NCBI GenBank assembly: GCA_018651745.1
Contig: JABIDL010000026.1
Location: 1 to 64,000, forward strand
Length of the DNA stretch: 64,000 nt
Direction: 5' to 3'
Source: Candidatus Neomarinimicrobiota bacterium
Lineage (GTDB): Bacteria > Fidelibacterota > Marinisomatia > Marinisomatales > TCS55
In this document: one piece after another, positions 1-64,000 of the stretch
How the letters are laid out: each line of letters begins with the position of its first letter
Position numbering within the stretch: position 1 is the stretch's first letter
Made by a program: the position numbers and the translations under genes
Notes under the pieces: generated by a model
The model's database searches: none
Seen by the model: only the letters and a program-made list of their open reading frames with translations
What the model was told of the DNA's origin: nothing

Positions 1-93
1 GGCGTCAAGATCCAAAGAAAACAGCTTAACCAATTGTCTAAATTTCTTCTCGGAAATATGGGAACGCCTAACATACTTGTTTCTCATTGTCAT
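1..93 (-). CDS. IS1595-like transposase, N-terminal fragment cut by window edge
   Basis: Reading leftward from ATG at 93 (or the second ATG at 87) gives 31 open codons to the edge. The peptide contains RNKYVRRSHISEKKFRQLV followed by KLFSLDLDA. This resembles the start of IS1595/ISXO2-type DDE transposases, in which a helix-turn-helix that senses the element ends precedes the catalytic domain. Nothing catalytic is visible because the gene leaves the window. An AAAGG lies about 14 bases before the ATG. I could not identify the terminal inverted repeat with confidence. The call rests on recognising a short N-terminus. Confidence 0.5.
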   Translation of the reverse strand, partial: MTMRNKYVRRSHISEKKFRQLVKLFSLDLDA

Positions 94-142
94 ATAAGAA
101 CTTACAGCCTTTTATCTTATGCATTCTAGTCATGACCCTATT

Positions 143-1720
143 TTATTTTTTGTACGGGACGTGTTTTTGAGCAAAGTATGATCCCGTCATTTTCTTCAAT
201 GCTCCGGATAAGAATATGATTGAAATCAAATTGGGAAATGTCATGATTCCTAATGCAGCATCACCAAAGGCCCACACCGCTTCAAGACTCGCAATTCCTC
301 CAAGAAACACAAATAATACAAAAATCCATCTGTAGGGTTTGATAGCTTTGCTTCCAAAAAGATATTCTGTTGATCTATCACCATAAAAGGACCAGCTGAT
401 GGCAGTAGAAACTGCGAAAAGTAGGACGGAAAGTGTGACTATTTTGTCCCCACCTCCAAAAAGCCAACTTAATCCTTCTTTAAATGCAAAGGAGGTAAGG
501 AGACTGCTATTATATAATTCTCTTCCTTCAAATATCCCGGAAGCTATTGCTGCATCTGCTATTGATTTACTTTCAGCTGATATATTCACAAAGAATGCGG
601 TATGTTGCCATGCGCCAGTGGAAAGAATAACCAATCCCGTCATCGTACAAATAATCAAAGTATCGATAAAGGGTCCAAGCATAGCCACGGCACCTTCGCG
701 GATTGGATAATTAGTTTTTGCGGTGGAATGTGCAATTGCTGCGCTTCCTTGCCCGGCTTCATTCGAATACAATCCGCGTTTAATCCCCCAAAGCATGGTC
801 ATTAAAATTCCACCGCCCGTGCCTGCTACTGCTGCCGGTGGATTAAATGCCATTTGGAAAATGAGCATAAAACTTTCTGCGATTTTATCATAATTAGCTA
901 AAATAATAAGAGATGCTGCACTGACATAAACCAATGCCATCCCCGGGGCAAGATAACCGGTTACGTGTCCGATTCGTTTAATTCCTCCAATGATTACAAG
1001 AGCAACAATTCCTGCCATTAAAAGTCCATTGATGATTTGCTGAATGGAAACTGAAAAATCATTGAAAATGACATGTTTTACCATAAGAAAATGTTCAGGG
1101 CCAAGAATATTTGACATTTCGGAATAAATCTGATCTGACACGGTAAAGGACTGAATAGCGTTACCGGTTGCAAAGGAACAAATAATGGCGAATGCTGCAA
1201 AGGCTACTGCCATCCATCGCCATTGTTTTCCCATTCCGTTTTCGATGGTGTACATCGGACCGCCGGCTGTAAAGCCTTGATCGTCAATTTCACGATATTT
1301 AAGAGAGAGAGAACATTCTGCAAACTTCAGCGTGGTTCCAAAAAATGCGGTAACCCACATCCAAAATATCGCACCCGGACCACCGTAATAAATGGCGGTA
1401 GCTACGCCGGCAATATTTCCAATTCCAACCGTTGCAGAAAGAGCAGTGGTTAATGCACGAAAATGATTCAAGTCGCCTTCATCTTCGGGATTATCATAAA
1501 TACCTCGCGTGACATTGACTCCATGCCGGAGATATTTTATTTGTGGCCAACCAAGACGAATGGTGGCAAAAATCCCGGTTCCTACGAGTGCTATTACCAT
1601 TAAAGGTATTGCTCTTTCTGATGGGAAAGACCAAACTGCTTCAAAAGAATGCAGTCCAAATGCATACAGAAGAAAAAGAATTATGCCGAAGGCTAAAAGT
1701 CCGGATTTAGATCGATTCAT
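143..1720 (-). CDS. Sodium:alanine symporter, AGCS family
   Basis: Integral inner-membrane carrier that imports alanine or glycine with Na+. Many hydrophobic segments run through the whole protein. Family hallmarks are visible: ATVGIGNIAGVATAIYYGG near residue 95, GGPMYTIENGM near 155 and SNEAGQGSAAIAHS near 325. The open frame extends to 1786, but the ATG at 1720 (MNRSKSG) has AAAGGA 8 bases upstream and starts just before the first membrane segment, giving 525 aa, a normal length for the family. It is divergent from comEC across about 108 bases. Substrate (alanine versus glycine) cannot be read from the sequence. Confidence 0.9.
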   Translation of the reverse strand: MNRSKSGLLAFGIILFLLYAFGLHSFEAVWSFPSERAIPLMVIALVGTGIFATIRLGWPQIKYLRHGVNVTRGIYDNPEDEGDLNHFRALTTALSATVGIGNIAGVATAIYYGGPGAIFWMWVTAFFGTTLKFAECSLSLKYREIDDQGFTAGGPMYTIENGMGKQWRWMAVAFAAFAIICSFATGNAIQSFTVSDQIYSEMSNILGPEHFLMVKHVIFNDFSVSIQQIINGLLMAGIVALVIIGGIKRIGHVTGYLAPGMALVYVSAASLIILANYDKIAESFMLIFQMAFNPPAAVAGTGGGILMTMLWGIKRGLYSNEAGQGSAAIAHSTAKTNYPIREGAVAMLGPFIDTLIICTMTGLVILSTGAWQHTAFFVNISAESKSIADAAIASGIFEGRELYNSSLLTSFAFKEGLSWLFGGGDKIVTLSVLLFAVSTAISWSFYGDRSTEYLFGSKAIKPYRWIFVLFVFLGGIASLEAVWAFGDAALGIMTFPNLISIIFLSGALKKMTGSYFAQKHVPYKK

Positions 1721-1828
1721 GGATGAGTCCTTTATATTCAGTGAAAATTTGATCGATAGTTTACGGGATGGAAACGACAGGCGCAATTTGGAATTGCAGA
1801 CCAGTTCAGGTTGTCTTTACCTTGGAAT

Positions 1829-4180
1829 ATGGAATTATTCCGCAAGTCGCCTCTAGTGTTTATTGCCATTGCTGTTTGCAATGGAATTGTGGTTGGAAAG
1901 ATTTTCAATGTGCCATTAACAATGTTAAGCGTCCTGGCAATTCTGGCGTTTCTTCTTTTTGTTTATTCTCATTATACAACGAGTGAGATCGCATTCCTGA
2001 TTACTATTTTTATTCTATCTCTCGGCTATTTCGAATTAGAAGAAAACCGATTAACCCGATTAAGAGAAACGCTTGATTCTCTTCATGACCAACCCGTGCA
2101 TTACAGTGGAAGCGTATTAAATATTCAACAAACCAAAAAAGGACAAAAGATCCATTTAAAAAATATCAATCTCGCATCTGAAATTAGTTTTGATAATTCC
2201 TTTACATATCATGTATATCTACGTGGAATCCATTCCATTCTAATTGGCGATACACTTTCCGGGCAGGGTGAATGGATGGCATTATCCGGACGAAGAAATC
2301 CCGGGGATTTTGATTTTCGTTCTTTTTATCATCGTCAAAATATTTTCGGGAAAATTTTTCAAGATAAATATGCAATTCCTTCAATAGATACACTTTCTGA
2401 AATTTCAATTATGAGGACAATGGCTCAGATTCGGAAAGATTTGAATCAAACGTTTCATCATTATGTTGGAAAACCTTACGCAGGATTGTTATCCGCACTT
2501 ATCACAGGGGAACGGAATGATGTTGATCCTGAAATAAAAGACCATTTTATTGCAACAGGAGTGGTTCATGTATTGGCGGTATCCGGGCTTCATGTTGGTT
2601 ATGTACTGCTCGTTCTCATTTTTATAACAAAAATACTTCGAATTCCTTGGGGTTGGGATCGTGCAGTCATTTGGATCGGATTGCTTCTTTTTTGTCTTTT
2701 AACAGGAGGAAAGGCAAGTGTAATTCGCGCTTGTTTAATGGCAGGTCTTTATATGTTGGCGCCGGTAATAAATCGTCCTGCTAATATATGGAATATTATT
2801 GCTGCGGCTGCACTTTGTTTACTTTTATGGGATCCTTTATATCTGTTTAATATGGGGTTTCAGTTGAGCTTTACTGCCGTCATTTCTATCGTATTTTTCT
2901 ATAATTATTTGAATCGTGTTTTGCCGGAATTTCTACAAGTCCCTAAAATGAAAAATCCAGTTGCAAAATTTTTCTGGGGATTATTCCTAGTGTCATTTTC
3001 TGCGCAAATTGGAACCCTTCCATTTACGGCAATTTATTTCGGAAAAATTCCGATAATTGCTCTTATTGCCAATATAATAATTGTTCCGCTTATTGGAGTT
3101 TTAGTTGGCATTGGATTTGTAATTTCACTCTTTAGCTGGATTCCATTCGTTGGCGAAGTATATGGGCAGGCCGCATGGTTTTTTGGGACTATTATTGATA
3201 ATTTAGCAGCGTATTTCGCCGGATTTAAATATGGTATTATTAAAACGGGAAGCATGCCAATTTATTTGGTGTGCGTCTATGTTTGTTCCATTATCGGCAC
3301 TTTTCTTTTCATGGAAAAAGCGTTCAGAAAAAAAGGCATCATTGCACTTCTTATCGGTCTCAATGTCGCTGTATGGACTCCTACTTTTCAACATCCCGCG
3401 ATGGATGTTATTTTTTTGGACGTCGGTCAAGGTGATGCTGCTCTTGTACGGTTTCAAAATGGAAAAACGATGTTAATCGATGCCGGACAGCGAAACCGAT
3501 ATCAAGATTCTGGAACGGAAATGATACTTCCGGTTTTGGATTATTTTAATATCAATAAATTGGATTGGATTGTGATGAGCCATCCGCATAGCGACCACAT
3601 CGGAGGATTGATTTCTGTTTTGGAATCCATACAGGTCGATTCAATTTGGGATACGCACATGGATTACCATTCTTGGACATATAAACGTATTTTAGAATTG
3701 GCAGAAGAAAATAATACAGGAATTAGGAAATTAATCAGTGGAGAAATAAATCGGATTGATGGTAATACTGCCGTCGAAGTGTTTGCTCCGGACACAGTTT
3801 TTATAAAACACGAATCCAATGTGAATAATGCGAGCATTGTTATGAAATTGATACATGGGGAAAATTCTTTTCTATTTACCGGAGATTTGGAACATGAAGG
3901 CGATGCGTTTTTACTTTCTTTCGGTTCAGTGTTGAAAACCGATGTACTGAAAGTGGGACATCATGGCTCCATTACCAGCACGACTCAGGCATTTTTGAAC
4001 TTAGCGAAACCTACCTGGGCCGTTGTGTCGGTTGGCAATAAAAATAAATTTAACCATCCATCTCCGATTGTTATGGAAAGGCTATCAGAGAAGGTATCAA
4101 ATATCAGACGAACGGATTTGCACCAAGCAGTGTGGTTCAAATCTGATGGTGAAAAAATTTGGGAGGTGGATTGGAGGTAG
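1829..4180 (+). CDS. comEC: ComEC/Rec2 family DNA-uptake channel
   Basis: Inner-membrane protein that passes single-stranded DNA into the cytoplasm during natural transformation. Three parts are seen in order: an N-terminal DUF4131 region (to about residue 180), a polytopic Competence domain holding HVLAVSGLHVGYV, and a C-terminal metallo-beta-lactamase-like domain with DVGQGDAALV, SHPHSDHIGG and VGHHGS. All three expected regions are present and uninterrupted. ATG 1829 (MELFRK) is preferred over TTG 1811, though neither has a good ribosome site. No other competence gene is in the window, so active transformation is only inferred. Confidence 0.93.
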   Translation: MELFRKSPLVFIAIAVCNGIVVGKIFNVPLTMLSVLAILAFLLFVYSHYTTSEIAFLITIFILSLGYFELEENRLTRLRETLDSLHDQPVHYSGSVLNIQQTKKGQKIHLKNINLASEISFDNSFTYHVYLRGIHSILIGDTLSGQGEWMALSGRRNPGDFDFRSFYHRQNIFGKIFQDKYAIPSIDTLSEISIMRTMAQIRKDLNQTFHHYVGKPYAGLLSALITGERNDVDPEIKDHFIATGVVHVLAVSGLHVGYVLLVLIFITKILRIPWGWDRAVIWIGLLLFCLLTGGKASVIRACLMAGLYMLAPVINRPANIWNIIAAAALCLLLWDPLYLFNMGFQLSFTAVISIVFFYNYLNRVLPEFLQVPKMKNPVAKFFWGLFLVSFSAQIGTLPFTAIYFGKIPIIALIANIIIVPLIGVLVGIGFVISLFSWIPFVGEVYGQAAWFFGTIIDNLAAYFAGFKYGIIKTGSMPIYLVCVYVCSIIGTFLFMEKAFRKKGIIALLIGLNVAVWTPTFQHPAMDVIFLDVGQGDAALVRFQNGKTMLIDAGQRNRYQDSGTEMILPVLDYFNINKLDWIVMSHPHSDHIGGLISVLESIQVDSIWDTHMDYHSWTYKRILELAEENNTGIRKLISGEINRIDGNTAVEVFAPDTVFIKHESNVNNASIVMKLIHGENSFLFTGDLEHEGDAFLLSFGSVLKTDVLKVGHHGSITSTTQAFLNLAKPTWAVVSVGNKNKFNHPSPIVMERLSEKVSNIRRTDLHQAVWFKSDGEKIWEVDWR

Positions 4181-4203
4181 TGTGTTTCTGTAGATCGATC
4201 GCT

Positions 4204-4223
4204 ATCGAGCAGAGATGCTCGAT
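4204..4223. repeat. Perfect 8-bp hairpin downstream of comEC
   Basis: ATCGAGCA-GAGA-TGCTCGAT forms a perfect 8-bp stem with a 4-base loop 24 bases after the comEC stop. No T-tract follows on either strand, so a classical intrinsic terminator is not supported. It may belong to the repeat that starts about 15 bases further on. Confidence 0.5.
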
Positions 4224-4236
4224 GCACAATATTTCT

Positions 4237-4356
4237 GTCATTGCGAATCCGCCAGTCGGCGGATGAAGCAACCCGCTTACATTTGTCTAAACTTGATGAT
4301 TTGTGATTAAACAAGTTCAAGGGGATCACTTTGTTGCTAGCGCGTTTCGTGATGAC
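4237..4356. repeat. Dispersed palindromic intergenic repeat (REP/MITE-like), about 120 bp
   Basis: The element begins with GTCATTGCGA (4237-4246) and ends with TCGTGATGAC (4347-4356), an imperfect inverted repeat (8 of 10). Near the left end is a 7-bp stem ATCCGCC-AGTC-GGCGGAT followed by GAAGCAA. The left half closely resembles the widespread intergenic repeat of form GTCATTGCGAG...GAAGCAATC seen in many bacterial genomes. It fills most of the 265-base gap between comEC and the RNase HII fusion. No second full copy was seen in this window. Confidence 0.6.
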
Positions 4357-4445
4357 GGTTCGGGCGTTTTGGGTATACAGGCGATGACAGTGCTCTTTTT
4401 CAATCGCTCTTCAGCAATTCTCTGAATTAAATTATTCCAAGGTAA

Positions 4446-5390
4446 ATGATGGCAATTGATCCAAAATATATCGCCGGGGTGGATGAAGCCGGCCGTGGAC
4501 CTTTAGCGGGACCGGTAGTAGCAAGTGCTGTTATTCTGAAAAAAGATCATGGAATCGAAGGGCTTGGCGATTCTAAAAAACTAACCCCAAAACGCAGACA
4601 AGCAGCATTTGAACTTATTATGGAAAAAGCGGAAAATGTCGGCGTCGGATTGGTGAGTTCAAAACAAATAGATCGAACCAATATTCTTGCTGCCACGCAT
4701 AAAGCAATGAAAATGGCATTGGGTAAATTACATCCTACTCCCCAATTGGCATTGATTGATGGAAGACCGCTCAGGACAAATGTGATCCAGAATAAAGGAA
4801 TTGTTGGCGGGGATGGAAAAATTGAATCCATTATGGCTGCATCCATTGTGGCGAAAGTAACCAGAGATAAAATCATGGAACAGTACGATATTGTTTTTCC
4901 GGATTATGGTTTTGCAAAACATAAGGGATACGGCACAAAACTGCACATGGAAGCACTTATATTACATAAAGCGTGTCCCATTCATCGGAAATCTTTTGCG
5001 CCGGTAAAAGCAAATATGCCAACCATGAATTGGCTGAAAAATGAAAAGAAAATTGGTCGTCTTGGCGAACAGCTAACTGCCCTCAGATTAATGAAGGATG
5101 GGTTTCGCATTCTTGAAATGAACCGCACCTGCGGCAATCATGGCGAGTTGGATATCATTGCTAGAAAAAATGATTTACTGGTTATTGTGGAAGTGAAATC
5201 TGCAACAAAGGAACAAATGGGGGATTTGTCACTTAAAGTTGATCATCAGAAAAAACAAAAATTACAAAATGCTATTCAGCATTATTTGCAAAAGGATGAA
5301 CCAAAATTCAAAGATATCCGACTGGATGTAAGCACCGTATTATTTATGAAAGGAAAACCAAAAATTGAGTTTTTCCGTGGCGTGGATTGA
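4446..5390 (+). CDS. rnhB: RNase HII fused to YraN/UPF0102 nuclease-like domain
   Basis: Residues 1 to about 200 are ribonuclease HII, which nicks RNA or single ribonucleotides in DNA. Visible motifs are GVDEAGRGPLAGPV (catalytic Asp-Glu), IDGRP, ASIVAKVTRD and HKGYGTKLH. After a short linker, residues about 205-314 are a complete YraN domain of the PD-(D/E)xK fold: GRLGEQLTALRLMKDG, HGELDIIARK and VIVEVKSA. The two are usually separate neighbouring genes; here one frame spans both without a stop. ATG 4449 is better spaced from AAGG than 4446. The frame runs into the signal peptidase gene. Confidence 0.93.
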   Translation: MMAIDPKYIAGVDEAGRGPLAGPVVASAVILKKDHGIEGLGDSKKLTPKRRQAAFELIMEKAENVGVGLVSSKQIDRTNILAATHKAMKMALGKLHPTPQLALIDGRPLRTNVIQNKGIVGGDGKIESIMAASIVAKVTRDKIMEQYDIVFPDYGFAKHKGYGTKLHMEALILHKACPIHRKSFAPVKANMPTMNWLKNEKKIGRLGEQLTALRLMKDGFRILEMNRTCGNHGELDIIARKNDLLVIVEVKSATKEQMGDLSLKVDHQKKQKLQNAIQHYLQKDEPKFKDIRLDVSTVLFMKGKPKIEFFRGVD

Positions 5391-5419
5391 TTAAGTTTCC
5401 CGTCAATTTTAAATCCATT

Positions 5420-6397
5420 ATGACAAAAAATAAATTAATCCGGGAAATTCGATCCATTGCGATTCTAGTGACGATTGTATTGCTTTTAAAGGTGACAATC
5501 ATGGAATCATACATTGTGCCGACGGGAAGCATGGAACGCACAATTATGACGGGCGATTTTTTAATCGGTAACCGTTTTGTATATGGAATGCGCACACCTG
5601 ATTGGTTGGGTATTATTTGGACAGATATTGGGTTTGATATTCCATATGTACGATTTCCAGCATTTAAAAAACCCGGACAGGGCGATGTGATTATATTTAA
5701 ATATCCCAGAGATACCCACCAAAAATATGTCAAACGATTGATAGCAGGCCCGGGTGATTCTCTTGAAATAAAATCTAAAAAAGTATATGTGAATGGGGAT
5801 GAATTTATTCTTCCAAAGCATGGGCGATTCCAAATGCCTTTAATTTCTAAATCTTATAGCCAACCAGATATTTTCCTTGCAAACGGATCGAACAAAGATC
5901 ATTATCCTACAATCCGGATACCGGCAAAAGGGGACCGCATCCCAATAAACAATGAAACAAATTGGCGATATTTGCTTCCACTTATGATGATGGAAGGTCA
6001 TACGGCGGAACTAAATAAAGGAACCGTGAATTACCAATTTGATTTAACAGATCCCTACGATCTTAGACGAAGGGGGAAGAAAGAAAACGTACTTCGTCAG
6101 TATCGTGAATTTGATGAAAATGGAACCAAATTAAATCCATGGTCCGGAGTGTTGACACATTCAGATTTTCAATATCTTGTCATTGATGGCAAACCCATTC
6201 AGGAATTGAGTGAATATGTTTTAACGGAAGATTATTATTGGGCAATGGGTGATAATCGGGACGATAGTTTGGATAGCAGGTATTGGGGATTTGTCCCGCA
6301 TAAATATATTCTTGGGGAAGCATTGTTTGTTTTCATGTCTCTCGATTTGGATAGTTGGATACCAAGATTGAACCGGATTGGAACGGTGATTCGCTAA
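5420..6397 (+). CDS. lepB: Signal peptidase I
   Basis: Membrane-bound serine/lysine protease that removes signal peptides. One N-terminal membrane anchor precedes the catalytic Ser in PTGSMERT (about residue 37). The general base Lys lies in YVKRLIAGPGDSLEIK (about 105), and box E MGDNRDDSLDSRYWGF is near the C-terminus. About 325 aa, with roughly 100 extra residues between the Lys box and box E, a spacing that varies among family members. The frame is open from TTG 5387, which overlaps the upstream stop; ATG 5420 gives a normal N-terminus, but no clear ribosome site separates the two. Confidence 0.92.
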   Translation: MTKNKLIREIRSIAILVTIVLLLKVTIMESYIVPTGSMERTIMTGDFLIGNRFVYGMRTPDWLGIIWTDIGFDIPYVRFPAFKKPGQGDVIIFKYPRDTHQKYVKRLIAGPGDSLEIKSKKVYVNGDEFILPKHGRFQMPLISKSYSQPDIFLANGSNKDHYPTIRIPAKGDRIPINNETNWRYLLPLMMMEGHTAELNKGTVNYQFDLTDPYDLRRRGKKENVLRQYREFDENGTKLNPWSGVLTHSDFQYLVIDGKPIQELSEYVLTEDYYWAMGDNRDDSLDSRYWGFVPHKYILGEALFVFMSLDLDSWIPRLNRIGTVIR

Positions 6398-6463
6398 TAT
6401 TTTACTCTTGCCTGTAAGGATAGCAACAGCGTAGTTTATTTCAACGAGGTAAGGAAAAAATTC

Positions 6464-7243
6464 ATGACATTATTTACACTACAATCACGATTTATTGCGT
6501 GTGCACTCATATTAACGGTTGCTGGGGTTTACGCTCAGGATGATGCATCTGAAGCGATTTCAGAGCCGGATACGGCAGCTGTTGCTGTATCGGATACAAC
6601 GGGTGGATCGGAAGAAATAGGAGTGCCAGAAACCGAAGAAATAAGTGAAGGTAAAACATTTATAGAGTTGGTACCGGGTGCCGGAGGATTGGATTTAGGC
6701 TACAAAGGATATCCATGGGGAAGTATGATTTCCAAAATTCCGTCCGCTTCTTATATAGATTCTGAAGACTTTTCAAATGATTCGACAAGCATTGTATTTA
6801 AGGGAAATCTTGGATTAGAAGAAGTTCGGATGGGATTTTTCTATGGAGATGGCGGGTTTTGGAAACTTGAGATTGATTATACCTTAGACCGCAGCAATGT
6901 AGATTCCCAAGTAAAACTATTCAATAAAATAGAAAAGAATTTGGCCGAAGTATATGGTCCCCCAAAGGGAACCAGTCAGCTATTAAATGGTCCAAACTCA
7001 ACATATTCTGATGTAATGAATGTAAAATTTTCCCGTGCGTTTTATCGTTCATCGTGGAATGTCGTTCCGGTGAAGGTTGAGTTAATACTCTCGGGAATTG
7101 CGCAAACACCATCTTCGGATTTTCCAATAATATCTTCGACACCCAGTTTTATGAAACTGGTCTATTATAATCCGGACTATATGATTGTGGATGAAGGCGA
7201 TCCAAATCCAGATCCGTTACCATCCATTTTTGATATATATTAA
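6464..7243 (+). CDS. Secreted protein of unknown function
   Basis: Unrecognised. A signal peptide is clear: basic/hydrophobic start, then cleavage predicted after VYA before QDD (about residue 24). Residues about 25-65 are acidic, Ser/Thr-rich and probably disordered. The rest (KGYPWGSMISKIPSA and onward) looks like one compact mixed domain with alternating hydrophobic residues. A periplasmic location is inferred. It follows lepB by 66 bases and starts a run of four small same-strand genes up to the terminator at 8749, suggesting co-transcription. Confidence 0.7.
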   Translation: MTLFTLQSRFIACALILTVAGVYAQDDASEAISEPDTAAVAVSDTTGGSEEIGVPETEEISEGKTFIELVPGAGGLDLGYKGYPWGSMISKIPSASYIDSEDFSNDSTSIVFKGNLGLEEVRMGFFYGDGGFWKLEIDYTLDRSNVDSQVKLFNKIEKNLAEVYGPPKGTSQLLNGPNSTYSDVMNVKFSRAFYRSSWNVVPVKVELILSGIAQTPSSDFPIISSTPSFMKLVYYNPDYMIVDEGDPNPDPLPSIFDIY

Positions 7244-7261
7244 CTTTGTTTGGTTGCGCCA

Positions 7262-7813
7262 ATGGTCCGACCGTTTCTTTTCATTATTCTGGCTGTTAAA
7301 TTTTCGATGTGCCCCACACCACCGATGATGGTTCGTTATTTTAATTTTGACGGTGAAAAAAGTCCGGCATTAAAAGAAACGAAACAAATTTTAGAATCCC
7401 TCGGTTATTCTGTGGATGTTTTTGCGCCGGAAAGCAATTTTCTTGTTACAAAAGCAACTCAGTTAAAACGCGATATCAGGCGGTATGATTATTCTCTTGC
7501 TGTTTATATTACCGATATGATACAGATTCACATCATTGCTGAAAAATATGTTTTTAAACGTAGCTCTGAATCTTCGTTGGGTGGTGGAGAAGATATTACA
7601 GAAAAACAAATATCCGATCGTTTACCTTACGAAATTCAGCAAAAAGTATTCGGACCGATAATTAAGGCGTTGGATGCGAAGGGATTTAACGAGGATACTG
7701 AAAAATTCAAAGAAACGTGGGTTTTACACAAAACTGTTAAGAAATCCATTTGGAGGCATGATCTTTCTATAGCAAATTCTCGACTCGATTTAAAACCATT
7801 AATCATTTCTTAG
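7262..7813 (+). CDS. Hypothetical protein, possible lipoprotein
   Basis: No family recognised. The hydrophobic N-terminus MVRPFLFIILAVKFSMC could be a signal sequence with a lipid-modified Cys at residue 15, but the lipobox is poor. The body alternates helix and strand-like segments (ETKQILESLGYSVDVFAP; DYSLAVYITDMIQIHI). ATG 7262 is chosen over TTG 7250, which is only 7 bases after the previous stop. It sits 18 bases after the preceding secreted protein and 9 before the next gene, so an operon is likely. Confidence 0.6.
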   Translation: MVRPFLFIILAVKFSMCPTPPMMVRYFNFDGEKSPALKETKQILESLGYSVDVFAPESNFLVTKATQLKRDIRRYDYSLAVYITDMIQIHIIAEKYVFKRSSESSLGGGEDITEKQISDRLPYEIQQKVFGPIIKALDAKGFNEDTEKFKETWVLHKTVKKSIWRHDLSIANSRLDLKPLIIS

Positions 7814-7822
7814 GTAATTATT

Positions 7823-8185
7823 ATGGCAATAGACTTTGATAAAGAACAGGGCAGAAAAGAATATTTAACATCAAAACTGGATGACCTTCTTGATGGTATT
7901 AATGATTCGTATGGAAAGGTTCTTCTTGATGAACTTATCAGCAGACTTGAAGGAACCGTTAAAGATTTTAACGATGAAATCCAATCTCTTACGAATCAAT
8001 TAAAAGAGAATACTTCACTGAAACAGGAACTATTAGAGAAAATCATTACCGAAGAAACTGCTCCACCTTCAGAAGGGCCATCGGATGATGCATTGGAAGA
8101 TGAAACTGATTCTAATGCAGAGGAAGGGCCTAAGGAAATGAGCGAATGGGAACGACGGTTAGAAGATTTGAGCAAAAAGGAATAA
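7823..8185 (+). CDS. Small coiled-coil cytoplasmic protein
   Basis: No family recognised. Residues 1-80 show heptad-like spacing (LDELISRLEGTVKDFNDEI, LTNQLKENTSLKQELLEKI), indicating a coiled coil. Residues 80-110 are acidic and Pro/Ser-rich, and the end EWERRLEDLSKKE is helical again. There is no signal or membrane segment. It has AGG 9 bases before the ATG and is packed between two small genes of the same group. A structural or adaptor role is only a guess. Confidence 0.65.
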   Translation: MAIDFDKEQGRKEYLTSKLDDLLDGINDSYGKVLLDELISRLEGTVKDFNDEIQSLTNQLKENTSLKQELLEKIITEETAPPSEGPSDDALEDETDSNAEEGPKEMSEWERRLEDLSKKE

Positions 8186-8192
8186 TAATCGA

Positions 8193-8711
8193 ATGAATAT
8201 TAAAGACAAAATTATTTTTAGTTTATTAACGGTATTAATCATTGTGGCCGTGTATTTTCAATATGTTTCTGATTCCATGCAATCTAGAATGGTCGTCCTA
8301 AACGAGCAGGATCATCGGCACATTGGTATTGTAGATAGTGAATTCAGAGAAGATTTACGGAAACTGAATTTAAAATTTGAAGGCCGTGGAAAACATTTAC
8401 GAAGAGCGCAAGCTGCGATTGTAGCCAATACGGACCTAATTATGCATGTGGCAGATTCCCTTACTGAGCAGATTGAAAATGTTCAATGGAATTTAAATGA
8501 ACATTCTCGTAAATCTGATAGACGATTTCAAGATTTAGAGCAGGATCTTTTAGATCTTCAGGATAGTTTTGACAGTTACAGACGTAAATCGCAAAGAAAA
8601 ATTGCAAATTTAGAACAATCTGCTACTGCAATTGAAAAACGGATAAAAGAAATTGAAGATTTAGAAATCATTCAAAAAGAGAAAGCAAAAGTAGCAAAGA
8701 AGAAAAAATAG
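8193..8711 (+). CDS. Membrane-anchored coiled-coil protein
   Basis: No family recognised. One N-terminal transmembrane helix (residues 8-26, IFSLLTVLIIVAVYFQYV) is followed by a long charged helical region with heptads to residue 165 and a Lys-rich tail (KAKVAKKKK). The likely topology is a short cytoplasmic N-terminus with the coiled coil in the periplasm. It lies 7 bases after the preceding coiled-coil gene and is the last gene before a strong terminator, so the two may act together at the envelope. Confidence 0.65.
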   Translation: MNIKDKIIFSLLTVLIIVAVYFQYVSDSMQSRMVVLNEQDHRHIGIVDSEFREDLRKLNLKFEGRGKHLRRAQAAIVANTDLIMHVADSLTEQIENVQWNLNEHSRKSDRRFQDLEQDLLDLQDSFDSYRRKSQRKIANLEQSATAIEKRIKEIEDLEIIQKEKAKVAKKKK

Positions 8712-8748
8712 CGATTAATCGTATTTAAGTAATGATCAGAAAAATTTG

Positions 8749-8774
8749 GGGGCTATTTATTTAGCCCCTTTTTT
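8749..8774 (+). terminator. Rho-independent terminator
   Basis: GGGGCTA-TTTATT-TAGCCCC makes a perfect 7-bp GC-rich stem followed by a run of six T. It closes the run of small genes that starts near 6464 and ends only two bases before the next annotated ATG. Confidence 0.9.
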
Positions 8775-8776
8775 AT

Positions 8777-9166
8777 ATGAAATTCACATCCAAACATATT
8801 CAAATGATTAATGAAGGAATCGATTCTTTTAATGGTTTCCAATATGATATTGCTCATACGATTTGGGAGCAAGTTTGGAAGGAGATGCGAACGAATGACA
8901 ATCGCTATTGTTTAAAAGGATTAATCCAAATTTCCGGATCTTATTTGAAATGTTATTTTAAGAAAGGCGACGCATCTGAGTACTTGCTTAGAAGGGCAAA
9001 AATAAATATATACAAATATATTTCTGAGCTGAATCAGTTTATTGAAAGTGATTCATTAATTACAGATATTGATTTATTGCTGAAGAATAAGATAACAATT
9101 AAAGTATTCCATAAAGTACAAATAAAAAAGCGGGGCAGACTTCACAATGACCTCGGAACAAGGTGA
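8777..9166 (+). CDS. DUF309 family protein
   Basis: A helical protein resembling DUF309: the order FNGFQYDIAHTIWEQVW, then LKGLIQISGSYLKCYFKKG, then ASEYLLRRA matches the family pattern of a helix pair with a conserved His and Trp. Biochemical function is unknown. The first ATG directly abuts the preceding terminator's T-run, so ATG 8804 (MINEGIDSF) is an alternative. The last 12 codons overlap a large inverted repeat (9132-9177) that probably terminates the opposing tRNA-Leu, so the C-terminal RGRLHNDLGTR may be encoded by terminator sequence. Confidence 0.75.
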   Translation: MKFTSKHIQMINEGIDSFNGFQYDIAHTIWEQVWKEMRTNDNRYCLKGLIQISGSYLKCYFKKGDASEYLLRRAKINIYKYISELNQFIESDSLITDIDLLLKNKITIKVFHKVQIKKRGRLHNDLGTR

Positions 9167-9177
9167 AGGTCTACCCC
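9124..9177 (-). terminator. Strong terminator hairpin downstream of tRNA-Leu
   Basis: Read on the minus strand, GGGGTAGACCTTCAC (9177-9163) pairs with GTGAAGTCTGCCCC (9145-9132) with one mismatch and one bulge, followed by GC and six T (9129-9124). It overlaps the 3' end of the convergent DUF309 gene. Confidence 0.75.
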
Positions 9178-9266
9178 TTCCACATACCAAAGGTACCAAA
9201 CCAGCACCTTCTACATTTAAAGTAAATGTTTAATTAACCAGATGCAAGAACTATTTTAAAGGGTAG
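9178..9266 (-). other. Structured spacer between tRNA-Leu and its terminator
   Basis: On the minus strand this spacer holds a perfect 7-bp hairpin ACATTTA-CTT-TAAATGT (9229-9213) and a short AAGGT/ACCTT stem. TTGCAT followed 17 bases later by TACTTT could be a weak promoter. It could be only the tRNA trailer or a small RNA of about 90 nt. The diagnostic motifs of SRP RNA, tmRNA and RNase P are absent. Confidence 0.3.
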
Positions 9267-9350
9267 TGCCGAGGGTCGGAATCGAACCGACACGGAGCGA
9301 ACTCCACTGGTGTTTGAGACCAGCGCGTCTACCAATTCCGCCACCCCGGC
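9267..9350 (-). tRNA. tRNA-Leu (anticodon CAA)
   Basis: Full cloverleaf with a long variable arm. Acceptor GCCGGGG/CCTCGGC, anticodon stem CTGGT/ACCAG with loop CTCAAAC, T-loop GGTTCGATTCC. It reads UUG. The 3' CCA is not encoded. Confidence 0.97.
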
Positions 9351-9474
9351 ATATAAACCAAAATTATTGGACAAGAAAATAAGAAAGACTAAAATAATGT
9401 CAATCATTATTAGTAAAATACTTTAGATCATGATTTCAAAGCATAAGCCAGAAAACACTTCAGAGTATAAATCA

Positions 9475-10467
9475 ATGAAAATAACAGTATTTGGCTGTGG
9501 CACCTGGGGTGGCGTTATGGCAAACTATCTTTATTTAAAAGGACATGATGTTTCGATTTGGCAGCGGAAAGGATCAACATTAAATCATCTTGTCAAAACG
9601 AGGCAACATCCTAAGCTCACTGATTTACATTTCCAGGATTCCATTGATATTCAATCCAATATATCTGTTGGGTCATCCTCGGATTTATGGGCGTTAGCGG
9701 TTCCAAGTAGTGCAATGAGAACCCTAGTACGGCAGCTTAAGGAAATCTATAATCCGAATCAACTTATTGTTAATCTCACTAAAGGTTTAGAGGAAGAATC
9801 ATTGATGACGATGAGTGAAGTCATTTCTGAAGAATTAAATGCCGATCCAAATCATATTGTGAGTCTATATGGCCCAAGCCATGCAGAGGAAGTATTTCTT
9901 CAGCTTCCTACAACATTAGTTTGTGCCTCAAAATCCATTGAAACCGCAACTACAGTTCGGAATATTTTTTCATCATCAACTTTAAGAATCTATTCCAATT
10001 CAGATGTTTTAGGAGTAGAATTAGGCGGATCGTTAAAAAATGTCATTGCAATTGCAGCAGGAATTTGTGACGGAATTGGATTTGGGGATAATACAAAAGC
10101 GGCATTAATGGTAAGGGGTTCTAAAGAAATTGCACGGTTGGGGAAGGCAATGCATGCATCCGAATTGACGTTTCATGGTCTTAGCGGCATTGGCGATCTT
10201 ATTGTAACCTGTATTAGTAAATATAGCCGAAACAGGTTTGTTGGCGAAGAAATCGGTAAAGGTAAATCACTTAAAAATGTATTAAAGAATTTGGGGATGA
10301 TTGCCGAAGGTGTGACGACAGCAAAATCTGTCATGAGTATTCAAAACAAATATAAAATAGAACTTCCAATCTGTTCGGCGGTCTTTGATGTTCTCTTTGA
10401 GAATAAAAATCCTAAAACAGCAGTAACTGATCTAATGAATCGATCCCTTAGACATGAAGAGATATGA
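9475..10467 (+). CDS. gpsA: NAD(P)-dependent glycerol-3-phosphate dehydrogenase
   Basis: Reduces dihydroxyacetone phosphate to sn-glycerol 3-phosphate for phospholipid synthesis, in the cytosol. The N-terminal Rossmann fold has VFGCGTWGGVMANYL. The substrate region shows SLYGPSHAEEV, the catalytic Lys in LGGSLKNVIAIAAG, and FHGLSGIGDLIVTC followed by SRNRFVG. 330 aa from ATG 9475 (MKITVFGCG), a normal length; the 15 extra residues from ATG 9430 are not typical of the family. It stands alone between two tRNA genes. Confidence 0.95.
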   Translation: MKITVFGCGTWGGVMANYLYLKGHDVSIWQRKGSTLNHLVKTRQHPKLTDLHFQDSIDIQSNISVGSSSDLWALAVPSSAMRTLVRQLKEIYNPNQLIVNLTKGLEEESLMTMSEVISEELNADPNHIVSLYGPSHAEEVFLQLPTTLVCASKSIETATTVRNIFSSSTLRIYSNSDVLGVELGGSLKNVIAIAAGICDGIGFGDNTKAALMVRGSKEIARLGKAMHASELTFHGLSGIGDLIVTCISKYSRNRFVGEEIGKGKSLKNVLKNLGMIAEGVTTAKSVMSIQNKYKIELPICSAVFDVLFENKNPKTAVTDLMNRSLRHEEI

Positions 10468-10519
10468 AATCCTTTTGGTTCTTTTATCATATGACTATTA
10501 GGAATTAATTTGAAAGTCT

Positions 10520-10591
10520 GCCCTTGTAGTTCAATGGATAGAACAAGTCCCTCCTAAGGATTAGATGTAGGTTCGATCCCTGCCAAGGGCA
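10520..10591 (+). tRNA. tRNA-Arg (anticodon CCT)
   Basis: Acceptor GCCCTTG/CAAGGGC, anticodon stem AGTCC/GGATT around loop CTCCTAA, T-arm GTAGG-TTCGATC-CCTGC. It reads AGG. No encoded CCA. It lies 19 bases before the TPR gene. Confidence 0.95.
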
Positions 10592-10610
10592 CAAAAGGAA
10601 AGAGGAAAAA

Positions 10611-11279
10611 ATGTTAAAACCAAAAAGACAAACGTATCAAAAAGAGTTAAAAAAAGATCCACTTCTTGAAGGTGTAAATGCACTACAGCACAACATTGAA
10701 ACGAATTCGAAAATATACGGTAGAGCGATTATTGGAGTGCTTGCAGTTATATTAGTTGTCATAATTGTATCAAGAAATATGAGCGCAAAATCAGAGGAAG
10801 CTCAGATCGTTTTGAATAGGGCAATGGTTCTATTTGAACAAGGCGATTTGGATAATGCTCTCTTAGAGTTTGAAGCATTGTATGATGAATTTGGAAGTAC
10901 AGGAAGCGGAAAATTATCAGCATATTATTTGGGACGATTATATTTTGACCGTCGCGAAATGGATTTAGCACAATCATATATGACAGATTATGTTAACAAC
11001 CCCGAAATGCAAATGCTTACAGCTTCAGCCTATTCCATTTTAGGAAAACTTGCAGAATTGGACAAAAATCTTACATCAGCAAAAACACATTACCAAAACG
11101 CAGTAAAATACAGCACAATGGAAACTGACCGAAATCATCATAGTTTATCTTTGGCTGCGGTGCATATTGTTGAAAACGAATCTTCGGAAGCTTTAAATAT
11201 TTTGGATAACATTATACAGGAAAGCAATCCCAATAATCCTATCCGTGCTAAAGCAGAACGTTTGAAGGGTCAATTATAG
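10611..11279 (+). CDS. YfgM-like membrane-anchored TPR protein
   Basis: A cytoplasmic N-terminus (about 35 residues), one transmembrane helix (IIGVLAVILVVIIVS, about 40-55), then TPR-like helical pairs (ALLEFEALYDEFGSTG, SAYYLGRLYFDRREMDLAQ, SAYSILGKLAEL). Size and layout match the YfgM/TPR_21 type, periplasmic helpers associated with the Sec translocon and chaperones; that role is inferred from layout only. An AGGAAAGAGG-like ribosome site precedes the ATG. It comes immediately before the rimP leader. Confidence 0.7.
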   Translation: MLKPKRQTYQKELKKDPLLEGVNALQHNIETNSKIYGRAIIGVLAVILVVIIVSRNMSAKSEEAQIVLNRAMVLFEQGDLDNALLEFEALYDEFGSTGSGKLSAYYLGRLYFDRREMDLAQSYMTDYVNNPEMQMLTASAYSILGKLAELDKNLTSAKTHYQNAVKYSTMETDRNHHSLSLAAVHIVENESSEALNILDNIIQESNPNNPIRAKAERLKGQL

Positions 11280-11304
11280 TAAATTAATCTTTTAAAATTG
11301 CCGT

Positions 11305-11332
11305 TTGATAACTCGGTAAATTGGTATATTTT
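11305..11332 (+). promoter_or_regulatory. Candidate promoter of the rimP-nusA-infB operon
   Basis: TTGATA (11305-11310), a 16-base spacer and TATTTT (11327-11332) resemble a sigma-70 promoter just ahead of the rimP leader hairpin. This is pattern-based only. Confidence 0.4.
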
Positions 11333-11339
11333 ACGACGT

Positions 11340-11367
11340 GAAAAGTGGGTTGCGCGACCCACTTTTC
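11340..11367 (+). promoter_or_regulatory. rimP leader hairpin
   Basis: GAAAAGTGGGT-TGCGCG-ACCCACTTTTC is a perfect 11-bp stem with a 6-base loop, ending 14 bases before the rimP ATG. No T-run follows, so it is not an ordinary terminator. Comparable GTGGG/CCCAC hairpins are often seen just upstream of rimP in other bacteria, which suggests a leader element controlling the operon or protecting the mRNA 5' end. Confidence 0.6.
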
Positions 11368-11381
11368 GCTTGTATAGAGAC

Positions 11382-11816
11382 ATGATAATTAGAGAAAAAG
11401 TCGAAAATCTGCTCCCGAAAGGGATCCATTTATTGGATATGAAAGAAGATTCAAGAGGAAGATCTGTACGCCTTGTGATAGATTCAGATCAGGCAATTGA
11501 TTTACGTATGACAACTGACATTACACGTCGGGTGAATAATGCTGGCGTTTTGGATTCCGCATTTCCTAGTGGGTATAGTTTGGAAGTTTCTACGCCGGGA
11601 GTGTCTACGCCTTTGACTAAACCTTATCAATTCAGTAAAAACGTTGGACGAATATTGAAGTTGGTTTTAAACCGAGGTGAAACACATCAAAAAGTTCAGG
11701 CAGAATTACTGCATGCAGACGATGATGGAATTCAGTTTGTTAAAACAGATTCAGAACCTGAACGAATATTCTATAGAGATATTATTGAAGCTAAAGTTAA
11801 CATTTCCATTGATTAA
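11382..11816 (+). CDS. rimP: Ribosome maturation factor RimP
   Basis: Cytoplasmic factor for 30S subunit maturation. Recognised by its position directly before nusA and by the family signature around SLEVSTPGVSTPLTKPYQF (the usual EVSSPGxxRPL) followed by a C-terminal Sm-like region (GRILKLVLNRGE). ATG 11382 (MIIREKVENLL) gives 144 aa; the longer frame from 11298 would run through the promoter and leader hairpin and is rejected. It starts the translation/RNA operon. Confidence 0.9.
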   Translation: MIIREKVENLLPKGIHLLDMKEDSRGRSVRLVIDSDQAIDLRMTTDITRRVNNAGVLDSAFPSGYSLEVSTPGVSTPLTKPYQFSKNVGRILKLVLNRGETHQKVQAELLHADDDGIQFVKTDSEPERIFYRDIIEAKVNISID

Positions 11817-11831
11817 ACGCGGGGAGGCAGT

Positions 11832-13346
11832 GTGATAAACAGAGAATTAATTGATTTTTTCGCAGATGTTGCGAGAAGTAAGAATGTCGAAAGATCTGAA
11901 CTAGGAACCATTTTAGAACAATTATTCCTTTATATCATTGAGAAGGAAAGGGGTGAAGCCTCTAATGTGAGTGTCATTGTAAATCTTGATAAAGGTGAAA
12001 TCGAAATTTTTGCAGAAAAAGAGATTGTAGATGAAGTGATGGACCCTGTTTTGGAAATTTCTCTTGAGGAAGCACAAAAGATTGAACCCGATCTTGAAAT
12101 TGGCGATTCTTACGTAGAAGTCATTGAAGCTGAACAGTTTGGACGTCGAATGGTTCATTCTGCTAAGCAGTTTTTCAGTCAACGGCTTTTGGACATTGAA
12201 AAGCAAAACATCTATGAAGATTATGCCAACCGAATTGGAGAAATTATTATTGGCACAGTTCGGCAAGTTCATCGGGATCGCGTCTTTGTAAATATTGAAC
12301 AGGCAGAATTAATCATGCCCCGAAAAGAACAAATTTCAACAGAACGTTACCGTAGAGGTGATACAATTCGAGCATTGATAAAATCTGTAGAAGTGACTCC
12401 AAAAGGTCCGGAAATTATTGTTTCACGTAGTGATAATCATTTTCTTTACAAATTGTTTGAAATGGAAGTACCGGAAATTGAAGACGGATTTATTGAAATT
12501 ACCGCAATTGCTCGTCAATCCGGAGAACGAGCGAAAATAATTGTGAAATCTTCCGATCGAAGGATTGATCCGGTTGGAGCCTGTGTTGGAATGAGAGGAA
12601 GTAGAATCCAAGCCATTGTTAGAGAATTGGATAATGAAAAAATCGACATTGTTAATTCAAGCGATCAGCCTGAGGTATTAATTTCTCGAGCCTTATCCCC
12701 AGCAAAACCCATTAATCTATTTATCGAGGATCAAAGCAAATACTGTGTTGCAATTTTTGATGATGACGATTTGGATATTGCGATAGGACGTGGAGGTGTA
12801 AATATCAACTTGGCATCTAAAGTGACCCAATATAGAATTGACGCTTACGGAGAAAAAGAATATCAGAAACGATCTGATGCCCAAAAAACGTCTCTAATTG
12901 ATGTTCCGGATTTTCCGAAGATAGCTGCAAAATCATTAGAAAAAATCGAAATTTTAACCGTTGGAGACCTCGATTCAGCAGAAGATGATGTTTTGGATGA
13001 TTTGTTAAAAGATGAAGTACTTGAAAAAGTATATGATACAGTGGATGAATTCATAAAAGAGGCTGTTAAGCCAGATATTGAAGAAGAAGAAGTCGAATTA
13101 CCGGAAGAAATTCAGCTAGAAAATAATGGAGATGAAGATTCTGAAGAAATTAGCAAATCCAAAGATCCAGTACCAGAAAACGCAGATGAAAAAGAGACTT
13201 CTAAAGAAGAAATAGATGAAGAATCGACTCAAGATGAATCTGAAGAAAAATCAAAAACTGACGAACCTACTGAGGATAATAGTGCAATAACTGAAAAGGA
13301 ATCTTCGGAAATTCCTGAAAACGAAAAAATTGAGGAGACGGCATAA
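11832..13346 (+). CDS. nusA: Transcription elongation/termination factor NusA
   Basis: Binds RNA polymerase and modulates pausing, termination and antitermination. Order seen: N-terminal polymerase-binding domain (to about 125), S1 domain (GEIIIGTVRQVHRDRVFVNI, about 135-200), then KH domains (VGACVGMRGSRIQAIVREL; DLDIAIGRGGVNINLASKV). After about residue 415 the protein becomes a roughly 90-residue acidic low-complexity tail rich in Glu, Asp, Ser and Lys, with only a partial helix-hairpin-helix domain before it. It starts at GTG with GGGGAGG 4 bases upstream, 15 bases after rimP. Confidence 0.96.
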   Translation: MINRELIDFFADVARSKNVERSELGTILEQLFLYIIEKERGEASNVSVIVNLDKGEIEIFAEKEIVDEVMDPVLEISLEEAQKIEPDLEIGDSYVEVIEAEQFGRRMVHSAKQFFSQRLLDIEKQNIYEDYANRIGEIIIGTVRQVHRDRVFVNIEQAELIMPRKEQISTERYRRGDTIRALIKSVEVTPKGPEIIVSRSDNHFLYKLFEMEVPEIEDGFIEITAIARQSGERAKIIVKSSDRRIDPVGACVGMRGSRIQAIVRELDNEKIDIVNSSDQPEVLISRALSPAKPINLFIEDQSKYCVAIFDDDDLDIAIGRGGVNINLASKVTQYRIDAYGEKEYQKRSDAQKTSLIDVPDFPKIAAKSLEKIEILTVGDLDSAEDDVLDDLLKDEVLEKVYDTVDEFIKEAVKPDIEEEEVELPEEIQLENNGDEDSEEISKSKDPVPENADEKETSKEEIDEESTQDESEEKSKTDEPTEDNSAITEKESSEIPENEKIEETA

Positions 13347-13350
13347 CGAT

Positions 13351-15747
13351 ATGGCACGCCCAGTAAGAATATTTCAATTGGCCAAGGAACTCAATATTTC
13401 CCATACGGAGATTGTTTCCTTTCTTAAAAATAAAGGAATAGTGGTTGGTAGCCATATGTCTCCGGTGGATGATGATGCGCATGCACTTATTATGGATGAA
13501 TTTGCTAAAGATAAAGAAAATGTGGATCGATATCGGAAGGAACAAGTTCGGAGAGAAATTCATGATACAAGGGTAAAAGCAGAGCAGTTAGCCCATAAAA
13601 AGGTAGTTATTTTATCTCTAGAAGATCAACGGGCATTAGAAAAAGAAGAAAAAGAAAAAGCAGCAGAAAAAGCAAAACAAGATCAAAAGAAAGCAAAACA
13701 AAAGCAAGCTGAGGAAAAAGCCAAAAAAGATAAGGAAAAAGAAAAGAAAAAGGAAGCGCAAGCTAAACCTAAAAGAAAATTAAGACGTATAGACTTATCA
13801 TCCATCGAGTCTCAGGTTGGTCAAAAACAAAGAAAGCCCATAGAAAAACCGGGCGACAAAAAACCACATGTAGCCAAAACTACTGATCAAAAAGTGAAAG
13901 CTACCATGGCGAAAATGCAGACAAAGACCAAAAAGAAGGTTTATAAAAAAGAGAAAGTAAGTGAAGAGATCGAATCAGAACAAAAACGGACCAATATTTC
14001 GATAGCTGAATTTTCAAGTGTAGAGGATTTGGGCAAAATATTTAACGTATCTTCGAGTGAAATCATTCAAAAATGTATGGCTTTGGGAGTGTTGGCTACC
14101 ATTAATCAACGGCTAGATTGGGAAGTTATTGAACTTCTGGCTGAAGAATACGACATGGTCGCTGAAAAAATTTCAGACATCGGTGAGGAATTATATTCAT
14201 TTAAAGAGTCTGAAGAAGATTTAGCGCATGCGATTGAACGTGCACCGGTTGTGACGGTAATGGGACATGTTGATCATGGTAAAACTTCTCTACTTGATCA
14301 TATTCGTGATGCCAATGTTGTTGCAGGCGAATCTGGAGGAATCACCCAGCATATTGGCGCATATAAAGTAGAACTTGAATCCGGAAATCATATTACATTT
14401 TTAGACACACCTGGTCATGAAGCTTTTACGGCCATGCGTGCTAGAGGTGCAAAGGTTACGGATATGGTTGTATTAGTCGTCGCCGCAAATGACGGCGTGA
14501 TGCCACAAACTATAGAATCGATTGATCACGCGAGAGCTGCAAATGTGCCTCTGATTATTGCTATTAATAAAACTGATCTTCCTGATACGGATATTGACAG
14601 AATAAAACGTGAATTATCTGAGCATGAAGTTCTGGTTGAAGATTGGGGCGGAAAAGTACAGGCTGTACCGATTTCAGCTAAATCCGGGGACGGAATTGAA
14701 GATTTAATGAATGCAGTTATTCTTGAATCCGAAGTGTTAGAACTCAAAGCTAATAAAGATACATTGGCTAAGGGAACTGTCATTGATTCAAGATTAGATA
14801 AAGGACACGGTGCAATTGCTACTGTTTTAATTCAAAAAGGTACTTTAAAAATTGGAGATCCTTTTATGTGCGCAAGCTACTCCGGTAAAGTGAGGGCATT
14901 GTTAAATGAAAGAGGACAACGAATCCAGGAGGCTTTTCCATCAGATGCCATTCAGGTGCTTGGATTTGATAAAGTTCCTCAAACTGCAGATATTCTTTCG
15001 GTCGTTGAAAATGAACGTGAATTAAAGCGCATTTCATCCGAGCGACAAAGAATTAAACGCGAAATTGATCAGAAGAAAATTGGTGCTCAATCATTAGATG
15101 CTATGTCAGCCATGATTAAAGAAGGTGCCATTAAAAACCTCCCTCTCATCATAAAAGGTGATGTTGATGGATCTATCGAAGCACTTTCAGAAACGCTTGA
15201 AAAGCTTTCTACAGATGAAGTAGGCATTCAGATTATTCATAAAGCGGTTGGAATGATTTCTGAGTCAGATGTTCTTTTAGCTGAAGCTTCACAGGCAGTG
15301 ATTATTGGCTTTAATGTTCAAGTAAGTTCGAATGCAAAATTGCAGGCAAATCAAGCAGGAGTAGAAATTCGAAATTATTCGATTATTTACAATGCTGTAG
15401 AAGAAATCAAACTTGCACTTGAAGGTTTACTTGAACCTGATAAAATCGAGGAGGTTGTCGGGCGGGCCGAAATCCTAACTCAATTTAAAATCCCTAAAAT
15501 CGGAAACATTGCAGGAACAAAGGTTGTAATGGGGATCATTAATCGTGGAGCAAAAGCCCGCGTTATTCATGACGATGAAACTATTCACGAGGGGAATGTG
15601 ACTTCTTTAAAACGATTTAAAGACGATGCAAAGGAAGTTAAAGAAGGGCTTGAATGCGGAATTGGCGTTGATGGTGTTAAAACATTTAACGAAGGTGATA
15701 TCATTGAAATTTTTGAAATAAAAACTGTTAAAAGGACTCTTGGATAA
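13351..15747 (+). CDS. infB: Translation initiation factor IF-2
   Basis: GTPase that brings initiator tRNA to the 30S subunit. The N-terminal IF2_N motif ([16 protein letters not shown]) is followed by a long Lys/Glu/Ala-rich charged linker (residues about 75-220) and a second IF2_N-like segment. The G domain begins near residue 305 with GHVDHGKTS, then [15 protein letters not shown] and INKTD, and domains II-IV follow to the C-terminus. 798 aa from ATG 13351; the upstream TTG at 13330 overlaps nusA and would add residues foreign to the family. Confidence 0.97.
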
Positions 15748-15749
15748 TA

Positions 15750-16133
15750 TTGAAACAGCAGTTACCATATAAGCGGACTGATAGAGTTTCGCATCAAATC
15801 CAAGGAATTTTAGGAGAAATAACAACTCGGCATATTAATCTTTCTCATCTGGGTTTTATCACATTTTCTCGAGTCACAATTACCCCGGATTTAAAAATTG
15901 CATCGGTATATTATACCGTTATGAAACCTAAACAGGATATCAAATTGATAGAACGAGAAATGAAATCAAAAATTTCACTTTTCAGGAAATATTTAGGGCA
16001 AGCATTGCACATAAAATTCACTCCGGAAATAAGATTTTATTTTGATGATTCTGTAAATTATTCTCATCGAATTGAAGAAGTATTATCTAAGATTGATATT
16101 CCGATTGAAACCAATGATTCTGAATCTTTATAA
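15750..16133 (+). CDS. rbfA: Ribosome-binding factor A
   Basis: KH-type factor that binds the 16S 5' helix during 30S maturation and cold adaptation. Features are RTDRVSHQIQGILGEI at the start, FITFSRVTITPDLKIASVYYTV in the middle and KFTPEIRFYFDDSVNYSHRIEEVL near the end, the usual order. It appears to start at TTG 15750, two bases after infB, with AAAAGGA about 13 bases upstream; no ATG is suitably placed. The 3' end overlaps truB by 20 bases. Confidence 0.92.
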   Translation: MKQQLPYKRTDRVSHQIQGILGEITTRHINLSHLGFITFSRVTITPDLKIASVYYTVMKPKQDIKLIEREMKSKISLFRKYLGQALHIKFTPEIRFYFDDSVNYSHRIEEVLSKIDIPIETNDSESL

Positions 16134-16767
16134 ACCCATCGGATGGACATCATTTGATGTTGTTAAAAAAGTTCGAGGTATTACTCGTGTAAAAAAAGTT
16201 GGACATGGCGGTACTCTAGACCCTTTTGCCGAAGGTGTATTACTCATTGGAACAGGTAAGGATACAAAGTCTCTGACTGAAATAAGTGCACAATCTAAAT
16301 CATACACTGCTACGCTTACCTTAGGTTCATCAACAGATTCTCTAGATTTAACCGGTAATATTCTTGAAAAGAATTTGGTTCCGCAGCTCACTGATAATGA
16401 CATCGCAGAAGTGTTAACAGAATTTTTAGCAGATCAAGAACAAATCCCGCCTATGTATTCCGCAAAAAAGATTGATGGTGTTCGATTGTATAAACTTGCA
16501 CGAAAAAATATATCAGTTGAAAGAAAACCGGTTCCAATTCATATCAGTCAAATCCAATTAGAAAAATTTGTATCGCCAAATATCACCTTTAATGTGCATT
16601 GTAGTAAAGGAACATACATTCGTGTACTTGGTGCGGATATTGCCGAAAAACTCGGTACCAGCGGACATTTAACGTATTTACAACGCCGTAGCGTTGGAAA
16701 CTATTTGGTTGAAGATTCTTTATCTTTAAAAGAATTTGAAAAATCATGGACATCTGCCGCAGCCTAA
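16114..16767 (+). CDS. truB: tRNA pseudouridine-55 synthase
   Basis: Makes pseudouridine 55 in the T-loop of tRNAs. Visible signatures: LYKPIGWTSFDVVKKVR, GHGGTLDPFAEGVLLIGTG with the catalytic Asp, PPMYSAKKIDGVRLYKLAR and CSKGTYIRVLGADI. At 217 aa it is a short form without a C-terminal PUA extension. ATG 16114 (MILNLYKP) is chosen over 16072, which lies deep in rbfA. The end overlaps ribF by 22 bases. Confidence 0.95.
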   Translation: MILNLYKPIGWTSFDVVKKVRGITRVKKVGHGGTLDPFAEGVLLIGTGKDTKSLTEISAQSKSYTATLTLGSSTDSLDLTGNILEKNLVPQLTDNDIAEVLTEFLADQEQIPPMYSAKKIDGVRLYKLARKNISVERKPVPIHISQIQLEKFVSPNITFNVHCSKGTYIRVLGADIAEKLGTSGHLTYLQRRSVGNYLVEDSLSLKEFEKSWTSAAA

Positions 16768-17681
16768 AGGAAGTAAAACCGTCCTATGAATCCGTTGTCA
16801 CCATTGGAACATTTGACGGATTGCATCGTGGCCATCAGGAGGTCATTAAACATGTCGTGTCGACTGCATCAGCACATAATTCAAATTCAGTCGTGGTTAC
16901 GTTTGAGCCACATCCGCGCCATGTTTTGGATCAGAATTCAACCTTTCCACTGTTAATTGGTATTGAAGATAAACTAAGGTTAATTGGGAATTTAGGAGTT
17001 GATAAAACCTTGGTGATTCCGTTTGATATCTCTTTTTCAAAAATGACAGCATCAGCATTTTTGAATCAAATAATTGTTGTCAATTTTCAGCCTAAGCGAA
17101 TTGTAGTTGGCTATGATCATCATTTTGGACAAAATAGGGAAGGTTCACCCGAATTTTTATTACAATACGGAAAAGACAATCATATTGATGTAAAAATAAT
17201 TAACCCGATCCATGACCAGGATGTGATTATTTCAAGCACTCATATACGAAAATTGATTTCGGATGGATTTGTACGAAGAGCATCATTTGAGTTAGGTTGG
17301 GTTTTTGGATTCCGGGCCGTTGTGGTGCCGGGCTCAGGACGAGGAAAAGGGTTGAAATTTCCAACGGCCAATTTTCTTCCAGTTGAAAATAATCAGCTTT
17401 TACCACGTAAAGGAGTTTATTTTGCTAGGGGAAGGATTAATGGTAAAAGTCTGTATGGAATGTGTAACTTGGGTGTTCGTCCAACCTTTAATGAAACTGA
17501 TTTTGTTATGGAAGTTCATTTTTTTGAAAAATCAATTGGTGATTTATACGAGAAAGAAATAACCATAGAATTTTTAGAACGGATTCGAGACGAGAAAAAA
17601 TTTATGGATTCTTCAGAGTTAAAAATACAACTTGCAACGGATCAACAAACCTGTAAACAATTAATGAACAAATATCATTAG
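16746..17681 (+). CDS. ribF: Bifunctional riboflavin kinase / FAD synthetase
   Basis: Converts riboflavin to FMN and FMN to FAD. The N-terminal adenylyltransferase domain has TIGTFDGLHRGHQEVIKH and FEPHPRHVL, with a late SSTHIRKLI. The C-terminal kinase domain has VPGSGRGKGLKFPTANF, GVYFARGRI and EVHFFE. 311 aa, full length. It overlaps truB and ends 8 bases before rpsO, keeping the common truB-ribF-rpsO order. Confidence 0.96.
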   Translation: MDICRSLKEVKPSYESVVTIGTFDGLHRGHQEVIKHVVSTASAHNSNSVVVTFEPHPRHVLDQNSTFPLLIGIEDKLRLIGNLGVDKTLVIPFDISFSKMTASAFLNQIIVVNFQPKRIVVGYDHHFGQNREGSPEFLLQYGKDNHIDVKIINPIHDQDVIISSTHIRKLISDGFVRRASFELGWVFGFRAVVVPGSGRGKGLKFPTANFLPVENNQLLPRKGVYFARGRINGKSLYGMCNLGVRPTFNETDFVMEVHFFEKSIGDLYEKEITIEFLERIRDEKKFMDSSELKIQLATDQQTCKQLMNKYH

Positions 17682-17689
17682 GAGATAAA

Positions 17690-17959
17690 ATGCCTTTAAC
17701 ACAAGAAAAAAAGAAAGAAATCATTGGATCGTTCGGTGAAAATTCAAAAGATACCGGCAGTTCTGAAGTGCAAATTGCCATGCTGACAGCAAGGATCAGA
17801 GATCTTACAGAGCACTCAAAAAAGAATAAAAAGGACCATCACTCCAGACGAGGATTGGTCACGTTGGTTGCGAAACGGAAAAAGCACATGAAATATTTGC
17901 GCCGTACGAACCCGGATTCATATGTAAATGTGATTAAAACACTAGAAATTAGAGGATAA
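17690..17959 (+). CDS. rpsO: 30S ribosomal protein S15
   Basis: Primary 16S-binding ribosomal protein, 89 aa, the standard length. Signatures: GSSEVQIAMLTARIRDLTEH, KKDHHSRRGLVTLVAKRKK and YLRRTNPDSYVNVIKTLEIRG. AGGAG lies 6 bases before the ATG. Directly followed by pnp after 4 bases, the conserved rpsO-pnp pair. Confidence 0.98.
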   Translation: MPLTQEKKKEIIGSFGENSKDTGSSEVQIAMLTARIRDLTEHSKKNKKDHHSRRGLVTLVAKRKKHMKYLRRTNPDSYVNVIKTLEIRG

Positions 17960-17963
17960 AACA

Positions 17964-20129
17964 ATGTTGAAGAAAGAAATGGAATTGGGTGGAAGAACAC
18001 TTTCAATTCAAACTGGAACGATAGCAAGACAGGCGGCAGGATCTGTAATTGTAACCTATGGAGAAACCTGTGTAATTATCGCTGTAAATGCAGCAAAAGA
18101 AGTTCGTGAAGGAATTGATTTTTTCCCGTTGCAGGTGGAATATAGGGAAAGACATTATGCCGGTGGAAAAATTCCGGGTGGTTTTTTTAAGCGAGAAGCA
18201 CGACCATCAGAACACGAAATTCTGACAAGTAGATTAACAGATCGTCCTATCAGACCTTTGTTTCCAAAATCATTTAAATATGAAACGCAGGTCATAGCAA
18301 CCGTCCTTTCAAGCGATGGTGAAAATATGGCTGACACTCTTACCGGTATCGGCGCATCTGCTGCACTTATGATTTCTGATATTCCTTGGAATGGTCCCAT
18401 CGCAACGGTTCGAGTTGGGAGATTGAATGATTCGTTTGTCATTAATCCTACTCGGGAAGAGATGAATGAGTCCGATATGGAAATTATGGTTTCCGGAAAT
18501 GAAAATACCGTTGTCATGGTGGAAGGAGAAGCTAAAAACATTTCTGAGGAAGATTTTGTACTTGCTTTGGAATTTGCTCAGGATCATATCAAAGAAATCA
18601 TTGATCTTCAAAAATCTTTAGTCGCAGAATGCGATGTAGTCAAACGTCCGATTCCCGAATCAGAAGAAAATGAAGATTTGGCGAAGGAAGTTAAAGATCG
18701 TGTCGCAAGTGATATTGACAATGCGATTCAAATTGCAGATAAACATGATCGTGAAAAAGCAATTGATGATATTCATGAGAAAACGCAATTAGATTTAGAA
18801 GAAACTTATCCGGATAATAGTCAATTGATCAAAGATCATATCAACACTCTATTAAAGGAAGCGTTTAGAGAAAATATTCTTGCAAAAGGAATTCGAAGTG
18901 ATGGAAGATCTACGACGGATATTCGTCCGATTACGATTGAATCTGGATTACTGCCTCGTACACATGGTTCTGCCTTGTTTACTCGCGGCGAAACCCAGGC
19001 ATTGGTCGTCCTAACGCTTGGCTCTCCAAGAGATGAGCAAATTGTGGATAGCATGGATTTAGATACCAAGAAAAATTTCATGCTTCATTACAATTTCCCT
19101 CCATATTGTGTTGGTGAAACCGGAAGAATCGGATTTACAAGCAGAAGAGAAATAGGGCATGGAAATTTAGCGCAGCGTGCATTGAAACAAGTGCTACCGG
19201 ATTACGACGATTTCCCATACACTATCCGGATTGTTTCGGAAATCATGGAATCAAATGGATCGTCCTCAATGGCGAGTATTTGCGGTGGTTCGTTGGCACT
19301 GATGAATTCCGGTGCACAGATTAAAGGTCATGTAGCCGGAATTGCAATGGGATTAATTACCGACGGGAAGCGTAATGCAATTTTAAGCGATATTCTTGGA
19401 GCCGAAGATCATCTAGGAGACATGGATTTTAAGGTAGCAGGAACTCGAGAAGGCATTACTGCGATCCAGCTCGATTTAAAAATTGAGGGGATTTCCTTTG
19501 AATTATTAAAAGAAGCGTTAGCCCAAGCAAAAACCGGAAGAGAACATATTTTAGATATAATGTATGATTCTATTTCTGATGCGCAAACAATGTCAGAATA
19601 CGCTCCGAAAATTCTATCTATTCAAATTGCGCAGGAAAAAATCGGCGGACTTATTGGACCGGGTGGAAAAACGATTAAGAAAATCATTGCTGATACAGAA
19701 TGCGAAGTAAATGTTGACGACGATGGAATGGTGACAGCAGCAAGTCTTGACCTTCGCCGTTGTCAGGAAGCAATTGAACTTGTAAAAGCAATTACCCTCG
19801 AACCTGAAGTTGGAATGGAATTCGATGGAACGGTCACGAGGTTAATGACATTTGGTGCGTTTGTAGAATTTGCACCGGGCCGGGAAGGCCTTGTTCATAT
19901 TTCCGAACTTGAGTGGAGTAGGGTAGAAAAAGTCGAAGATGTTTTGAATCCAGGTGATAAAGTTAGGATCAAACTCATTAAGGTGGATGACCAAGGTCGT
20001 TTAGATTTTAGTCGGAAAGCTTTGCTGGAGAAACCGGAAGGGTGGACCCCACCGCCAAAACGCGACGATCATCGAGGTGGCAGAGGAAATTCCCGGGGAA
20101 ATAAACCCTTTCGCAAAAAAAGATTTTGA
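17964..20129 (+). CDS. pnp: Polynucleotide phosphorylase
   Basis: Phosphorolytic 3'-5' exoribonuclease of mRNA decay. Two RNase PH-type domains (first with IPGGFFKREARPSEHEIL; second with LPRTHGSALFTRGETQALV and SSSMASICGGSLALM) are joined by a helical linker. They are followed by a KH domain (IGGLIGPGGKTIKKIIADT) and a C-terminal S1 domain (GTVTRLMTFGAFVEFAPGREG), ending in a basic Arg/Gly tail. 721 aa is the expected length. It closes the rimP-to-pnp operon; no clear terminator follows in the 75-base gap. Confidence 0.98.
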   Translation: MLKKEMELGGRTLSIQTGTIARQAAGSVIVTYGETCVIIAVNAAKEVREGIDFFPLQVEYRERHYAGGKIPGGFFKREARPSEHEILTSRLTDRPIRPLFPKSFKYETQVIATVLSSDGENMADTLTGIGASAALMISDIPWNGPIATVRVGRLNDSFVINPTREEMNESDMEIMVSGNENTVVMVEGEAKNISEEDFVLALEFAQDHIKEIIDLQKSLVAECDVVKRPIPESEENEDLAKEVKDRVASDIDNAIQIADKHDREKAIDDIHEKTQLDLEETYPDNSQLIKDHINTLLKEAFRENILAKGIRSDGRSTTDIRPITIESGLLPRTHGSALFTRGETQALVVLTLGSPRDEQIVDSMDLDTKKNFMLHYNFPPYCVGETGRIGFTSRREIGHGNLAQRALKQVLPDYDDFPYTIRIVSEIMESNGSSSMASICGGSLALMNSGAQIKGHVAGIAMGLITDGKRNAILSDILGAEDHLGDMDFKVAGTREGITAIQLDLKIEGISFELLKEALAQAKTGREHILDIMYDSISDAQTMSEYAPKILSIQIAQEKIGGLIGPGGKTIKKIIADTECEVNVDDDGMVTAASLDLRRCQEAIELVKAITLEPEVGMEFDGTVTRLMTFGAFVEFAPGREGLVHISELEWSRVEKVEDVLNPGDKVRIKLIKVDDQGRLDFSRKALLEKPEGWTPPPKRDDHRGGRGNSRGNKPFRKKRF

Positions 20130-20204
20130 AACATGAAAGAGCTGAAAATGAATTAATTTCTGTTCATAGTTTTCAGTTTTTTCAACTAAGATTAAATTAG
20201 TCAC

Positions 20205-21629
20205 ATGACCGATCACATTTCGATCAACTCAAACCTGGTTGAGATGGAATATGCCGTTCGAGGGAAAATTCCAATTCGTGCTGAGGAAATGGAAAAGGAA
20301 GGCAAACCGATCATTTCTTGTAATATCGGCAATCCACAAGCATTTGGACAAAAGCCGATTACTTTTTATAGGCAAGTCTTAAGTCTACTTGAATTTCCCT
20401 CTGCAATCAACAGGGAACGTGACTTCATTCATAACATTATTTCCGAGAAGGAATCTCTCTCTCTTTACTCTAATTCGATTCTAGAATACGCTGAATCAAT
20501 CCTAATGGAGTTAAGATCGGGAACTGGAGCTTATTCAGAAAGTAAAGGTCCACTATTTATTCGAAAAGCGATTGCAAATTTTATCGATAATAGAGATAAA
20601 TCTGAAAATTCTAAGAGTCAGCTTTCCAACTTCGACCATATATTTTTGACTGATGGCGCTAGCGATGGCGCAAAGCGGGTTCTAGAAATCCTAATCTCAG
20701 ATAAAAATGATGGAATAATGATTCCAATTCCGCAGTATCCTCTCTATTCCGCTACGATTAGGCGGTGTGGCGGAACTCAGGTGAACTATTACCCCGATGA
20801 AGAATCTGACTGGTCATTGAACAAATCCATTTTAGAAGACTCATTTGCCGCTGCAGTTAAACAAGGAATAAAGGTCAAAGCGATTGTGGTTATTAATCCT
20901 GGAAATCCGACCGGCTCTATTTTGGACCAAGAAAGTATAGCGGTTTTGTTAGACTTTGCAGAAGAGCATGACTTGGCCATTATTGCCGACGAAGTATATC
21001 AAGATAATATTTATGGTGAAACTTTCACATCATTCGCTTCTGAAAAAGGTGAGAGGGACATACTTCTATTCAGTTTACACAGCTCCTCTAAAGGATTTCA
21101 TGGTGAATGTGGACATCGGGGCGGTTATCTTGAAGTACGTGGTAATCCTGTGGTAAATGATTACGGAATCAACCTCATTGACATTTTATTGAAACAGGCT
21201 TCTGTAAGTTTATGCTCCAATACAATTGGTCAATGTCTTATTTATATGATGGTAAATCCGATAGAAAAGGACACAGAAGATTTTATTCATTATGAATCTG
21301 AGAAAACAAATATACTTACGGAGTTAAAGGAAAAAGCAACTATCATCAAGGAAGCTATCCAAGAAATGAATGGGATGGAAATTTTTGGCCGTACCGGCGC
21401 AATGTATCTTTTTCCACGAATCAATAAAATGCCGGCTGATAGAAATGATTTTGACTATTGTATGGCTCTGTTGGAAGAAACGGGATTATGTACTGTCAAT
21501 GGTGCGGGGTTTGGCCAGAAAAATGGAACTCATCATTTAAGAATTGCATTTTTACCGCCCAAAAATAGATTAGAAATTGTTCTTCCTCAATGGATTCAAT
21601 TTCATAATCAATTCGTTTCTCAATCATAA
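20205..21629 (+). CDS. Alanine aminotransferase-like PLP enzyme
   Basis: Fold-type I aminotransferase most like the alanine transaminase (ALT/GPT) group first described in eukaryotes: NIGNPQAFGQKPITFYRQVL, GPLFIRKAIANFI, FLTDGASDGAKRVLEIL, VVINPGNPTGSIL, IADEVYQDNIY, and SSSKGFHGECGHRGGYLEV with the PLP Lys. 474 aa, full length for that group and longer than typical bacterial AspC-type enzymes. Likely reaction: alanine plus 2-oxoglutarate to pyruvate plus glutamate; the exact substrate is inferred. It stands alone, 75 bases after pnp. Confidence 0.85.
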   Translation: MTDHISINSNLVEMEYAVRGKIPIRAEEMEKEGKPIISCNIGNPQAFGQKPITFYRQVLSLLEFPSAINRERDFIHNIISEKESLSLYSNSILEYAESILMELRSGTGAYSESKGPLFIRKAIANFIDNRDKSENSKSQLSNFDHIFLTDGASDGAKRVLEILISDKNDGIMIPIPQYPLYSATIRRCGGTQVNYYPDEESDWSLNKSILEDSFAAAVKQGIKVKAIVVINPGNPTGSILDQESIAVLLDFAEEHDLAIIADEVYQDNIYGETFTSFASEKGERDILLFSLHSSSKGFHGECGHRGGYLEVRGNPVVNDYGINLIDILLKQASVSLCSNTIGQCLIYMMVNPIEKDTEDFIHYESEKTNILTELKEKATIIKEAIQEMNGMEIFGRTGAMYLFPRINKMPADRNDFDYCMALLEETGLCTVNGAGFGQKNGTHHLRIAFLPPKNRLEIVLPQWIQFHNQFVSQS

Positions 21630-21726
21630 AATTTCGGTTATAATAATTTTCATCCTTAATAAATTTCAGTTGTAATAGGATTCTAACCTCTTTAATATAA
21701 AGTATTAGTTTAAGTAGAATATATCC

Positions 21727-22113
21727 ATGAGCACTGACGCATTATCCATAAAGAAACTCTATTACTCCATTGGCGAAGTAAGTAAAATTACTGAATTAAA
21801 ACAGTATGTCCTTCGGTACTGGGAAACAGAATTCAAACAACTAAAGCCTTCAAAAAATAGGGCAGGAAATCGTATTTACCGTCAACAAGATATTGACTTA
21901 ATTCTTTTGATTAAAGATCTGCTTTATCGCCAAAAATTTACCATTGCTGGTGCGAGGGATAAATTAAAATCTGATGAGGCAAAATCTTCTATAGAGGAAC
22001 AAAAACTCGATCGTGGTTCTGCTGAGGCGCCATCGAAATCCTTATCCTCTGAAATTCTATTAAATTTAAAACAGGATCTTGAATCAATTCTTGAAGGTAT
22101 TAGAAAATCATAA
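21727..22113 (+). CDS. MerR-family transcriptional regulator
   Basis: The N-terminal winged helix-turn-helix has YYSIGEVSKITELKQYVLRY followed by WETEF, then NRIYRQQDIDLILLIKDLL. The C-terminal part is a short helical dimerisation segment without the Cys residues of metal sensors. 128 aa matches the small MerR-like proteins often found near tRNA or translation genes in FCB genomes. No effector or target operator can be read. It is followed 4 bases later by tRNA-Pro. Confidence 0.88.
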   Translation: MSTDALSIKKLYYSIGEVSKITELKQYVLRYWETEFKQLKPSKNRAGNRIYRQQDIDLILLIKDLLYRQKFTIAGARDKLKSDEAKSSIEEQKLDRGSAEAPSKSLSSEILLNLKQDLESILEGIRKS

Positions 22114-22117
22114 TAAT

Positions 22118-22191
22118 CGGAACGTGGCGCAGCCCGGTAGCGCACTGCAATGGGGTTGCAGGGGCCGCAGGTTCAAATCCTGTCGTTCCGA
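22118..22191 (+). tRNA. tRNA-Pro (anticodon GGG)
   Basis: Acceptor CGGAACG/CGTTCCG, anticodon stem CTGCA/TGCAG with loop ATGGGGT, T-arm GCAGG-TTCAAAT-CCTGT. It reads CCC/CCU. No encoded CCA. Confidence 0.95.
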
Positions 22192-22221
22192 CTTTTGTTA
22201 TTATTTTTTCGTATATTCTTA

Positions 22222-22242
22222 AACCTTATTTATTCTAAGGTT
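22222..22242 (+). promoter_or_regulatory. Hairpin and possible -35 before the His/Gly-rich gene
   Basis: AACCTTA-TTTATTC-TAAGGTT is a perfect 7-bp stem. Its right arm runs into TTGACT (22241-22246), a good -35 candidate, but a convincing -10 is not obvious. It may end the tRNA transcript or regulate the next gene. Confidence 0.35.
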
Positions 22243-22287
22243 GACTAATTCGTAATTATTAAACATTAATTCAAAAGGAAAAACCTC

Positions 22288-23295
22288 ATGAAACAAATTC
22301 TACTTAAAACTTTTTTGCCTTTTTTCATTGTTGGTTTGGCTGGCCTGTCCGGCCAAGGTCATGGCGGGCACGGAGGTGGGCATGGACATGGAGGCAATCA
22401 TCTTACAACAGTTGATACTGTAACTACAACGGGAACGGCAATCGTCTTTAGCGATACTGGTCATTGTTTTATTCATACACGGTATTTTTTGGATACTGAC
22501 GGAAATGATACCATTGATTTATCTTTAAGATTTGGACCTGAAAGTTATGAACCTGAAAGTGGCGCAGTGCGTCCTTTCGATGGAGATGAAATTACCGTAA
22601 CAGGACGAGTCATCACAAGAAGAGGACATTCCACAATGAAAGTGTGGACTCTCAACAATATGGAATGGGTGAATCCTGATAGCGGCTACGGGGCACATAA
22701 CGGCGGTGGCCTGGAAAATTATATAGATTCAGTTTCGGTTACCGGTACAATTATTGCTGAAACCGATTCTGTGCATGATAGAACAAGGTACTTCCTCGAT
22801 TCAGACAGTGACGGATTAGCAGACTATAAGCTCAGGTTACGTTATTGGTTGCACACAGACTCATCTGCAACTCTACCTGAAAGCGGTGAAAATGTCTCCA
22901 TTGAGGGATGGGCCCTTGACTGTGAAGTAGGGACGGATAAACTTTGGGTAGTTACAATGGAAGATTATAATCCTGCAAATCAACAATTGGGTACAGACGG
23001 CTATACATTTGCGACGGAATTCAAACTGTCCGCAATTAATTATCCTAATCCATTTAATCCAACGACGACTATTTCATATTTGGTTCCCGAAGCAGGGAAT
23101 GTAAGTGTTAAAATTTTTGATATGCTCGGTCATGAAATCAAAACATTGGCTGTAGGATATCATTCGTCTGGCACTCACCACGTTTCCTGGAATGCGACCA
23201 ATACTTCAGGAAAACCAGTTTCGGGCGGAATGTATTTCTATGTGATCCAGTCGGGAATTACAACCGTGAAGGAAAAATTGATATTCCTTAAATAA
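22288..23295 (+). CDS. Secreted His/Gly-rich protein with two repeats and a FlgD-like sorting domain
   Basis: Signal peptide, then a His/Gly segment (GHGGHGGGHGHGGNH, about residues 24-38) that could bind metal ions. Two related domains follow (about 42-130 and 150-232); each has a YFLD motif with an Asp-rich loop (DTDGNDTIDLSL; DSDSDGLADYKLRL) like a calcium-binding loop, then a strand-rich segment. The C-terminal 80 residues (YPNPFNPTTTISYLVPE to MYFYVIQSG) are the FlgD-like type-A sorting domain usual in FCB bacteria. Function is unknown; surface or extracellular location is inferred. AAAGGA precedes the ATG and a terminator follows. Confidence 0.8.
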   Translation: MKQILLKTFLPFFIVGLAGLSGQGHGGHGGGHGHGGNHLTTVDTVTTTGTAIVFSDTGHCFIHTRYFLDTDGNDTIDLSLRFGPESYEPESGAVRPFDGDEITVTGRVITRRGHSTMKVWTLNNMEWVNPDSGYGAHNGGGLENYIDSVSVTGTIIAETDSVHDRTRYFLDSDSDGLADYKLRLRYWLHTDSSATLPESGENVSIEGWALDCEVGTDKLWVVTMEDYNPANQQLGTDGYTFATEFKLSAINYPNPFNPTTTISYLVPEAGNVSVKIFDMLGHEIKTLAVGYHSSGTHHVSWNATNTSGKPVSGGMYFYVIQSGITTVKEKLIFLK

Positions 23296-23318
23296 TTTCT
23301 CTTTAAATCATGTAAAAT

Positions 23319-23343
23319 AGCCTCCAGAAATGGGGGCTTTTTT
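23319..23343 (+). terminator. Rho-independent terminator
   Basis: AGCCTCC-AGAAAT-GGGGGCT (7 bp with one G-T pair) followed by six T, 23 bases after the stop of the His/Gly-rich gene. Confidence 0.88.
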
Positions 23344-23386
23344 ATTTTAGGGATTCATTGATGTTGTTATAATTTTCACCCTTACT

Positions 23387-24112
23387 ATGCATATATTTTC
23401 TGACCCATCCGTGTGGCAAGTTACCCTAATGTTAATGATTCTAATTGGGGTTGCGGTTTATGTCCGCCAATTCAAGACTATCGCAGGTCTTATCGTTGTA
23501 TATATTGCATTTATTTCATTTTTCACACCTAAAGAAATACCTCATTCTATCCAAAACATACCAGCTCAAACTATACAAAACCAAATTGAAGAAATATCAG
23601 ATACTTTACCCATGATAGAGGGAGAAAAAGCAAAAGATTCTTCAATCATTTCATTACCGAACATTACAAATGATATGCAAAATGTTCCTGATATTGGGAG
23701 TGATGTTTTCATTCAAACAATGGAAATAACCAAAACTGATACCTTATCAAATATTTTTATAATTCAAAAAATGGAAACATGCAGCAATGTTGTAAGTCAA
23801 ACCCGACATCCGGTGGGTGTTGCCACTGAATTTCCTGATACTATTGATCAGGTGTATTGTTTTACCATGGTGCAAAATCTTGGGAAAACGCAATCGGTAA
23901 AACATGAATGGTCTTTTAATGGAACCGTTATTTCCACAATCCCAATGGAAATTGGTAGATCACATTATTGGCGTGCGTGGAGTTATCAAACTATTCAACC
24001 GAAGAATACGGGTGATTGGAGTGTGAGCATTAGCGATTCGAACGGAGTAACTCTTAGATCGATTGATTTTTCTATTTACTCCACAAAAACTGACGAAACA
24101 CAGTCTGAATGA
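23387..24112 (+). CDS. DUF2914 domain protein with N-terminal membrane segments
   Basis: The N-terminus has two hydrophobic helices (about 8-28 and 30-47), then a Ser/Thr/Ile-rich, probably disordered spacer. The C-terminal domain (about 155-230) matches DUF2914: VYCFTMVQNLGKTQSVKHEW, then YWRAWSYQTIQPKNTGDWSV. This beta-sandwich-like domain is typically extracytoplasmic, and its function is unknown. The stop overlaps the next gene's ATG by four bases, implying translational coupling with the phosphodiester glycosidase. Confidence 0.75.
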   Translation: MHIFSDPSVWQVTLMLMILIGVAVYVRQFKTIAGLIVVYIAFISFFTPKEIPHSIQNIPAQTIQNQIEEISDTLPMIEGEKAKDSSIISLPNITNDMQNVPDIGSDVFIQTMEITKTDTLSNIFIIQKMETCSNVVSQTRHPVGVATEFPDTIDQVYCFTMVQNLGKTQSVKHEWSFNGTVISTIPMEIGRSHYWRAWSYQTIQPKNTGDWSVSISDSNGVTLRSIDFSIYSTKTDETQSE

Positions 24113-25029
24113 AACTGGTTTTCCTTCTATTACTATTTTTGATTTCCTGTAGGGAATCCATAAGCTACACACACATTCCCCTTTCTTGGATTCAAGAAGA
24201 AAGAAAAACACAACCTGGGTTAACTGTTTATTCCGGCAAGAATAAAAACATTCCGCTAAAGGTGTGGTACGCGAAGATAGAAAGGCCGGATTCTTTATAT
24301 CATGTAAGAGCCCTCGTATCTTCTGATAATGATAAGAGAGAAACGCCAACCCAATTTTTAAATCGTACAGGTGCGGATCTGGTTATAAATGCAGGGTATT
24401 TCCGAATGGATAAAAACCCAACGACCCATGTTGGTTTTCTCTATTTATCCAATGAAATGTTTGAAAGACCGTTTTCTACACTTTTGAGATGGAATCGACG
24501 CTATCGAACCGCTAGAGGTGCTTTTGGAATTACCGAATCTGGTGAAGGAGAAATAACATGGTCATACACCCGAAATGACTCTTTATTTCGGTGGGAGAAT
24601 GCAACACCAAATGAACCAAATCATCCTGTAAAATCGTTAGATTTCTCTGCTGCAAAATATTGGCCTGTTCAGGACGCAATACAAGCAGGACCTGTTCTTA
24701 TCAAAGATGGTGAAATTAATATCACATCCGATGAAGAGTTATTTTTTAATACAACCATCCCAGGCGTTCATCCAAGATCTGCTGTTGGAATTGATGAAAA
24801 TGGCAGTATTATTTTTTGCGTTGTAGATGGCAGACAATTGGAGAGCAGGGGAGTCGACTTAAATGAACTTGCCATCATAATGAAAGATATCGGTTGCGTA
24901 GACGCTTTAAATCTAGATGGCGGCGGATCTAGCGCAATGGTTGTAGGCGGGAAACTAATAAACCGACCCATCGGATTGGTTACAGAGCGTGAAGTCATGT
25001 CTGCATTTGGTGTTTTTTCTAGAGAATAA
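24109..25029 (+). CDS. Phosphodiester glycosidase (NAGPA/DUF2233) lipoprotein
   Basis: A lipoprotein signal MKLVFLLLLFLISC has its lipobox Cys at residue 14. The mature part is a NAGPA-type domain: VINAGYFRMDKNPTTHVGFL, QAGPVLIKDGEI, HPRSAVGIDENG and the hallmark VDALNLDGGGSSAMVV near the C-terminus. Family members cleave phosphodiester-linked sugars; the bacterial substrate is uncertain and may be an envelope or exopolysaccharide component. Coupled to the DUF2914 gene (4-base overlap) and 3 bases before the DedA-type gene, so the three form an envelope operon. Confidence 0.87.
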   Translation: MKLVFLLLLFLISCRESISYTHIPLSWIQEERKTQPGLTVYSGKNKNIPLKVWYAKIERPDSLYHVRALVSSDNDKRETPTQFLNRTGADLVINAGYFRMDKNPTTHVGFLYLSNEMFERPFSTLLRWNRRYRTARGAFGITESGEGEITWSYTRNDSLFRWENATPNEPNHPVKSLDFSAAKYWPVQDAIQAGPVLIKDGEINITSDEELFFNTTIPGVHPRSAVGIDENGSIIFCVVDGRQLESRGVDLNELAIIMKDIGCVDALNLDGGGSSAMVVGGKLINRPIGLVTEREVMSAFGVFSRE

Positions 25030-25032
25030 GAA

Positions 25033-25647
25033 ATGCATTGGATTAGAAAAATATATGATTGGATGCTACATTGGGCAGAGACTCCCTATGGTCCGATCGC
25101 CCTTTTCTTTTTAGCTTTGGCTGAATCATCTTTTTTTCCAATTCCACCCGATGCTCTTCTCATAGCGCTTGCTCTCGGTCTTCGAACAAAATCATTACAA
25201 TTTGCATTGCTATGTTCTGTCGGATCGGTAATCGGAGCGCTCATTGGTTATGGCATTGGTCATTACCTTTGGTGGAATGCGCAAAGTGATTTTTCCGGAT
25301 TGGCGCTATTTTTCTTTAATCATATACCTGGATTTTCTGAAATCATTTTTAATTCAATCCAATCCAAATTTGAAGCGTATAATTTTTGGATTGTCTTTAC
25401 TGCGGGATTTACGCCTATTCCTTTCAAGGTATTTACAATTTCAGCAGGTGCATTTGACGTCAATATATGGATGTTTTTAATCGCATCAACCGTAAGTCGA
25501 TCTGCACGATTTTTTCTCGTCGGATGGCTTATTTGGAAATATGGTGACCCAATCCGCGAATTCATTGAAAAATATTTTAATATTTTGGCGATTATATTTA
25601 CGATTTTATTGATAGGTGGATTTATTCTTATCAAGGTCTTCATTTAG
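25033..25647 (+). CDS. DedA/YqaA-family membrane protein
   Basis: Polytopic membrane protein of the SNARE-associated/VTT superfamily: YGPIALFFLALAESSFFPIP with PPDALLIALALG at the N-terminus, GYGIGHYLWW, then FTAGFTPIPFKVFTISAGAF, and four or five hydrophobic helices. The short YqaA-like subgroup fits its 204 aa. DedA relatives take part in lipid-carrier recycling and envelope homeostasis; a specific substrate cannot be assigned. Last gene of the three-gene envelope group. Confidence 0.88.
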   Translation: MHWIRKIYDWMLHWAETPYGPIALFFLALAESSFFPIPPDALLIALALGLRTKSLQFALLCSVGSVIGALIGYGIGHYLWWNAQSDFSGLALFFFNHIPGFSEIIFNSIQSKFEAYNFWIVFTAGFTPIPFKVFTISAGAFDVNIWMFLIASTVSRSARFFLVGWLIWKYGDPIREFIEKYFNILAIIFTILLIGGFILIKVFI

Positions 25648-25689
25648 TTGTAGAGATTGAAACATATCTTTTAGATTCTAGGACATTTT

Positions 25690-25764
25690 CGGGGTGTAGC
25701 GCAGCCCGGTTAGCGCGCGTCGTTCGGGACGACGAGGTCGGAGGTTCAAATCCTCTCACCCCGA
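25690..25764 (+). tRNA. tRNA-Pro (anticodon CGG)
   Basis: Acceptor CGGGGTG/CACCCCG, anticodon stem CGTCG/CGACG around loop TTCGGGA, T-arm GGAGG-TTCAAAT-CCTCT. It reads CCG. No encoded CCA. It lies 16 bases before leuS. Confidence 0.95.
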
Positions 25765-25780
25765 CAATTTGAAAAAAATA

Positions 25781-28195
25781 ATGAGTTACGATCATAAAAC
25801 CATAGAATCCAAGTGGCAAACTTACTGGGATGAGCATAAAACCTTTAAAACCGAGGATACCTCCGAAAAGCCCAAATACTATGTTCTAGACATGTTTCCC
25901 TATCCATCCGGGGCTGGGCTTCATGTTGGTCATCCTCTGGGGTATATTGCAACCGATATTGTAGCCCGCTATAAACGAATGCAAGGATTCAATGTGTTAC
26001 ATCCAATGGGTTGGGATGCGTTTGGGCTTCCAGCAGAACAATATGCAATCCAAACAGGAACCCATCCTTCGAAGACCACGGCAAAGAATATTGTTAATTT
26101 TCGTCGTCAAATTAAGATGTTAGGATTTTCCTATGACTGGGAACGTGAAATAAATACAACTGATCCGGATTATTATAAATGGACGCAATGGATTTTTCTT
26201 CAATTATTTAATAAAGGTTTGGCATACCAGGCTGAGTTTCCTGTGAACTGGTGCCCGGAATTAAAGACAGTCTTGGCCAATGAAGAGGTTATAGACGGAA
26301 AATCGGAACGCGGTGGACATCCTGTCAAACGAGTTCCAATGAAACAATGGATGCTCAAAATTACAGATTATGCAGAATCTTTATTGAATGGATTGGATGA
26401 CCTTGACTGGCCGGATCATGTGAAAGATTTGCAAAGAAACTGGATCGGGAGGTCCGAGGGGGCAGATGTCGATTTTAAAGTAGAAAATAGAAAAGAAGTT
26501 ATTCGAGTTTTCACAACTCGGCCGGATACTCTTTTTGGTGCTACTTATATGGTGCTTTCACCGGAACATCCCTTAGTGGAAACTCTGACTACCGATGATC
26601 ATAAAGAATCCGCATCCAAATACCGTGATGCTGCAAGTCTGAAATCGGATCTCGAGAGAGGAGAGCTCAATAAAGACAAATCTGGGATATTTACCGGCAC
26701 ATTTGCAATAAACCCTGTTAATGGTGAAAAAATCCCCATTTGGATTGCTGATTATGTCCTGATGTCATACGGTACTGGCGCAATTATGGCAGTTCCGGGG
26801 CAGGATCAACGCGACTGGGATTTTGCATCCAAATTTGATTTACCCATCATTCGTACGGTCAATACTCCCGATGATTTCGATGGTGATGCGTTTTTAGATG
26901 ATGGGCCAGCTATTAATAGTGATTTTTTAAATGGATTAAAAGTAGATGACGCCAAATCAGCCATGATCAATTACCTTGAGGAAAATAAAATAGGGAAGAG
27001 ACAGATAAATTATAAATTAAGGGATTGGTTGTTTTCAAGACAAAGATATTGGGGCGAACCGTTCCCACTGGTGCATGCAAAAGGCAAAGTAAACCCGATT
27101 TCAGAGGATGATTTGCCCGTATTATTGCCGGAAGTAGAAAAATACAAACCTTCCGGAACAGGAGATTCCCCTTTAGCAAATATAACCGATTGGGTAGAAA
27201 TGAAAGATGATAGCGGAAATATTATCGGTCTCAGAGAAACCCATACCATGCCTCAATGGGCTGGATCTTGCTGGTATTATTTGCGATATATTGATCCTTT
27301 AAATACTCAGGAAGGTTGGAACTCAAAAAAGGAACAATATTGGATGCCGGTTGATCTTTACATTGGCGGGCAGGAACATGCTGTGTTGCATTTGATGTAT
27401 GCTCGTTTTTGGCATCATGTGTTATACGATTTAGGGTTTGTTTCCACAAAAGAACCATTTCAAAAATTATTCAATCAGGGAATGATTCTAGGTAACGATG
27501 GCTCAAAAATGAGTAAATCTAAAGGAAATGTTATCAACCCGGATGAAATAGTTGACGAATTTGGAGCAGATGCCATGCGATTATATGAAATGTTCATGGG
27601 CCCCTTAGACAAAGCAAAACCTTGGTCTGAAACCGGTTTGCAAGGATGCTCAAGATTTCTCAATAAAATTTTACGATTAATTATAAAAGATAATGAAATA
27701 AACGCAAATATTATTGAAGATGCAGCAAATGACGAAACAATTAAATTATTGCATCAAACAATCAAAAAAGTCACATATGATATCGAAAATTTGGATTTTA
27801 ACACAGCTATTTCCCAAATGATGATTTTTACGAATCATTTAATTACGCAATCATCTATTAATCGAAAGATAATCGAATCATTCACATTATTATTAAACCC
27901 GTTTGTTCCTCATGTTGCTGAAGAAATATGGAATAAATTGGGACATACTAAATCAATTACGTACGAATCCTGGCCAAACTATGATCAAAACTTAATTATA
28001 GAAGAATTAATGACTATTGCAGTTCAAGTAAATGGTAAACTGCGAGCTAGTATTGAAATTGATGCTAATGCCGATAAAGACTTAATTATACAAACTACCA
28101 AAGAAAATGAAAAAATATCTCAATATTTAGACACCAAAGAAATTTTAAATGAAATATACGTCACAGGACGGTTAGTAAATTTTGTCATCAAGTGA
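25781..28195 (+). CDS. leuS: Leucyl-tRNA synthetase
   Basis: Class I synthetase charging tRNA-Leu. HIGH motif in [17 protein letters not shown] (about residue 45). The CP1 editing domain lies in the middle ([38 protein letters not shown]). The zinc-poor region and [14 protein letters not shown] follow, then the KMSKS loop [16 protein letters not shown] (about 575) and the anticodon-binding domain. 804 aa from ATG 25781, the normal bacterial length; the frame's TTG at 25769 lies too near the tRNA. Confidence 0.97.
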
Positions 28196-28211
28196 GTAGT
28201 ATTAAGTAGGC

Positions 28212-28248
28212 TGTGCAATTATACATAATATATGTTATGTGCAATTAT
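28212..28248. repeat. Hairpin flanked by direct repeats between convergent genes
   Basis: Two copies of TGTGCAATTAT (28212-28222 and 28238-28248) flank and overlap an ACATAA-TATATG-TTATGT hairpin (28223-28240). It fills the gap between leuS and the convergent K+ channel gene and may act as a weak two-way terminator. Confidence 0.4.
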
Positions 28249-29249
28249 TGGGTTGGGATGGTTTTTTTAAATTTCTGAAGGTTTTCCTTCTCTCCGATAA
28301 GCATTACCGTTTGATTCTTGGATAAAGCTGTATCGGGTTGCGGATTTAACATAACATCACCATTTTCCTCTACAATTCCAACAACCATTAAATTGAACTC
28401 ATCTCTTAACCCTGAATCTCTGATTAAAACGCCATCGAAACGCGGTATTATTGATAAATCAATTTCATCAATGGCAAGATCTACATATTTCTGTTGTGGT
28501 GTTCCAATCACTACGCTGTCTTCTACAAATGGACTCAAAAGCATTTCTGACATTTTATGTCCGCCCGCCACGTATGGATTCACAATTTTATTGGCTCCTG
28601 CCCTTTTTAATTTTGCTGCTGTATCATAAATAGCATAACGAGAAACCAAAAAGGCATCTGTATTCAATGTTCTTACGGACATGGTTACAAAGAGATTATC
28701 TTGATCGGTTTCCAAGGTTACTACCACTCCTCTTGCAGTTTGAATACCGGCTTCAATCAAGGTTTCTTCAATGGTTGCATCACCAAAAATATAATCGAAC
28801 CCCTTTTCTTTAATTTTGTCAATTTTGGTGTCTTTATTATCAATCACGACAAATGGAACATGCTTTTCTGCCAGTTCTCCGGCTATCACAGCACCCATCC
28901 GTCCATAACCACAAATAATGTAATGACCTTTTAGTTTTTGAATGTGTTTTTTCATTTTTCGACTCCGATATTGACCAAACTCCAATAGTTCAGTCCCAAA
29001 TTGTGAAATAACGTAAGCAAATCCGCTCACACCGAAAATAATTAAGATCATTGCCCAAATTCGTCCGGCTTCGCTTAAGGGATGGACTTCTGCAAATCCA
29101 ACTGTAGATAAGGTAATTACAGTCATATACAAACTGTCTATAATGCTCCAATCATCCCCCCCAATAGTAAAAAACCCAATGGTACCTGTTGTGAGCAAAA
29201 CCAGAACAAAAGTTATAAATTTAAAAGATCTGTTGTTAAAGGGACTCAT
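28245..29249 (-). CDS. Two-helix potassium channel with RCK/TrkA domains
   Basis: MthK-like layout. Two transmembrane helices (about 10-30 and 62-82) flank a pore loop with TLSTVGFAEV at residues 47-56, then a cytoplasmic RCK_N Rossmann domain (HYIICGYGRMGAVIAGELAE) and RCK_C to the end. The filter reads TVGFA rather than TVGYG or TVGFG, which may alter selectivity. It probably mediates ligand-gated K+ flux. The start overlaps cutA by 14 bases. Confidence 0.9.
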   Translation of the reverse strand: MSPFNNRSFKFITFVLVLLTTGTIGFFTIGGDDWSIIDSLYMTVITLSTVGFAEVHPLSEAGRIWAMILIIFGVSGFAYVISQFGTELLEFGQYRSRKMKKHIQKLKGHYIICGYGRMGAVIAGELAEKHVPFVVIDNKDTKIDKIKEKGFDYIFGDATIEETLIEAGIQTARGVVVTLETDQDNLFVTMSVRTLNTDAFLVSRYAIYDTAAKLKRAGANKIVNPYVAGGHKMSEMLLSPFVEDSVVIGTPQQKYVDLAIDEIDLSIIPRFDGVLIRDSGLRDEFNLMVVGIVEENGDVMLNPQPDTALSKNQTVMLIGEKENLQKFKKTIPTQ

Positions 29250-29547
29250 CTATCCAATCCAAGTATTTTTGTGAACCGCTTTCGATTGGCAACGAAATAA
29301 TTTCAGGAACGTCATAACTATGTAGTTTCAGTATCAGTTTTTCTACTTCCCGCTCTTTTGACTTTTTAGTCTTAATGAACAATAAAAACTCGTTTTCCTC
29401 ATTAATATTCCCTTCCCAGCGGTAAATGGATGAAATGTTCGGGATTATATTCACACATGCCACGACTCTTGATTGAACCAATGCGTTAGCGATGGTTTTT
29501 GCTTCAGCCTTAGAAGAAGTAGTTGTGAGTAAAACCCGATAATTCAT
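29236..29547 (-). CDS. cutA: Divalent-cation tolerance protein CutA1
   Basis: Small trimeric ferredoxin-like protein linked to copper tolerance; its molecular role remains unclear. Family signature seen in order: TTTSSKAEAKTIANALVQ, VACVNIIPNISSIYRWEG, EFLLFIKTKK and HSYDVPEIISLPIESGSQKYLDWI. 103 aa, standard length. It overlaps the downstream K+ channel gene by 14 bases, so the two are translated together. Confidence 0.95.
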   Translation of the reverse strand: MNYRVLLTTTSSKAEAKTIANALVQSRVVACVNIIPNISSIYRWEGNINEENEFLLFIKTKKSKEREVEKLILKLHSYDVPEIISLPIESGSQKYLDWIDESL

Positions 29548-29658
29548 ACCCTAAAATTTACTACAGGAAATAATTATCGTTTAGCTCTACTATTAGATTG
29601 GATAAAGCCTGTGGATTTGGATAAGGAATTTTAAAATAATTATCCTAATCTGGTTTTG

Positions 29659-29732
29659 TACGCCCGACAGGATTCGAACCTGTGACCTTATGCTCCGGAG
29701 GCATACGCTCTATCCAGCTGAGCTACGGGCGC
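29659..29732 (-). tRNA. tRNA-Arg (anticodon CCG)
   Basis: Acceptor GCGCCCG/CGGGCGT (terminal G-T pair), anticodon stem TATGC/GCATA with loop CTCCGGA, T-arm ACAGG-TTCGAAT-CCTGT. It reads CGG. No encoded CCA. Confidence 0.95.
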
Positions 29733-29823
29733 AAATAAATAAAAAAATTACAACAAATACTTTAGCATATTGAATCGAAGTACGACAAAATTACCACCTT
29801 CGTCATGCTCAGGGAATACTAGC

Positions 29824-30708
29824 TCATGGTGACAATAATCTTTCAGCAGCTTCCACTGTATTCTCAACCAGCATGGCGATAGTCATGGGTCCAACGCCAC
29901 CCGGGACGGGAGTCAACGCAGTTGCTTTTTGAATCACAGAATCATACTCCGCATCTCCAACCAGTTTGTACCCTTTTTCCGAATCGTCTTCTACCCTGTT
30001 AATTCCAACGTCTATCACGACTGCACCTTCAGAAATATCATCACCCGAAATGGATTCCGGAACACCGGTTGCTGAAATAAGGATATCTGCAGAGCGTGTA
30101 AGTTCTTTTTGGTTTTGTGTATGGGTGTGGCACAAGGTAACAGTTGCATTTCCAGGGTTTCTTTTGAGACTTAACAAGATGGACATCGGCCTTCCAACAA
30201 TGTTACTTCTCCCAACCACCACAACCCGCTTTCCATCTGTGTCAATATCATAATGTTCAAGAATTCTCAAAATTCCTTTTGGTGTACATGGAATAAATCG
30301 TGGGTTTCCGGCGGTTAAGAGTCCAAGATTTAGCGGATGAAATCCATCTACATCTTTGGAAGGGGCAACTGACAATAAAACATTTTGTTCATCTATAGAT
30401 TTTGGCAGTGGAAGCTGTACAAGAATCCCGTGAAACCGATCATCAGCATTAAGTATCTGAATTTTTTCCAACAATTTCTCTTCTGAACAAGAATCCGGCA
30501 AGCGGATAGTTTCGGAATACAAATTAAGCTTTTCAAATTTTCTGGTTTTACTACGAACATACACTTGACTTGCCGGATTTTCTCCCACCAAAATAACTGC
30601 AAGTCCCGGCGTGATACTTGCTTCTTTTAAATGAGTAATCCTGGAATTCAGCGATGCATAAACAGACTCGCTTACTGTTTTCCCGGAAAGCAGTTGAGCT
30701 TCAGGCAT
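29824..30708 (-). CDS. folD: Methylenetetrahydrofolate dehydrogenase/cyclohydrolase
   Basis: Interconverts methylene-, methenyl- and formyl-tetrahydrofolate in one-carbon metabolism. Signatures: GLAVILVGENPASQVYVRSK with the conserved Lys region, GILVQLPLPKSIDEQNVL, PSKDVDGFHPLNLG, CTPKGILRIL, VVVGRSNIVGRPMSILL for NADP binding, and TPVPGGVGPMTIAMLVENTV. 294 aa, full length. It begins 18 bases after zapA. Confidence 0.97.
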   Translation of the reverse strand: MPEAQLLSGKTVSESVYASLNSRITHLKEASITPGLAVILVGENPASQVYVRSKTRKFEKLNLYSETIRLPDSCSEEKLLEKIQILNADDRFHGILVQLPLPKSIDEQNVLLSVAPSKDVDGFHPLNLGLLTAGNPRFIPCTPKGILRILEHYDIDTDGKRVVVVGRSNIVGRPMSILLSLKRNPGNATVTLCHTHTQNQKELTRSADILISATGVPESISGDDISEGAVVIDVGINRVEDDSEKGYKLVGDAEYDSVIQKATALTPVPGGVGPMTIAMLVENTVEAAERLLSP

Positions 30709-30726
30709 GGTAGTATCCGAAATAAA

Positions 30727-31041
30727 TTAAGCTAATTCTTGATCGATTTTATCAATTAGAGATAAAACCTTGGATTCTACTTCGCTCGACAAATTGTCTT
30801 TGTCTCTGTTCGATGTAAACAATTCATCTGTAACGTTCATTGCTGCAAGTATTGCGATTCGAGTCGAAGATTGAGACGAACTCAATCCATCTTGCACTTC
30901 GTGCATTTTGTTGTCTACATATTCAGCGATATTTTTGATATACGTTGAATCTGCAGGTGCTTTTACTGTGTACTCATGACCAAATATGGAAACTCGCACC
31001 AAATTGTCCGAATCGTCTATAGATTTATCTTGTTCGTTCAT
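30727..31041 (-). CDS. zapA: Cell division protein ZapA
   Basis: Small FtsZ-ring stabiliser. VRVSIFGHEYTVKAPADSTYIKN is the ZapA N-terminal beta domain (DSTYIKNIAEYVDNKM), followed by IAILAAMNVTDELFTSN and a C-terminal coiled coil. 104 aa. The start overlaps the pheT stop by four bases, the common pheT-zapA linkage. Confidence 0.88.
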   Translation of the reverse strand: MNEQDKSIDDSDNLVRVSIFGHEYTVKAPADSTYIKNIAEYVDNKMHEVQDGLSSSQSSTRIAILAAMNVTDELFTSNRDKDNLSSEVESKVLSLIDKIDQELA

Positions 31042-33419
31042 GATCTTAATTTACCATCAAAAATTTTTGAAACAACGTCTATAATTCCCTTAATCAATGG
31101 GTTTACGTCCGAATCTTCAAGTGTTTTTGAAGGATGCTGGAATACCAACCTAAATGTTACGGAACGGTTTCCCGATCCGATTGATTCATCTGAAAATTCG
31201 TTAACCGGCGACACTAATTTTAAAATATCGCCACCCTTTGTTTGCATTGATTCCAAAACGTCTCCTACCGAGACAGAATCGGATAACACAAAATTCAAAT
31301 CTCGTTCACTCACAGGGTATGCGTTGATTTGTTTGAATTGTGTTGTTACATCTAATGCGTCCACAATCTGTTGGAATTCAAATTCGAATCCATAAATACC
31401 TCGTTTACCAGATTTGATTTTTTGAATAAATGATGTATTTACAATTCCTATCGTGCCAATATCATTTCCCGAAAGACGAATCGTTTGCGCATTGGAAAAA
31501 ATATCCGATTTGCAAGGAAGAAATGCCAAATCTTGAATTCCAAACCGGGCTGCAATAGAAGTAATCACACCTTTGACAACAAATAAAGATGATTTTATTT
31601 GCGTTGAATGATGGATATCCTTATCAGTCCAATTTCCATGAATGACTCCAGCCATTTTTAGTTTTTCATGAATTCCTTTAAGCCCTTTTTTCTTTTGGAC
31701 AAAAACATTTCCAATTTCATAGAGTCTTAAATCTTGTCTGCCATTTGCAATATTGAAATCAATTTTTTGTATCAATCCCGGGATTAAGGTTGTTCTTAAA
31801 AATGCCATTTTTTCACTCAATGGATTCTTCATGGCAACAGGTGTTTCCGCATGAGCGGATGCAATGCGTTTTGACTCTAATGAATTTGAATAACAATGTC
31901 CAAATCCAAACCCGGCCATAAATTGAACTACATCCTCAATGGATGCTTCCGGATCGGGTTTGCGAGATGAATGCACACCCGAAAAATGAACGCTCGATGG
32001 AACATTATCATACCCGTAAATTCGGATGATTTCTTCAATTAAATCAATTTCACGTTCTAAATCGGGCCGATAAGTTGGTATGTTACAAGACCACGATGAG
32101 GCATTCTTTTTTACAATCATCCCCAGTCCTTTTAACGTGTTTGAAACATGGGCATCAGAAATCTTTTGTCCTGAAATCAAATCAAGCTCTGATCTTCTAA
32201 GTGTTACTGATGTTTGTTTGAATTTTTTTGGGTACGCATCAATATAGCCTTTAATTGGATTTCCTCCTGCAAAATCAATGAGCAATTGAACCACCCGGTT
32301 ATATGCAGCTACGCATCCGTTAATATCAGCGCCTCTTTCAAATCTGCGTGATGCTTCTGTTCTCAGTCCTAATGATTTTGCGCCTTTTCGAATTGTAATG
32401 GGATCAAAATAAGCACTTTCAATTAAAATAGAAGTTGTATCTTTTGTAACACCGGAATCTTCTCCACCCATAATTCCGGCGATTGCTAATGGATTTTTTC
32501 CATCGGTAATGAGACAATGGTCTGGGTTGAATGTATATTTTTCTCCGTCTAAACCAAGGATTGATTCACCCTTTTTTGCCTTGCGGACCTGAATTGCTTT
32601 CCCGGGAATTTTATCAAGATCAAACATATGTGTTGGATGACCGAATTCCAGTAAAACAAAATTAGATATATCTACCACATTGTTAATACTCCTCAAACCG
32701 GCGGCTTTTAGTTTTGTCACCATCCATTCCGGAGATGGCCCCACCGTTATTTCATTTACAATTCCGGCGATATATCTTGGGCAACCAATTTTGTCATCAA
32801 TCGTAACTGAAATATGATCCTTCGATGGACTAACTGCTTTATGAACCGGTGATGTTGGAATTGTTAGTGTTCGACCGGTTTTTACCGCTAAATCTCGAGC
32901 TACTCCAATATGTGACAGCGCATCCGAACGATTTGGGGTCAAATCCAAATCGATAGCACTGAATTCACTTTTGAGCCATTTAGAAATAGAAGTTCCGATT
33001 TTTAAATTGTCTGGTAATTCCATAATACCTTCATGCTCATCTGAAATCCCCAGCTCCCTTTCGGAACAAATCATGCCGGTACTTTCTATTCCGCGAATCG
33101 TTACTTTTTTCAATATAAACCCACCGGGAAGTGATGATCCAACCGGCGCAAATGGAATGGAAAGGTTTTCACGAACATTCGGGGCACCACAAACAACTTC
33201 GACTGATTGCGAACCGTCAAAAACGGTCACCAAAGATAGTTTATCTGCATTTGGGTGTTTTCGCACAGATGTTATTTTCCCGACAATCAATCCCTTAACT
33301 TCACTAAAATTAGATGAAATTTCCGCTTCTAACCCCAGCATTGTTAGCATTTCAGAAAGATCTTCAAGCGATTCATTTACTTTAACATAATCGCTTAGCC
33401 AGCTAGTTGAAATTCGCAT
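31038..33419 (-). CDS. pheT: Phenylalanyl-tRNA synthetase beta subunit
   Basis: Beta subunit of the alpha2-beta2 class II synthetase. The N-terminal tRNA-binding OB fold (about 39-150, VGKITSVRKHPNADKLSLV) is followed by the B3/B4 editing domain (HPTHMFDLDKIPGK), the B5 domain (RPDLEREIDLIEEIIRIYGY), the catalytic-like core and a C-terminal FDX-ACB anticodon domain (YPVSERDLNFVL). 793 aa, full length. Its start overlaps the pheS stop by one base. Confidence 0.97.
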   Translation of the reverse strand: MRISTSWLSDYVKVNESLEDLSEMLTMLGLEAEISSNFSEVKGLIVGKITSVRKHPNADKLSLVTVFDGSQSVEVVCGAPNVRENLSIPFAPVGSSLPGGFILKKVTIRGIESTGMICSERELGISDEHEGIMELPDNLKIGTSISKWLKSEFSAIDLDLTPNRSDALSHIGVARDLAVKTGRTLTIPTSPVHKAVSPSKDHISVTIDDKIGCPRYIAGIVNEITVGPSPEWMVTKLKAAGLRSINNVVDISNFVLLEFGHPTHMFDLDKIPGKAIQVRKAKKGESILGLDGEKYTFNPDHCLITDGKNPLAIAGIMGGEDSGVTKDTTSILIESAYFDPITIRKGAKSLGLRTEASRRFERGADINGCVAAYNRVVQLLIDFAGGNPIKGYIDAYPKKFKQTSVTLRRSELDLISGQKISDAHVSNTLKGLGMIVKKNASSWSCNIPTYRPDLEREIDLIEEIIRIYGYDNVPSSVHFSGVHSSRKPDPEASIEDVVQFMAGFGFGHCYSNSLESKRIASAHAETPVAMKNPLSEKMAFLRTTLIPGLIQKIDFNIANGRQDLRLYEIGNVFVQKKKGLKGIHEKLKMAGVIHGNWTDKDIHHSTQIKSSLFVVKGVITSIAARFGIQDLAFLPCKSDIFSNAQTIRLSGNDIGTIGIVNTSFIQKIKSGKRGIYGFEFEFQQIVDALDVTTQFKQINAYPVSERDLNFVLSDSVSVGDVLESMQTKGGDILKLVSPVNEFSDESIGSGNRSVTFRLVFQHPSKTLEDSDVNPLIKGIIDVVSKIFDGKLRS

Positions 33420-34411
33420 CAGAATTGCTCCAAAAAGCGTAAATCACCTTGATAAAATAAACGAATGTCATCAATGCCATACTTCAACATAGCGATGCGT
33501 TCAATTCCCATTCCAAACGCATATCCATGCCAAATTTTAGGATCGTATCCAACATTAGTAAATACCTCAGGATCCACCATTCCGCAACCCAATATTTCTA
33601 ACCATTCACCTCTGGATTCGCTCCAAATATCCATTTCAGCACTTGGTTCGGTAAAAGGAAAAAAACTTGGTCGGAATCTCATTTTCACATCATCCCCAAA
33701 ACATCTTTTTACGAATAATTCCAATGTACCTTTCAAATCTGGAAAGGAAACATTTTTATCTACATACAATCCTTCAACCTGATGAAATAAGCAATAGCTC
33801 TTAAAGCTGATGGCCTCATTTCGGTACACTCTCCCAGGTACAATATAACGAAGCGGTGGATTCTGATTTTCCATCAGATGGATTTGCACATTGGAAGTAT
33901 GCGTTCTAAGGACTGTATTATCGTCAACGAAAAAAGTGTCCTGCATATCTCTCGCTGGATGATGCTTTGGAATATTTAGCGCCTGGAAATTATGATAATC
34001 ATCATCAATTTCAGGACCGTATGCTACCGAAAACCCAATTGAAATAAAGATGTCTTTTATTTCTTTTAAGATTTGATGAAGCGGATGAATTGATCCTGTA
34101 GAAAAATTGAATCCTGGTAGTGAATAATCGATTCGCTGATCTTCATCCGCTTGGTCATCGATATCATCAGCGCCCGATATTTCCTTAAAGGCGTTCGATA
34201 GCTCGTCCCTCAATGAATTAAGCTGTTGACCAAATTTAGGTCGATCAGAAGGATCGGCATCCTTCAATTGCTGAAATAATGATGCAATTTCCCCTTTTCG
34301 CCCAAAATATCGGACACGCAACAATTCTTGTTCCTGAGGATCGGTCGGAAATTTCTCGACATCTGCCAAAAATGATTTCTTGACAGATTCAATGGACCGC
34401 TTAAGATCCAT
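33419..34411 (-). CDS. pheS: Phenylalanyl-tRNA synthetase alpha subunit
   Basis: Catalytic alpha subunit. An N-terminal coiled coil (about 1-85) is followed by the class II core: GSIHPLHQILKEIKDIFISI, HNFQALNIPKHHPARDMQDT, RTHTSNVQIHLM, FRPSFFPFTEPSAEMDIW and the C-terminal motif 3 GFGxG-like segment GYAFGMGIERIAMLKYGIDD. 330 aa. It immediately follows rplT, whose stop abuts its start region. Confidence 0.98.
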   Translation of the reverse strand: MDLKRSIESVKKSFLADVEKFPTDPQEQELLRVRYFGRKGEIASLFQQLKDADPSDRPKFGQQLNSLRDELSNAFKEISGADDIDDQADEDQRIDYSLPGFNFSTGSIHPLHQILKEIKDIFISIGFSVAYGPEIDDDYHNFQALNIPKHHPARDMQDTFFVDDNTVLRTHTSNVQIHLMENQNPPLRYIVPGRVYRNEAISFKSYCLFHQVEGLYVDKNVSFPDLKGTLELFVKRCFGDDVKMRFRPSFFPFTEPSAEMDIWSESRGEWLEILGCGMVDPEVFTNVGYDPKIWHGYAFGMGIERIAMLKYGIDDIRLFYQGDLRFLEQF

Positions 34412-34759
34412 TTAACCCTGAACGGTTTTTACGAGCTCAGCAAAAGCATCAGGTTCTCTGACCGCTAAATCAGCCAGAACTTTTCTGTCCAGTTCGATTC
34501 CTTTATTTTTCAGACCGGCTATGAAAACGGAATATGAAATTCCATTCAATCGAGTCGCTGCATTTATTCTTGTAATCCACAGGCGTCGGAACTGGCGTTT
34601 TCTTTGGCGGCGGTCACGGTAGGCGTATGTACCTGCTCTAACCACAGCATCTTTGGCCGCTTTATAGGTGCGGCTCCGGGCACCATAGTAGCCCTTGGCC
34701 TGCTTTACGATTTTTCTGTGCCGACGATGTCGTGGAACAGATGAGTTTGCTCTTGGCAT
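34412..34759 (-). CDS. rplT: 50S ribosomal protein L20
   Basis: Early-assembly 23S rRNA-binding protein of 115 aa, standard length. [20 protein letters not shown] and [19 protein letters not shown] are diagnostic. Ribosome site GGAG lies upstream. It belongs to thrS-infC-rpmI-rplT-pheST, in which L20 commonly represses its own operon. Confidence 0.98.
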
Positions 34760-34773
34760 GATGTATCTCCTAT

Positions 34774-34968
34774 TTAACTTTCGATCATACGTTTAACTCG
34801 TTTTTCCGTTGATTTTGAAACAAGTCCTGTTTTTCGCATTTTTCGTTTCGCATCTTTAGAACGGCGAATTAGCATATGTCTATGGTTTGCTTTATTTCTC
34901 TTTAACTTCCCGGTGCCGGTTTTTCCAAACCGTTTTGTTGCACCACTACGAGTTTTTTGTTTAGGCAT
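34774..34968 (-). CDS. rpmI: 50S ribosomal protein L35
   Basis: 64-aa basic ribosomal protein. [20 protein letters not shown] and [20 protein letters not shown] match the family throughout. AGGAG before the ATG. It lies between infC (11-base gap) and rplT (14-base gap). Confidence 0.97.
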
Positions 34969-34979
34969 TAGTTTCTCTC

Positions 34980-35492
34980 CTATTTTTGAGTCAGCACAAC
35001 ATTCATGCGCCGACCTTCTAAATCTGTCTGTTTTTCTATTTCCGAAATATCTTCTAGCATTTGAACTACACGTTCAAGAATGTCCATCCCAAGATCAACT
35101 CGAGATAATTCTCTTCCACGGAACATAATTGTGACCTTTAATTTATTACCTTCCAGCAAAAATTTCCTTCCTTGATTTACTTTTGTCATCAAGTCATTTT
35201 CACTGATAGCAGGGCGGATTCTAATCTCTTTTATTTTTATGATATGTTGCTTCTTTTTACTCTGGTGAGCCTTTTTCTTTTGCTCATATTTCAATTTCCC
35301 ATAATTCAGAAGTTTACAGACAGGAGGGTTGGTATTTCCACCAACCTGGACCAAGTCAAGATTTACATCTTCTGCCTTTTCAATCGCTTCTTCAATGGAA
35401 ACAACACCTAATTGTTCTCCGGTTTCACTTATCAGTCTAACCTCTTTTGACTGAATAGCCTCGTTTATTCGCAACTCTTTTTTCTTACTGAT
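34980..35492 (-). CDS. infC: Translation initiation factor IF-3, probable AUC start
   Basis: IF-3 prevents premature subunit joining and discriminates start codons. The N-domain (RINEAIQSKEVRLISETGEQ), Lys-rich linker (KYEQKKKAHQSKKKQ) and C-domain (IKIKEIRIRPAISENDL; VTIMFRGRELSR) are all seen. The only upstream in-frame ATG (35510) overlaps the AAAGGAG ribosome site itself, so it is unlikely to be used. The in-frame ATC at 35492 lies 8 bases after AAAGGAG and gives 170 aa. Non-AUG starts in infC are known to allow IF-3 self-repression. The start overlaps the end of thrS by 8 bases. Confidence 0.95.
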   Translation of the reverse strand: MSKKKELRINEAIQSKEVRLISETGEQLGVVSIEEAIEKAEDVNLDLVQVGGNTNPPVCKLLNYGKLKYEQKKKAHQSKKKQHIIKIKEIRIRPAISENDLMTKVNQGRKFLLEGNKLKVTIMFRGRELSRVDLGMDILERVVQMLEDISEIEKQTDLEGRRMNVVLTQK

Positions 35493-37431
35493 ACAATGGT
35501 CTCCTTTCATTGATTTCTTGTTTCAAATCTTTTATTAATGCATTGAATTCGATTGATCCCTTATCCCCAATTAATCTTCTTCTAACAGAAACTGTCTCAG
35601 ATTGGGATTCTTTTTCGCCAATTATTAGCATCACATTTATTTTTTGCAATTCGGCATGGCGAATTTTAGTTCCTATTTTATCCGGTCTTTTATCAAGGGT
35701 CACTCGAAATCCTTCAGATTTAAATGATTTCATTACTTTCTTGGCATATAAATCAGCTTTTTCTGACACGGTTAGAATAGTCACCTGTATTGGCGCAAGC
35801 CACAGTGGAAAGTCACCTTTATAATGTTCAATTAAAAAACCAATGAACCGTTCGTGTGTGCTTAAAGGTGCCCGATGAATGCATAAAGGTGTTTGATCTT
35901 TACCGTCCGAATCGATATAGGTGAGACCAAATCGTTCGGGAATTGCAAAATCTACCTGATTGGTTGCCAAGGTAAATTCTTTTCCAATTGCGCTCCAAAC
36001 TTGGACATCTATTTTGGGACCATAAAAAGCTGATTCGCCTGGAACTTCTATAAAATTGATTTCACCGTCAGCCAATGCTTCTTTTACTAAATTTTCTGTT
36101 TTAACCCATAATGCCGGGTCATTGACATATTTTTTTCCTAAACCTTCTTCGTTATGAAGACTTAATCTCATTTCATATTTTTCAATCCCAAAAATGTCAA
36201 AATATTTTAAATAAAGATTACACACGGCTAAAAACTCATCTTTAAATTGATTTTCGGTGCAATATATATGGGCATCATTCATTTGCATACTCCTAACGCG
36301 CATCAATCCAAATAATTGCCCGGATTTTTCATATCTGTAACAAGTTCCATATTCGGAAAACCGCACAGGCAAATCCTTATAACTACGCTGTTCAGATGCA
36401 AATACTTTATGATGATGTGGGCAATTCATCGGTTTAACATAATAGTCGGTTCCGTCCACATTCATCGCAGGATACATATTTTCTTTATAATGTTCCAAAT
36501 GACCGGATTTTTCGTACAAAGTTCCTTTGGTCAAATGTGGTGTTCTAATTCTATCATAACCCGCTACGGTTTCTACCTCTTTTGCAAGTTTTTCCAATTC
36601 GTCTATTATGGCAGTGCCATTTGGAAGCCAAAGTGGCAATCCCGGTCCAATTTCTTCATCAAATGTAAAAAGTTTTAATTCTTTTCCTATTTTTCGATGA
36701 TCTCGTTTTTTCGCTTCCTCTAAAAAGGCTAAATATTCATTTAATTGTTTCTTTGTGCTGAAAGCGGTTCCGTAAATGCGCTGTAGCATTTTATTATTCT
36801 CATCACCTCGCCAATATGCGCCTGAAGTATCAAGTAATTTAAAATATTTTATCCTGCCGGTTGAAGGAGCATGCGGCCCACGACATAGGTCAAAAAATTC
36901 TCCCTGAGTGTATATAGAAACTTTTTCATCCTCAGGTAATTCGTCGAGGATTTCCACTTTATAAGGTTCATTCATTTCCGAAAATATCTTAATTGCTTCT
37001 GTACGACTGAGTTCTTTTCTTGTTATAGTTAAGTTCTTTTTAGAAATTTCGTGCATCTTGGCTTCAATTTTAGGAAGATCGCTTTCTGAAAAATCCTCCT
37101 CAAAATCAATGTCATAATAAAATCGGTTCTCTATGGTTGGACCAATGGATAATTTCGCATTGGGATATAACTCCATGACAGCCTGTGCTAATAGATGCGC
37201 TGCACTATGAAGAAGTACTTCGTGTCCGGCCTCACTCTCGCCTTTGATCACTACAAAATCAACATCTTTGTCAATCGGGATGGATAAATCAATTAATGCA
37301 CCATTTACTTCAGCTACAACAGCAGCTATTGCCAACCCCGGTCCTATGGATTCGCAGATTTGCATTCCCGTTGTCCCAGACGGGAAAGTTTTTGTGGTTT
37401 TATCGGGCAATGTTATGGTGATGTCACTCAT
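35485..37431 (-). CDS. thrS: Threonyl-tRNA synthetase
   Basis: Class II synthetase. N-terminal TGS domain (1-62), editing domain with HSAAHLLAQAV and DLCRGPHAPSTG, then the catalytic core: motif 2 region RFSEYGTCYRYEKSGQLFGL, zinc site MNCPHHHKVF, and motif 3 PLSTHERFIGFLIEHYKGDF. The C-terminal anticodon domain (VTILTVSEKADLYAKKV) ends the protein. 648 aa, standard. It heads the thrS-infC-rpmI-rplT-pheST group after a 125-base leader in which no clear leader structure was found. Confidence 0.98.
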   Translation of the reverse strand: MSDITITLPDKTTKTFPSGTTGMQICESIGPGLAIAAVVAEVNGALIDLSIPIDKDVDFVVIKGESEAGHEVLLHSAAHLLAQAVMELYPNAKLSIGPTIENRFYYDIDFEEDFSESDLPKIEAKMHEISKKNLTITRKELSRTEAIKIFSEMNEPYKVEILDELPEDEKVSIYTQGEFFDLCRGPHAPSTGRIKYFKLLDTSGAYWRGDENNKMLQRIYGTAFSTKKQLNEYLAFLEEAKKRDHRKIGKELKLFTFDEEIGPGLPLWLPNGTAIIDELEKLAKEVETVAGYDRIRTPHLTKGTLYEKSGHLEHYKENMYPAMNVDGTDYYVKPMNCPHHHKVFASEQRSYKDLPVRFSEYGTCYRYEKSGQLFGLMRVRSMQMNDAHIYCTENQFKDEFLAVCNLYLKYFDIFGIEKYEMRLSLHNEEGLGKKYVNDPALWVKTENLVKEALADGEINFIEVPGESAFYGPKIDVQVWSAIGKEFTLATNQVDFAIPERFGLTYIDSDGKDQTPLCIHRAPLSTHERFIGFLIEHYKGDFPLWLAPIQVTILTVSEKADLYAKKVMKSFKSEGFRVTLDKRPDKIGTKIRHAELQKINVMLIIGEKESQSETVSVRRRLIGDKGSIEFNALIKDLKQEINERRPLYQ

Positions 37432-37556
37432 GGGTAAAAAATTCGGATGAATAGTTACAAAATAATGTCAAAATAAATGAACGGACTTAGGTGCAAGTTC
37501 ACTGAGAACAATAAATGTTGTGATATGTTGATAATATTACCATCTTAAATTTCGTG

Positions 37557-37630
37557 TGGGCGATACTGGACTTGAACCAGTGACCTCTTGCATGTCAAGC
37601 AAGCACTCTAACCACCTGAGCTAATCGCCC
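37557..37630 (-). tRNA. tRNA-Val (anticodon GAC)
   Basis: Acceptor GGGCGAT/ATCGCCC, anticodon stem CTTGC/GCAAG with loop TTGACAT, T-arm ACTGG-TTCAAGT-CCAGT. It reads GUC. No encoded CCA. It precedes thrS on the same strand. Confidence 0.95.
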
Positions 37631-37734
37631 TAATGAATTCGTTTCGATAACAATAGAATATGGTGTCGAAAAATTCGGTGGAATCTATAATAAATTTGAA
37701 TTCTGCGTAATTGATTTTCAAAAGAAAATTAACA

Positions 37735-39378
37735 TTAATTTGGAATAGAAAACGTTCCGTTATATGCTACTTGATTAGATAAAATACTCATCGCTTTTTG
37801 TACAACAACATCATTTTTTAATGATTCTCGAATGCGAGATTCTGTCCCACCGAATAAACCCGCAAATTCTAGAAATAATCCTCTTTCCAATTCATTAAGT
37901 TCATTATTAAAAAGAGCATTTTCGGATTCAATTATTACTTCCTCCGCCTTGGTAAAAGCAAAATGCAATTTCGAATTACCTTCAGTATAATCTTCTAGTT
38001 TTTTCCACGCATCACGAAATTGATTTTCACCAGGCAATGCCACATCTACCTCTTGTTCTTCAATAAAAGTATGAAATTTTATGAGCAAACTTTCATCATT
38101 TACAACTTGGTCAAATGATCTATAAAGATGTTTATGTTTTTGAGCATATGAAAAGAAAATGCCTTTGCGCAAACACTCTTGGGTAAGGGGTGGAAGTTCT
38201 TCAGAATCAACTTCGTGATCAGGATGAATTCCTCCTCCACCCTTAACTGCTCTTCCGCCTTTTGTAGAAAATATACTATCTTCCTCGGCGATTTGTATCA
38301 CAATATCTTCATCCACATAATCCGATTTTTGTATCAGGCGACCGCTTGGGATATAATATTTTGCGGTTGTTATTTTTAAAGATCTTGTCGGATCTAAGGA
38401 AAACACAGATTGCACCAATCCTTTTCCAAAAGATGATTGACCAATGATAATTCCCCGATCTAAATCTTGAAAAGCACCTGCTACAATTTCACTTGCGGAT
38501 GCACTCCCTTCATTAATCAGAATAGCAATTTTTATATTTCTCGATACCGAAATCGGGCGACGAGCGTGATACGTTTTGTTTGATGCTTTCGTCCTTCCCC
38601 TTGTGGTAAGAAGCAATTCACCTTTTGGAATGAAAATATCCATAATATCAATCGCAGCTGCGAGTAATCCTCCGGGGTTATCTCTAAGATCTAAAATAAT
38701 TTCAGAAACATCTTCTTTTTCCAACGAACGCAAAGCTTGTTGAATTTCTGTCGGAGCATTTTTAGAAAAGCGTGTCAGTCTGATGTACCCAGTAGATTCA
38801 TTTAACATCCCCGAATAGGAAACATTTTTTACATGAATATCTTCACGGGTTAAAGCAAATTCTAACGGATGATCAGATCCGTATCGCTCGATTGTTAGAA
38901 CAACAACCGATCCTTTGATTCCACGAATTAATTTTGCCGCATCGTCTAAGGAAAGTTCTATTGCAATGTTATCATCAATTTTGGTTATGATATCGCCGCT
39001 GATAATGCCGGATCTTTTTGCAGGAGAATCGTCAAATGGGGCAATAACTGTCAGTTGGTCACTGCGTCGACTCAGTTGAATTCCAACACCTCCATATTGG
39101 CCCTTAGACAACAATTCAATTCCATCTCTTTCATTTTCTTCTAAATAAACGGTATATGGGTCTAATTCTGATAGCAGATTTCGAAGAGTAGCGCTTGTAT
39201 AAACATCGGTATCAAGTTGATCTACATAATTGGTTAAAAGGTATTTATAGGCCTCATTAATCAACCTTTGGGATTTAGCAATTTTTCGATAGAGGTCTGA
39301 GCTGGTAAATGCAACGGAAATAATAGCAATAAACGCAATTCCACCGGCAAGGATTTTAAATGACTTTTTGGATTTCAT
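37735..39378 (-). CDS. C-terminal processing protease, S41 family
   Basis: Periplasmic, membrane-anchored serine protease of the CtpA/Prc type. N-terminal signal anchor (ILAGGIAFIAIISVAF, about 8-24), PDZ domain (YGGVGIQLSRRSDQLTVIAP to GDIITKIDD, about 90-170), then the S41 core with ILDLRDNPGGLL, the catalytic Ser in EGSASASEIVAG and the Lys in QSSFGKGLVQ. An extra C-terminal helical region of about 150 residues follows. Probable role: tail-specific trimming of envelope proteins. It begins 9 bases after tmk. Confidence 0.93.
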   Translation of the reverse strand: MKSKKSFKILAGGIAFIAIISVAFTSSDLYRKIAKSQRLINEAYKYLLTNYVDQLDTDVYTSATLRNLLSELDPYTVYLEENERDGIELLSKGQYGGVGIQLSRRSDQLTVIAPFDDSPAKRSGIISGDIITKIDDNIAIELSLDDAAKLIRGIKGSVVVLTIERYGSDHPLEFALTREDIHVKNVSYSGMLNESTGYIRLTRFSKNAPTEIQQALRSLEKEDVSEIILDLRDNPGGLLAAAIDIMDIFIPKGELLLTTRGRTKASNKTYHARRPISVSRNIKIAILINEGSASASEIVAGAFQDLDRGIIIGQSSFGKGLVQSVFSLDPTRSLKITTAKYYIPSGRLIQKSDYVDEDIVIQIAEEDSIFSTKGGRAVKGGGGIHPDHEVDSEELPPLTQECLRKGIFFSYAQKHKHLYRSFDQVVNDESLLIKFHTFIEEQEVDVALPGENQFRDAWKKLEDYTEGNSKLHFAFTKAEEVIIESENALFNNELNELERGLFLEFAGLFGGTESRIRESLKNDVVVQKAMSILSNQVAYNGTFSIPN

Positions 39379-39386
39379 AACGTCTT

Positions 39387-40019
39387 CTAACCTACAATAT
39401 TTCTTCGGTTTATTTCCTCTATAATTTTTTGATGAATTTCTTCTACTGAATCATATCCATTCATCACAATAATTCTATTTGATTCCTTTTCAGCGAGAGA
39501 CATATAGACTTCTCTCACTTTCGCCTGGAACTCAACCCCTCCCTCTTCAATTCTATCTGAATCAGTTTGTTTTCTCCTTGCGGCCTCTTCGGGTAAAATA
39601 TCAACAAAAAAAGTGATATTGGGTACCAACCTTTCCGTTGCAAACTGATTTAATTTATGTAACCACGATATATCTATGCCCCTACCGCCTCCTTGATAAG
39701 CAACAGTTGAATCAATATAGCGATCCGCAATTACACATTTCCCTGATTCTAAATTTGGAACAATGGTCTCGTCTGTTAATTGTGCTCTGCTAGCCACCAT
39801 AAGTAACACTTCAGTTCTATCCGTTAGTTCTCGGCGGTCTGTGCTAAGGAGCACTTGGCGAATTTCTTCAGAAATGGTTGTGCCACCGGGTTCACGGACC
39901 AGAATTGTGTTTTTGCCGCAACCATTCAAATATTCCAATAATAGCTTCGCTTGGGTACTTTTGCCACATCCGTCAATACCCTCAAAGGTGATAAAAATCC
40001 CTTTAGACGAAATAGACAT
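39387..40019 (-). CDS. tmk: Thymidylate kinase
   Basis: Phosphorylates dTMP to dTDP. The P-loop ITFEGIDGCGKSTQAKLLLEY, REPGGTTISEEIR and the DRY motif IADRYIDSTVAYQGGGRGID are clear. 210 aa from ATG 40019, chosen because AAGG sits 9 bases upstream; the frame extends to TTG 40037. It overlaps the end of rsmI by 17 bases. Confidence 0.96.
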   Translation of the reverse strand: MSISSKGIFITFEGIDGCGKSTQAKLLLEYLNGCGKNTILVREPGGTTISEEIRQVLLSTDRRELTDRTEVLLMVASRAQLTDETIVPNLESGKCVIADRYIDSTVAYQGGGRGIDISWLHKLNQFATERLVPNITFFVDILPEEAARRKQTDSDRIEEGGVEFQAKVREVYMSLAEKESNRIIVMNGYDSVEEIHQKIIEEINRRNIVG

Positions 40020-40707
40020 TCTTATCATCCTTCCCAATCAATAATGTAAACTCTCCCTTTGGCTTTTTCTGATTAAAATGAGATTTGAGTTCAGAAACGG
40101 TTCCTCGAATAATTTCTTCGTGCATTTTTGTCATTTCTCTCGCGGCTACAGCCGGTCTATTTCCAAGTATTTCTTCAATGTCGCCTAAGGTACGAAGCAT
40201 TCGATGAGGACTTTCATAAAAAATTAATGTTCCTTGGTAATCTTTTACTTTTTTCAATCTTGCTTTCCGTCCCTTTTTTGAAGGCAAAAACCCCTCAAAA
40301 AGAAATCGATCAGTCGGCAGTCCGGAAACCACCAAACCGGCGATTGCGGCTGAAGCGCCAGGAATAGTTTCAATCGTACAATGGTCATCAATCGCCGCCC
40401 GAATTAATTTATATGCGGGATCGCTGATACCAGGAGTGCCGGCATCGGTGACTAGAGCAATCGAATTTCCATCGTTCAGTGTATTCAATAATTTTGGAAT
40501 TCGAGTAAATTTATTGTGTTCGTAATAACTTACAGTCGGCACAGAAATAGAATAATGATTCAATAATTTTCGCGTATGCCTCGTATCTTCTGCAGCGACA
40601 AGCGATACAGATCCCAAAACTTCAACCGCGCGAAAAGAAATATCTCCTAGATTTCCAATTGGTGTAGCAACGATGTATAAAATTCCCTTTGATCCTGTAG
40701 GGTTCAC
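40003..40707 (-). CDS. rsmI: 16S rRNA C1402 2'-O-methyltransferase
   Basis: SAM-dependent tetrapyrrole-methylase-fold enzyme that methylates the ribose of C1402 in 16S rRNA. Signatures: YIVATPIGNLGDISFRAVEVL, AAEDTRHTRKLLNHY, ALVTDAGTPGISDPAYKLI, IPGASAAIAGLVVSGLPTDR and FYESPHRMLRTLGDI. 234 aa, lacking the short extra C-terminal domain of some homologues. It overlaps the lysine aminotransferase by 4 bases and tmk by 17. Confidence 0.96.
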   Translation of the reverse strand: MNPTGSKGILYIVATPIGNLGDISFRAVEVLGSVSLVAAEDTRHTRKLLNHYSISVPTVSYYEHNKFTRIPKLLNTLNDGNSIALVTDAGTPGISDPAYKLIRAAIDDHCTIETIPGASAAIAGLVVSGLPTDRFLFEGFLPSKKGRKARLKKVKDYQGTLIFYESPHRMLRTLGDIEEILGNRPAVAAREMTKMHEEIIRGTVSELKSHFNQKKPKGEFTLLIGKDDKNVYFV

Positions 40708-42026
40708 AACTTTCCCAATGCTCGGGAAATCATGTCAATTCCCTGATCAATTTCTTCTGAAGAAATATTTAAATGCGGTCTAAATCGGATAGTTTTTTCC
40801 CCAGAACCAAGCACAATTGCTCCTTCTGTTTGGATTAATCCGGTAAGTTTATCTCTATCTTCAGATGAATTACAATCGAAAGCACGAAATAATCCAATCC
40901 CCCTTGACCCTGATATTTTATCGGTATGTGTATTTTCTAATACTTCAAGTTTTGCCTGAAGAAAATTTCCCATTTCATGTGCATTTTGAACAAGATTTTC
41001 ATTTTCAATAATATCAAGGTATAATTTGAAGCGCACCATATCTGTCAAGTTTCCTCCCCAAGTGGAATTAAGTCTACTGGATTCTTTAAAAACATGGTCA
41101 TCAATTCGATCAAGCCTTTTTCCTGCAAAAATTCCGCAAACTTGCGTCTTTTTTCCAAAACTAATAATGTCGGGTTGAGCATCATCACCAAAATGTTGAT
41201 GGCACCACATTTTCCCTGTAATTGCAATTCCGGTTTGTACTTCATCATAAATCAACAAAAAATCATTTTCATTAGCTAAAGTCTTGAGTGATTTAAAAAA
41301 ATCCGGCCGATAATGGTTATCTCCTCCTTCACCCTGAATGGGTTCGATTATTAAACAGGCAACTTCATCCGCAGATTCTTTCAATACAGATTTGATTTCG
41401 TCCAATGCTTTGACTTCTTTTGCTTCAATGGTTGCATTTGACTCATTAGAAAGTGGAAAATCGATATGGGGATTTGAAATTCTGGGCCAATCAAATTTGG
41501 GGAAATAATTTGTTTTTCTCTTATCATGAGAATCAGTGAGACTAAGCGTATATCCCGATCTTCCATGAAAACATTGTTCAAAATGAATCACCTTTGATCC
41601 AAGTGTAGATTTTCCATTGATTCGATTTAGTTTTGATTTCCAATCAAAAGCAGTTTTCAAAGCATTCTCCACCGCAAGTGCACCGCCTTCAATATAAAAT
41701 GCATATGGTAGATATTCCGGCTGAGCAACGTGTGCCATGGTTGTAACAAAATCAGCCATTTGTGTGGAATAGATATCAGAATTGGTCGGTTTATTTAATG
41801 CAGCGGTTGCGAGGTATTCTTTATGATCCAGTACATACGGATGATTGTAACCGACCGACATGGATGCAAACATTGAAAAAAGATCTAAATATTCTTTTCC
41901 GTCTCGTGCGTCAACCACCCAAGAACCATGGCTTTTTTCGAGATCAACGATCGGGTCCATCCCGTCTGCAAGCATATGATTTCCAATTGCTTCGCGTACG
42001 TTTTGCGGTGCTGAAATTTTTGCCAT
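40704..42026 (-). CDS. lat: L-lysine 6-transaminase
   Basis: Class III PLP aminotransferase removing the epsilon amino group of lysine to form aminoadipate semialdehyde. LDLFSMFASMSVGYNHPY, FYIEGGALAVENALKTAFDW, HFEQCFHGRSGYTLSLT, LIIEPIQGEGGDNHYRPDFF, IYDEVQTG and the PLP Lys in ISFGKKTQVCGI match the lysine 6-transaminase subgroup rather than ornithine or GABA enzymes. 440 aa. The aminoadipate semialdehyde dehydrogenase lies 8 bases upstream, supporting the substrate. Confidence 0.88.
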   Translation of the reverse strand: MAKISAPQNVREAIGNHMLADGMDPIVDLEKSHGSWVVDARDGKEYLDLFSMFASMSVGYNHPYVLDHKEYLATAALNKPTNSDIYSTQMADFVTTMAHVAQPEYLPYAFYIEGGALAVENALKTAFDWKSKLNRINGKSTLGSKVIHFEQCFHGRSGYTLSLTDSHDKRKTNYFPKFDWPRISNPHIDFPLSNESNATIEAKEVKALDEIKSVLKESADEVACLIIEPIQGEGGDNHYRPDFFKSLKTLANENDFLLIYDEVQTGIAITGKMWCHQHFGDDAQPDIISFGKKTQVCGIFAGKRLDRIDDHVFKESSRLNSTWGGNLTDMVRFKLYLDIIENENLVQNAHEMGNFLQAKLEVLENTHTDKISGSRGIGLFRAFDCNSSEDRDKLTGLIQTEGAIVLGSGEKTIRFRPHLNISSEEIDQGIDMISRALGKL

Positions 42027-42034
42027 GTGGATTC

Positions 42035-43558
42035 CTATTCTTGTATATCGAATGTAATGCCTTGGGCCAGCGGTAAATCACTTCCCCAATTGATGGTATT
42101 CGTTTGCCGTCTCATATATTGTTTCCATGAATCCGATCCGGATTCTCTGCCTCCGCCGGTTTCTTTTTCACCACCAAATGCTCCACCAATTTCAGCGCCG
42201 GAAGTTCCAATATTGATATTAGCAATGCCACAATCGCTTCCGACCGATGATAGAAATTTTTCTGCATTTTGAATATTCATTGTAAACATGGATGAAGAAA
42301 GCCCCTGAGGAACATCGTTATGGATCTCAATCGCTTCGTCCAAAGTTTTATATTTGATGATATATAGAATAGGTGCGAATGTTTCTTCTTGAACAATATC
42401 CCAAGAATTTTCAGCTCTCACAATGGTAGGTTCAACGAAATAGCCATTCCCTTCAATGGTTTTACCACCATAAATAATTTCACCACCGGATTCCTGCACT
42501 TTTTCTAAGGCATGTGAAAAATCTGCGACGGCAGTCTCATTTACCAAAGGACCCATAAGTGTTCCTTCTTTAATAGGATCGCCAATATTGACTTGCTTGT
42601 AAGCATTTACCAAACGATTAACCAATTCGTCATAACAAGATTCCTGAACGATAATGCGTCTTGTGCTCGTGCAGCGCTGACCAGCTGTTCCGACTGCGCC
42701 AAATGCAATGGCAGGAATCACCATGTTCATATCTGCTGTTTCATCAATGATAATGGCGTTGTTTCCACCTAATTCAAGAATGGTATTCCCAAAACGTTTT
42801 GCCACGGATTCACTTACATGCCGTCCCATATTCGTTGAGCCAGTAAAGGAAACTAATGGTATTCGTGGATCGTGAAGCAATTTTTCGCCAACTATAGAAC
42901 CTTTCCCGATAAGCAGATTAAAAATGCCTTTATATCCATTTTTATCAAGGACTTCATTGCAAATATGCTGAACAGCCACGGCGCATAGTGGTGTGGATGA
43001 GGATGGTTTCCAAATGACTGTGTCTCCCGCAATAGCTGCTATGAAAGCATTCCAGGCCCAAACTGCAACCGGAAAATTAAATGCAGATATAACGGCTACG
43101 GGACCCATTGGCTGCCATTGTTCATACATTCTATGATCCAGGCGTTCAGAATGCATAGTTTTCCCGTACAGCATTCTAGACTGTCCGACGGCAAAATCGG
43201 CAATATCAATCATTTCCTGTACTTCCCCATCACCTTCTTGTTTGATTTTTCCCATCTCCATGGATACGAGCGTTCCAAGTGCATCTTTCTTTTCCCTTAA
43301 TGCATCGCCCATTTCCCGAACCAATTGTCCTCGAATGGGAGCTGGAACGGTTCGCCATTGTTTAAATGCTGCAACTGAATCAGAAATAACCGTTTCAACT
43401 TCGGTTTCGTTTGCCTGAGAAACTGTCCCCAATACATCACTATTCGCGGGATTAATTGAGGTTAAAATGTTATTCGGATCGGATTTAGACCACTTTCCAT
43501 TTCCAAAGCAAGTTCCCGAGTTCAATTTTTCTATACCAAGTTCTTTTAAAATATCCAT
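42035..43558 (-). CDS. Aminoadipate semialdehyde dehydrogenase (ALDH7 type)
   Basis: NAD-dependent aldehyde dehydrogenase of the antiquitin/ALDH7A1 group: [44 protein letters not shown], catalytic Glu in [12 protein letters not shown], and catalytic Cys in [12 protein letters not shown]. 507 aa, full length. With the adjacent lysine transaminase it would oxidise aminoadipate semialdehyde to alpha-aminoadipate, a two-step lysine breakdown path. Function is assigned by family plus context. Confidence 0.9.
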
Positions 43559-43662
43559 GATTTGTTTTAATAATTTATTATCTAAAAATGAGCGCTAAAT
43601 CTAATCACATTATATGAAATAATGCACGTTGAAAGATCATCTAATTCCTCAAACAAAGCTGG

Positions 43663-44574
43663 TTACACAACCGGGCAAGCCCAAGCATGGGTATGATTGG
43701 TTTCGAATTCAGGGATAGTTTCAGAACATGAATCAATACCAAACTTGCATCGAGGATGAAACCTGCATCCAGAAGGATAATCCTGCGGTGACGGAACCGT
43801 ACCAGGAATCGATTCAAAATTCCCATCGGAAGTTTTATTTAACAAAGAAACACTCATCAACGCCTGGGTGTAAGGATGTTTCGGATTTGAAAAAATATTT
43901 TCCACTCTTCCGGATTCAATGATTTTTGCGGCATACATGACTATTATTTTATGTGCAAATTCCCTGAGTAATACCAAATCATGTGTAATGAATAAAATGG
44001 ATAAGCTGGACGATTGATGTAATTCTCTTAAAAGATCTAAAATCTGGGCTTGAATTGTGACATCTAAGGCAGTTGTGGGTTCGTCAGCAATCAGTAAATC
44101 TGGCTCTTGCGCTAATGCAATAGCTATCAGAACCCGTTGTTGCATTCCACCGGAAAATTCATGCGGATATTGATGGTATCGTTTTTCAGGGTTATCAATA
44201 CCTACTTTTTCCAACAAAGCAATAACCTTGTCTTTTTTACTCCTACCCACTTCCTTACTTTTAATTCCTTCTAAAATTTGCTTCCCGATTTTCATTACCG
44301 GATTTAAACTTGTGAGAGGATCTTGAAAAATCATTGCTGTTCTGCGCGGAAGGATCGGTGCTTCAAAATTTATCAGCGCCTGTTTTGAGGATAATCCTGC
44401 CAAAGCAAGCGCAAGTTGGGATTTACCGCATCCTGATTCACCAACCAATCCAACGATTTCTCCCGGCCTAATATTAAAAGAAACCCGATCCACTACCGGA
44501 ACCGGGTTTCCATCAATCTTATACTGAATCGTTATATTACTAACATCTAAAAGATGATCATATGACATCTTCAT
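43663..44574 (-). CDS. Orphan OppD/DppD-type ABC ATPase
   Basis: ATPase of the peptide/nickel importer class: Walker A GESGCGKSQ (about 45-53), signature FSGGMQQR, Walker B DLLIADEPTTALD, and the C-terminal oligo_HPY domain with CRFHPRCKFGIDSC. It has no permease, second ATPase or binding protein nearby, yet it overlaps the preceding membrane protein gene by 17 bases and is the last gene of the MutL/DUF6754 operon. It may energise that membrane assembly or partner with distant oligopeptide permeases. The start could also be the second Met (MSYDHL). Confidence 0.88.
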   Translation of the reverse strand: MKMSYDHLLDVSNITIQYKIDGNPVPVVDRVSFNIRPGEIVGLVGESGCGKSQLALALAGLSSKQALINFEAPILPRRTAMIFQDPLTSLNPVMKIGKQILEGIKSKEVGRSKKDKVIALLEKVGIDNPEKRYHQYPHEFSGGMQQRVLIAIALAQEPDLLIADEPTTALDVTIQAQILDLLRELHQSSSLSILFITHDLVLLREFAHKIIVMYAAKIIESGRVENIFSNPKHPYTQALMSVSLLNKTSDGNFESIPGTVPSPQDYPSGCRFHPRCKFGIDSCSETIPEFETNHTHAWACPVV

Positions 44575-45400
44575 TCACTGGCGGTTTTCGATTCGAAAAT
44601 GCATCGTACCCTAAAATAATTATCATGATTGCCAGTACCCAAAATGAAGCATTGAAATATTCCGCAGAGGAATATTTTATCAAATCTACAAATCTGCCGA
44701 TAAGAAGCGAGATTCGCCCCATTACTGCAAACCCAAAAGATGCACCAAAACTAATCATAAGAAAATAAATACCCACTTTGGATGCTTTCCCCAATATTCC
44801 TTTATGTTCTTTTGAAAAATAAAAATAAAGAAGTCCCGTAATGGTACCGACTAAAATCACAATACTGTTAAAGATTGATGGTGAGGTCAAACTGAAGAAC
44901 GGCAAATTTGGGTCAGAAAAACTTGCTGCGGTTCCTTTGATTTGTCCAATCACATTCGAATTCAAATACCCATATGCACGCAAACCGGCAGCCATTCCAA
45001 CTGTGTACGCGATACCCCACCTTGCGAACCAACTGATTTTGGGAATAAGGCTTAAGAGCATCATGATACCTAACGCAAATGGAACTAGATAGATTAAATG
45101 CATATCATGCCCTTTATCAATTCCGCCGGCAGGAAAAACTGACGTGGAAATCCAACTCAATCCATTATAGAACTTGTACCATAATGATTCACCGCTGAAT
45201 TCTTTTGTGGGCCATAGACGTCCAAATAAATTCGGTTGGATCTGTGTCCAAAAAAAGATGGCTGTCCAATAACCGGCCGAAATGCCAACAAATAAATGTT
45301 CAGCAATTTTATAAAAAGGATTATCCTTATATAAGTAGGAGAAGATTCCCAGTGTGAGGAAAACTGCAATCCATCCTCCAAATATGGCTGTGCTGCTCAT
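44558..45400 (-). CDS. Conserved polytopic membrane protein of the MutL/DUF6754 operon
   Basis: No functional family recognised. About seven or eight hydrophobic helices cover the protein: IFGGWIAVFLTLGIFSYLY near the N-terminus, LFVGISAGYWTAIFFW, LIYLVPFALGIMMLLSLI, IFNSIVILVGTITGLLYFYF and ASFWVLAIMIIILGY near the end. GLRAYGYLNSNVIGQIKGTA is a polar segment between helices. It overlaps the ABC ATPase gene by 17 bases and lies 12 bases after the next membrane gene. A structural or channel subunit of the operon product is plausible but unproven. Confidence 0.7.
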   Translation of the reverse strand: MSSTAIFGGWIAVFLTLGIFSYLYKDNPFYKIAEHLFVGISAGYWTAIFFWTQIQPNLFGRLWPTKEFSGESLWYKFYNGLSWISTSVFPAGGIDKGHDMHLIYLVPFALGIMMLLSLIPKISWFARWGIAYTVGMAAGLRAYGYLNSNVIGQIKGTAASFSDPNLPFFSLTSPSIFNSIVILVGTITGLLYFYFSKEHKGILGKASKVGIYFLMISFGASFGFAVMGRISLLIGRFVDLIKYSSAEYFNASFWVLAIMIIILGYDAFSNRKPPVNEDVI

Positions 45401-45412
45401 AATTCTATCTCC

Positions 45413-46258
45413 TTAATATTTTCTAAAACGCTTACGCTCAATGAAATAAGCTGCATTCCCTAAGATGATAAATAAAACAATAACAAGATGTGCAACTGAT
45501 TGTGCGTCCATACCGCTTGTTGCGCTGCCCTTTTGCCCGATTAATGCTTCATATTCTGCGGCTCCGGGCATGCCTGCCAACACACCTTTCATTTGTCCTG
45601 CTTGCACATATGGCATTACCTCGTTCACTTGGATTGACGTAACCCCGGAACTCATCGGAACACCGGTTGGATCTGCGGCATATTGAACCCACTCAATCGT
45701 TCCTGGATACCCAGCGGATGACGAAAACAAGAAAGCGAAATCTCTGAAGTTTGTAATCCCGTCCATTAAGGGAATTTCATCAATCTTGGTTTGATACACG
45801 TCCACCGTGTACAGTTTACGGATGTTGCTTACAATTCCTTTGACAACCGCTTCGTTTCCCGGGCGAAATCCAAGAAAGACATAATCTACTCCATACACCT
45901 TGCCAAATTCTTCATCGGCCACTTGCTTAAGTGCATCTTGTGCCATGAACTGACCATCTGGCCAAAGACAGGTAACAAACACCTTATGACCATTCCTGAA
46001 GAAATGCCTCAGAATACTGATGGTCATTGGATGATTTTCCGGTTTGGTGCTGGGACTATATTCAACTGAAAGCAATACATTTGAATTTTCCGGTAATGCT
46101 TCAATTGCGTCGTACACTACTTGGGTGGTTTCTGTCGGTCTGATTGGCATACCAATAGGATTTAGAATTGGAATTATCACAACGATGGCCAGAACTAGAA
46201 AAATCCAACGACGATCTACTTGCCCAAATTTTAAAATAAAATTTTCAATTGTTCTCAT
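45413..46258 (-). CDS. Membrane protein with large extracytoplasmic domain, MutL/DUF6754 operon
   Basis: One N-terminal membrane helix (about 18-36, WIFLVLAIVVIIPILNPI), a globular domain of about 200 residues, and one C-terminal helix (about 255-272) with a basic tail ERKRFRKY. The positive tail suggests both ends are cytoplasmic and the domain faces the periplasm. Conserved-looking stretches are VLLSVEYSPSTKPENHPM, VDYVFLGFRPGNEAVV and GMPGAAEYE. Not assigned to a named family. Two bases separate it from the upstream membrane gene, indicating tight co-translation. Confidence 0.7.
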   Translation of the reverse strand: MRTIENFILKFGQVDRRWIFLVLAIVVIIPILNPIGMPIRPTETTQVVYDAIEALPENSNVLLSVEYSPSTKPENHPMTISILRHFFRNGHKVFVTCLWPDGQFMAQDALKQVADEEFGKVYGVDYVFLGFRPGNEAVVKGIVSNIRKLYTVDVYQTKIDEIPLMDGITNFRDFAFLFSSSAGYPGTIEWVQYAADPTGVPMSSGVTSIQVNEVMPYVQAGQMKGVLAGMPGAAEYEALIGQKGSATSGMDAQSVAHLVIVLFIILGNAAYFIERKRFRKY

Positions 46259-46260
46259 AT

Positions 46261-47085
46261 TTATTCTCCAATATAAGATTTTTCAATCCCGAGGATATAG
46301 CGGATTGAAGTGGCGAAAATTCCCAAGCCAATGCCGATCATGATTGCGCGGGTACCGGCAACATTCGGATAATAATAAATCCATTCTTGAATGATTGGAA
46401 GATAGAAAATTCCCGGTTGATCCAAAGGCCATCCTGTCATTATCCCGGCGACGGTTACTACTGCTAATCCGATTCCAACGACGCCAAACGTAATCATTTT
46501 ATCTTTCTTCCAGGAATTCACACCTATACCCAATGCCAACACGATAATATACATGATGAACCAAGAGGAAATGACACTGCCGATGGGAACGCGGCCGACC
46601 ATGATAATGATTCCCGAAACCAGCAAAAGTGATGCTTCAAAATTTCGAATGCGGAAAGCACGGTAAGAAGCAGACGCCACAAAAAATGCCAATAGAGAAA
46701 ACATCGTTGCTGACAACGGCGTGAACATAAAATCAAACATCCATTTGAATAATGTTCCTTCCGTGGTTACATGAGCGCCCCAAACTGCTACAGAATCATC
46801 TACACCTTTGATGAAAAATCCTGCTGTTATAGCAAACAAAAAACCAAAAATAGCCACAACACTATACGGCCATCCTTTTTTCCTACGCGCTATTTTTTGC
46901 AGCTGCAGTTTAATAAGATTCATCGCGCCGAGGATAATGGCAAAACTCGCTAATATATCATACCATTGCGTTGCATCATCATTGACAAACGCCTCAATAG
47001 ACGGTTCCTCTACAAACCATCCAAAAAGAGTTATCGCGCCAACCAAGGCAACAATGAGAATAGGTATTTGTCTTTTCCAAATCAT
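46261..47085 (-). CDS. Polytopic membrane protein, MutL/DUF6754 operon
   Basis: About eight hydrophobic helices (IPILIVALVGAITLFGWF at 7-24; SVVAIFGFLFAITAGFFI; MFSLLAFFVASASYRAF; LLVSGIIIMVGRVPIGSVI; WFIMYIIVLALGIGV; FGVVGIGLAVVTVAGIM and a C-terminal one), with a basic cytoplasmic loop KIARRKKG. No catalytic motif or named family recognised. It begins 9 bases after the DUF6754 gene and ends 2 bases before the next gene. Confidence 0.7.
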   Translation of the reverse strand: MIWKRQIPILIVALVGAITLFGWFVEEPSIEAFVNDDATQWYDILASFAIILGAMNLIKLQLQKIARRKKGWPYSVVAIFGFLFAITAGFFIKGVDDSVAVWGAHVTTEGTLFKWMFDFMFTPLSATMFSLLAFFVASASYRAFRIRNFEASLLLVSGIIIMVGRVPIGSVISSWFIMYIIVLALGIGVNSWKKDKMITFGVVGIGLAVVTVAGIMTGWPLDQPGIFYLPIIQEWIYYYPNVAGTRAIMIGIGLGIFATSIRYILGIEKSYIGE

Positions 47086-47094
47086 GCCGTTCTC

Positions 47095-48474
47095 CTACTG
47101 AACTGTTAAAATAGATTGAATTGAAGGTAAAGATCTTTGTGAAGATCCCCATGATTCCATAAAATAATTTGAATCAACTATTGAACTCACAAAATTCTTT
47201 TCCGCCAGTGTATAGTAAACTCTCTCTTTTTTAAATCCAGTGAATCCAGAAGAAAGCAATGAATCCTGTTCAAATATTTCAAGTTCTTTCCATAATGACT
47301 TTCCATATTTAATTTTACTATTATGCCAAAAATCATCATCATTATTTAATTCTGAATAATTATTAAGAGCGTAGTTTAGGTTTGTTTTTTTCTCTTTATA
47401 ATCAAAACCAAGTTGTCTCCAATATTTATTTCCTGTTTCTAACGCAAAATTGAGTTTTCGATTTATTCCGATATCAAAATATTCTAAATTTCCATACATA
47501 AGTAAAATACTTGAATCAGGAATATTTATTGTATTATTAGCCCATTGATACTTCATTAAATCACTTATTTTATTCCATTGTTTAACATTTAAAGTATCAC
47601 TTTTTGAATTATTGTTAATTTTTAAATCCATCCATTCTTTTGAAGATGAAAGCTCAAATAGATTTCCGATAAATAAAATAAGCGATAAAATTGTTGTAGC
47701 AATAACACCAGCTTTCACCATGTCCTGCCCTCTCACACCGCCAATCAGTTCTGGCTTTTGCGAAAGGTATGCGCTGGCGGCAAAGAATTCTTCACCGATG
47801 AGGGTATAATCACATGCCGTAACAAAGAATGGAATCTGCGCTTGCGAAGCTGTTCCGGCAATTTGAATGGCACCGATTGAATTTCCTGTTTCCGCCAAGA
47901 TTAAAGATTCCGCATAAAATTTTCCCATATACAAACAGGCAGCCGGTTTTTCACGAACCATAATTCCGTTAACGCCGGCCGCATAGGCAAATTGGTCATC
48001 TGTCAAATAATGCACCATATCTTCGTGAAACATGTCCGGACGGCCTTCCATCATATAAGATTCTCTACATGCTTCCCGTGCGGCTTTCATAACAATAGAT
48101 CTTGACACTGGAACATTAAGAGAAGTTTCATATCGTGCAGTCATTTTTGAAACATGACCTAAAACGATCACGCCTGCAACTGTTTCCACTTGATCCATAT
48201 CCATAATTCCCGGTACAAATAAAACAGGCTTTCCCATTTCTGTAGATCTACCAACAGCTTCTTCAACTGCTTTCAATCCGGGAATGGGACGTAAATAAAA
48301 TTCTTCTCCGCGTTCTGCCATGCGAATATTATAGAGTAATGTTGCTCCAATTACGACAATAGCAATAAACATTACAATTCTATTTGGATTGAAAAGCGGA
48401 TGCCCCGCAGACCAATAGACTAGGAACGCAAAAGTCAACCCTCCGGTTATCATCCAAAATTGTTTATCCTTCAC
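47095..48474 (-). CDS. DUF6754-type membrane protein with an atypical C-terminal extension
   Basis: Two N-terminal helices (about 8-22, 30-48), then a cytoplasmic domain (about 65-265) that I recognise as DUF6754-like: AVEEAVGRSTEMGKPVLFVP, AYAAGVNGIMVREKP, LILAETGNSIGAIQIAGTAS and LIGEEFFAASAYLSQKPELI. A third helix follows (VIATTILSLILFIGN, near 275). The last 170 residues are different: rich in Asn, Lys, Ser, Tyr and Trp, encoded by visibly more A/T-rich DNA (about 47095-47640), with no membrane helix. This tail may be a lineage-specific or acquired domain. Overlaps the small upstream gene by 11 bases. Confidence 0.75.
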   Translation of the reverse strand: MKDKQFWMITGGLTFAFLVYWSAGHPLFNPNRIVMFIAIVVIGATLLYNIRMAERGEEFYLRPIPGLKAVEEAVGRSTEMGKPVLFVPGIMDMDQVETVAGVIVLGHVSKMTARYETSLNVPVSRSIVMKAAREACRESYMMEGRPDMFHEDMVHYLTDDQFAYAAGVNGIMVREKPAACLYMGKFYAESLILAETGNSIGAIQIAGTASQAQIPFFVTACDYTLIGEEFFAASAYLSQKPELIGGVRGQDMVKAGVIATTILSLILFIGNLFELSSSKEWMDLKINNNSKSDTLNVKQWNKISDLMKYQWANNTINIPDSSILLMYGNLEYFDIGINRKLNFALETGNKYWRQLGFDYKEKKTNLNYALNNYSELNNDDDFWHNSKIKYGKSLWKELEIFEQDSLLSSGFTGFKKERVYYTLAEKNFVSSIVDSNYFMESWGSSQRSLPSIQSILTVQ

Positions 48475-48802
48475 TCGCTTCTCCTTCCATTTCGGAATTT
48501 ACTTTATCCAGACGTTCAATTTCTGATAAAAGAAATTCTACCGTATCCGGTTCTTCAAAAAGTTCTGCGGCTCGATAATAACCATCCGCTTTTATAAAAG
48601 AATTTACAATCGGGCCAAAAAATACCATAGCATGACTGCCAAGCAATGCTAATGGTTTTGTCATTTCCAGAAAAAAAATAGCCGGTGTTACAAATCCCGA
48701 ACGCTGGATTCGTTTAGCCAATCTTGTGATGAATTCTTTATCGGGATTGGATAAAGATATTGGATTAGGAGTCAATGGATTGGGATTGGAAGTTTGGATC
48801 AT
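48464..48802 (-). CDS. Small conserved protein, N-terminus encoded by repeat flank
   Basis: 112 aa as read. The core from about residue 24 (EFITRLAKRIQRSGFVTPAI, then FFLEMTKPLALLGSHAMVF and FLLSEIERLDKVNSE) looks like a compact mostly helical protein with an amphipathic or membrane-associated middle. No family named. The first 18-20 residues (MIQTSNPNPLTPNPISLSNP) are encoded by the flank shared with the IVP cassette at 50 kb, and the only ATG before residue 48 lies in that flank. The native start may have been lost or may be a TTG. The end overlaps the DUF6754 gene. Confidence 0.65.
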   Translation of the reverse strand: MIQTSNPNPLTPNPISLSNPDKEFITRLAKRIQRSGFVTPAIFFLEMTKPLALLGSHAMVFFGPIVNSFIKADGYYRAAELFEEPDTVEFLLSEIERLDKVNSEMEGEASEG

Positions 48803-48857
48803 TAAGGCTGCCTTTTAATAAAATTAATTTTCTTTTCCATCGTCTTTATCCTAATCC
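48763..48857. repeat. Collapsed IVP cassette (solo remnant)
   Basis: The left flank GATTAGGAGTCAATGGATT...GGATCATT (48763-48803) matches 50011-50057. The right flank TTTTCTTTTCCAT..TCTTTATCCTAATCC matches 50446-50475. Between them, on the minus strand, ATG at 48840 opens a 12-codon frame MEKKINFIKRQP ending at 48802, matching the MEKKIYF start of the intact IVP gene. About 370 bases of coding sequence are missing. Best read as a deletion remnant of the same cassette. Confidence 0.75.
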
Positions 48858-48867
48858 ATTTTCCATT

Positions 48868-49995
48868 TTAGTCTGTTTCAACCATTTCCAAATTTGCCCG
48901 GGGAATTTCAACATTTTCTCCATCAATTTCAATGATAGCAACCCGCACCATAGTTTCGGATTCCATTTTTCTCAAATCAGCAGGAAGGTCTATGACTTTT
49001 CCCATTCTTCCAAAATAAGGAGCGCGAATAACACGAACAAGGCTTCCGGCCTGGATTCCTTCGGACGCATTGGCATCTTTGTGATCACCCTTTAGTTGAT
49101 CTTTTGTTAACGGAACAACAATTTCAGGGCGAATGACACCGGCACGAATTTGCGTTGCGCCATTAACAGAAGCAAATTTTCCGCGATGTTCCTTTAATAA
49201 ATCAAATGTTTGCGAACCCATTCGGATTTTTCCATATCCTTCGGTTAGGATTAGCGATGTAACCAAATCTTCCGAACCCGTAATGGCAACACCGAGGGTA
49301 TATCCTAAAATATCTTCTAAATCGAAATAATTAAATCCGCCGACAACGACTCCTGCCACTTTCATTTGAATCGCTTTTTTGTACGCGTTTAAACTTATAA
49401 AAGAACCGCCAACAATAATTTTGCCTTCTAATTCTGATGTGATCATTTCTTCAGTGATTTCATCTTCTCGAGTACCTGTTACTATTTCAAGATTTCCTCT
49501 GCTTTCCCCGCCGATTCCAAAAATTCCCTGAATAAATACACCTTCAGATTCAATGATAACGCCTTCTTCCGGAAGGACTTTTTTAATGGTTCCGCTCATG
49601 TATGCGTCAATTTCAACGGGAATGGGCGCTTCGCGAATCACGACCTGTCCCGTGGTATCAGAAATCACTTCTATGGTCCCATCGACAGGAGCGATTACAT
49701 TGGATTTGAATAAACCGAATATTCCTTTTGTTTCAGCAATCATTTCATCTTTACTGACTGCCGTGCCTTCTTTTACAATCATTGCTTCTTTTACATCATC
49801 CGCATCAATATTTAATTGGTTAGCAACATTGACCATTTGGACATTTCCGGGTAAATCCGTTTTTGCTACAATATCATCGGGTGTAACATTTGAACCTTCT
49901 TTAACTGTTACCGTGCCTTTTAAAGGCAAACGTCTCTCTTTATCGATCTTCGTTTCGTGTAAAACTTTGAGTCCGGGTGTGTATGCGTGGGCCAT
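48868..49995 (-). CDS. Barrel-sandwich/KOW-domain protein of the MutL/DUF6754 operon
   Basis: 375 aa, no membrane segment. Residues about 20-170 contain repeated lipoyl/barrel-sandwich-like units (LKGTVTVKEGSNVTPDDIV, FKSNVIAPVDGTIEVISD, MSGTIKKVLPEEGVIIESEG). A middle domain (ELEGKIIVGGSFISLNAYKK, then VAGVVVGGFNYFDLEDIL) follows. The last 55 residues form a KOW/SH3-like domain (AGSLVRVIRAPYFGRMGKVI; GENVEIPRANLEMVE). It may act as a cytoplasmic adaptor; the lipoyl-type folds show no obvious attachment Lys. The start lies just after the left flank of the intact IVP cassette. Confidence 0.72.
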   Translation of the reverse strand: MAHAYTPGLKVLHETKIDKERRLPLKGTVTVKEGSNVTPDDIVAKTDLPGNVQMVNVANQLNIDADDVKEAMIVKEGTAVSKDEMIAETKGIFGLFKSNVIAPVDGTIEVISDTTGQVVIREAPIPVEIDAYMSGTIKKVLPEEGVIIESEGVFIQGIFGIGGESRGNLEIVTGTREDEITEEMITSELEGKIIVGGSFISLNAYKKAIQMKVAGVVVGGFNYFDLEDILGYTLGVAITGSEDLVTSLILTEGYGKIRMGSQTFDLLKEHRGKFASVNGATQIRAGVIRPEIVVPLTKDQLKGDHKDANASEGIQAGSLVRVIRAPYFGRMGKVIDLPADLRKMESETMVRVAIIEIDGENVEIPRANLEMVETD

Positions 49996-50010
49996 AAATT
50001 CAGTAGATTA

Positions 50011-50500
50011 GATTAGGAGTCAATAGATTCGGATTAGGATTGGGAGTCTGGATCATTTAGGCGACTTCTCCATAATCTGATATTTCTTCACTTATTTGAT
50101 TCATTGCCGATTGTGATAATTTTGTCAGCATTTTAACAATGGATAATAATAATTCTTTACCATCAACAATTTCATTTTCATTTAATAAGTTTTTCACGAC
50201 GATCACATCTAGGCAGGATGCACATTCCAAAGCAGATGCCCTTGCAATTTCAAAATAACGTTTTCTATCCTTTGGATAAGATTTACCATTTCCTTCCGCT
50301 ATATTTAATGGCACAGAAATTGACGCTCTATCCAATTGATCTGCTACATTTTTGTTTTTCCTAATTGGTTTCCAAAATGAATTCAACCATTCAATAAACT
50401 GAAGTGAAAATTGATAAACCTCTAATTTCTCATGATTAAAATATATTTTCTTTTCCATATTCTTTATCCTAATCCTTATCCTATGCCCTTATCCTAATCC
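50011..50500. mobile_element. IVP cassette: four-helix-bundle gene flanked by inverted GGATTAGGAT repeats
   Basis: The gene is bracketed by GGATTAGGAT (50031-50040) and its reverse complement ATCCTAATCC at 50466-50475 and again at 50491-50500. Both flanks recur at the remnant at 48.8 kb. The cassette interrupts an otherwise tightly packed operon. No transposase or recombinase is encoded within it. The right repeat also supplies the last codons (Gly-Leu-Gly) and the stop of the MutL-family gene. Confidence 0.6.
50057..50458 (-). CDS. Four-helix-bundle protein, 23S rRNA IVP family
   Basis: 133 aa with the hallmark pattern of the 23S rRNA-intervening-sequence protein family: KLEVYQFSLQFIEWLNSFW, then VADQLDRASISVPLNIAEGN, then RYFEIARASALECASCLDV. 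The family forms homopentameric four-helix bundles; its function is unknown. Here it is not inside an rRNA gene but between two genes of a membrane operon, with repeat-type flanks. A short frame starting at the adjacent ATG (MIQTPNPNPNLLTPNLIY) overlaps its stop and matches the N-terminus of the small gene at 48.8 kb. Confidence 0.93.
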   Translation of the reverse strand: MEKKIYFNHEKLEVYQFSLQFIEWLNSFWKPIRKNKNVADQLDRASISVPLNIAEGNGKSYPKDRKRYFEIARASALECASCLDVIVVKNLLNENEIVDGKELLLSIVKMLTKLSQSAMNQISEEISDYGEVA

Positions 50501-52312
50501 TTCCAACGAAGGATACTCCTGCATAGCCGCTGACCACTTTGATAAATCAGCAATGCGTTGCTGCGAATTATCGGAAATATTCATTGGACGCCCACGTCCA
50601 TCTAAAATGATTCCAACCACGCCGCCATAAATAATGGTTTGGATGGTTTCATTTTTTCCTGAACCGATATCCATACCTTTTCCCGGAGTCAGTTTAGCAT
50701 TCACTTTTTCATACGGAACATCAATTCTGACAATATCGCCAAATTTGATTTCATGAGTTTGAGTTTCGCCATTTAACAATGTTAATTCCGCATGTAAAAC
50801 GGTTGTACCCGGTTTTGTGGTTCCAACAGGCGCGACGCACGTTCCAAGGTGAATTAAGCAATCTTTTTCAAAAACTTCGATGGCAGCAGCGCGAGCATCT
50901 TGCGCTAAATCTTCCTTTTCGATTTTTGCCATGACACCAAGCTGCGGCATCATAAAAATGGAATCCACGGCTAATTGTGTAATGCCTTCCGGCAGAAATG
51001 AATCAATCAACATTCGAGCAGATTGCTCTCGGCGAGGCGCATGAGATAAAACGCCGCCGGATCCAACCAGTAAATCGAGTTCCATCATATCCACTAAAGA
51101 TTCACCCGAATCTGTTTGCTCAAATGCGTCGGAGATGGTTCGTTCTTTTTGAACACCTTTTAAGTTGACCGCAAATGATTTATGCTGGATAAAAGAAAGG
51201 CGCAATGCTTCTCGGGCGATGGCTTGTTCAATCACCAATTCTTCCAAACTTTGGGGAACCGTCGTTGGGCGAATCATTTTATTTCCGATTCGATTTGTTA
51301 ATTCTTTTTCATCAATGTTAAATGGAACCCAACGTAACACATTTTTCAATCCCGATTCGGCTAATACATTACAAATGGAATAGCTCATTCCAAGATTTGC
51401 GCTTACAGTTCGATTAAATTGTTTTTGAAAGACGGAAAAAATATCTGTAGTAGCTCCCCCAATATCGACTCCGACAACGGAAATATTCTCTTTTTCTGCT
51501 ACCATTTCAATGAGAGCACCCACAGCGCCTGGTGTTGGCATAATCGGTGCGTCCGTCCATTCCATCAACTTCTTATATCCGGGCGCCTGCTGCATAACGT
51601 GTTCCATAAATAAATCATGAATCTTATCTCGTGATGGCTTCAGATTTTCCCGTTCCAAAACAGGACGGATATTCTCCGTTAAATCAAGATCGGTGATTTC
51701 ACCGAGTGTTTCTTCGATTTTACCAGAAGCGTCTGTATTTCCGGCGTAAATAACCGGTAATTTATAGTTTGTACCTAAGCGTGGTTTTGGATTGGCAGCT
51801 GCGAGAATTTCAGCCAATTCGACTACGTGTTTAGTTGTACCTCCATCAATGCCACCCGAAAGTAAAATCATATCAGGGCGAAGCTGCCTAATTCTGGTTA
51901 TTTTTTCGTGTGGTTTCCGGCCATCGTTTGACGCTAAAACATCCATTACAATAGAGCCCGCACCTAATGCCGCACGTTCTGCAGATTCTCCGGTCATTCC
52001 TTTTACTACTCCGGCCACCATCATTTGTAAACCTCCACCTGCCGAACTTGTGGAAATATAAATATCTACACCTACATCCCCAGAACTCGGAGTGAGAATA
52101 TGATCTCCATCTAATAATTTCCTACCGGCAAGCTCTTCGACTTCCATCACAGCGTTTAGTACTCCTTTGGTTACATCCTCAAAAGGTGCCTCCACTGTAG
52201 TCGGAGCTTCCCCACGCACGCTTAGCCGAAATTCTCCATCGATTTTTTCGATTAGAATCGCTTTGGTTGTTGTACTCCCGCAATCCGTAGCTAATATACT
52301 TCTTAATTCCAT
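50489..52312 (-). CDS. MutL/GlmL-family ASKHA ATPase
   Basis: Matches the family named for glutamate-mutase-associated MutL/GlmL, an actin-like (ASKHA) ATPase. Phosphate-1 motif ATDCGSTTTKAIL at the N-terminus, SSGDVGVDIYISTSSAGGG, MILLSGGIDGGTTKHVVELA, then phosphate-2 GVDIGGATTDIFS near residue 280 and MELDLLVGSGGVLSHAP. No glutamate mutase subunit (mutS/mutE) is nearby; the gene instead heads a membrane operon, so mutase repair is doubtful. 607 aa from ATG 52312 (MELRSIL), 5 bases after cdsA. Confidence 0.88.
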   Translation of the reverse strand: MELRSILATDCGSTTTKAILIEKIDGEFRLSVRGEAPTTVEAPFEDVTKGVLNAVMEVEELAGRKLLDGDHILTPSSGDVGVDIYISTSSAGGGLQMMVAGVVKGMTGESAERAALGAGSIVMDVLASNDGRKPHEKITRIRQLRPDMILLSGGIDGGTTKHVVELAEILAAANPKPRLGTNYKLPVIYAGNTDASGKIEETLGEITDLDLTENIRPVLERENLKPSRDKIHDLFMEHVMQQAPGYKKLMEWTDAPIMPTPGAVGALIEMVAEKENISVVGVDIGGATTDIFSVFQKQFNRTVSANLGMSYSICNVLAESGLKNVLRWVPFNIDEKELTNRIGNKMIRPTTVPQSLEELVIEQAIAREALRLSFIQHKSFAVNLKGVQKERTISDAFEQTDSGESLVDMMELDLLVGSGGVLSHAPRREQSARMLIDSFLPEGITQLAVDSIFMMPQLGVMAKIEKEDLAQDARAAAIEVFEKDCLIHLGTCVAPVGTTKPGTTVLHAELTLLNGETQTHEIKFGDIVRIDVPYEKVNAKLTPGKGMDIGSGKNETIQTIIYGGVVGIILDGRGRPMNISDNSQQRIADLSKWSAAMQEYPSLEGLG

Positions 52313-52317
52313 CTCAA

Positions 52318-53133
52318 TTACCGCACCCAAAGATAAATATAAGATAAGGGTGCCGCAAAGATCATTGAATCAAATCTATCCAACACGCCTCCGTGCCCCC
52401 TTAAAAATGAACCGCTATCTTTTACGCCCGCTTGGCGCTTCATCCAGGATTCCATAAAATCACCTATTTGCCCGATAAATCCTGCGATGAGAGAGAAAAC
52501 CGCAACATCGGTCCATGAAAGTTGCAAACCGCCGATATTCGCCGTTTTAAAAATGATGTATACTGCAAAAGAAGTACCCAATCCGGCTATCGAACCCTGC
52601 ACCGATTTTTTAGGACTTGCCCAGGGAATAATTTTTGTTTTCCCCCAAAGTATACCGGCCCCCATACAAGCGGAATCGCATAGCCATACGGCAAGAATAA
52701 CTGCAGCGGTAAACATGGTTCCGTTTAAAGAATCTGCCTGCCGTAAAAGAATAAGAGTTCCGAGAGTAACGGAAATATACAAAATGCCAAATAGGGCTAA
52801 AGAAACATTTTCTAAAAAATAATCTCGCTTTCGAAATAATTCTGAAAACATAATCAAAAAAGTAAATGCTATCAATGATCCGATTAATTCAATAGATGAA
52901 ATTTCAAGATTGAAATGATAAAAAATTAAAACAATAATCCCACCACCAAGTCCTAACATTTTGGAAGGAGAATATCCTTTTTCGGCATAGAGATTGTAAA
53001 AATCAGTTAATGCGAGTAAAACCACAAGAGTGATAAATATTGAGAAATAGATTTCACCAACCCAAATCAAGGATATGATTGCAGGGATCCCGATGAAATT
53101 AATAAGTGTTCTTCCTTTGCCTTTTTTTGTCAT
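52318..53133 (-). CDS. cdsA: Phosphatidate cytidylyltransferase (CDP-DAG synthase)
   Basis: Makes CDP-diacylglycerol from phosphatidate and CTP in the inner membrane. Seven or eight hydrophobic helices and the family signature near the C-terminus: SPKKSVQGSIAGLGTSF, GQIGDFMESWMKRQAGVKDS and FLRGHGGVLDRFDSM. 271 aa from ATG 53133 (MTKKGKG); the frame extends to a TTG at 53172. It lies 5 bases before the MutL-family gene, so it may be co-transcribed with that operon. Confidence 0.94.
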   Translation of the reverse strand: MTKKGKGRTLINFIGIPAIISLIWVGEIYFSIFITLVVLLALTDFYNLYAEKGYSPSKMLGLGGGIIVLIFYHFNLEISSIELIGSLIAFTFLIMFSELFRKRDYFLENVSLALFGILYISVTLGTLILLRQADSLNGTMFTAAVILAVWLCDSACMGAGILWGKTKIIPWASPKKSVQGSIAGLGTSFAVYIIFKTANIGGLQLSWTDVAVFSLIAGFIGQIGDFMESWMKRQAGVKDSGSFLRGHGGVLDRFDSMIFAAPLSYIYLWVR

Positions 53134-53371
53134 GTTTTTTGTAAAAATGAGACCGGAAGATACTTCAGTCAATTGCTGATAAACAACGGCGATTCTTACA
53201 AATATCAGATGAAAAATCTAGAATATGTTTCCGTTAAAATGAAAATTACTATTTAATAACAGACTTCAATTATTTTACTACATATTTATTTAGGCTTTCA
53301 CTCTCAGACATCGCACCAACAGATAGTGCCTTATGGATACCACTTCCGGTTCTTGATACGAATTTTTCAGC
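53134..53371. other. Intergenic region upstream of cdsA
   Basis: About 240 A/T-rich bases between the lipid kinase stop and the cdsA start. I see no gene, repeat match or strong terminator. It presumably carries the cdsA promoter, but no convincing -35/-10 pair stands out. Confidence 0.4.
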
Positions 53372-54256
53372 TTACACTAAAACTTCAATTTCACTTGGGA
53401 GGACTTCCACATGAATTGGGGTATTCCCAATAATTTCTCCGTCTATATTGAGCGTATGCGGTTCCTTCGGAATAATAGAAAATTCCTTCACTTGGTGATA
53501 TTCCACGATCGGATCACCAATATGCCCGCCGGAAAACACTTTGGGAAACATTTTGAATAGTTTTAATCGGCTGGTTTTATGTGCGACAATTAGGTCAATA
53601 AATCCGTCGTTTAGCTGAGCGAGCGGCGCCATTTTCATCCCTTTTCCGGTGTGAATCGTGTTGCACCCCATAATAAAGCCGAAGTCGCCGACAGTCCTGT
53701 TCCCTTCTATAACCAAAGTCGCCAATCGTTGGCGGAATCGAAGAATTTCAATCAGCGATGCTACATTATAGCGCTGACCACCGAGCCACCTAAGTTTTTC
53801 AGCTATTTCGTTAATATCTGTTGGCATCCCCCATCCCACGATATTAAACGCGTACAATATTTCGCCATTTCCATCCACCTTCATGATATCGATCGGGCGG
53901 TTACGATTGGTTAGTATCCGCTGTACCGCCTGTTTCGGATCAAGACAATCTACATCATGCATAAAAGAATTTCCTGTTCCACCGGTGATGAGACCGATGG
54001 GAATTTTTCTTCCGTCTTCTCGATTCATCAATCCATTAATGATTTCGTGCATAGTGCCATCACCACCCACAGCACACAGACCATCATACCCAGCAAAATT
54101 AAGCGTTGTAGCGAGTTCTCTTCCATGGCCTGCATACTCTGTTTCTATTACGTTTAATTCTGCATTTGCTGCATTAAATATGGGACGGACATCCTGCAAA
54201 ATTCCGGGGCCTTTTTTAACACCGCCTTTTGGATTAACTAAAACGAAAAATTTCAT
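53372..54256 (-). CDS. Diacylglycerol kinase-family lipid kinase
   Basis: DAGK catalytic-domain protein of the YegS/DgkB type: VLVNPKGGVKKGPGI at the start, AVGGDGTMHEIINGL, ITGGTGNSFMHD and the C-terminal NIDGEIIGNTPIHVEVLP. 294 aa. Probably phosphorylates diacylglycerol or a related lipid alcohol at the membrane, returning it to phosphatidate, the substrate of the neighbouring cdsA product. The exact lipid is not evident. It is 4 bases after the RlpA-like gene. Confidence 0.9.
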   Translation of the reverse strand: MKFFVLVNPKGGVKKGPGILQDVRPIFNAANAELNVIETEYAGHGRELATTLNFAGYDGLCAVGGDGTMHEIINGLMNREDGRKIPIGLITGGTGNSFMHDVDCLDPKQAVQRILTNRNRPIDIMKVDGNGEILYAFNIVGWGMPTDINEIAEKLRWLGGQRYNVASLIEILRFRQRLATLVIEGNRTVGDFGFIMGCNTIHTGKGMKMAPLAQLNDGFIDLIVAHKTSRLKLFKMFPKVFSGGHIGDPIVEYHQVKEFSIIPKEPHTLNIDGEIIGNTPIHVEVLPSEIEVLV

Positions 54257-54260
54257 CTTT

Positions 54261-54722
54261 CTAACTTTTCTTATGTTTCATGTATTTATTGTCTCCGAAT
54301 TCGATTACCTCAATTTTGACTTTGGTCGTTCCCTTCCCTACAAATCCAAGTTTAAGGGCTGCGCCGTACGAACAATCCAGAATCCGTCCTTTTACATAAG
54401 GACCTCGGTCATTAATCCTTAAAATCAGCGATTTATTATTATCGACATTTGTAACTCGTACGATGGTGTTAAGGGGTAAAGTTTTATGTGCAGCCGTTAA
54501 TCCATACATATCGTACACTTCACCATTTGCCGTTAATTTTCCGTGAAAATCTTCAGCATAAAAAGAGCTAACGCCCGTCATTGTTTTCCGATGTTTTATC
54601 GGTTTTGTTTTCGATGATTTAGCTTTTGGACGTGGTCCCGATCCACGATAGCGCGGATTATTGGTACACGATACAAACAGGAACATGACGATTAGAAAAA
54701 TACTGGGAACGTTTTTATTCAT
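54261..54722 (-). CDS. rlpA: RlpA-like septal lipoprotein, no SPOR domain
   Basis: Lipoprotein signal with Cys at residue 19 (FLFVSC), a basic linker, then the double-psi beta-barrel: GVSSFYAEDFHGKLTANGE, YGLTAAHKTLPLNTIVRVTN and LRINDRGPYVKGRILDCSYG with the catalytic-type Asp. RlpA proteins cleave denuded glycan strands at the septum or assist there. At 153 aa it lacks the C-terminal SPOR domain found in some homologues. Overlaps the pyrD end by 8 bases. Confidence 0.9.
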   Translation of the reverse strand: MNKNVPSIFLIVMFLFVSCTNNPRYRGSGPRPKAKSSKTKPIKHRKTMTGVSSFYAEDFHGKLTANGEVYDMYGLTAAHKTLPLNTIVRVTNVDNNKSLILRINDRGPYVKGRILDCSYGAALKLGFVGKGTTKVKIEVIEFGDNKYMKHKKS

Positions 54723-55635
54723 TTATTGCAACTTTTCCAATAAGATCGGATATGTGTGAAATATTAGCTTTATGGCAATACGATTCTATAGCTTTAATGA
54801 TAGATATTCCTGCAGCAGGATTTCGAAAATTTGCAGTTCCTATTTGTACCGAACTGGCACCGGCAAGCATATATTCAATTGCATCTTCTGCATTCGTAAT
54901 ACCGCCAATTCCAATTATCGGAATTTTGACCGCTGTAGAAATTTTATGGACGCACGCAAGTCCAATCGGTTTAATTGCGGGGCCGGAAAGACCGCCGTAT
55001 ATCGTATGGATGTTTGTTTTCCGCGACTGCGCATTAATACTCATTCCATACACCGTATTGATGGCAGATACAGCATCCGCCCCTCCATTTTCGGCTGCCC
55101 GAGCGATCTGTCGAATATCTGTTACATTTGGGCTGAGTTTCATAATGAGCAATTTTTCAGTCCGATTCCTTAACGCAGATGTCAACGTTTCAGTCACACC
55201 AGGATCCACGCCAAATTCAATTCCTCCGACTTTTACATTAGGACATGAAATGTTTATTTCATATCCAACAATATTTGAAGATATAGTTTCCATCATTTCC
55301 AATATTTCACAATATTCCTCTTCCGATGAACCGGCGATATTCATGATGATTGGCACCCCGATTCCTTCGTATTTCGGAATCATTTCTTCGATATATTGTT
55401 CAACGCCTATATTGGCGAGCCCTATGGAATTGATCATTCCCGAAGGCGTTTCTACAATGCGAGGTGGAGGATTTCCTTCTCTCGGATGGCGCGTGATAGA
55501 TTTGGTAATAATTGCACCCAATTTAGAAACATCTACAAGATCATTATTTTCTAATCCATAGCCAAATGTTCCCGACGCGACGAAGATAGGATTTTGGAAT
55601 GTTTCTTTACCGATGGTTGTCGTTAAATCAGGCAA
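54715..55635 (-). CDS. pyrD: Dihydroorotate dehydrogenase B, catalytic subunit
   Basis: FMN enzyme of pyrimidine synthesis, class 1B: FQNPIFVASGTFGYG, EGNPPPRIVETPSGMINSIG, INISCPNVKVGG, IMKLSPNVTDIRQIA, GGLSGPAIKPIGL and GIGGITNAEDAIEYMLAGAS. Class 1B is confirmed by the adjacent electron-transfer subunit. The open frame begins at ATG 55668 within pyrK, but TTG 55635 has GAGG 6 bases upstream and yields the usual N-terminus (about 306 aa). It overlaps pyrK by 8 bases. Confidence 0.95.
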   Translation of the reverse strand: MPDLTTTIGKETFQNPIFVASGTFGYGLENNDLVDVSKLGAIITKSITRHPREGNPPPRIVETPSGMINSIGLANIGVEQYIEEMIPKYEGIGVPIIMNIAGSSEEEYCEILEMMETISSNIVGYEINISCPNVKVGGIEFGVDPGVTETLTSALRNRTEKLLIMKLSPNVTDIRQIARAAENGGADAVSAINTVYGMSINAQSRKTNIHTIYGGLSGPAIKPIGLACVHKISTAVKIPIIGIGGITNAEDAIEYMLAGASSVQIGTANFRNPAAGISIIKAIESYCHKANISHISDLIGKVAINE

Positions 55636-56425
55636 AATGCACCTCAGACGCTTTATAAACAGGACCATCTATGCACACGAGGGAAAATTGTTCATGGTAG
55701 CTAGGTTTATTTCCATTTTTACTTGATTTTTCAATGACACAACCCTGACATAATCCCAACCCGCAAGCCATGTAGCTTTCTACAGAAAATTCTGCAGATA
55801 TTCCGGCAGAATAAGAAAAGGATTTAAGTGCCTTTAGCATCGGTTCAGGACCACAAGCAAATAACTTCGCATTGGATCTTTTTGAAGCGAGCAGCTCTAA
55901 AACCGGAATAACGGTTCCCTTCTCTCCGATACTTCCATCATCTGTTGTCAAATAAATTCCCTTATCATGGTCAGATTCTATGAAATGTTCTGAGGCGGTT
56001 TTTGCACCGAGAATTACCGTCGTCTCAATATTTTTTTCGTTACATGCATTTTTTAAATTCAACATCGGAGCCAAACCTACACCGCCCCCGATCAGGATAG
56101 GATGATTATTTAAATTATCCCAACCGGAAAAAGTATTCCCCAATGGCCCTAAAAGATTGATAGAATCACCTTTTGTCTTTTTCGTAAGGCTTAGCGTAAC
56201 GTCGCCAAAAATTTTGTATATAATCGATAGATGACTGCCATTTACAGCGGCAATGCTCATTGGACGCCGAAGCGGGTGTTCCCAGCTATCATCGGTAAGT
56301 AAACTGATAAATTGTCCGGGGCCGGTATATTCAGCGCAAATATGTGGCGCTTCTACTTCCAACTGCCACACGCCTGAAGCAATCTCCGCATTATTTACAA
56401 TGGAAGCGTCTTCAATCACGTTCAT
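55628..56425 (-). CDS. pyrK: Dihydroorotate dehydrogenase electron-transfer subunit
   Basis: FAD/[2Fe-2S] protein passing electrons from PyrD to NAD+. FAD-binding RRPMSIAAV, NAD-binding PILIGGGVGLAPML, and the cluster ligands in ESYMACGLGLCQGCVI with a fourth Cys in SLVCIDGPVY. 265 aa. Overlaps the TPR lipoprotein gene by 14 bases and pyrD by 8. Confidence 0.94.
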   Translation of the reverse strand: MNVIEDASIVNNAEIASGVWQLEVEAPHICAEYTGPGQFISLLTDDSWEHPLRRPMSIAAVNGSHLSIIYKIFGDVTLSLTKKTKGDSINLLGPLGNTFSGWDNLNNHPILIGGGVGLAPMLNLKNACNEKNIETTVILGAKTASEHFIESDHDKGIYLTTDDGSIGEKGTVIPVLELLASKRSNAKLFACGPEPMLKALKSFSYSAGISAEFSVESYMACGLGLCQGCVIEKSSKNGNKPSYHEQFSLVCIDGPVYKASEVHFA

Positions 56426-58157
56426 CTGTCGCCACTGTATCCTGTTTCATGCTTTCCACTAATTGCGTTATCATTTGCAAACGCACTTTCGCATTATTAT
56501 AAGAATCGCTTGTTGGAAAATGATTTCCCATCCATTGATAATATTTAATCGCACTGTCAGGTTCCACAAGAGAAACATCGTAATAATGAGCTAGCGAATA
56601 GGCTGCTTTGAGCCCAACTTCTGTGGTTGAATCCGACTGAATTATTTCTCGATAGGTATTCATGGCCTCAGAAACATTGGATCTCATGAATGATTCTGCT
56701 TTGAGCAATTGAGTGTGGTTCGGGTCAACTTCCTGATTTAATCCATACATTGTACGAATGCCTGTGGCAAATTCGCTCTTGGGATAATCTGATAAAATTT
56801 TCTCTTTTATGGGATCAGCATGGGCATCATTCTCCGATTCTTTTAAAAGATAAACCAACGTGAACATCGCTTTTGGCGTCCATTCAGATTTTTCCAGCGA
56901 ATCTACAATTTCATAAAAATATTGAAGAGCAGAATCGGGTTGTCCAAAATGGAACGCCCATAATTCTCCCAAATTGTAAAGCGCCGGCGCATAATTGGGG
57001 TCAGCAAATGGATCTTTTTGAGTTATTTCCAATGAATCCGCCACGGAGGTGTCTGATGTAGTTTGGACTTCAAAAATAGACGCTATCGCTGACAAGGACG
57101 CTTGATAGGACTTGATTTCCTTCCCACGCATTTGGGCGCTGTTTTTAAAGACAGATTTCCCAGATTCTTTTGGTACTTGATTATAGGATTTAAGTGCATC
57201 TTCAAAATTAAAATCTGTAAAAAGAGAAATCTCTGCCAGATTAAAGTATGCTTCTGCGGATATTTCAGTGCGAGCATAATCTGCTGCGACACCATTCAAT
57301 CGTGATACCGCGCTTTCTAATTTCCCAATAGCGATATCCAGTTTAGCGAGCTCTAACTCAAGTTCTCCCCAAATCCCATTAAATGATTCAGTAGCGAGCA
57401 ATTTCTTTATAAGATCAGATACTTCATTCCATCTCTCCTGCGATCTATATATTTTAACCAAATTTAGATTTGCTTCTTCAATCCGATTTTTAGTCAGGGA
57501 ATATTTGATTACTTTTTTGTTTGCCTTAATGGCCAATTCATAATTTTTTGCTAAGGTTGCAATATCTGCAATTCGAAAATATATTTCAGCACGGTCATTT
57601 GGATTTTTTGTCAGTTCAGCGCCTGAAATCAGATATTCCATTGCCTTTTTATTTTCATTTATTTCGAGCTGAATATCTGCTAGCGAAAAATATATTTGTG
57701 CATTTATTGCATCATCATTCGTCTTACCCAATTGCTCACTCAGTTCATTGATTGCCGGCTGGATTTTTCCTTTTTTCCATTTACACAAGCTCAACCAATA
57801 ATCTGCCTCTGCTTTTTCTTCCGGATATTCGTCTTTTATTTGGAAAAATAACTGCTGAGCTCGATTGTATTCTCTGATGTGGAACCGACTCTTTGCCATT
57901 AAAATAATTGCCGGTTTCCGAAATCTTGATTCTGGATAGTTTTCAATAACCAGCATTGACTTTTTAATTGCATTCATATAAGCTTCTGTCCCGTTTGATG
58001 GAAGCGATTGCCCAAATTTTTCTAAACGAATTTTTTCGGCAGCTTTATAATACTGCTTTGCATTGTAAAATGTGTTGAAATAAGCACATCCGGATACAAT
58101 CAACACGAAGCACATAAGTGCGATGGGTTGCTGGAATGAGATTTTGAAACCATTCAT
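56412..58157 (-). CDS. TPR-repeat lipoprotein
   Basis: Lipoprotein signal ending in VSGC (Cys about 24), directly followed by AYFNTFYNAKQYYKAAE, a motif I associate with lipoproteins of Marinimicrobia-like lineages. The rest of the 581 residues is a chain of TPR/BamD-like helical pairs (YPESRFRKPAIILMAKSRF; AQIYFSLADIQLEINENKKA; APALYNLGELWAFHFG; VGLKAAYSLAHYYD). Likely an outer-membrane scaffold; a role in envelope assembly is inferred from BamD-like repeats. Overlaps pyrK by 14 bases. Confidence 0.82.
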   Translation of the reverse strand: MNGFKISFQQPIALMCFVLIVSGCAYFNTFYNAKQYYKAAEKIRLEKFGQSLPSNGTEAYMNAIKKSMLVIENYPESRFRKPAIILMAKSRFHIREYNRAQQLFFQIKDEYPEEKAEADYWLSLCKWKKGKIQPAINELSEQLGKTNDDAINAQIYFSLADIQLEINENKKAMEYLISGAELTKNPNDRAEIYFRIADIATLAKNYELAIKANKKVIKYSLTKNRIEEANLNLVKIYRSQERWNEVSDLIKKLLATESFNGIWGELELELAKLDIAIGKLESAVSRLNGVAADYARTEISAEAYFNLAEISLFTDFNFEDALKSYNQVPKESGKSVFKNSAQMRGKEIKSYQASLSAIASIFEVQTTSDTSVADSLEITQKDPFADPNYAPALYNLGELWAFHFGQPDSALQYFYEIVDSLEKSEWTPKAMFTLVYLLKESENDAHADPIKEKILSDYPKSEFATGIRTMYGLNQEVDPNHTQLLKAESFMRSNVSEAMNTYREIIQSDSTTEVGLKAAYSLAHYYDVSLVEPDSAIKYYQWMGNHFPTSDSYNNAKVRLQMITQLVESMKQDTVATDERD

Positions 58158-58242
58158 CGGGTCTAAAATTCTGATTTTCTGACGGAAATTCCAATCAATT
58201 AACTCATTGAATACGGTAGGCAGAGACTAGTATTTTCTGCTC

Positions 58243-58698
58243 ATGTTATTATTGATTTCGTTCATGATGTCTATGTCGTCGGATTCCCTCGTGGAAACCC
58301 GGGCAGAATCAACTGAGGCACATCAAATAGTTGAGGCTTCGATATCGCATATGGGTTACATTTCCGTAAAATCGGACACGCTCGGAACGCCGATATTTAT
58401 TGATGGTGTTTTTATCGGAAATACACCGGTTAATCACCCCATTCCGGTTTCCACCGGTATGCATGAAGTCAGTTTAATTCCATCACATAAATTGGACAAT
58501 TTTGTTAAAAACAGATTACATGATTCCATTAAAAAAATAGCTGTAACTGAAGGCGACACCTTAACGGTAATGTTGTATTTTGATTATCAGGCAACGCGCA
58601 TTCAAGCTATTCGAAAAGAACAAAAATTCACCGGATATGCGGGATATACACTTTTGGGTATTGTGGCTTATCTTTTGTGGATTTCTGCCGGTGGATAA
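58243..58698 (+). CDS. PEGA-like domain membrane protein
   Basis: A weak N-terminal hydrophobic segment, then a PEGA-like beta domain (GYISVKSDTLGTPIFIDGVF, then IGNTPVNHPIPVSTGMHEVS) of the kind found in surface or wall-associated proteins, and a C-terminal transmembrane helix (TGYAGYTLLGIVAYLLWIS). 151 aa. Function unknown. Divergent from the TPR lipoprotein across 85 bases and followed by a zinc-ribbon gene. Confidence 0.7.
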   Translation: MLLLISFMMSMSSDSLVETRAESTEAHQIVEASISHMGYISVKSDTLGTPIFIDGVFIGNTPVNHPIPVSTGMHEVSLIPSHKLDNFVKNRLHDSIKKIAVTEGDTLTVMLYFDYQATRIQAIRKEQKFTGYAGYTLLGIVAYLLWISAGG

Positions 58699-58748
58699 TC
58701 TAAAACTAGCGCTTGTTTTCTACGCTAATTTGATGTGTAAATTCCATC

Positions 58749-58943
58749 ATGGATGATATAAGACTTTTTGAGGAACCATTGAAATTCAAGCCGGATTATG
58801 TTTGGCCCAAGGAAGGTGCTGAACGCAATTGCCCCAAATGCGAAACGGCAATGCAGATGAATGAAAATCGACCGGATTACTATGGTAAACCTTGGTGGTG
58901 TCCGGCGTGCCAGTGGCAGTATTCTGAAGAAGATTTTTCTTAA
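58749..58943 (+). CDS. Small zinc-ribbon protein
   Basis: 64 aa with two CxxC knuckles, RNCPKCETAMQ and WWCPACQWQY, separated by 20 residues, forming a probable zinc ribbon. Unknown role; it could bind nucleic acid or a protein partner. Its stop overlaps the convergent DUF1232 gene's stop by 4 bases. Confidence 0.7.
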   Translation: MDDIRLFEEPLKFKPDYVWPKEGAERNCPKCETAMQMNENRPDYYGKPWWCPACQWQYSEEDFS

Positions 58944-59329
58944 ACTACGAAATATTCCGGATGAGTCTTGATTATTTCATCCACAATCCAACGAACCACA
59001 ACGGCATCATCCAGTAATCCAATTTCTGGAATGGAATCTGGAATTTCATCTTCTTCTTCTAAAAAATATGTTAGTGAAAAAGCAATTTTTCTTACAAGCT
59101 CTTCTGAAATGTTGTCGGTGAAGTTTTCTAGGACAAAAATGAGTTTAGACACATCCCGAATTAATTCGCCTTCAATGGTATTAATATCCGATCGTTTGAG
59201 AAGTCCTTCAAATTTTTCAGGAAGCTGTTTGATCAGATGTGGGACAATCGTTAAATCGATTTTATCGATCTTCGAAAGGTATTTTGCCTTGTCCTCATCC
59301 GTTAAGTGGAAGTTTGAAGTTTGATTCAT
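58940..59329 (-). CDS. DUF1232 (YkvA-like) protein
   Basis: 129 aa. The C-terminal segment FSLTYFLEEEDEIPDSIPEI followed by GLLDDAVVVRWIVDEI matches the DUF1232 pattern (Y-F-x-x-x-D-x-I-P-D ... G-x-x-D-D-A). The N-terminus is helical and charged. Function unknown. Divergent from the BolA gene across 35 bases. Confidence 0.82.
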   Translation of the reverse strand: MNQTSNFHLTDEDKAKYLSKIDKIDLTIVPHLIKQLPEKFEGLLKRSDINTIEGELIRDVSKLIFVLENFTDNISEELVRKIAFSLTYFLEEEDEIPDSIPEIGLLDDAVVVRWIVDEIIKTHPEYFVV

Positions 59330-59364
59330 ATAGACCTAATTTACCTTAAATCGGAACCAAAACA

Positions 59365-59643
59365 ATGACACTTGAAGCACACGTAAAAGAAAATTTAGAA
59401 TCGTCGATGACGCTGAATCATTTTGCATATCAAGATGATACTGCAGGGCACGAGCACCATCCCGGCCGAGACGGCGGTGCCCACGTAACAGCCATGATTG
59501 TTTCTCCAAATTTTGAAGGATTGCAACTACTAAAACGCCATCAAATGGTGTACGCTGCTCTTGGAAACCTGATGCAGAATGAGATTCATGCTTTCAGCAT
59601 GAAAACTTTTACGCCTGACGAATGGGCTAACCAAAAACCTTAA
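59365..59643 (+). CDS. BolA-family protein with a His-rich loop
   Basis: 92 aa. The C-terminal part VSPNFEGLQLLKRHQMVYAA, then EIHAFSMKTFTPDEW, is the BolA signature. BolA proteins pair with monothiol glutaredoxins to carry or sense Fe-S clusters, and some regulate transcription. The variable loop here is HEHHPGRDGGAH, with four His that could supply cluster ligands. No glutaredoxin gene is in the window. A TerB-like gene follows after 10 bases. Confidence 0.88.
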   Translation: MTLEAHVKENLESSMTLNHFAYQDDTAGHEHHPGRDGGAHVTAMIVSPNFEGLQLLKRHQMVYAALGNLMQNEIHAFSMKTFTPDEWANQKP

Positions 59644-59653
59644 AGGAATTGCT

Positions 59654-60070
59654 ATGACACCAAATGATCTACCTCAATCACTTGACATTATGACTCCGCT
59701 TGAACTTGTTACCCACCTTATTACCTGCTTAAAATTGGCAGATGGCAGGATGGATTATGAAGAACGTGAAGCCTGGGCGAACGCCCTAAGCGATCTTTTT
59801 CCTGAGCATGATCCGGAGCGTGCAGTTTCCATCCTGCAATCGGCATCGCAAAAGATTCTTGAAATGAATTCCATGGAAAGAACACATTACGCTTCTACAA
59901 TCTGCGAAGCGCTCAAATCGCATTATTCAGAGGAAGAATTGGAATTCACTATTTATCCCAGACTTGAGTCCATCGCAGATGCAGATGGAATGGTTTTGTC
60001 ATCTGAAACAGATTTATTAAATGTAATAAAGTCATCTTTTGGAATATCGGATGACAATCTTGACGAGTAA
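59654..60070 (+). CDS. TerB-like helical protein
   Basis: 138 aa, all helical. TPLELVTHLITCLKLADGRM, then DYEEREAWANALSDLFPEHD, with a later SIADADGMVLSSETDLLNVI repeats the pattern of TerB-type (TerB/DjlA-N) domains: a helix, then A-D-G-x-(M/V), then an acidic helix. Metal-related stress roles are known for relatives, but no other ter gene is present. Co-directional with bolA, 10 bases apart. Confidence 0.65.
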   Translation: MTPNDLPQSLDIMTPLELVTHLITCLKLADGRMDYEEREAWANALSDLFPEHDPERAVSILQSASQKILEMNSMERTHYASTICEALKSHYSEEELEFTIYPRLESIADADGMVLSSETDLLNVIKSSFGISDDNLDE

Positions 60071-60129
60071 AAAGTTCAGGAATTAATTCAATTTAGTCAA
60101 AGTAACTACCATACCATTTTGGTACGCAA

Positions 60130-60480
60130 TTAACATGTAATATGAAGTACCGCATTGGTATTCGAAGGGGCTGTTTCTAAATAGTCACAAGCGTCAGTTG
60201 TCAGCATAATTTGAAGCGTAACACCTTTGTCTAAAGCTAAATTTTTGAATTCTTCTGTAACCGAGAGACGCCCATGATACCCCGTTCCAATTACTAATTC
60301 ATTACAATCCCAAGGGATATTTTCTTCCGAACTGAGTGGCGTATGTCCGTAGGTACTTTTAAGATGACGACTTTTTTCTTTTGACCGCGGTTTAATTTTC
60401 ATTTTATTAAGAACGACATCACAGTCGTAAGGCACATTATCTATTTTTATATGGCCGAAGTCGGTGTAATCGAATTTCAA
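60130..60480 (-). CDS. Mth938-domain protein
   Basis: 116 aa matching the Mth938/AAMDC family: YTDFGHIKIDNVPYDCDVV at the start, YGHTPLSSEENIPWDCNEL, then VIGTGYHGRLSV and a closing beta strand region. Function of the family is unclear. It stands 33 bases after the paraoxonase-like gene on the same strand. Confidence 0.87.
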   Translation of the reverse strand: MKFDYTDFGHIKIDNVPYDCDVVLNKMKIKPRSKEKSRHLKSTYGHTPLSSEENIPWDCNELVIGTGYHGRLSVTEEFKNLALDKGVTLQIMLTTDACDYLETAPSNTNAVLHITC

Positions 60481-60513
60481 AAATTATCCTCGTTTTGTAA
60501 ATGAAAGATATAT

Positions 60514-61566
60514 TTAATTAGGCAAAAACTTACAGTGCAAAAAATGATCTTCAAACACGGAGCCGATTAATAATGTGTTCCCATAAGTAGCAGCAACGCT
60601 GGATCCAGATAATTTGTTGCCTAAATCTAGAAAAATTTCCTCAATTTGAAAATGATCACTCGCTGGTTGCGTGACTCGAAATACCTGAGATGGCGATAAT
60701 GCAATTGCATTCTTTGCGTGGCGGGTAAACGCAAGCATTTTCGGATGCGATCCAATCCACACATTCCCTTCTGCATCGAGCTCAATATTATCTACACCGG
60801 AATTAAAGTCAATCGCATGGGAAAACGTGAGTGTATTGGTACTCAAATTTCGGTTATATAGAGACATCTTTTTACCAACTGTTTCTGCCACGAAAAGAGT
60901 TTTTCCATCCTGACTTATATTTATTCCATTGGCATACCCCAATTCTGAAGCCGCAACTGTAAATTTTTCTCCGTCAAAAAATAACATGTTGGAACGAGCA
61001 AGCTGTAAGTATTCTTCAATCGTCCTCCCTAATTCAGACGTATTTCCGTGATCATTGGTGACATAAAATTGATTAGTGTTAACCAGAACTAAATCGTTTG
61101 GGCTAATCATAATCGGATCCGATAGAGATTGTCGATGAATCAGGAGGCCATCAACCAAATCAAATAGTTCAATCAAATCAGCCTCTTTTGTATGATTGAC
61201 CACGCCTACGGTGACCAATCCATTTTCAGATTCGTACACTGATATTCCGTGAGGATTAAAATCGAATTTCAAATGCGCAGTAAGAGAAAATAAGCGAGGG
61301 TTTTCCTGTCGTAAATCGTACCCAAATATTGCACCTTGTTCCGGTGTTCCTGCAAGAGTTTTACGACGATCATCTGAAGAAATGAGCGCAATCCCGTTCG
61401 AAAGAATCGTGATATCTTCTGCACCAATGGCTCCAGAAATCGGTTCAATGTTTCCATCGAAATGCGGTTCAATCGTTTTGAATTCCCCTGCATCTATCAA
61501 TGTTTTGATAATCAAAATTGTTACGACAAGAATAAACCAGATTAAAATGCGGTATAATTTCTTCAT
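60514..61566 (-). CDS. Paraoxonase/arylesterase-like beta-propeller protein
   Basis: An N-terminal hydrophobic helix (about 6-24) acts as signal anchor. The propeller carries paraoxonase-family motifs in order: GAEDITILSNGIALISSDDR, FNPHGISVYESENGLVTVGV with VNH, SPNDLVLVNTNQFYVTNDHG, GYANGINISQDGKTLFVAET and VDNIELDAEGNVWIGSHPK. The Asn/Asp residues in these motifs are the calcium ligands of the family. Substrate (lactone or ester) unknown. 350 aa, full length. Confidence 0.88.
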   Translation of the reverse strand: MKKLYRILIWFILVVTILIIKTLIDAGEFKTIEPHFDGNIEPISGAIGAEDITILSNGIALISSDDRRKTLAGTPEQGAIFGYDLRQENPRLFSLTAHLKFDFNPHGISVYESENGLVTVGVVNHTKEADLIELFDLVDGLLIHRQSLSDPIMISPNDLVLVNTNQFYVTNDHGNTSELGRTIEEYLQLARSNMLFFDGEKFTVAASELGYANGINISQDGKTLFVAETVGKKMSLYNRNLSTNTLTFSHAIDFNSGVDNIELDAEGNVWIGSHPKMLAFTRHAKNAIALSPSQVFRVTQPASDHFQIEEIFLDLGNKLSGSSVAATYGNTLLIGSVFEDHFLHCKFLPN

Positions 61567-61655
61567 GATATTTACGCTTCCAAAAATTATGGAAGAAAAA
61601 TGAAATTGTTTTTACAGTTCCCTTCATTCTTTCTCAAACACAGGATAGCATTCAC

Positions 61656-62006
61656 CTACCTATCATCTTGATCTGGATTTTTACGTAATGCCTTCTTTGC
61701 TGATTGTTTTTTTTTGGTTTGAATTCGTTTTTCTTTGGAAGCCTTTGTTGCGCGAGTTGGAACCCGTTTCTTTGGTTTCTGATTCAATTTAATCAATTTT
61801 TCCCGCAATCTTTTTAAAGCAATTTCTTTATTCCGGTGTTGACTCCTCCCATCCTGACATGTAACCACAATTCCCGACGGAATATGCGTCAAGCGAACTG
61901 CACTTTCAGTTTTATTTACATGTTGGCCGCCCTTCCCGCTGGACCTATAAGTATCCACCCGGCATTCTTTTAAAAGGTCTTGATTCGTTTGCGGGATTTT
62001 TTTCAT
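61656..62006 (-). CDS. GGQ-domain release-factor-like protein (RF-1 domain only)
   Basis: 116 aa from ATG 62006 (MKKIPQTNQ). The peptidyl-tRNA hydrolysis motif [20 protein letters not shown] is intact, followed by [17 protein letters not shown] and a highly basic tail ending [13 protein letters not shown]. There is no codon-recognition domain, so it resembles ArfB/YaeJ-like or RF-H-like rescue hydrolases. The start ATG overlaps the alkB stop (ATGA), so it is translationally coupled to the alkane monooxygenase. Confidence 0.88.
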
Positions 62007-63109
62007 AATAATGATTGAGCATTTCCGTACTTTCGATCCCATTCTACCAAGCGTGGGTTCATGATGCGGTACCACACAGGCGGCACGAGGCACAATACCA
62101 GAGTTGTTAAATATCCGTACGGCATTTGCGGTGCGTCGTTATAAGGATCCAATTTCCAAAATTTAACCATCGGTTTTTCGTGATGCGCAGAATGGCGAGT
62201 AAGTGAAAACAATACAATACTGCTGATTCGCTTATTCGTATTCCACGAATGTTCCGGACCAACGCGGCTTTCTGGTGAGCGGTAAAGTCCGTAATGTTCC
62301 ATATAATTCACAATTTCGAGCACAAATTTTGCAAAGGCAGCTTGACCTAGAAAAAGTATCAAACCGAATAGACCGCCTGCTATATAAAAAACTGCACACC
62401 ACACTGCGGACATGACATATCCTGTAATCATTCTATTCTGAAATGAAAAGATACGAATTGATTTTGTACGAAGTCTTTTGAGTTCGAGATGCCATGCACT
62501 GAGATGCCCCATGAATGTTGAACGGACGGCAAACGCGTACACATTTTCGCCTCGCTTCGCAGTAGCAGGATCTGCTTCGGTGCCCACCGTTACATGGTGG
62601 CCATATACATGTTCAATTGCAAAATCCGAATTGCAGCTGGCTGCCAAAAGCCATCGACCCTCAAACATTGCCAGGCGGTCTTTAATACGATGGGTGAGTT
62701 CATGCGCCACATTGGTTCCATATCCTGCCACTAAAAAACCAACCCCCAACAATGCGCCGATATAATCTGACCCAATATTTCCATTTCGCGCTGAAAGCAG
62801 ATCGTAGTTCGTCACGCCGCCTAACCACAGTCCCAAACTCAAAAAGTCATCCAAACCTTTTCCGGTTGACCAAGCAAATCCCAACAAGAGAATAACTATT
62901 ACCGGCAATGCTAAATGCAAAGGTATTTCTAAAAGCATTGGATAGTGAAAATCGGGCTGATTGATATCATCGCCCAGGAAGGTGTCTCCTAAAATCATGA
63001 CAAAAAATAATACAACAAAACCCAACCACATCCAGTGACCACCCAGAAAAATTCCCCACAAAACAAATCCTGTAAGAATGGGCGTAAGATAGTATTTCAG
63101 GTATTTCAT
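62003..63109 (-). CDS. alkB: Alkane 1-monooxygenase, AlkB family
   Basis: Membrane di-iron enzyme inserting oxygen at the terminal carbon of alkanes or fatty-chain compounds. The His boxes are intact: HELTH (136-140), EHVYGHH (166-172), NYMEHYGL (268-275) and RHSAHH (305-310), with about six membrane helices. 368 aa from ATG 63109 (MKYLKYY), a little shorter than well-studied AlkB enzymes. No rubredoxin gene is adjacent; electron donor and true substrate are unknown. Coupled to a GGQ protein by a 4-base overlap. Confidence 0.92.
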
Positions 63110-63210
63110 TTGATGCGTTTGTACTGTGGTTAAAATTATAACCAATCTATGAATTAATACCAGTGATTGGGATAAACACTTAAATACAATTTTTGTCTCC
63201 AATAAACAAA

Positions 63211-63237
63211 ACGGCCCCCTGAAAATCAGGGAGCCGT
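63211..63237 (-). terminator. Terminator downstream of the cold-shock gene
   Basis: On the minus strand ACGGCTCCCTGA-TTT-TCAGGGGGCCGT forms a 12-bp stem (one G-T pair) followed by TTTGTTT. It ends the csp transcript before alkB. Confidence 0.88.
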
Positions 63238-63261
63238 AAAGGACACTATTTCAAATGCCAA

Positions 63262-63280
63262 AGAAGGGATTATCCCTTCT
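63262..63280 (-). repeat. Second hairpin in the csp 3' region
   Basis: AGAAGGGA-TTA-TCCCTTCT, a perfect 8-bp stem 16 bases after the csp stop and before the main terminator. No T-run follows. It may stabilise the mRNA 3' end. Confidence 0.55.
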
Positions 63281-63295
63281 CTAGGTTTGACTAGA

Positions 63296-63508
63296 CTATT
63301 GAGGTGTTACATTTTCTGCTAAAGGACCTTTTTCGCCCTCACCTTCGGTATAGTCAACAGCTTGTCCGTCAGAAAGGGTTTTAAACCCCTCCATCACGAT
63401 ATTGCTCATATGAACAAATAAATCTTTACCACCGTCAGATGGGGTGATAAAGCCAAAGCCTTTTTTGTCATTGAACCATTTTACGGTTCCTTGTTTTACA
63501 TCACTCAT
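63296..63508 (-). CDS. Cold-shock protein (CspA family)
   Basis: 70-aa single OB-fold RNA chaperone. RNP1 [15 protein letters not shown] and RNP2 DLFVHMSNI are intact. ATG 63508 (MSDVKQG) with AAGG 7 bases upstream; the in-frame extension to 63658 is not protein-like and instead marks a long leader (at least 150 bases) rich in A and T, as is usual for csp mRNAs. Confidence 0.95.
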
Positions 63509-63658
63509 GTTGTACCTTTTTGTTTCTTGTTGTTTGTTTAATTCTTCTACCTGAAAAAATGAGTTCCTCAAAGAGAAGCTCGAATATGATGGTACTTCTA
63601 AATTACCTAACGTATTCCTACTAGTTCCTTCCTGTAAAAGCGGCTGAATGTAGACCAA

Positions 63659-63825
63659 TTTTCATAAATAACACCATATTAATTATTTTTCGTTATGTTT
63701 GGGATTTTTCTTAGCAATCTAGGATTTATTATAAATAATAGGTGTAAGGAGTTCCGAGCTACCTTCCGCTATAATGAAAGCGAAAGGCGCGCGGAGTAAA
63801 TTGATAATTAAGGTGTAGTTAAAAG
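63659..63825. other. Intergenic region with an imperfect hairpin
   Basis: No convincing gene. CCTTCCGCT (63762-63770) pairs with AGCGAAAGG (63779-63787) with one mismatch, in a short GC-rich patch inside AT-rich DNA. No T-run follows on either strand. It could be a repeat fragment. The csp promoter is presumably in the left part. Confidence 0.35.
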
Positions 63826-64000
63826 TTAATTTTTTCGAAGATCAACCCAATTGTTGTGCAAACCCAAATCTTCATGCTTGCCATTTGACCAGTATGCCCG
63901 AAACTTTTTACGAAAAGCTTTACGTTCTTCTTCATTGGGCCAAGCAGTTTCTACCAGATCGCTAACGTCTTCATCTAGCGCATCTTCCATGGTTGCATAT
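63826..64000 (-). CDS. Small acidic/basic protein, possibly continuing beyond window
   Basis: Open frame ending at TAA 63828-63826. From ATG 63990 it encodes 54 aa, MEDALDEDVSDLVETAW then NEEERKAFRKKFRAYW, ending NNWVDLRKN; the frame also stays open to the window edge, so this may be the C-terminus of a longer gene. No family recognised. Confidence 0.45.
   Translation of the reverse strand, partial: YATMEDALDEDVSDLVETAWPNEEERKAFRKKFRAYWSNGKHEDLGLHNNWVDLRKN

Follow-up and report, generated by a model that had tools for sequence, protein, structure and literature searches.

The window analysed here, a 64,000-nucleotide stretch of DNA from a Candidatus Neomarinimicrobiota bacterium (contig JABIDL010000026.1), contains a gene in which ribonuclease HII and the YraN (UPF0102) protein are joined in a single chain (Table 1). 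What do these two proteins do in one polypeptide, and do they act on the same substrate? A reading made from the sequence alone had concluded from the fusion that they do, with RNA-DNA junctions as an example; we find that the YraN half instead follows the genes of natural transformation.

Table 1. The fusion gene, its parts and its two neighbours in the window
Feature	Positions	Strand	Details
ComEC/Rec2 DNA-uptake channel gene	1811..4180	+	TIGR00361 290.3 bits (cut-off 190.05); PF03772
RNase HII-YraN fusion gene	4446..5390	+	ATG start, 314 aa, stop included in coordinates
RNase HII domain	4473..5003	+	residues 10-186; D13 E14 D105 D123, GRG 16-18, Y162
Linker	5004..5054	+	residues 187-203
YraN/UPF0102 domain	5064..5336	+	residues 207-297; E208, E234, D236, E249, K251, K269
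Signal peptidase I gene (lepB)	5417..6397	+	TIGR02227 126.9 bits (cut-off 47); PF10502; directly downstream of fusion

The gene is a single open frame with zero internal stops, and its halves score 121.3 bits with PF01351 (RNase_HII) and 64.8 bits with PF02021 (UPF0102), against Pfam cut-offs of 25.8 and 23.6; the NCBIfam profiles agree with both calls. The earlier description, two complete domains joined in frame, is thereby borne out. Chance domain matches can be ruled out, since both domains lie far above the curated cut-offs. RNase HII is defined by its DEDD catalytic residues, a GRG motif and a conserved tyrosine, and we take the RNase HII residues listed in Table 1 to be these catalytic and active-site positions. 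Among 74 diverse intact fusions that we aligned, D13, E14, GRG 16-18, D105 and D123 did not vary, and neither did the six listed YraN residues, so that the PD-(D/E)xK residues, singled out for checking in the sequence-only reading, are present and invariant. Judged by their residues, both active sites of the fusion are complete. The predicted model of the protein forms one compact unit (mean pLDDT 94.8, pTM 0.92), with a short helix at residues 194-199 within the linker, and the high pTM suggests a fixed mutual position of the two domains. In a viral structure library the model had 7 matches at E <= 0.001, all of low coverage and none informative.

Searching 245 Neomarinimicrobiota genomes with PF02021 retrieved matches in 141, of which 139 were above the cut-off. 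At all 133 loci that were read from these 139 genomes the two domains lie in one frame (G012, G229, G231, G238 and G241 were left out, and G154 ends at a contig end). The same join is found in two GenBank relatives, both Candidatus Neomarinimicrobiota MAGs, which are 81% (L032) and 75% (L033) identical to the window protein over residues 2-314. An assembly artefact near position 5040, the danger pointed to when the fusion was first noted, is therefore excluded by these two relatives and by 133 of the 139 phylum genomes. Unfused YraN was sought among five short-frame matches within the phylum, and none was found in those read: in G111 and G220 contig ends cut the loci, yet both domains are present, and in G027 a frame change splits RNase HII with YraN still joined, while G154 stops at its contig end and G012 was outside the loci read. 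The RNase HII-YraN fusion is thus the normal form in Neomarinimicrobiota.

Outside the phylum, YraN was found in 141 of the 147 genomes sampled. We read 12 long-frame loci, taken from among the matches listed (weaker matches fell outside the frame-length survey); four were true RNase HII-YraN fusions (L195, L199, L200 and L201) and the other eight long YraN frames were not. The four fusions come from four families and differ in linker length. Since true fusions also exist outside the phylum, the architecture arose or spread more than once, and the proposed search for other fused proteins yields a phylum-wide rule that is rare elsewhere. This spread, both across the phylum and in four outside families, together with the compact predicted model, favours the idea that both halves act together on one substrate, for example RNA-DNA junctions, while excising ribonucleotides or removing primers.

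The two halves, however, have separate fates. RNase HII is present in 200 of the 245 phylum genomes, and in these the YraN half is often missing or unrecognisable. Usable RNase HII frames were obtained from 184 genomes (family f9 contributed loci from 9 of its 19 RNase HII genomes, 8 of them in the final set), and 181 were aligned after the short pieces in G015, G041 and G199 were dropped. One genome, G163, was set aside before this count owing to a stop inside RNase HII; in its loci L091 and L094 a TAA breaks the frame. We called a YraN half intact when D236, E249 and K251 were present; that intact proteins all keep these three thus follows from the definition, of which E208, E234 and K269 are not part. 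Among the 181 proteins with complete RNase HII, 124 had an intact YraN half, 33 had lost D236, E249 or K251 (degenerate) and 24 were truncated. The losses range from domains that look normal apart from one altered active-site residue (G064, G065 and G152), through tails of 100-120 aa with the motif gone (family f16) and shorter ones of some 30 aa (genera g6 and g7), to complete absence of the tail (f9 and part of g2). By comparison, none of the checked RNase HII residues is substituted, whatever the YraN class: D13, E14, G16, R17, G18, D105, D123 and Y162 are all present in 176 of the 181 proteins, and in the remaining five some are gapped or read as X. That 57 of 181 proteins keep every checked RNase HII residue with a YraN half that is cut off or, by its residues, inactive speaks against a shared RNA-DNA junction substrate.

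The fusion lets one follow, within a single gene, what happens to YraN once its function is lost, the RNase HII half serving as an internal control. The median within-genus ratio of YraN to RNase HII amino-acid distance was 1.12 across 179 intact pairs versus 2.53 across 22 lost pairs (pairs share genomes, and the p-value is therefore not independent). In lost pairs where it could be computed, dN/dS of the YraN half rose to about 0.25-0.9, mostly below 0.65, compared with 0.04-0.15 for RNase HII. For the degenerate tail of G166 a fold is still predicted (pLDDT 90.0, pTM 0.89), although 10 of the 20 aligned rows behind this prediction were intact relatives, which favours a fold. With dN/dS mostly below 1 and a tail predicted to fold, some constraint may remain on the decayed tails, perhaps only to spare RNase HII. 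Three f16 loci (L069, L073 and L067) carry a YraN tail without catalytic residues that keeps an open frame and a predicted fold, a possible pseudonuclease.

Loss of the YraN half without visible effect on RNase HII would also be expected if neighbouring genes of an operon had simply been joined in frame by neutral change, with no consequence beyond shared expression. The two genes were said to be usually neighbours, and this holds in part: RNase HII adjoins YraN in four of the eight short-frame loci read outside the phylum. In addition, PMC10140301 describes UPF0102 genes adjoining RNase HII, for all five DV-Hjc genes. Against a neutral join stands the constancy of the junction across the phylum, where the stretch 188-203 measures 14-17 aa in each of the 124 proteins whose YraN half is intact. 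Linker conservation fits neutrality and function equally, and a neutral join is therefore compatible with a role of YraN in transformation; we give even odds to a neutral join and to a functional fusion.

To what, then, does the loss of YraN correspond? We searched the same 245 phylum genomes for ComM, ComEC and DprA, with RecN as a control, counting ComM as present at E of about 1e-50 or better (a fragment in G068, at 5e-24, was counted and one in G183, at 5e-12, was not), ComEC and DprA at E <= 1e-3, and RecN at E <= 1e-30. Most of these genomes are incomplete MAGs. Across the 181 genomes, ComM was present in 114 and absent from 10 of those with an intact YraN half, and present in 0 and absent from 57 of those that had lost it; the corresponding counts were 118/6 and 0/57 for ComEC, and 110/14 and 1/56 for DprA. 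At least one of the three genes was found in 122 of 124 intact genomes compared with 1 of 57 in the lost class, and in this sole exception (G152) the dprA gene holds an internal TAA. The two intact exceptions with none of the three genes, G076 and G107, are 72% and 77% complete. YraN thus decays repeatedly wherever comEC, comM and dprA are gone, and its state tracks transformation genes and nothing known of ribonucleotide repair. Taken with the separate fates of the two halves, this makes a joint action on RNA-DNA junctions very improbable. Inside the phylum comM, comEC and dprA disappear jointly, and the pattern there does not set ComM apart from the other two. In three fusion-bearing genomes (G077, G144 and G150; fusions in L125, L181 and L144, respectively) comM, comEC or dprA is split or stop-bearing with YraN intact, which reflects either ongoing loss of competence or MAG errors.

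YraN might alternatively be a general recombination or Holliday-junction nuclease, its loss reflecting an overall loss of recombination or streamlining. The YraN half indeed matches the fold of archaeal Hjc (1gef; Z up to 9.7 over 92 residues, weaker than the YraN match given below), and the smallest genomes, those of f9, have lost YraN, the competence genes and strong RecN matches together. The fusion, however, scores 16.7 bits with the archaeal Hjc profile PF01870, below its cut-off of 21.1, and the RecN control behaves differently from the competence genes, being present in 110 and absent from 14 intact genomes and present in 30 and absent from 27 lost ones, with a phi of 0.40 versus 0.83-0.93 for ComM, ComEC and DprA. 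On the RNase HII tree at least 15 changes of the YraN state are needed. Nine independent pairs were compared on supported branches: possession of at least one of the three competence genes changed in the same direction as YraN in 8.0 pairs on average and in the opposite direction in 0.0 (median p 0.008), whereas for RecN the values were 0.5 and 1.0, so that RecN loss does not follow YraN in such pairs. Genomes of equal size in f10, f13 and f15 also differ in YraN along with the competence genes. These results leave a general recombination nuclease an unlikely explanation. When the comparison is confined to the window's class and to genome sizes of 1.7-2.5 Mb, competence genes were present in 38 and absent from 0 of the intact genomes and present in 1 and absent from 20 of the lost ones; since the association persists in this size-matched comparison, small genome size is not its cause. 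Genome reduction as the whole cause is ruled out by the same comparison and the RecN control. Three genomes of the window's genus (G000, G081 and G082) have no strong RecN match and complete competence genes.

In the window comEC lies upstream of the fusion, with 265 bases between them. Among loci with room to tell, comEC immediately precedes the fusion gene in 49 of 77 with an intact YraN half, in none of the 29 degenerate ones and in none of the 24 truncated ones. The lepB gene is directly downstream in 61 of 117 intact, 5 of 5 degenerate and 22 of 22 truncated cases. Further along the window, positions 8777-9166 encode a small DUF309 protein (PF03745, 34.5 bits against a cut-off of 27) between coiled-coil-like ORFs and a gpsA-like ORF, the latter two labels having been assigned by eye only.

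Of the 147 outside genomes, 72 were also searched for ComM, among them all six that lack YraN. A strong ComM match (E of 2e-82 or better) was found in 65 of 66 YraN-positive genomes, with G255 as the exception, and in none of the six YraN-negative ones, save a fragment in G360. Judged by coordinates, yraN and comM stand side by side in five genomes (G290, G312, G321, G344 and G352). The control genomes of Bacillus subtilis and Lactococcus lactis had ComEC and DprA matches and no YraN match; these bacteria use RadA instead of ComM.

A role for YraN in transformation has been proposed before: PMC12455585 cites a 2024 preprint by Hardy et al. as describing YraN as a helicase-associated nuclease of natural transformation, and the description of YraN as uncharacterised, on which the sequence-only reading relied, is on that account out of date. 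YraN is treated as a previously predicted PD-(D/E)xK endonuclease in PMC1189080. According to PMC10140301, nuclease activity was not detected with one recombinant UPF0102 protein, which counts against the nuclease reading. Our literature search found nothing on an RNase HII-YraN fusion or on competence in this phylum; preprints and subscription journals were thinly covered, which makes this a weak absence.

We therefore favour, with a probability of roughly 80%, a single chain with two largely separate jobs, in which the YraN half would serve as a transformation nuclease. The RNase HII half, with its complete set of family residues, would carry out the housekeeping removal of ribonucleotides from DNA. 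The YraN half would be a PD-(D/E)xK nuclease maintained by selection for natural transformation, and would most likely cut recombination intermediates while the branch-migration helicase ComM extends incoming single-stranded DNA into the chromosome; the roles of ComM and of YraN as a nuclease are here taken from the cited literature. Probably two adjacent genes were first joined in frame in an ancestor of the phylum, prior to its diversification; the fusion may add co-expression or tethering, but RNase HII does not need it. One could also imagine that in competent members the RNase HII half was itself recruited to transformation, the fused protein being a two-nuclease tool that travels with ComM. 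Its YraN half would then trim recombination intermediates, its RNase HII half would remove ribonucleotides or RNA-DNA hybrids standing in the way of extension of the incoming strand, and after loss of competence YraN would become a folded pseudonuclease that is later cut off; we regard this extension as unlikely.

The reading of YraN as a transformation nuclease in a chain with two separate jobs bears on a protein that is widespread and yet listed by Pfam as an uncharacterised family. With at least 15 changes of state in a single phylum, the evidence points to natural transformation; this lends independent support to a role that only a preprint has put forward to date, and makes that role directly testable. 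The same pattern implies that a transformation apparatus is retained in many uncultured Neomarinimicrobiota and has been lost in others.

Compared with known systems, the first half of the fusion resembles E. coli RNase HII (7uwe; 188 residues at 1.2 A, 50% identity, Z 30.3), and keeps the catalytic and GRG residues of RNase HII, the rnhB product, known also from T. maritima (3o3f); unlike these enzymes, the window protein adds a C-terminal YraN nuclease domain. The second half resembles the YraN/UPF0102 structure 3fov (RPA0323; Z 15.4, 1.8 A over 97 residues). Outside the phylum, YraN occurs mostly as frames of 113-196 aa among the matches listed, whereas the window copy is the C-terminal domain of an RNase HII. 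Unlike the claim of Hardy et al. 2024, as cited in PMC12455585, our evidence is evolutionary and comes from an uncultured phylum and a fused protein; like the YraN described there, the window-type YraN goes with ComM and the transformation genes.

Follow-up and report, generated by a model that had tools for sequence, protein, structure and literature searches.

The window, that is, the whole stretch of 64,000 nucleotides that was analyzed (contig JABIDL010000026.1 of a Candidatus Neomarinimicrobiota bacterium, hereafter genome G000), contains a minus-strand operon in which a MutL-like gene, site 1, gene B, site 2, gene C, and a DUF6754 gene follow one another in this order. Site 1 holds a full cassette with an IVP gene, while the copy of this cassette at site 2 kept both ends and lost nearly the whole ORF. 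The features of the locus are the following:

50489-52330, minus strand: MutL-like gene (PF13941, E=4.7e-123), the C-terminus of which (..LEGLG and stop) runs into the site-1 arm
50007-50484, minus strand: intact cassette at site 1, the junction of the MutL-like gene and gene B; a clean counterpart of this junction is found in genome G017
50454-50500, minus strand: 5' arm of site 1, GGATTAGGATAAGG..GGATAAGGATTAGGATAAAG, forming the inverted-repeat pair I1 with 50026-50052 (27 nt, 74% complementarity)
50057-50458, minus strand: IVP ORF, 133 aa, 23S_rRNA_IVP/four helix bundle protein (PF05635, E=4.7e-21; TIGR02436, E=1.1e-19)
50007-50056, minus strand: 3' arm of site 1, holding a short frame, MIQTPNPNPNLLTPNLIY and stop, that starts directly after the IVP stop
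48868-49995, minus strand: gene B, 375 aa, a host gene with site 1 on one side and site 2 on the other; orthologues in 37 of the 61 genomes searched
48759-48866, minus strand: collapsed IVP cassette at site 2, both ends of which match the site-1 cassette; its junction is common to genome G001
48819-48866, minus strand: 5' end of site 2 (left, in the sense direction), comprising the arm GGATTAGGATAAAG and the first IVP codons; 83% identity over 48 nt with 50437-50484
48802-48840, minus strand: residual 12-codon frame, MEKKINFIKRQP and stop, the TAA of which overlaps the start codon of gene C (TAATG)
48759-48808, minus strand: 3' end of site 2 (right, in the sense direction), AATGATCCAAACTTCCAATCCCAATCC...CCTAATCC, lacking one 6-nt unit that is present at site 1
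48464-48802, minus strand: gene C, 112 aa, the N-terminus of which, MIQTSNPNPLTPNP, is encoded by the right arm of the site-2 cassette

The site-1 protein passed the curated cut-offs of both family models (75.4 bits against 33.8 for PF05635 and 70.7 against 24 for TIGR02436), and the solved chain nearest to it was 2GSC (E=6.9e-7), i.e., XCC0516 of Xanthomonas, which is a pentamer of four-helix bundles according to work cited in PMC4990558. Since the dN/dS ratio of its gene against orthologues was 0.13 to 0.19 (0.03 to 0.05 for gene B), the IVP at site 1 is, as judged by substitution pattern, maintained under purifying selection. The IVP was the sole ORF of the cassette, and neither the ORF list nor a Pfam scan revealed a transposase in it. 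Folded as one RNA, the full site-1 cassette was no more stable than its shuffles (z=-0.17).

The presence of a second, collapsed cassette in the same operon had been predicted from the letters of the window alone. A repeat search aligned positions 48759-48787 with 50007-50035 (90% identity) and 48777-48834 with 50031-50088 (74%), and thus confirmed that both flanks of the cassette at 50 kb recur at site 2, with order and orientation unchanged. The stretch originally delimited as 48763-48866 was the right one, but its left limit was not, the better outer limits being 48759-48866. The predicted 12-codon frame resembling the IVP start was indeed located within the matching ends, and it amounts to 39 nt as compared with 402 nt for the IVP ORF at site 1. 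Likewise, the estimated loss of about 370 bases agrees with the cassette spans of 478 bp at site 1 and 108 bp at site 2. The alignment of the two right ends required a single gap of exactly 6 nt, that is, one repeat unit.

The original prediction would have been refuted by a similarity no better than that of random AT-rich spacers. On this view, spacers made of GGATTA-type repeats are alike by chance, and site 2 never held any cassette. The arms are of low complexity and consist of repeated 6-mers, and a genome-wide search of G000 for the GATTAGG arm with two mismatches allowed found it no commoner than its reversed control, so that dispersed copies in this genome are a matter of single cases only. 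However, the combined local score of the site-2 ends against the cassette was 64.5, while none of 3,090 other window tiles of 121 bases exceeded 25.0 and none of 2,000 shuffles of the site-2 stretch under a first-order Markov model exceeded 31.5. When the whole genome was searched with the cassette, the two site-2 pieces ranked second only to the cassette itself, each with E=6.8e-8, and the match following them reached only E=0.0095. Furthermore, the match covers non-repeat parts as well (ATGGAAAAGAAAAT, AATGATCCA.ACT, and the last IVP codons), and a real IVP relic is present at site 2 in two relatives, G010 and G037. Chance likeness was therefore ruled out, and we give it practically no credence. 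A known structured RNA was dropped as well, because an Rfam search of the window gave tRNAs only. A stable hairpin at site 2 was not supported, the collapsed stretch having folded no better than shuffles (z=-1.43); the ends at this site are complementary over 16 nt only (at 81%).

The two junctions were then read in 14 relatives of G000. The same-genus genome G001 carries the same collapsed junction at site 2 (ATTTTATTAAA-GGCAGCCT); its presence in a separate genome rules out an assembly artefact as well as a recent event, and comparison of the two genomes dates the loss of the site-2 ORF to before their split. G001 has also lost the left arm through the deletion of 19 bases between ATGGA repeats, hence site 2 does not preserve the pairing of arms. 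In G010, site 2 holds an IVP gene that is nearly full-length and frame-broken (pseudogenized); together with the junction shared with G001, it bears out the reading of site 2 as a second copy in one operon. The IVP of G037 is cut after about 40 codons and internally deleted, G056 retains the cassette ends only, and in G003 the ends enclose foreign filler, the frame of which stays open to 2 nt before gene C. Clean junctions were found in G017, G004, G030, G002, and G044. At site 1, the IVP is intact in G000, G003, and G011, collapsed in G010, and gone in G001, the MutL-like gene of which still terminates in the arm-like GGATTAGGTTAAGG. As separate observations, the site-2 filler of G003 (L027) is palindromic (GTCATCGCGAGG...CGCTCGCAATGAC), and G022 and G011 (L026 and L028, in the region downstream of gene B) carry another repeat, TTCGTGTCATTCGTGGACA, in place of the IVP cassette at site 2.

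Two origins of the second copy were originally left side by side, site preference and local duplication followed by internal deletion. The right ends of the two G000 copies scored 36.0 against each other, site 2 scored 24.5 against the best site-1 copies of other species, and only its own orthologue in G001 scored higher (56.5); apart from this orthologue, the two right ends of G000 are thus mutually closest. In addition, the IVP lineage (79 to 81% amino acid identity) was not found outside the operon in the 13 relatives searched. On these two grounds, a local duplication, or a conversion between the two junctions, with subsequent internal deletion appears to fit best, and this half of the earlier alternative is supported. 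Site preference is less favored but retains some probability, as each of the two junctions is occupied in a number of lineages while being clean in others. It would be embodied in two independent insertions of one mobile cassette into two preferred operon junctions, the second of which lost its ORF later. Such a course of events could account for the occupation of site 2 in three groups of the gene B tree (G000 with G001, G003 with G010, and G037 with G056) and its clean state elsewhere, as well as for the site-2 IVP of G010 being closest to that at site 1 of G011 and not to the IVP of its sister G003. Yet one old insertion with repeated losses yields an equal pattern, and the gene B tree, the nodes of which are partly weak, does not fix the number of gains and losses. 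Given also the mutual closeness of the G000 right ends and the failure to find a donor copy elsewhere in the related genomes, we consider two independent insertions unlikely. The site-2 IVP of G010 and the site-1 IVP of G011 share 87.4% DNA identity, as compared with 78.8% for gene B of the same two genomes (84.2% for gene B of G010 and G003), which means that the cassette turns over independently of the host genes and thus also moves, or is exchanged, between lineages without its neighbors.

The collapsed copy affects the beginning of gene C, a gene with no Pfam or NCBIfam match. It provides the start codon or the N-terminal codons, while clean genomes use another start; the orthologue at a clean junction begins with MDTTIKTEIQPTLTEQDK. 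Such a remnant is a route by which cassettes may add residues (here NPNPLTPNP) to the start of a neighboring host protein. Short frames without an IVP end on or beside the gene C start in G000 (TAATG), G001 (ATGA), and G003 (2-nt gap), and one may ask whether the site-2 stretch now acts as a functional leader, with the tiny frame coupling the translation of gene B and gene C. However, this arrangement was seen in three genomes only and with differing overlap positions, operons often show overlaps of the TAATG and ATGA kind, clean junctions manage without a short frame, and gene C might begin at an alternative in-frame TTG. As far as the sequences speak, a leader function therefore seems rather improbable.

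GTDB species genomes were scanned, which yielded 446 relatives; 80 loci were retained. The flanks of the ORFs proved to be complementary to each other: over 70 loci, the score of own pairs was 21.0 as compared with 11.7 +/- 0.48 for re-dealt pairs and 10.2 for the same flanks in direct orientation. Their autocorrelation peaked at lag 6 (0.425 vs 0.283 at a distance), and the arm unit could be written as GANNAN, runs of at least two units being present on both sides in 62 of 69 loci and inverted in 56 of these 62, while distant flanks seldom went beyond one unit. Three GANNAN units were found in none of 31 loci of other subfamilies; in those of the same phylum, the arm units are 7 to 8 nt long and again complementary. 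A second set of 35 loci, mostly from other subfamilies, also showed complementarity (17.4 vs 9.55 +/- 0.50). By sequence comparison, IVP relatives in many phyla were thus found to be bracketed by inverted, mutually complementary arrays of short repeats, which take the form (GANNAN)n in the site-1 subfamily. Within the phylum of G000, 101 of 149 genomes carry at least one IVP gene. Searches of the open-access literature gave no account of hexamer arms around IVP genes or of inverted repeat arrays flanking such genes in protein operons.

Similarity between arms tracked that between proteins (Mantel r of 0.54, as compared with a maximum of 0.19 among permutations and 0.20 for the distant-flank control). 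Between codirectional genes, the ratio of sense to antisense cassettes was 46:2 in the first set, which includes several loci of one GAPDH-PGK site, so that its events are not all independent, and 28:1 in the second, together 74:3. Such a preference suggests that the cassettes depend on the host transcript, but it fits action in RNA and in DNA alike, because antisense copies, being unexpressed, could be lost. One may also regard the arms as DNA terminal repeats of a transposon-like unit mobilized in trans, with the collapsed copy as a MITE-like derivative. MITEs and REP/RAYT elements have inverted short ends and ORF-less derivatives. Cassettes at site 1 and in relatives share with them the inverted terminal arms, the subfamily-specific nature of which speaks for such a unit, and ORF-less arm pairs do occur in relatives, e.g., at G010:C13:5206-5270, G003:C36 (about 498-600), and G004:C1:78443; under a strict search pattern, arm pairs of the (GATNAN) type without an ORF were found once, in G010. 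Unlike these elements, the window cassette has no transposase, the arms in the class are tandem 6-8-mers particular to each cassette, and the sense bias of the class is strong, which insertion at the DNA level would not by itself lead one to expect, barring a loss of antisense copies. Moreover, no target-site duplication was seen, the clean junctions of relatives being too diverged to define the insertion point. Altogether, we hold a DNA-repeat unit to be possible but doubtful.

The intervening sequences (IVSs) of 23S rRNA with an S23/IVP ORF, as in Coxiella and Leptospira, resemble the cassettes in protein family, in complementary ends, as seen in the cassette family and at site 1, and in the decay of the ORF with the ends kept. 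Those of Coxiella have complementary ends and a decaying S23p ORF, which in strain AuQ01 bears a 176-bp deletion, and a tandem heptamer (GACAGAT) precedes the S23p start (PMC4990558). In contrast to IVSs, the window cassettes sit between protein genes and not in an rRNA gene helix, their arms are hexamer arrays, and the site-1 IVP is under purifying selection. Insertions in the rRNA of CPR bacteria are also known to contain IVP ORFs (PMC11270868), and such ORFs have been observed in cas loci as well (PMC3936711). The site-1 protein fits both the PF05635 and the TIGR02436 model, and the site-2 copy keeps its first codons only; the models themselves are silent on arms, orientation, and collapsed copies. 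PF05635 is reported to be structurally homologous to Avd, the accessory variability determinant of diversity-generating retroelements (PMC10053308), and this homology is the likeness to that system; no reverse transcriptase was present beside the IVP gene among the eight operon proteins scanned.

These findings led us to propose that the site-2 stretch is the fossil of a small cassette of selfish type, which was duplicated or converted within the operon, the arms and the IVP of which may act jointly, and the remnant of which is tolerated; we hold this to be highly probable. The unit consists of a gene for an IVP, a four-helix protein of the S23 family, with an inverted array of short tandem repeats on either side, and its second copy probably arose inside the operon, through duplication or through a conversion involving both junctions. 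It presumably lacks transcription of its own and would be carried in sense on the operon mRNA, in which the arms could form a pairing that encloses the ORF, similar to that of the ends of rRNA intervening sequences. The IVP probably recognizes the arms of its own cassette, and arms and protein may act together either in RNA, as in rRNA IVSs, or in DNA, as the ends of a mobile unit. After the loss of the ORF, tolerance of the remnant would come from its short frame, which leads into the gene C start, and from its right arm, which now forms the N-terminal codons of gene C.

The site-2 finding is real, and the first interpretation of it was right. Taken alone, it is a decayed copy, and its worth is the cassette class that it exposed. 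This class resembles rRNA intervening sequences and resides in protein-coding operons, and the collapsed copy shows which parts of a cassette are dispensable while the ends persist. The subfamily-matched arms are a concrete candidate ligand, as an IVP would be expected to bind the array of the cassette that encodes it but not the arrays of other cassettes. More broadly, IVP genes outside rRNA might be the ORFs of phylum-spanning, operon-resident selfish elements, the proteins of which recognize their own inverted 6-8-nt arrays, which enter or persist in sense only, and the ORF-less remnants of which remodel the ends of host proteins; we put this generalization forward tentatively, its chances being a little short of even.

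Several minor observations were made by eye or along the way. In Verrucomicrobia, IVP cassettes lie between GAPDH-like and PGK-like genes (L083, L085, L094, L095, L102, L110, L133, and L137), and at these sites the IVP stop often overlaps the downstream start by 4 nt. Four loci (L093, L088, L076, and L074) have additional arm arrays beside the cassette arms, like solo hairpins or nested cassettes. In the window, a short arm-like hairpin, GATTTGGATAAGGAATTTTAAAATAATTATCCTAATC, lies at 29604-29655, just 3' of a minus-strand tRNA (29659-29732), and is possibly an ORF-less arm pair of the cassette kind. Elsewhere in G000, an arm-only remnant, GGATTAGGATTAAGGTTAGGAATATGGAAAATTGGATAAAGATG, was noticed between a cysteine-synthase-like and a thioredoxin-like gene (G000:C19:35936-35966; L007, about 1500-1545). 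The genome also contains a second IVP gene, a distant relative with in-frame stops (G000:C27:69926-70204; L001, 1480-1910), the arms of which are built of another unit, GTGAACAG / CAGTTCAC.
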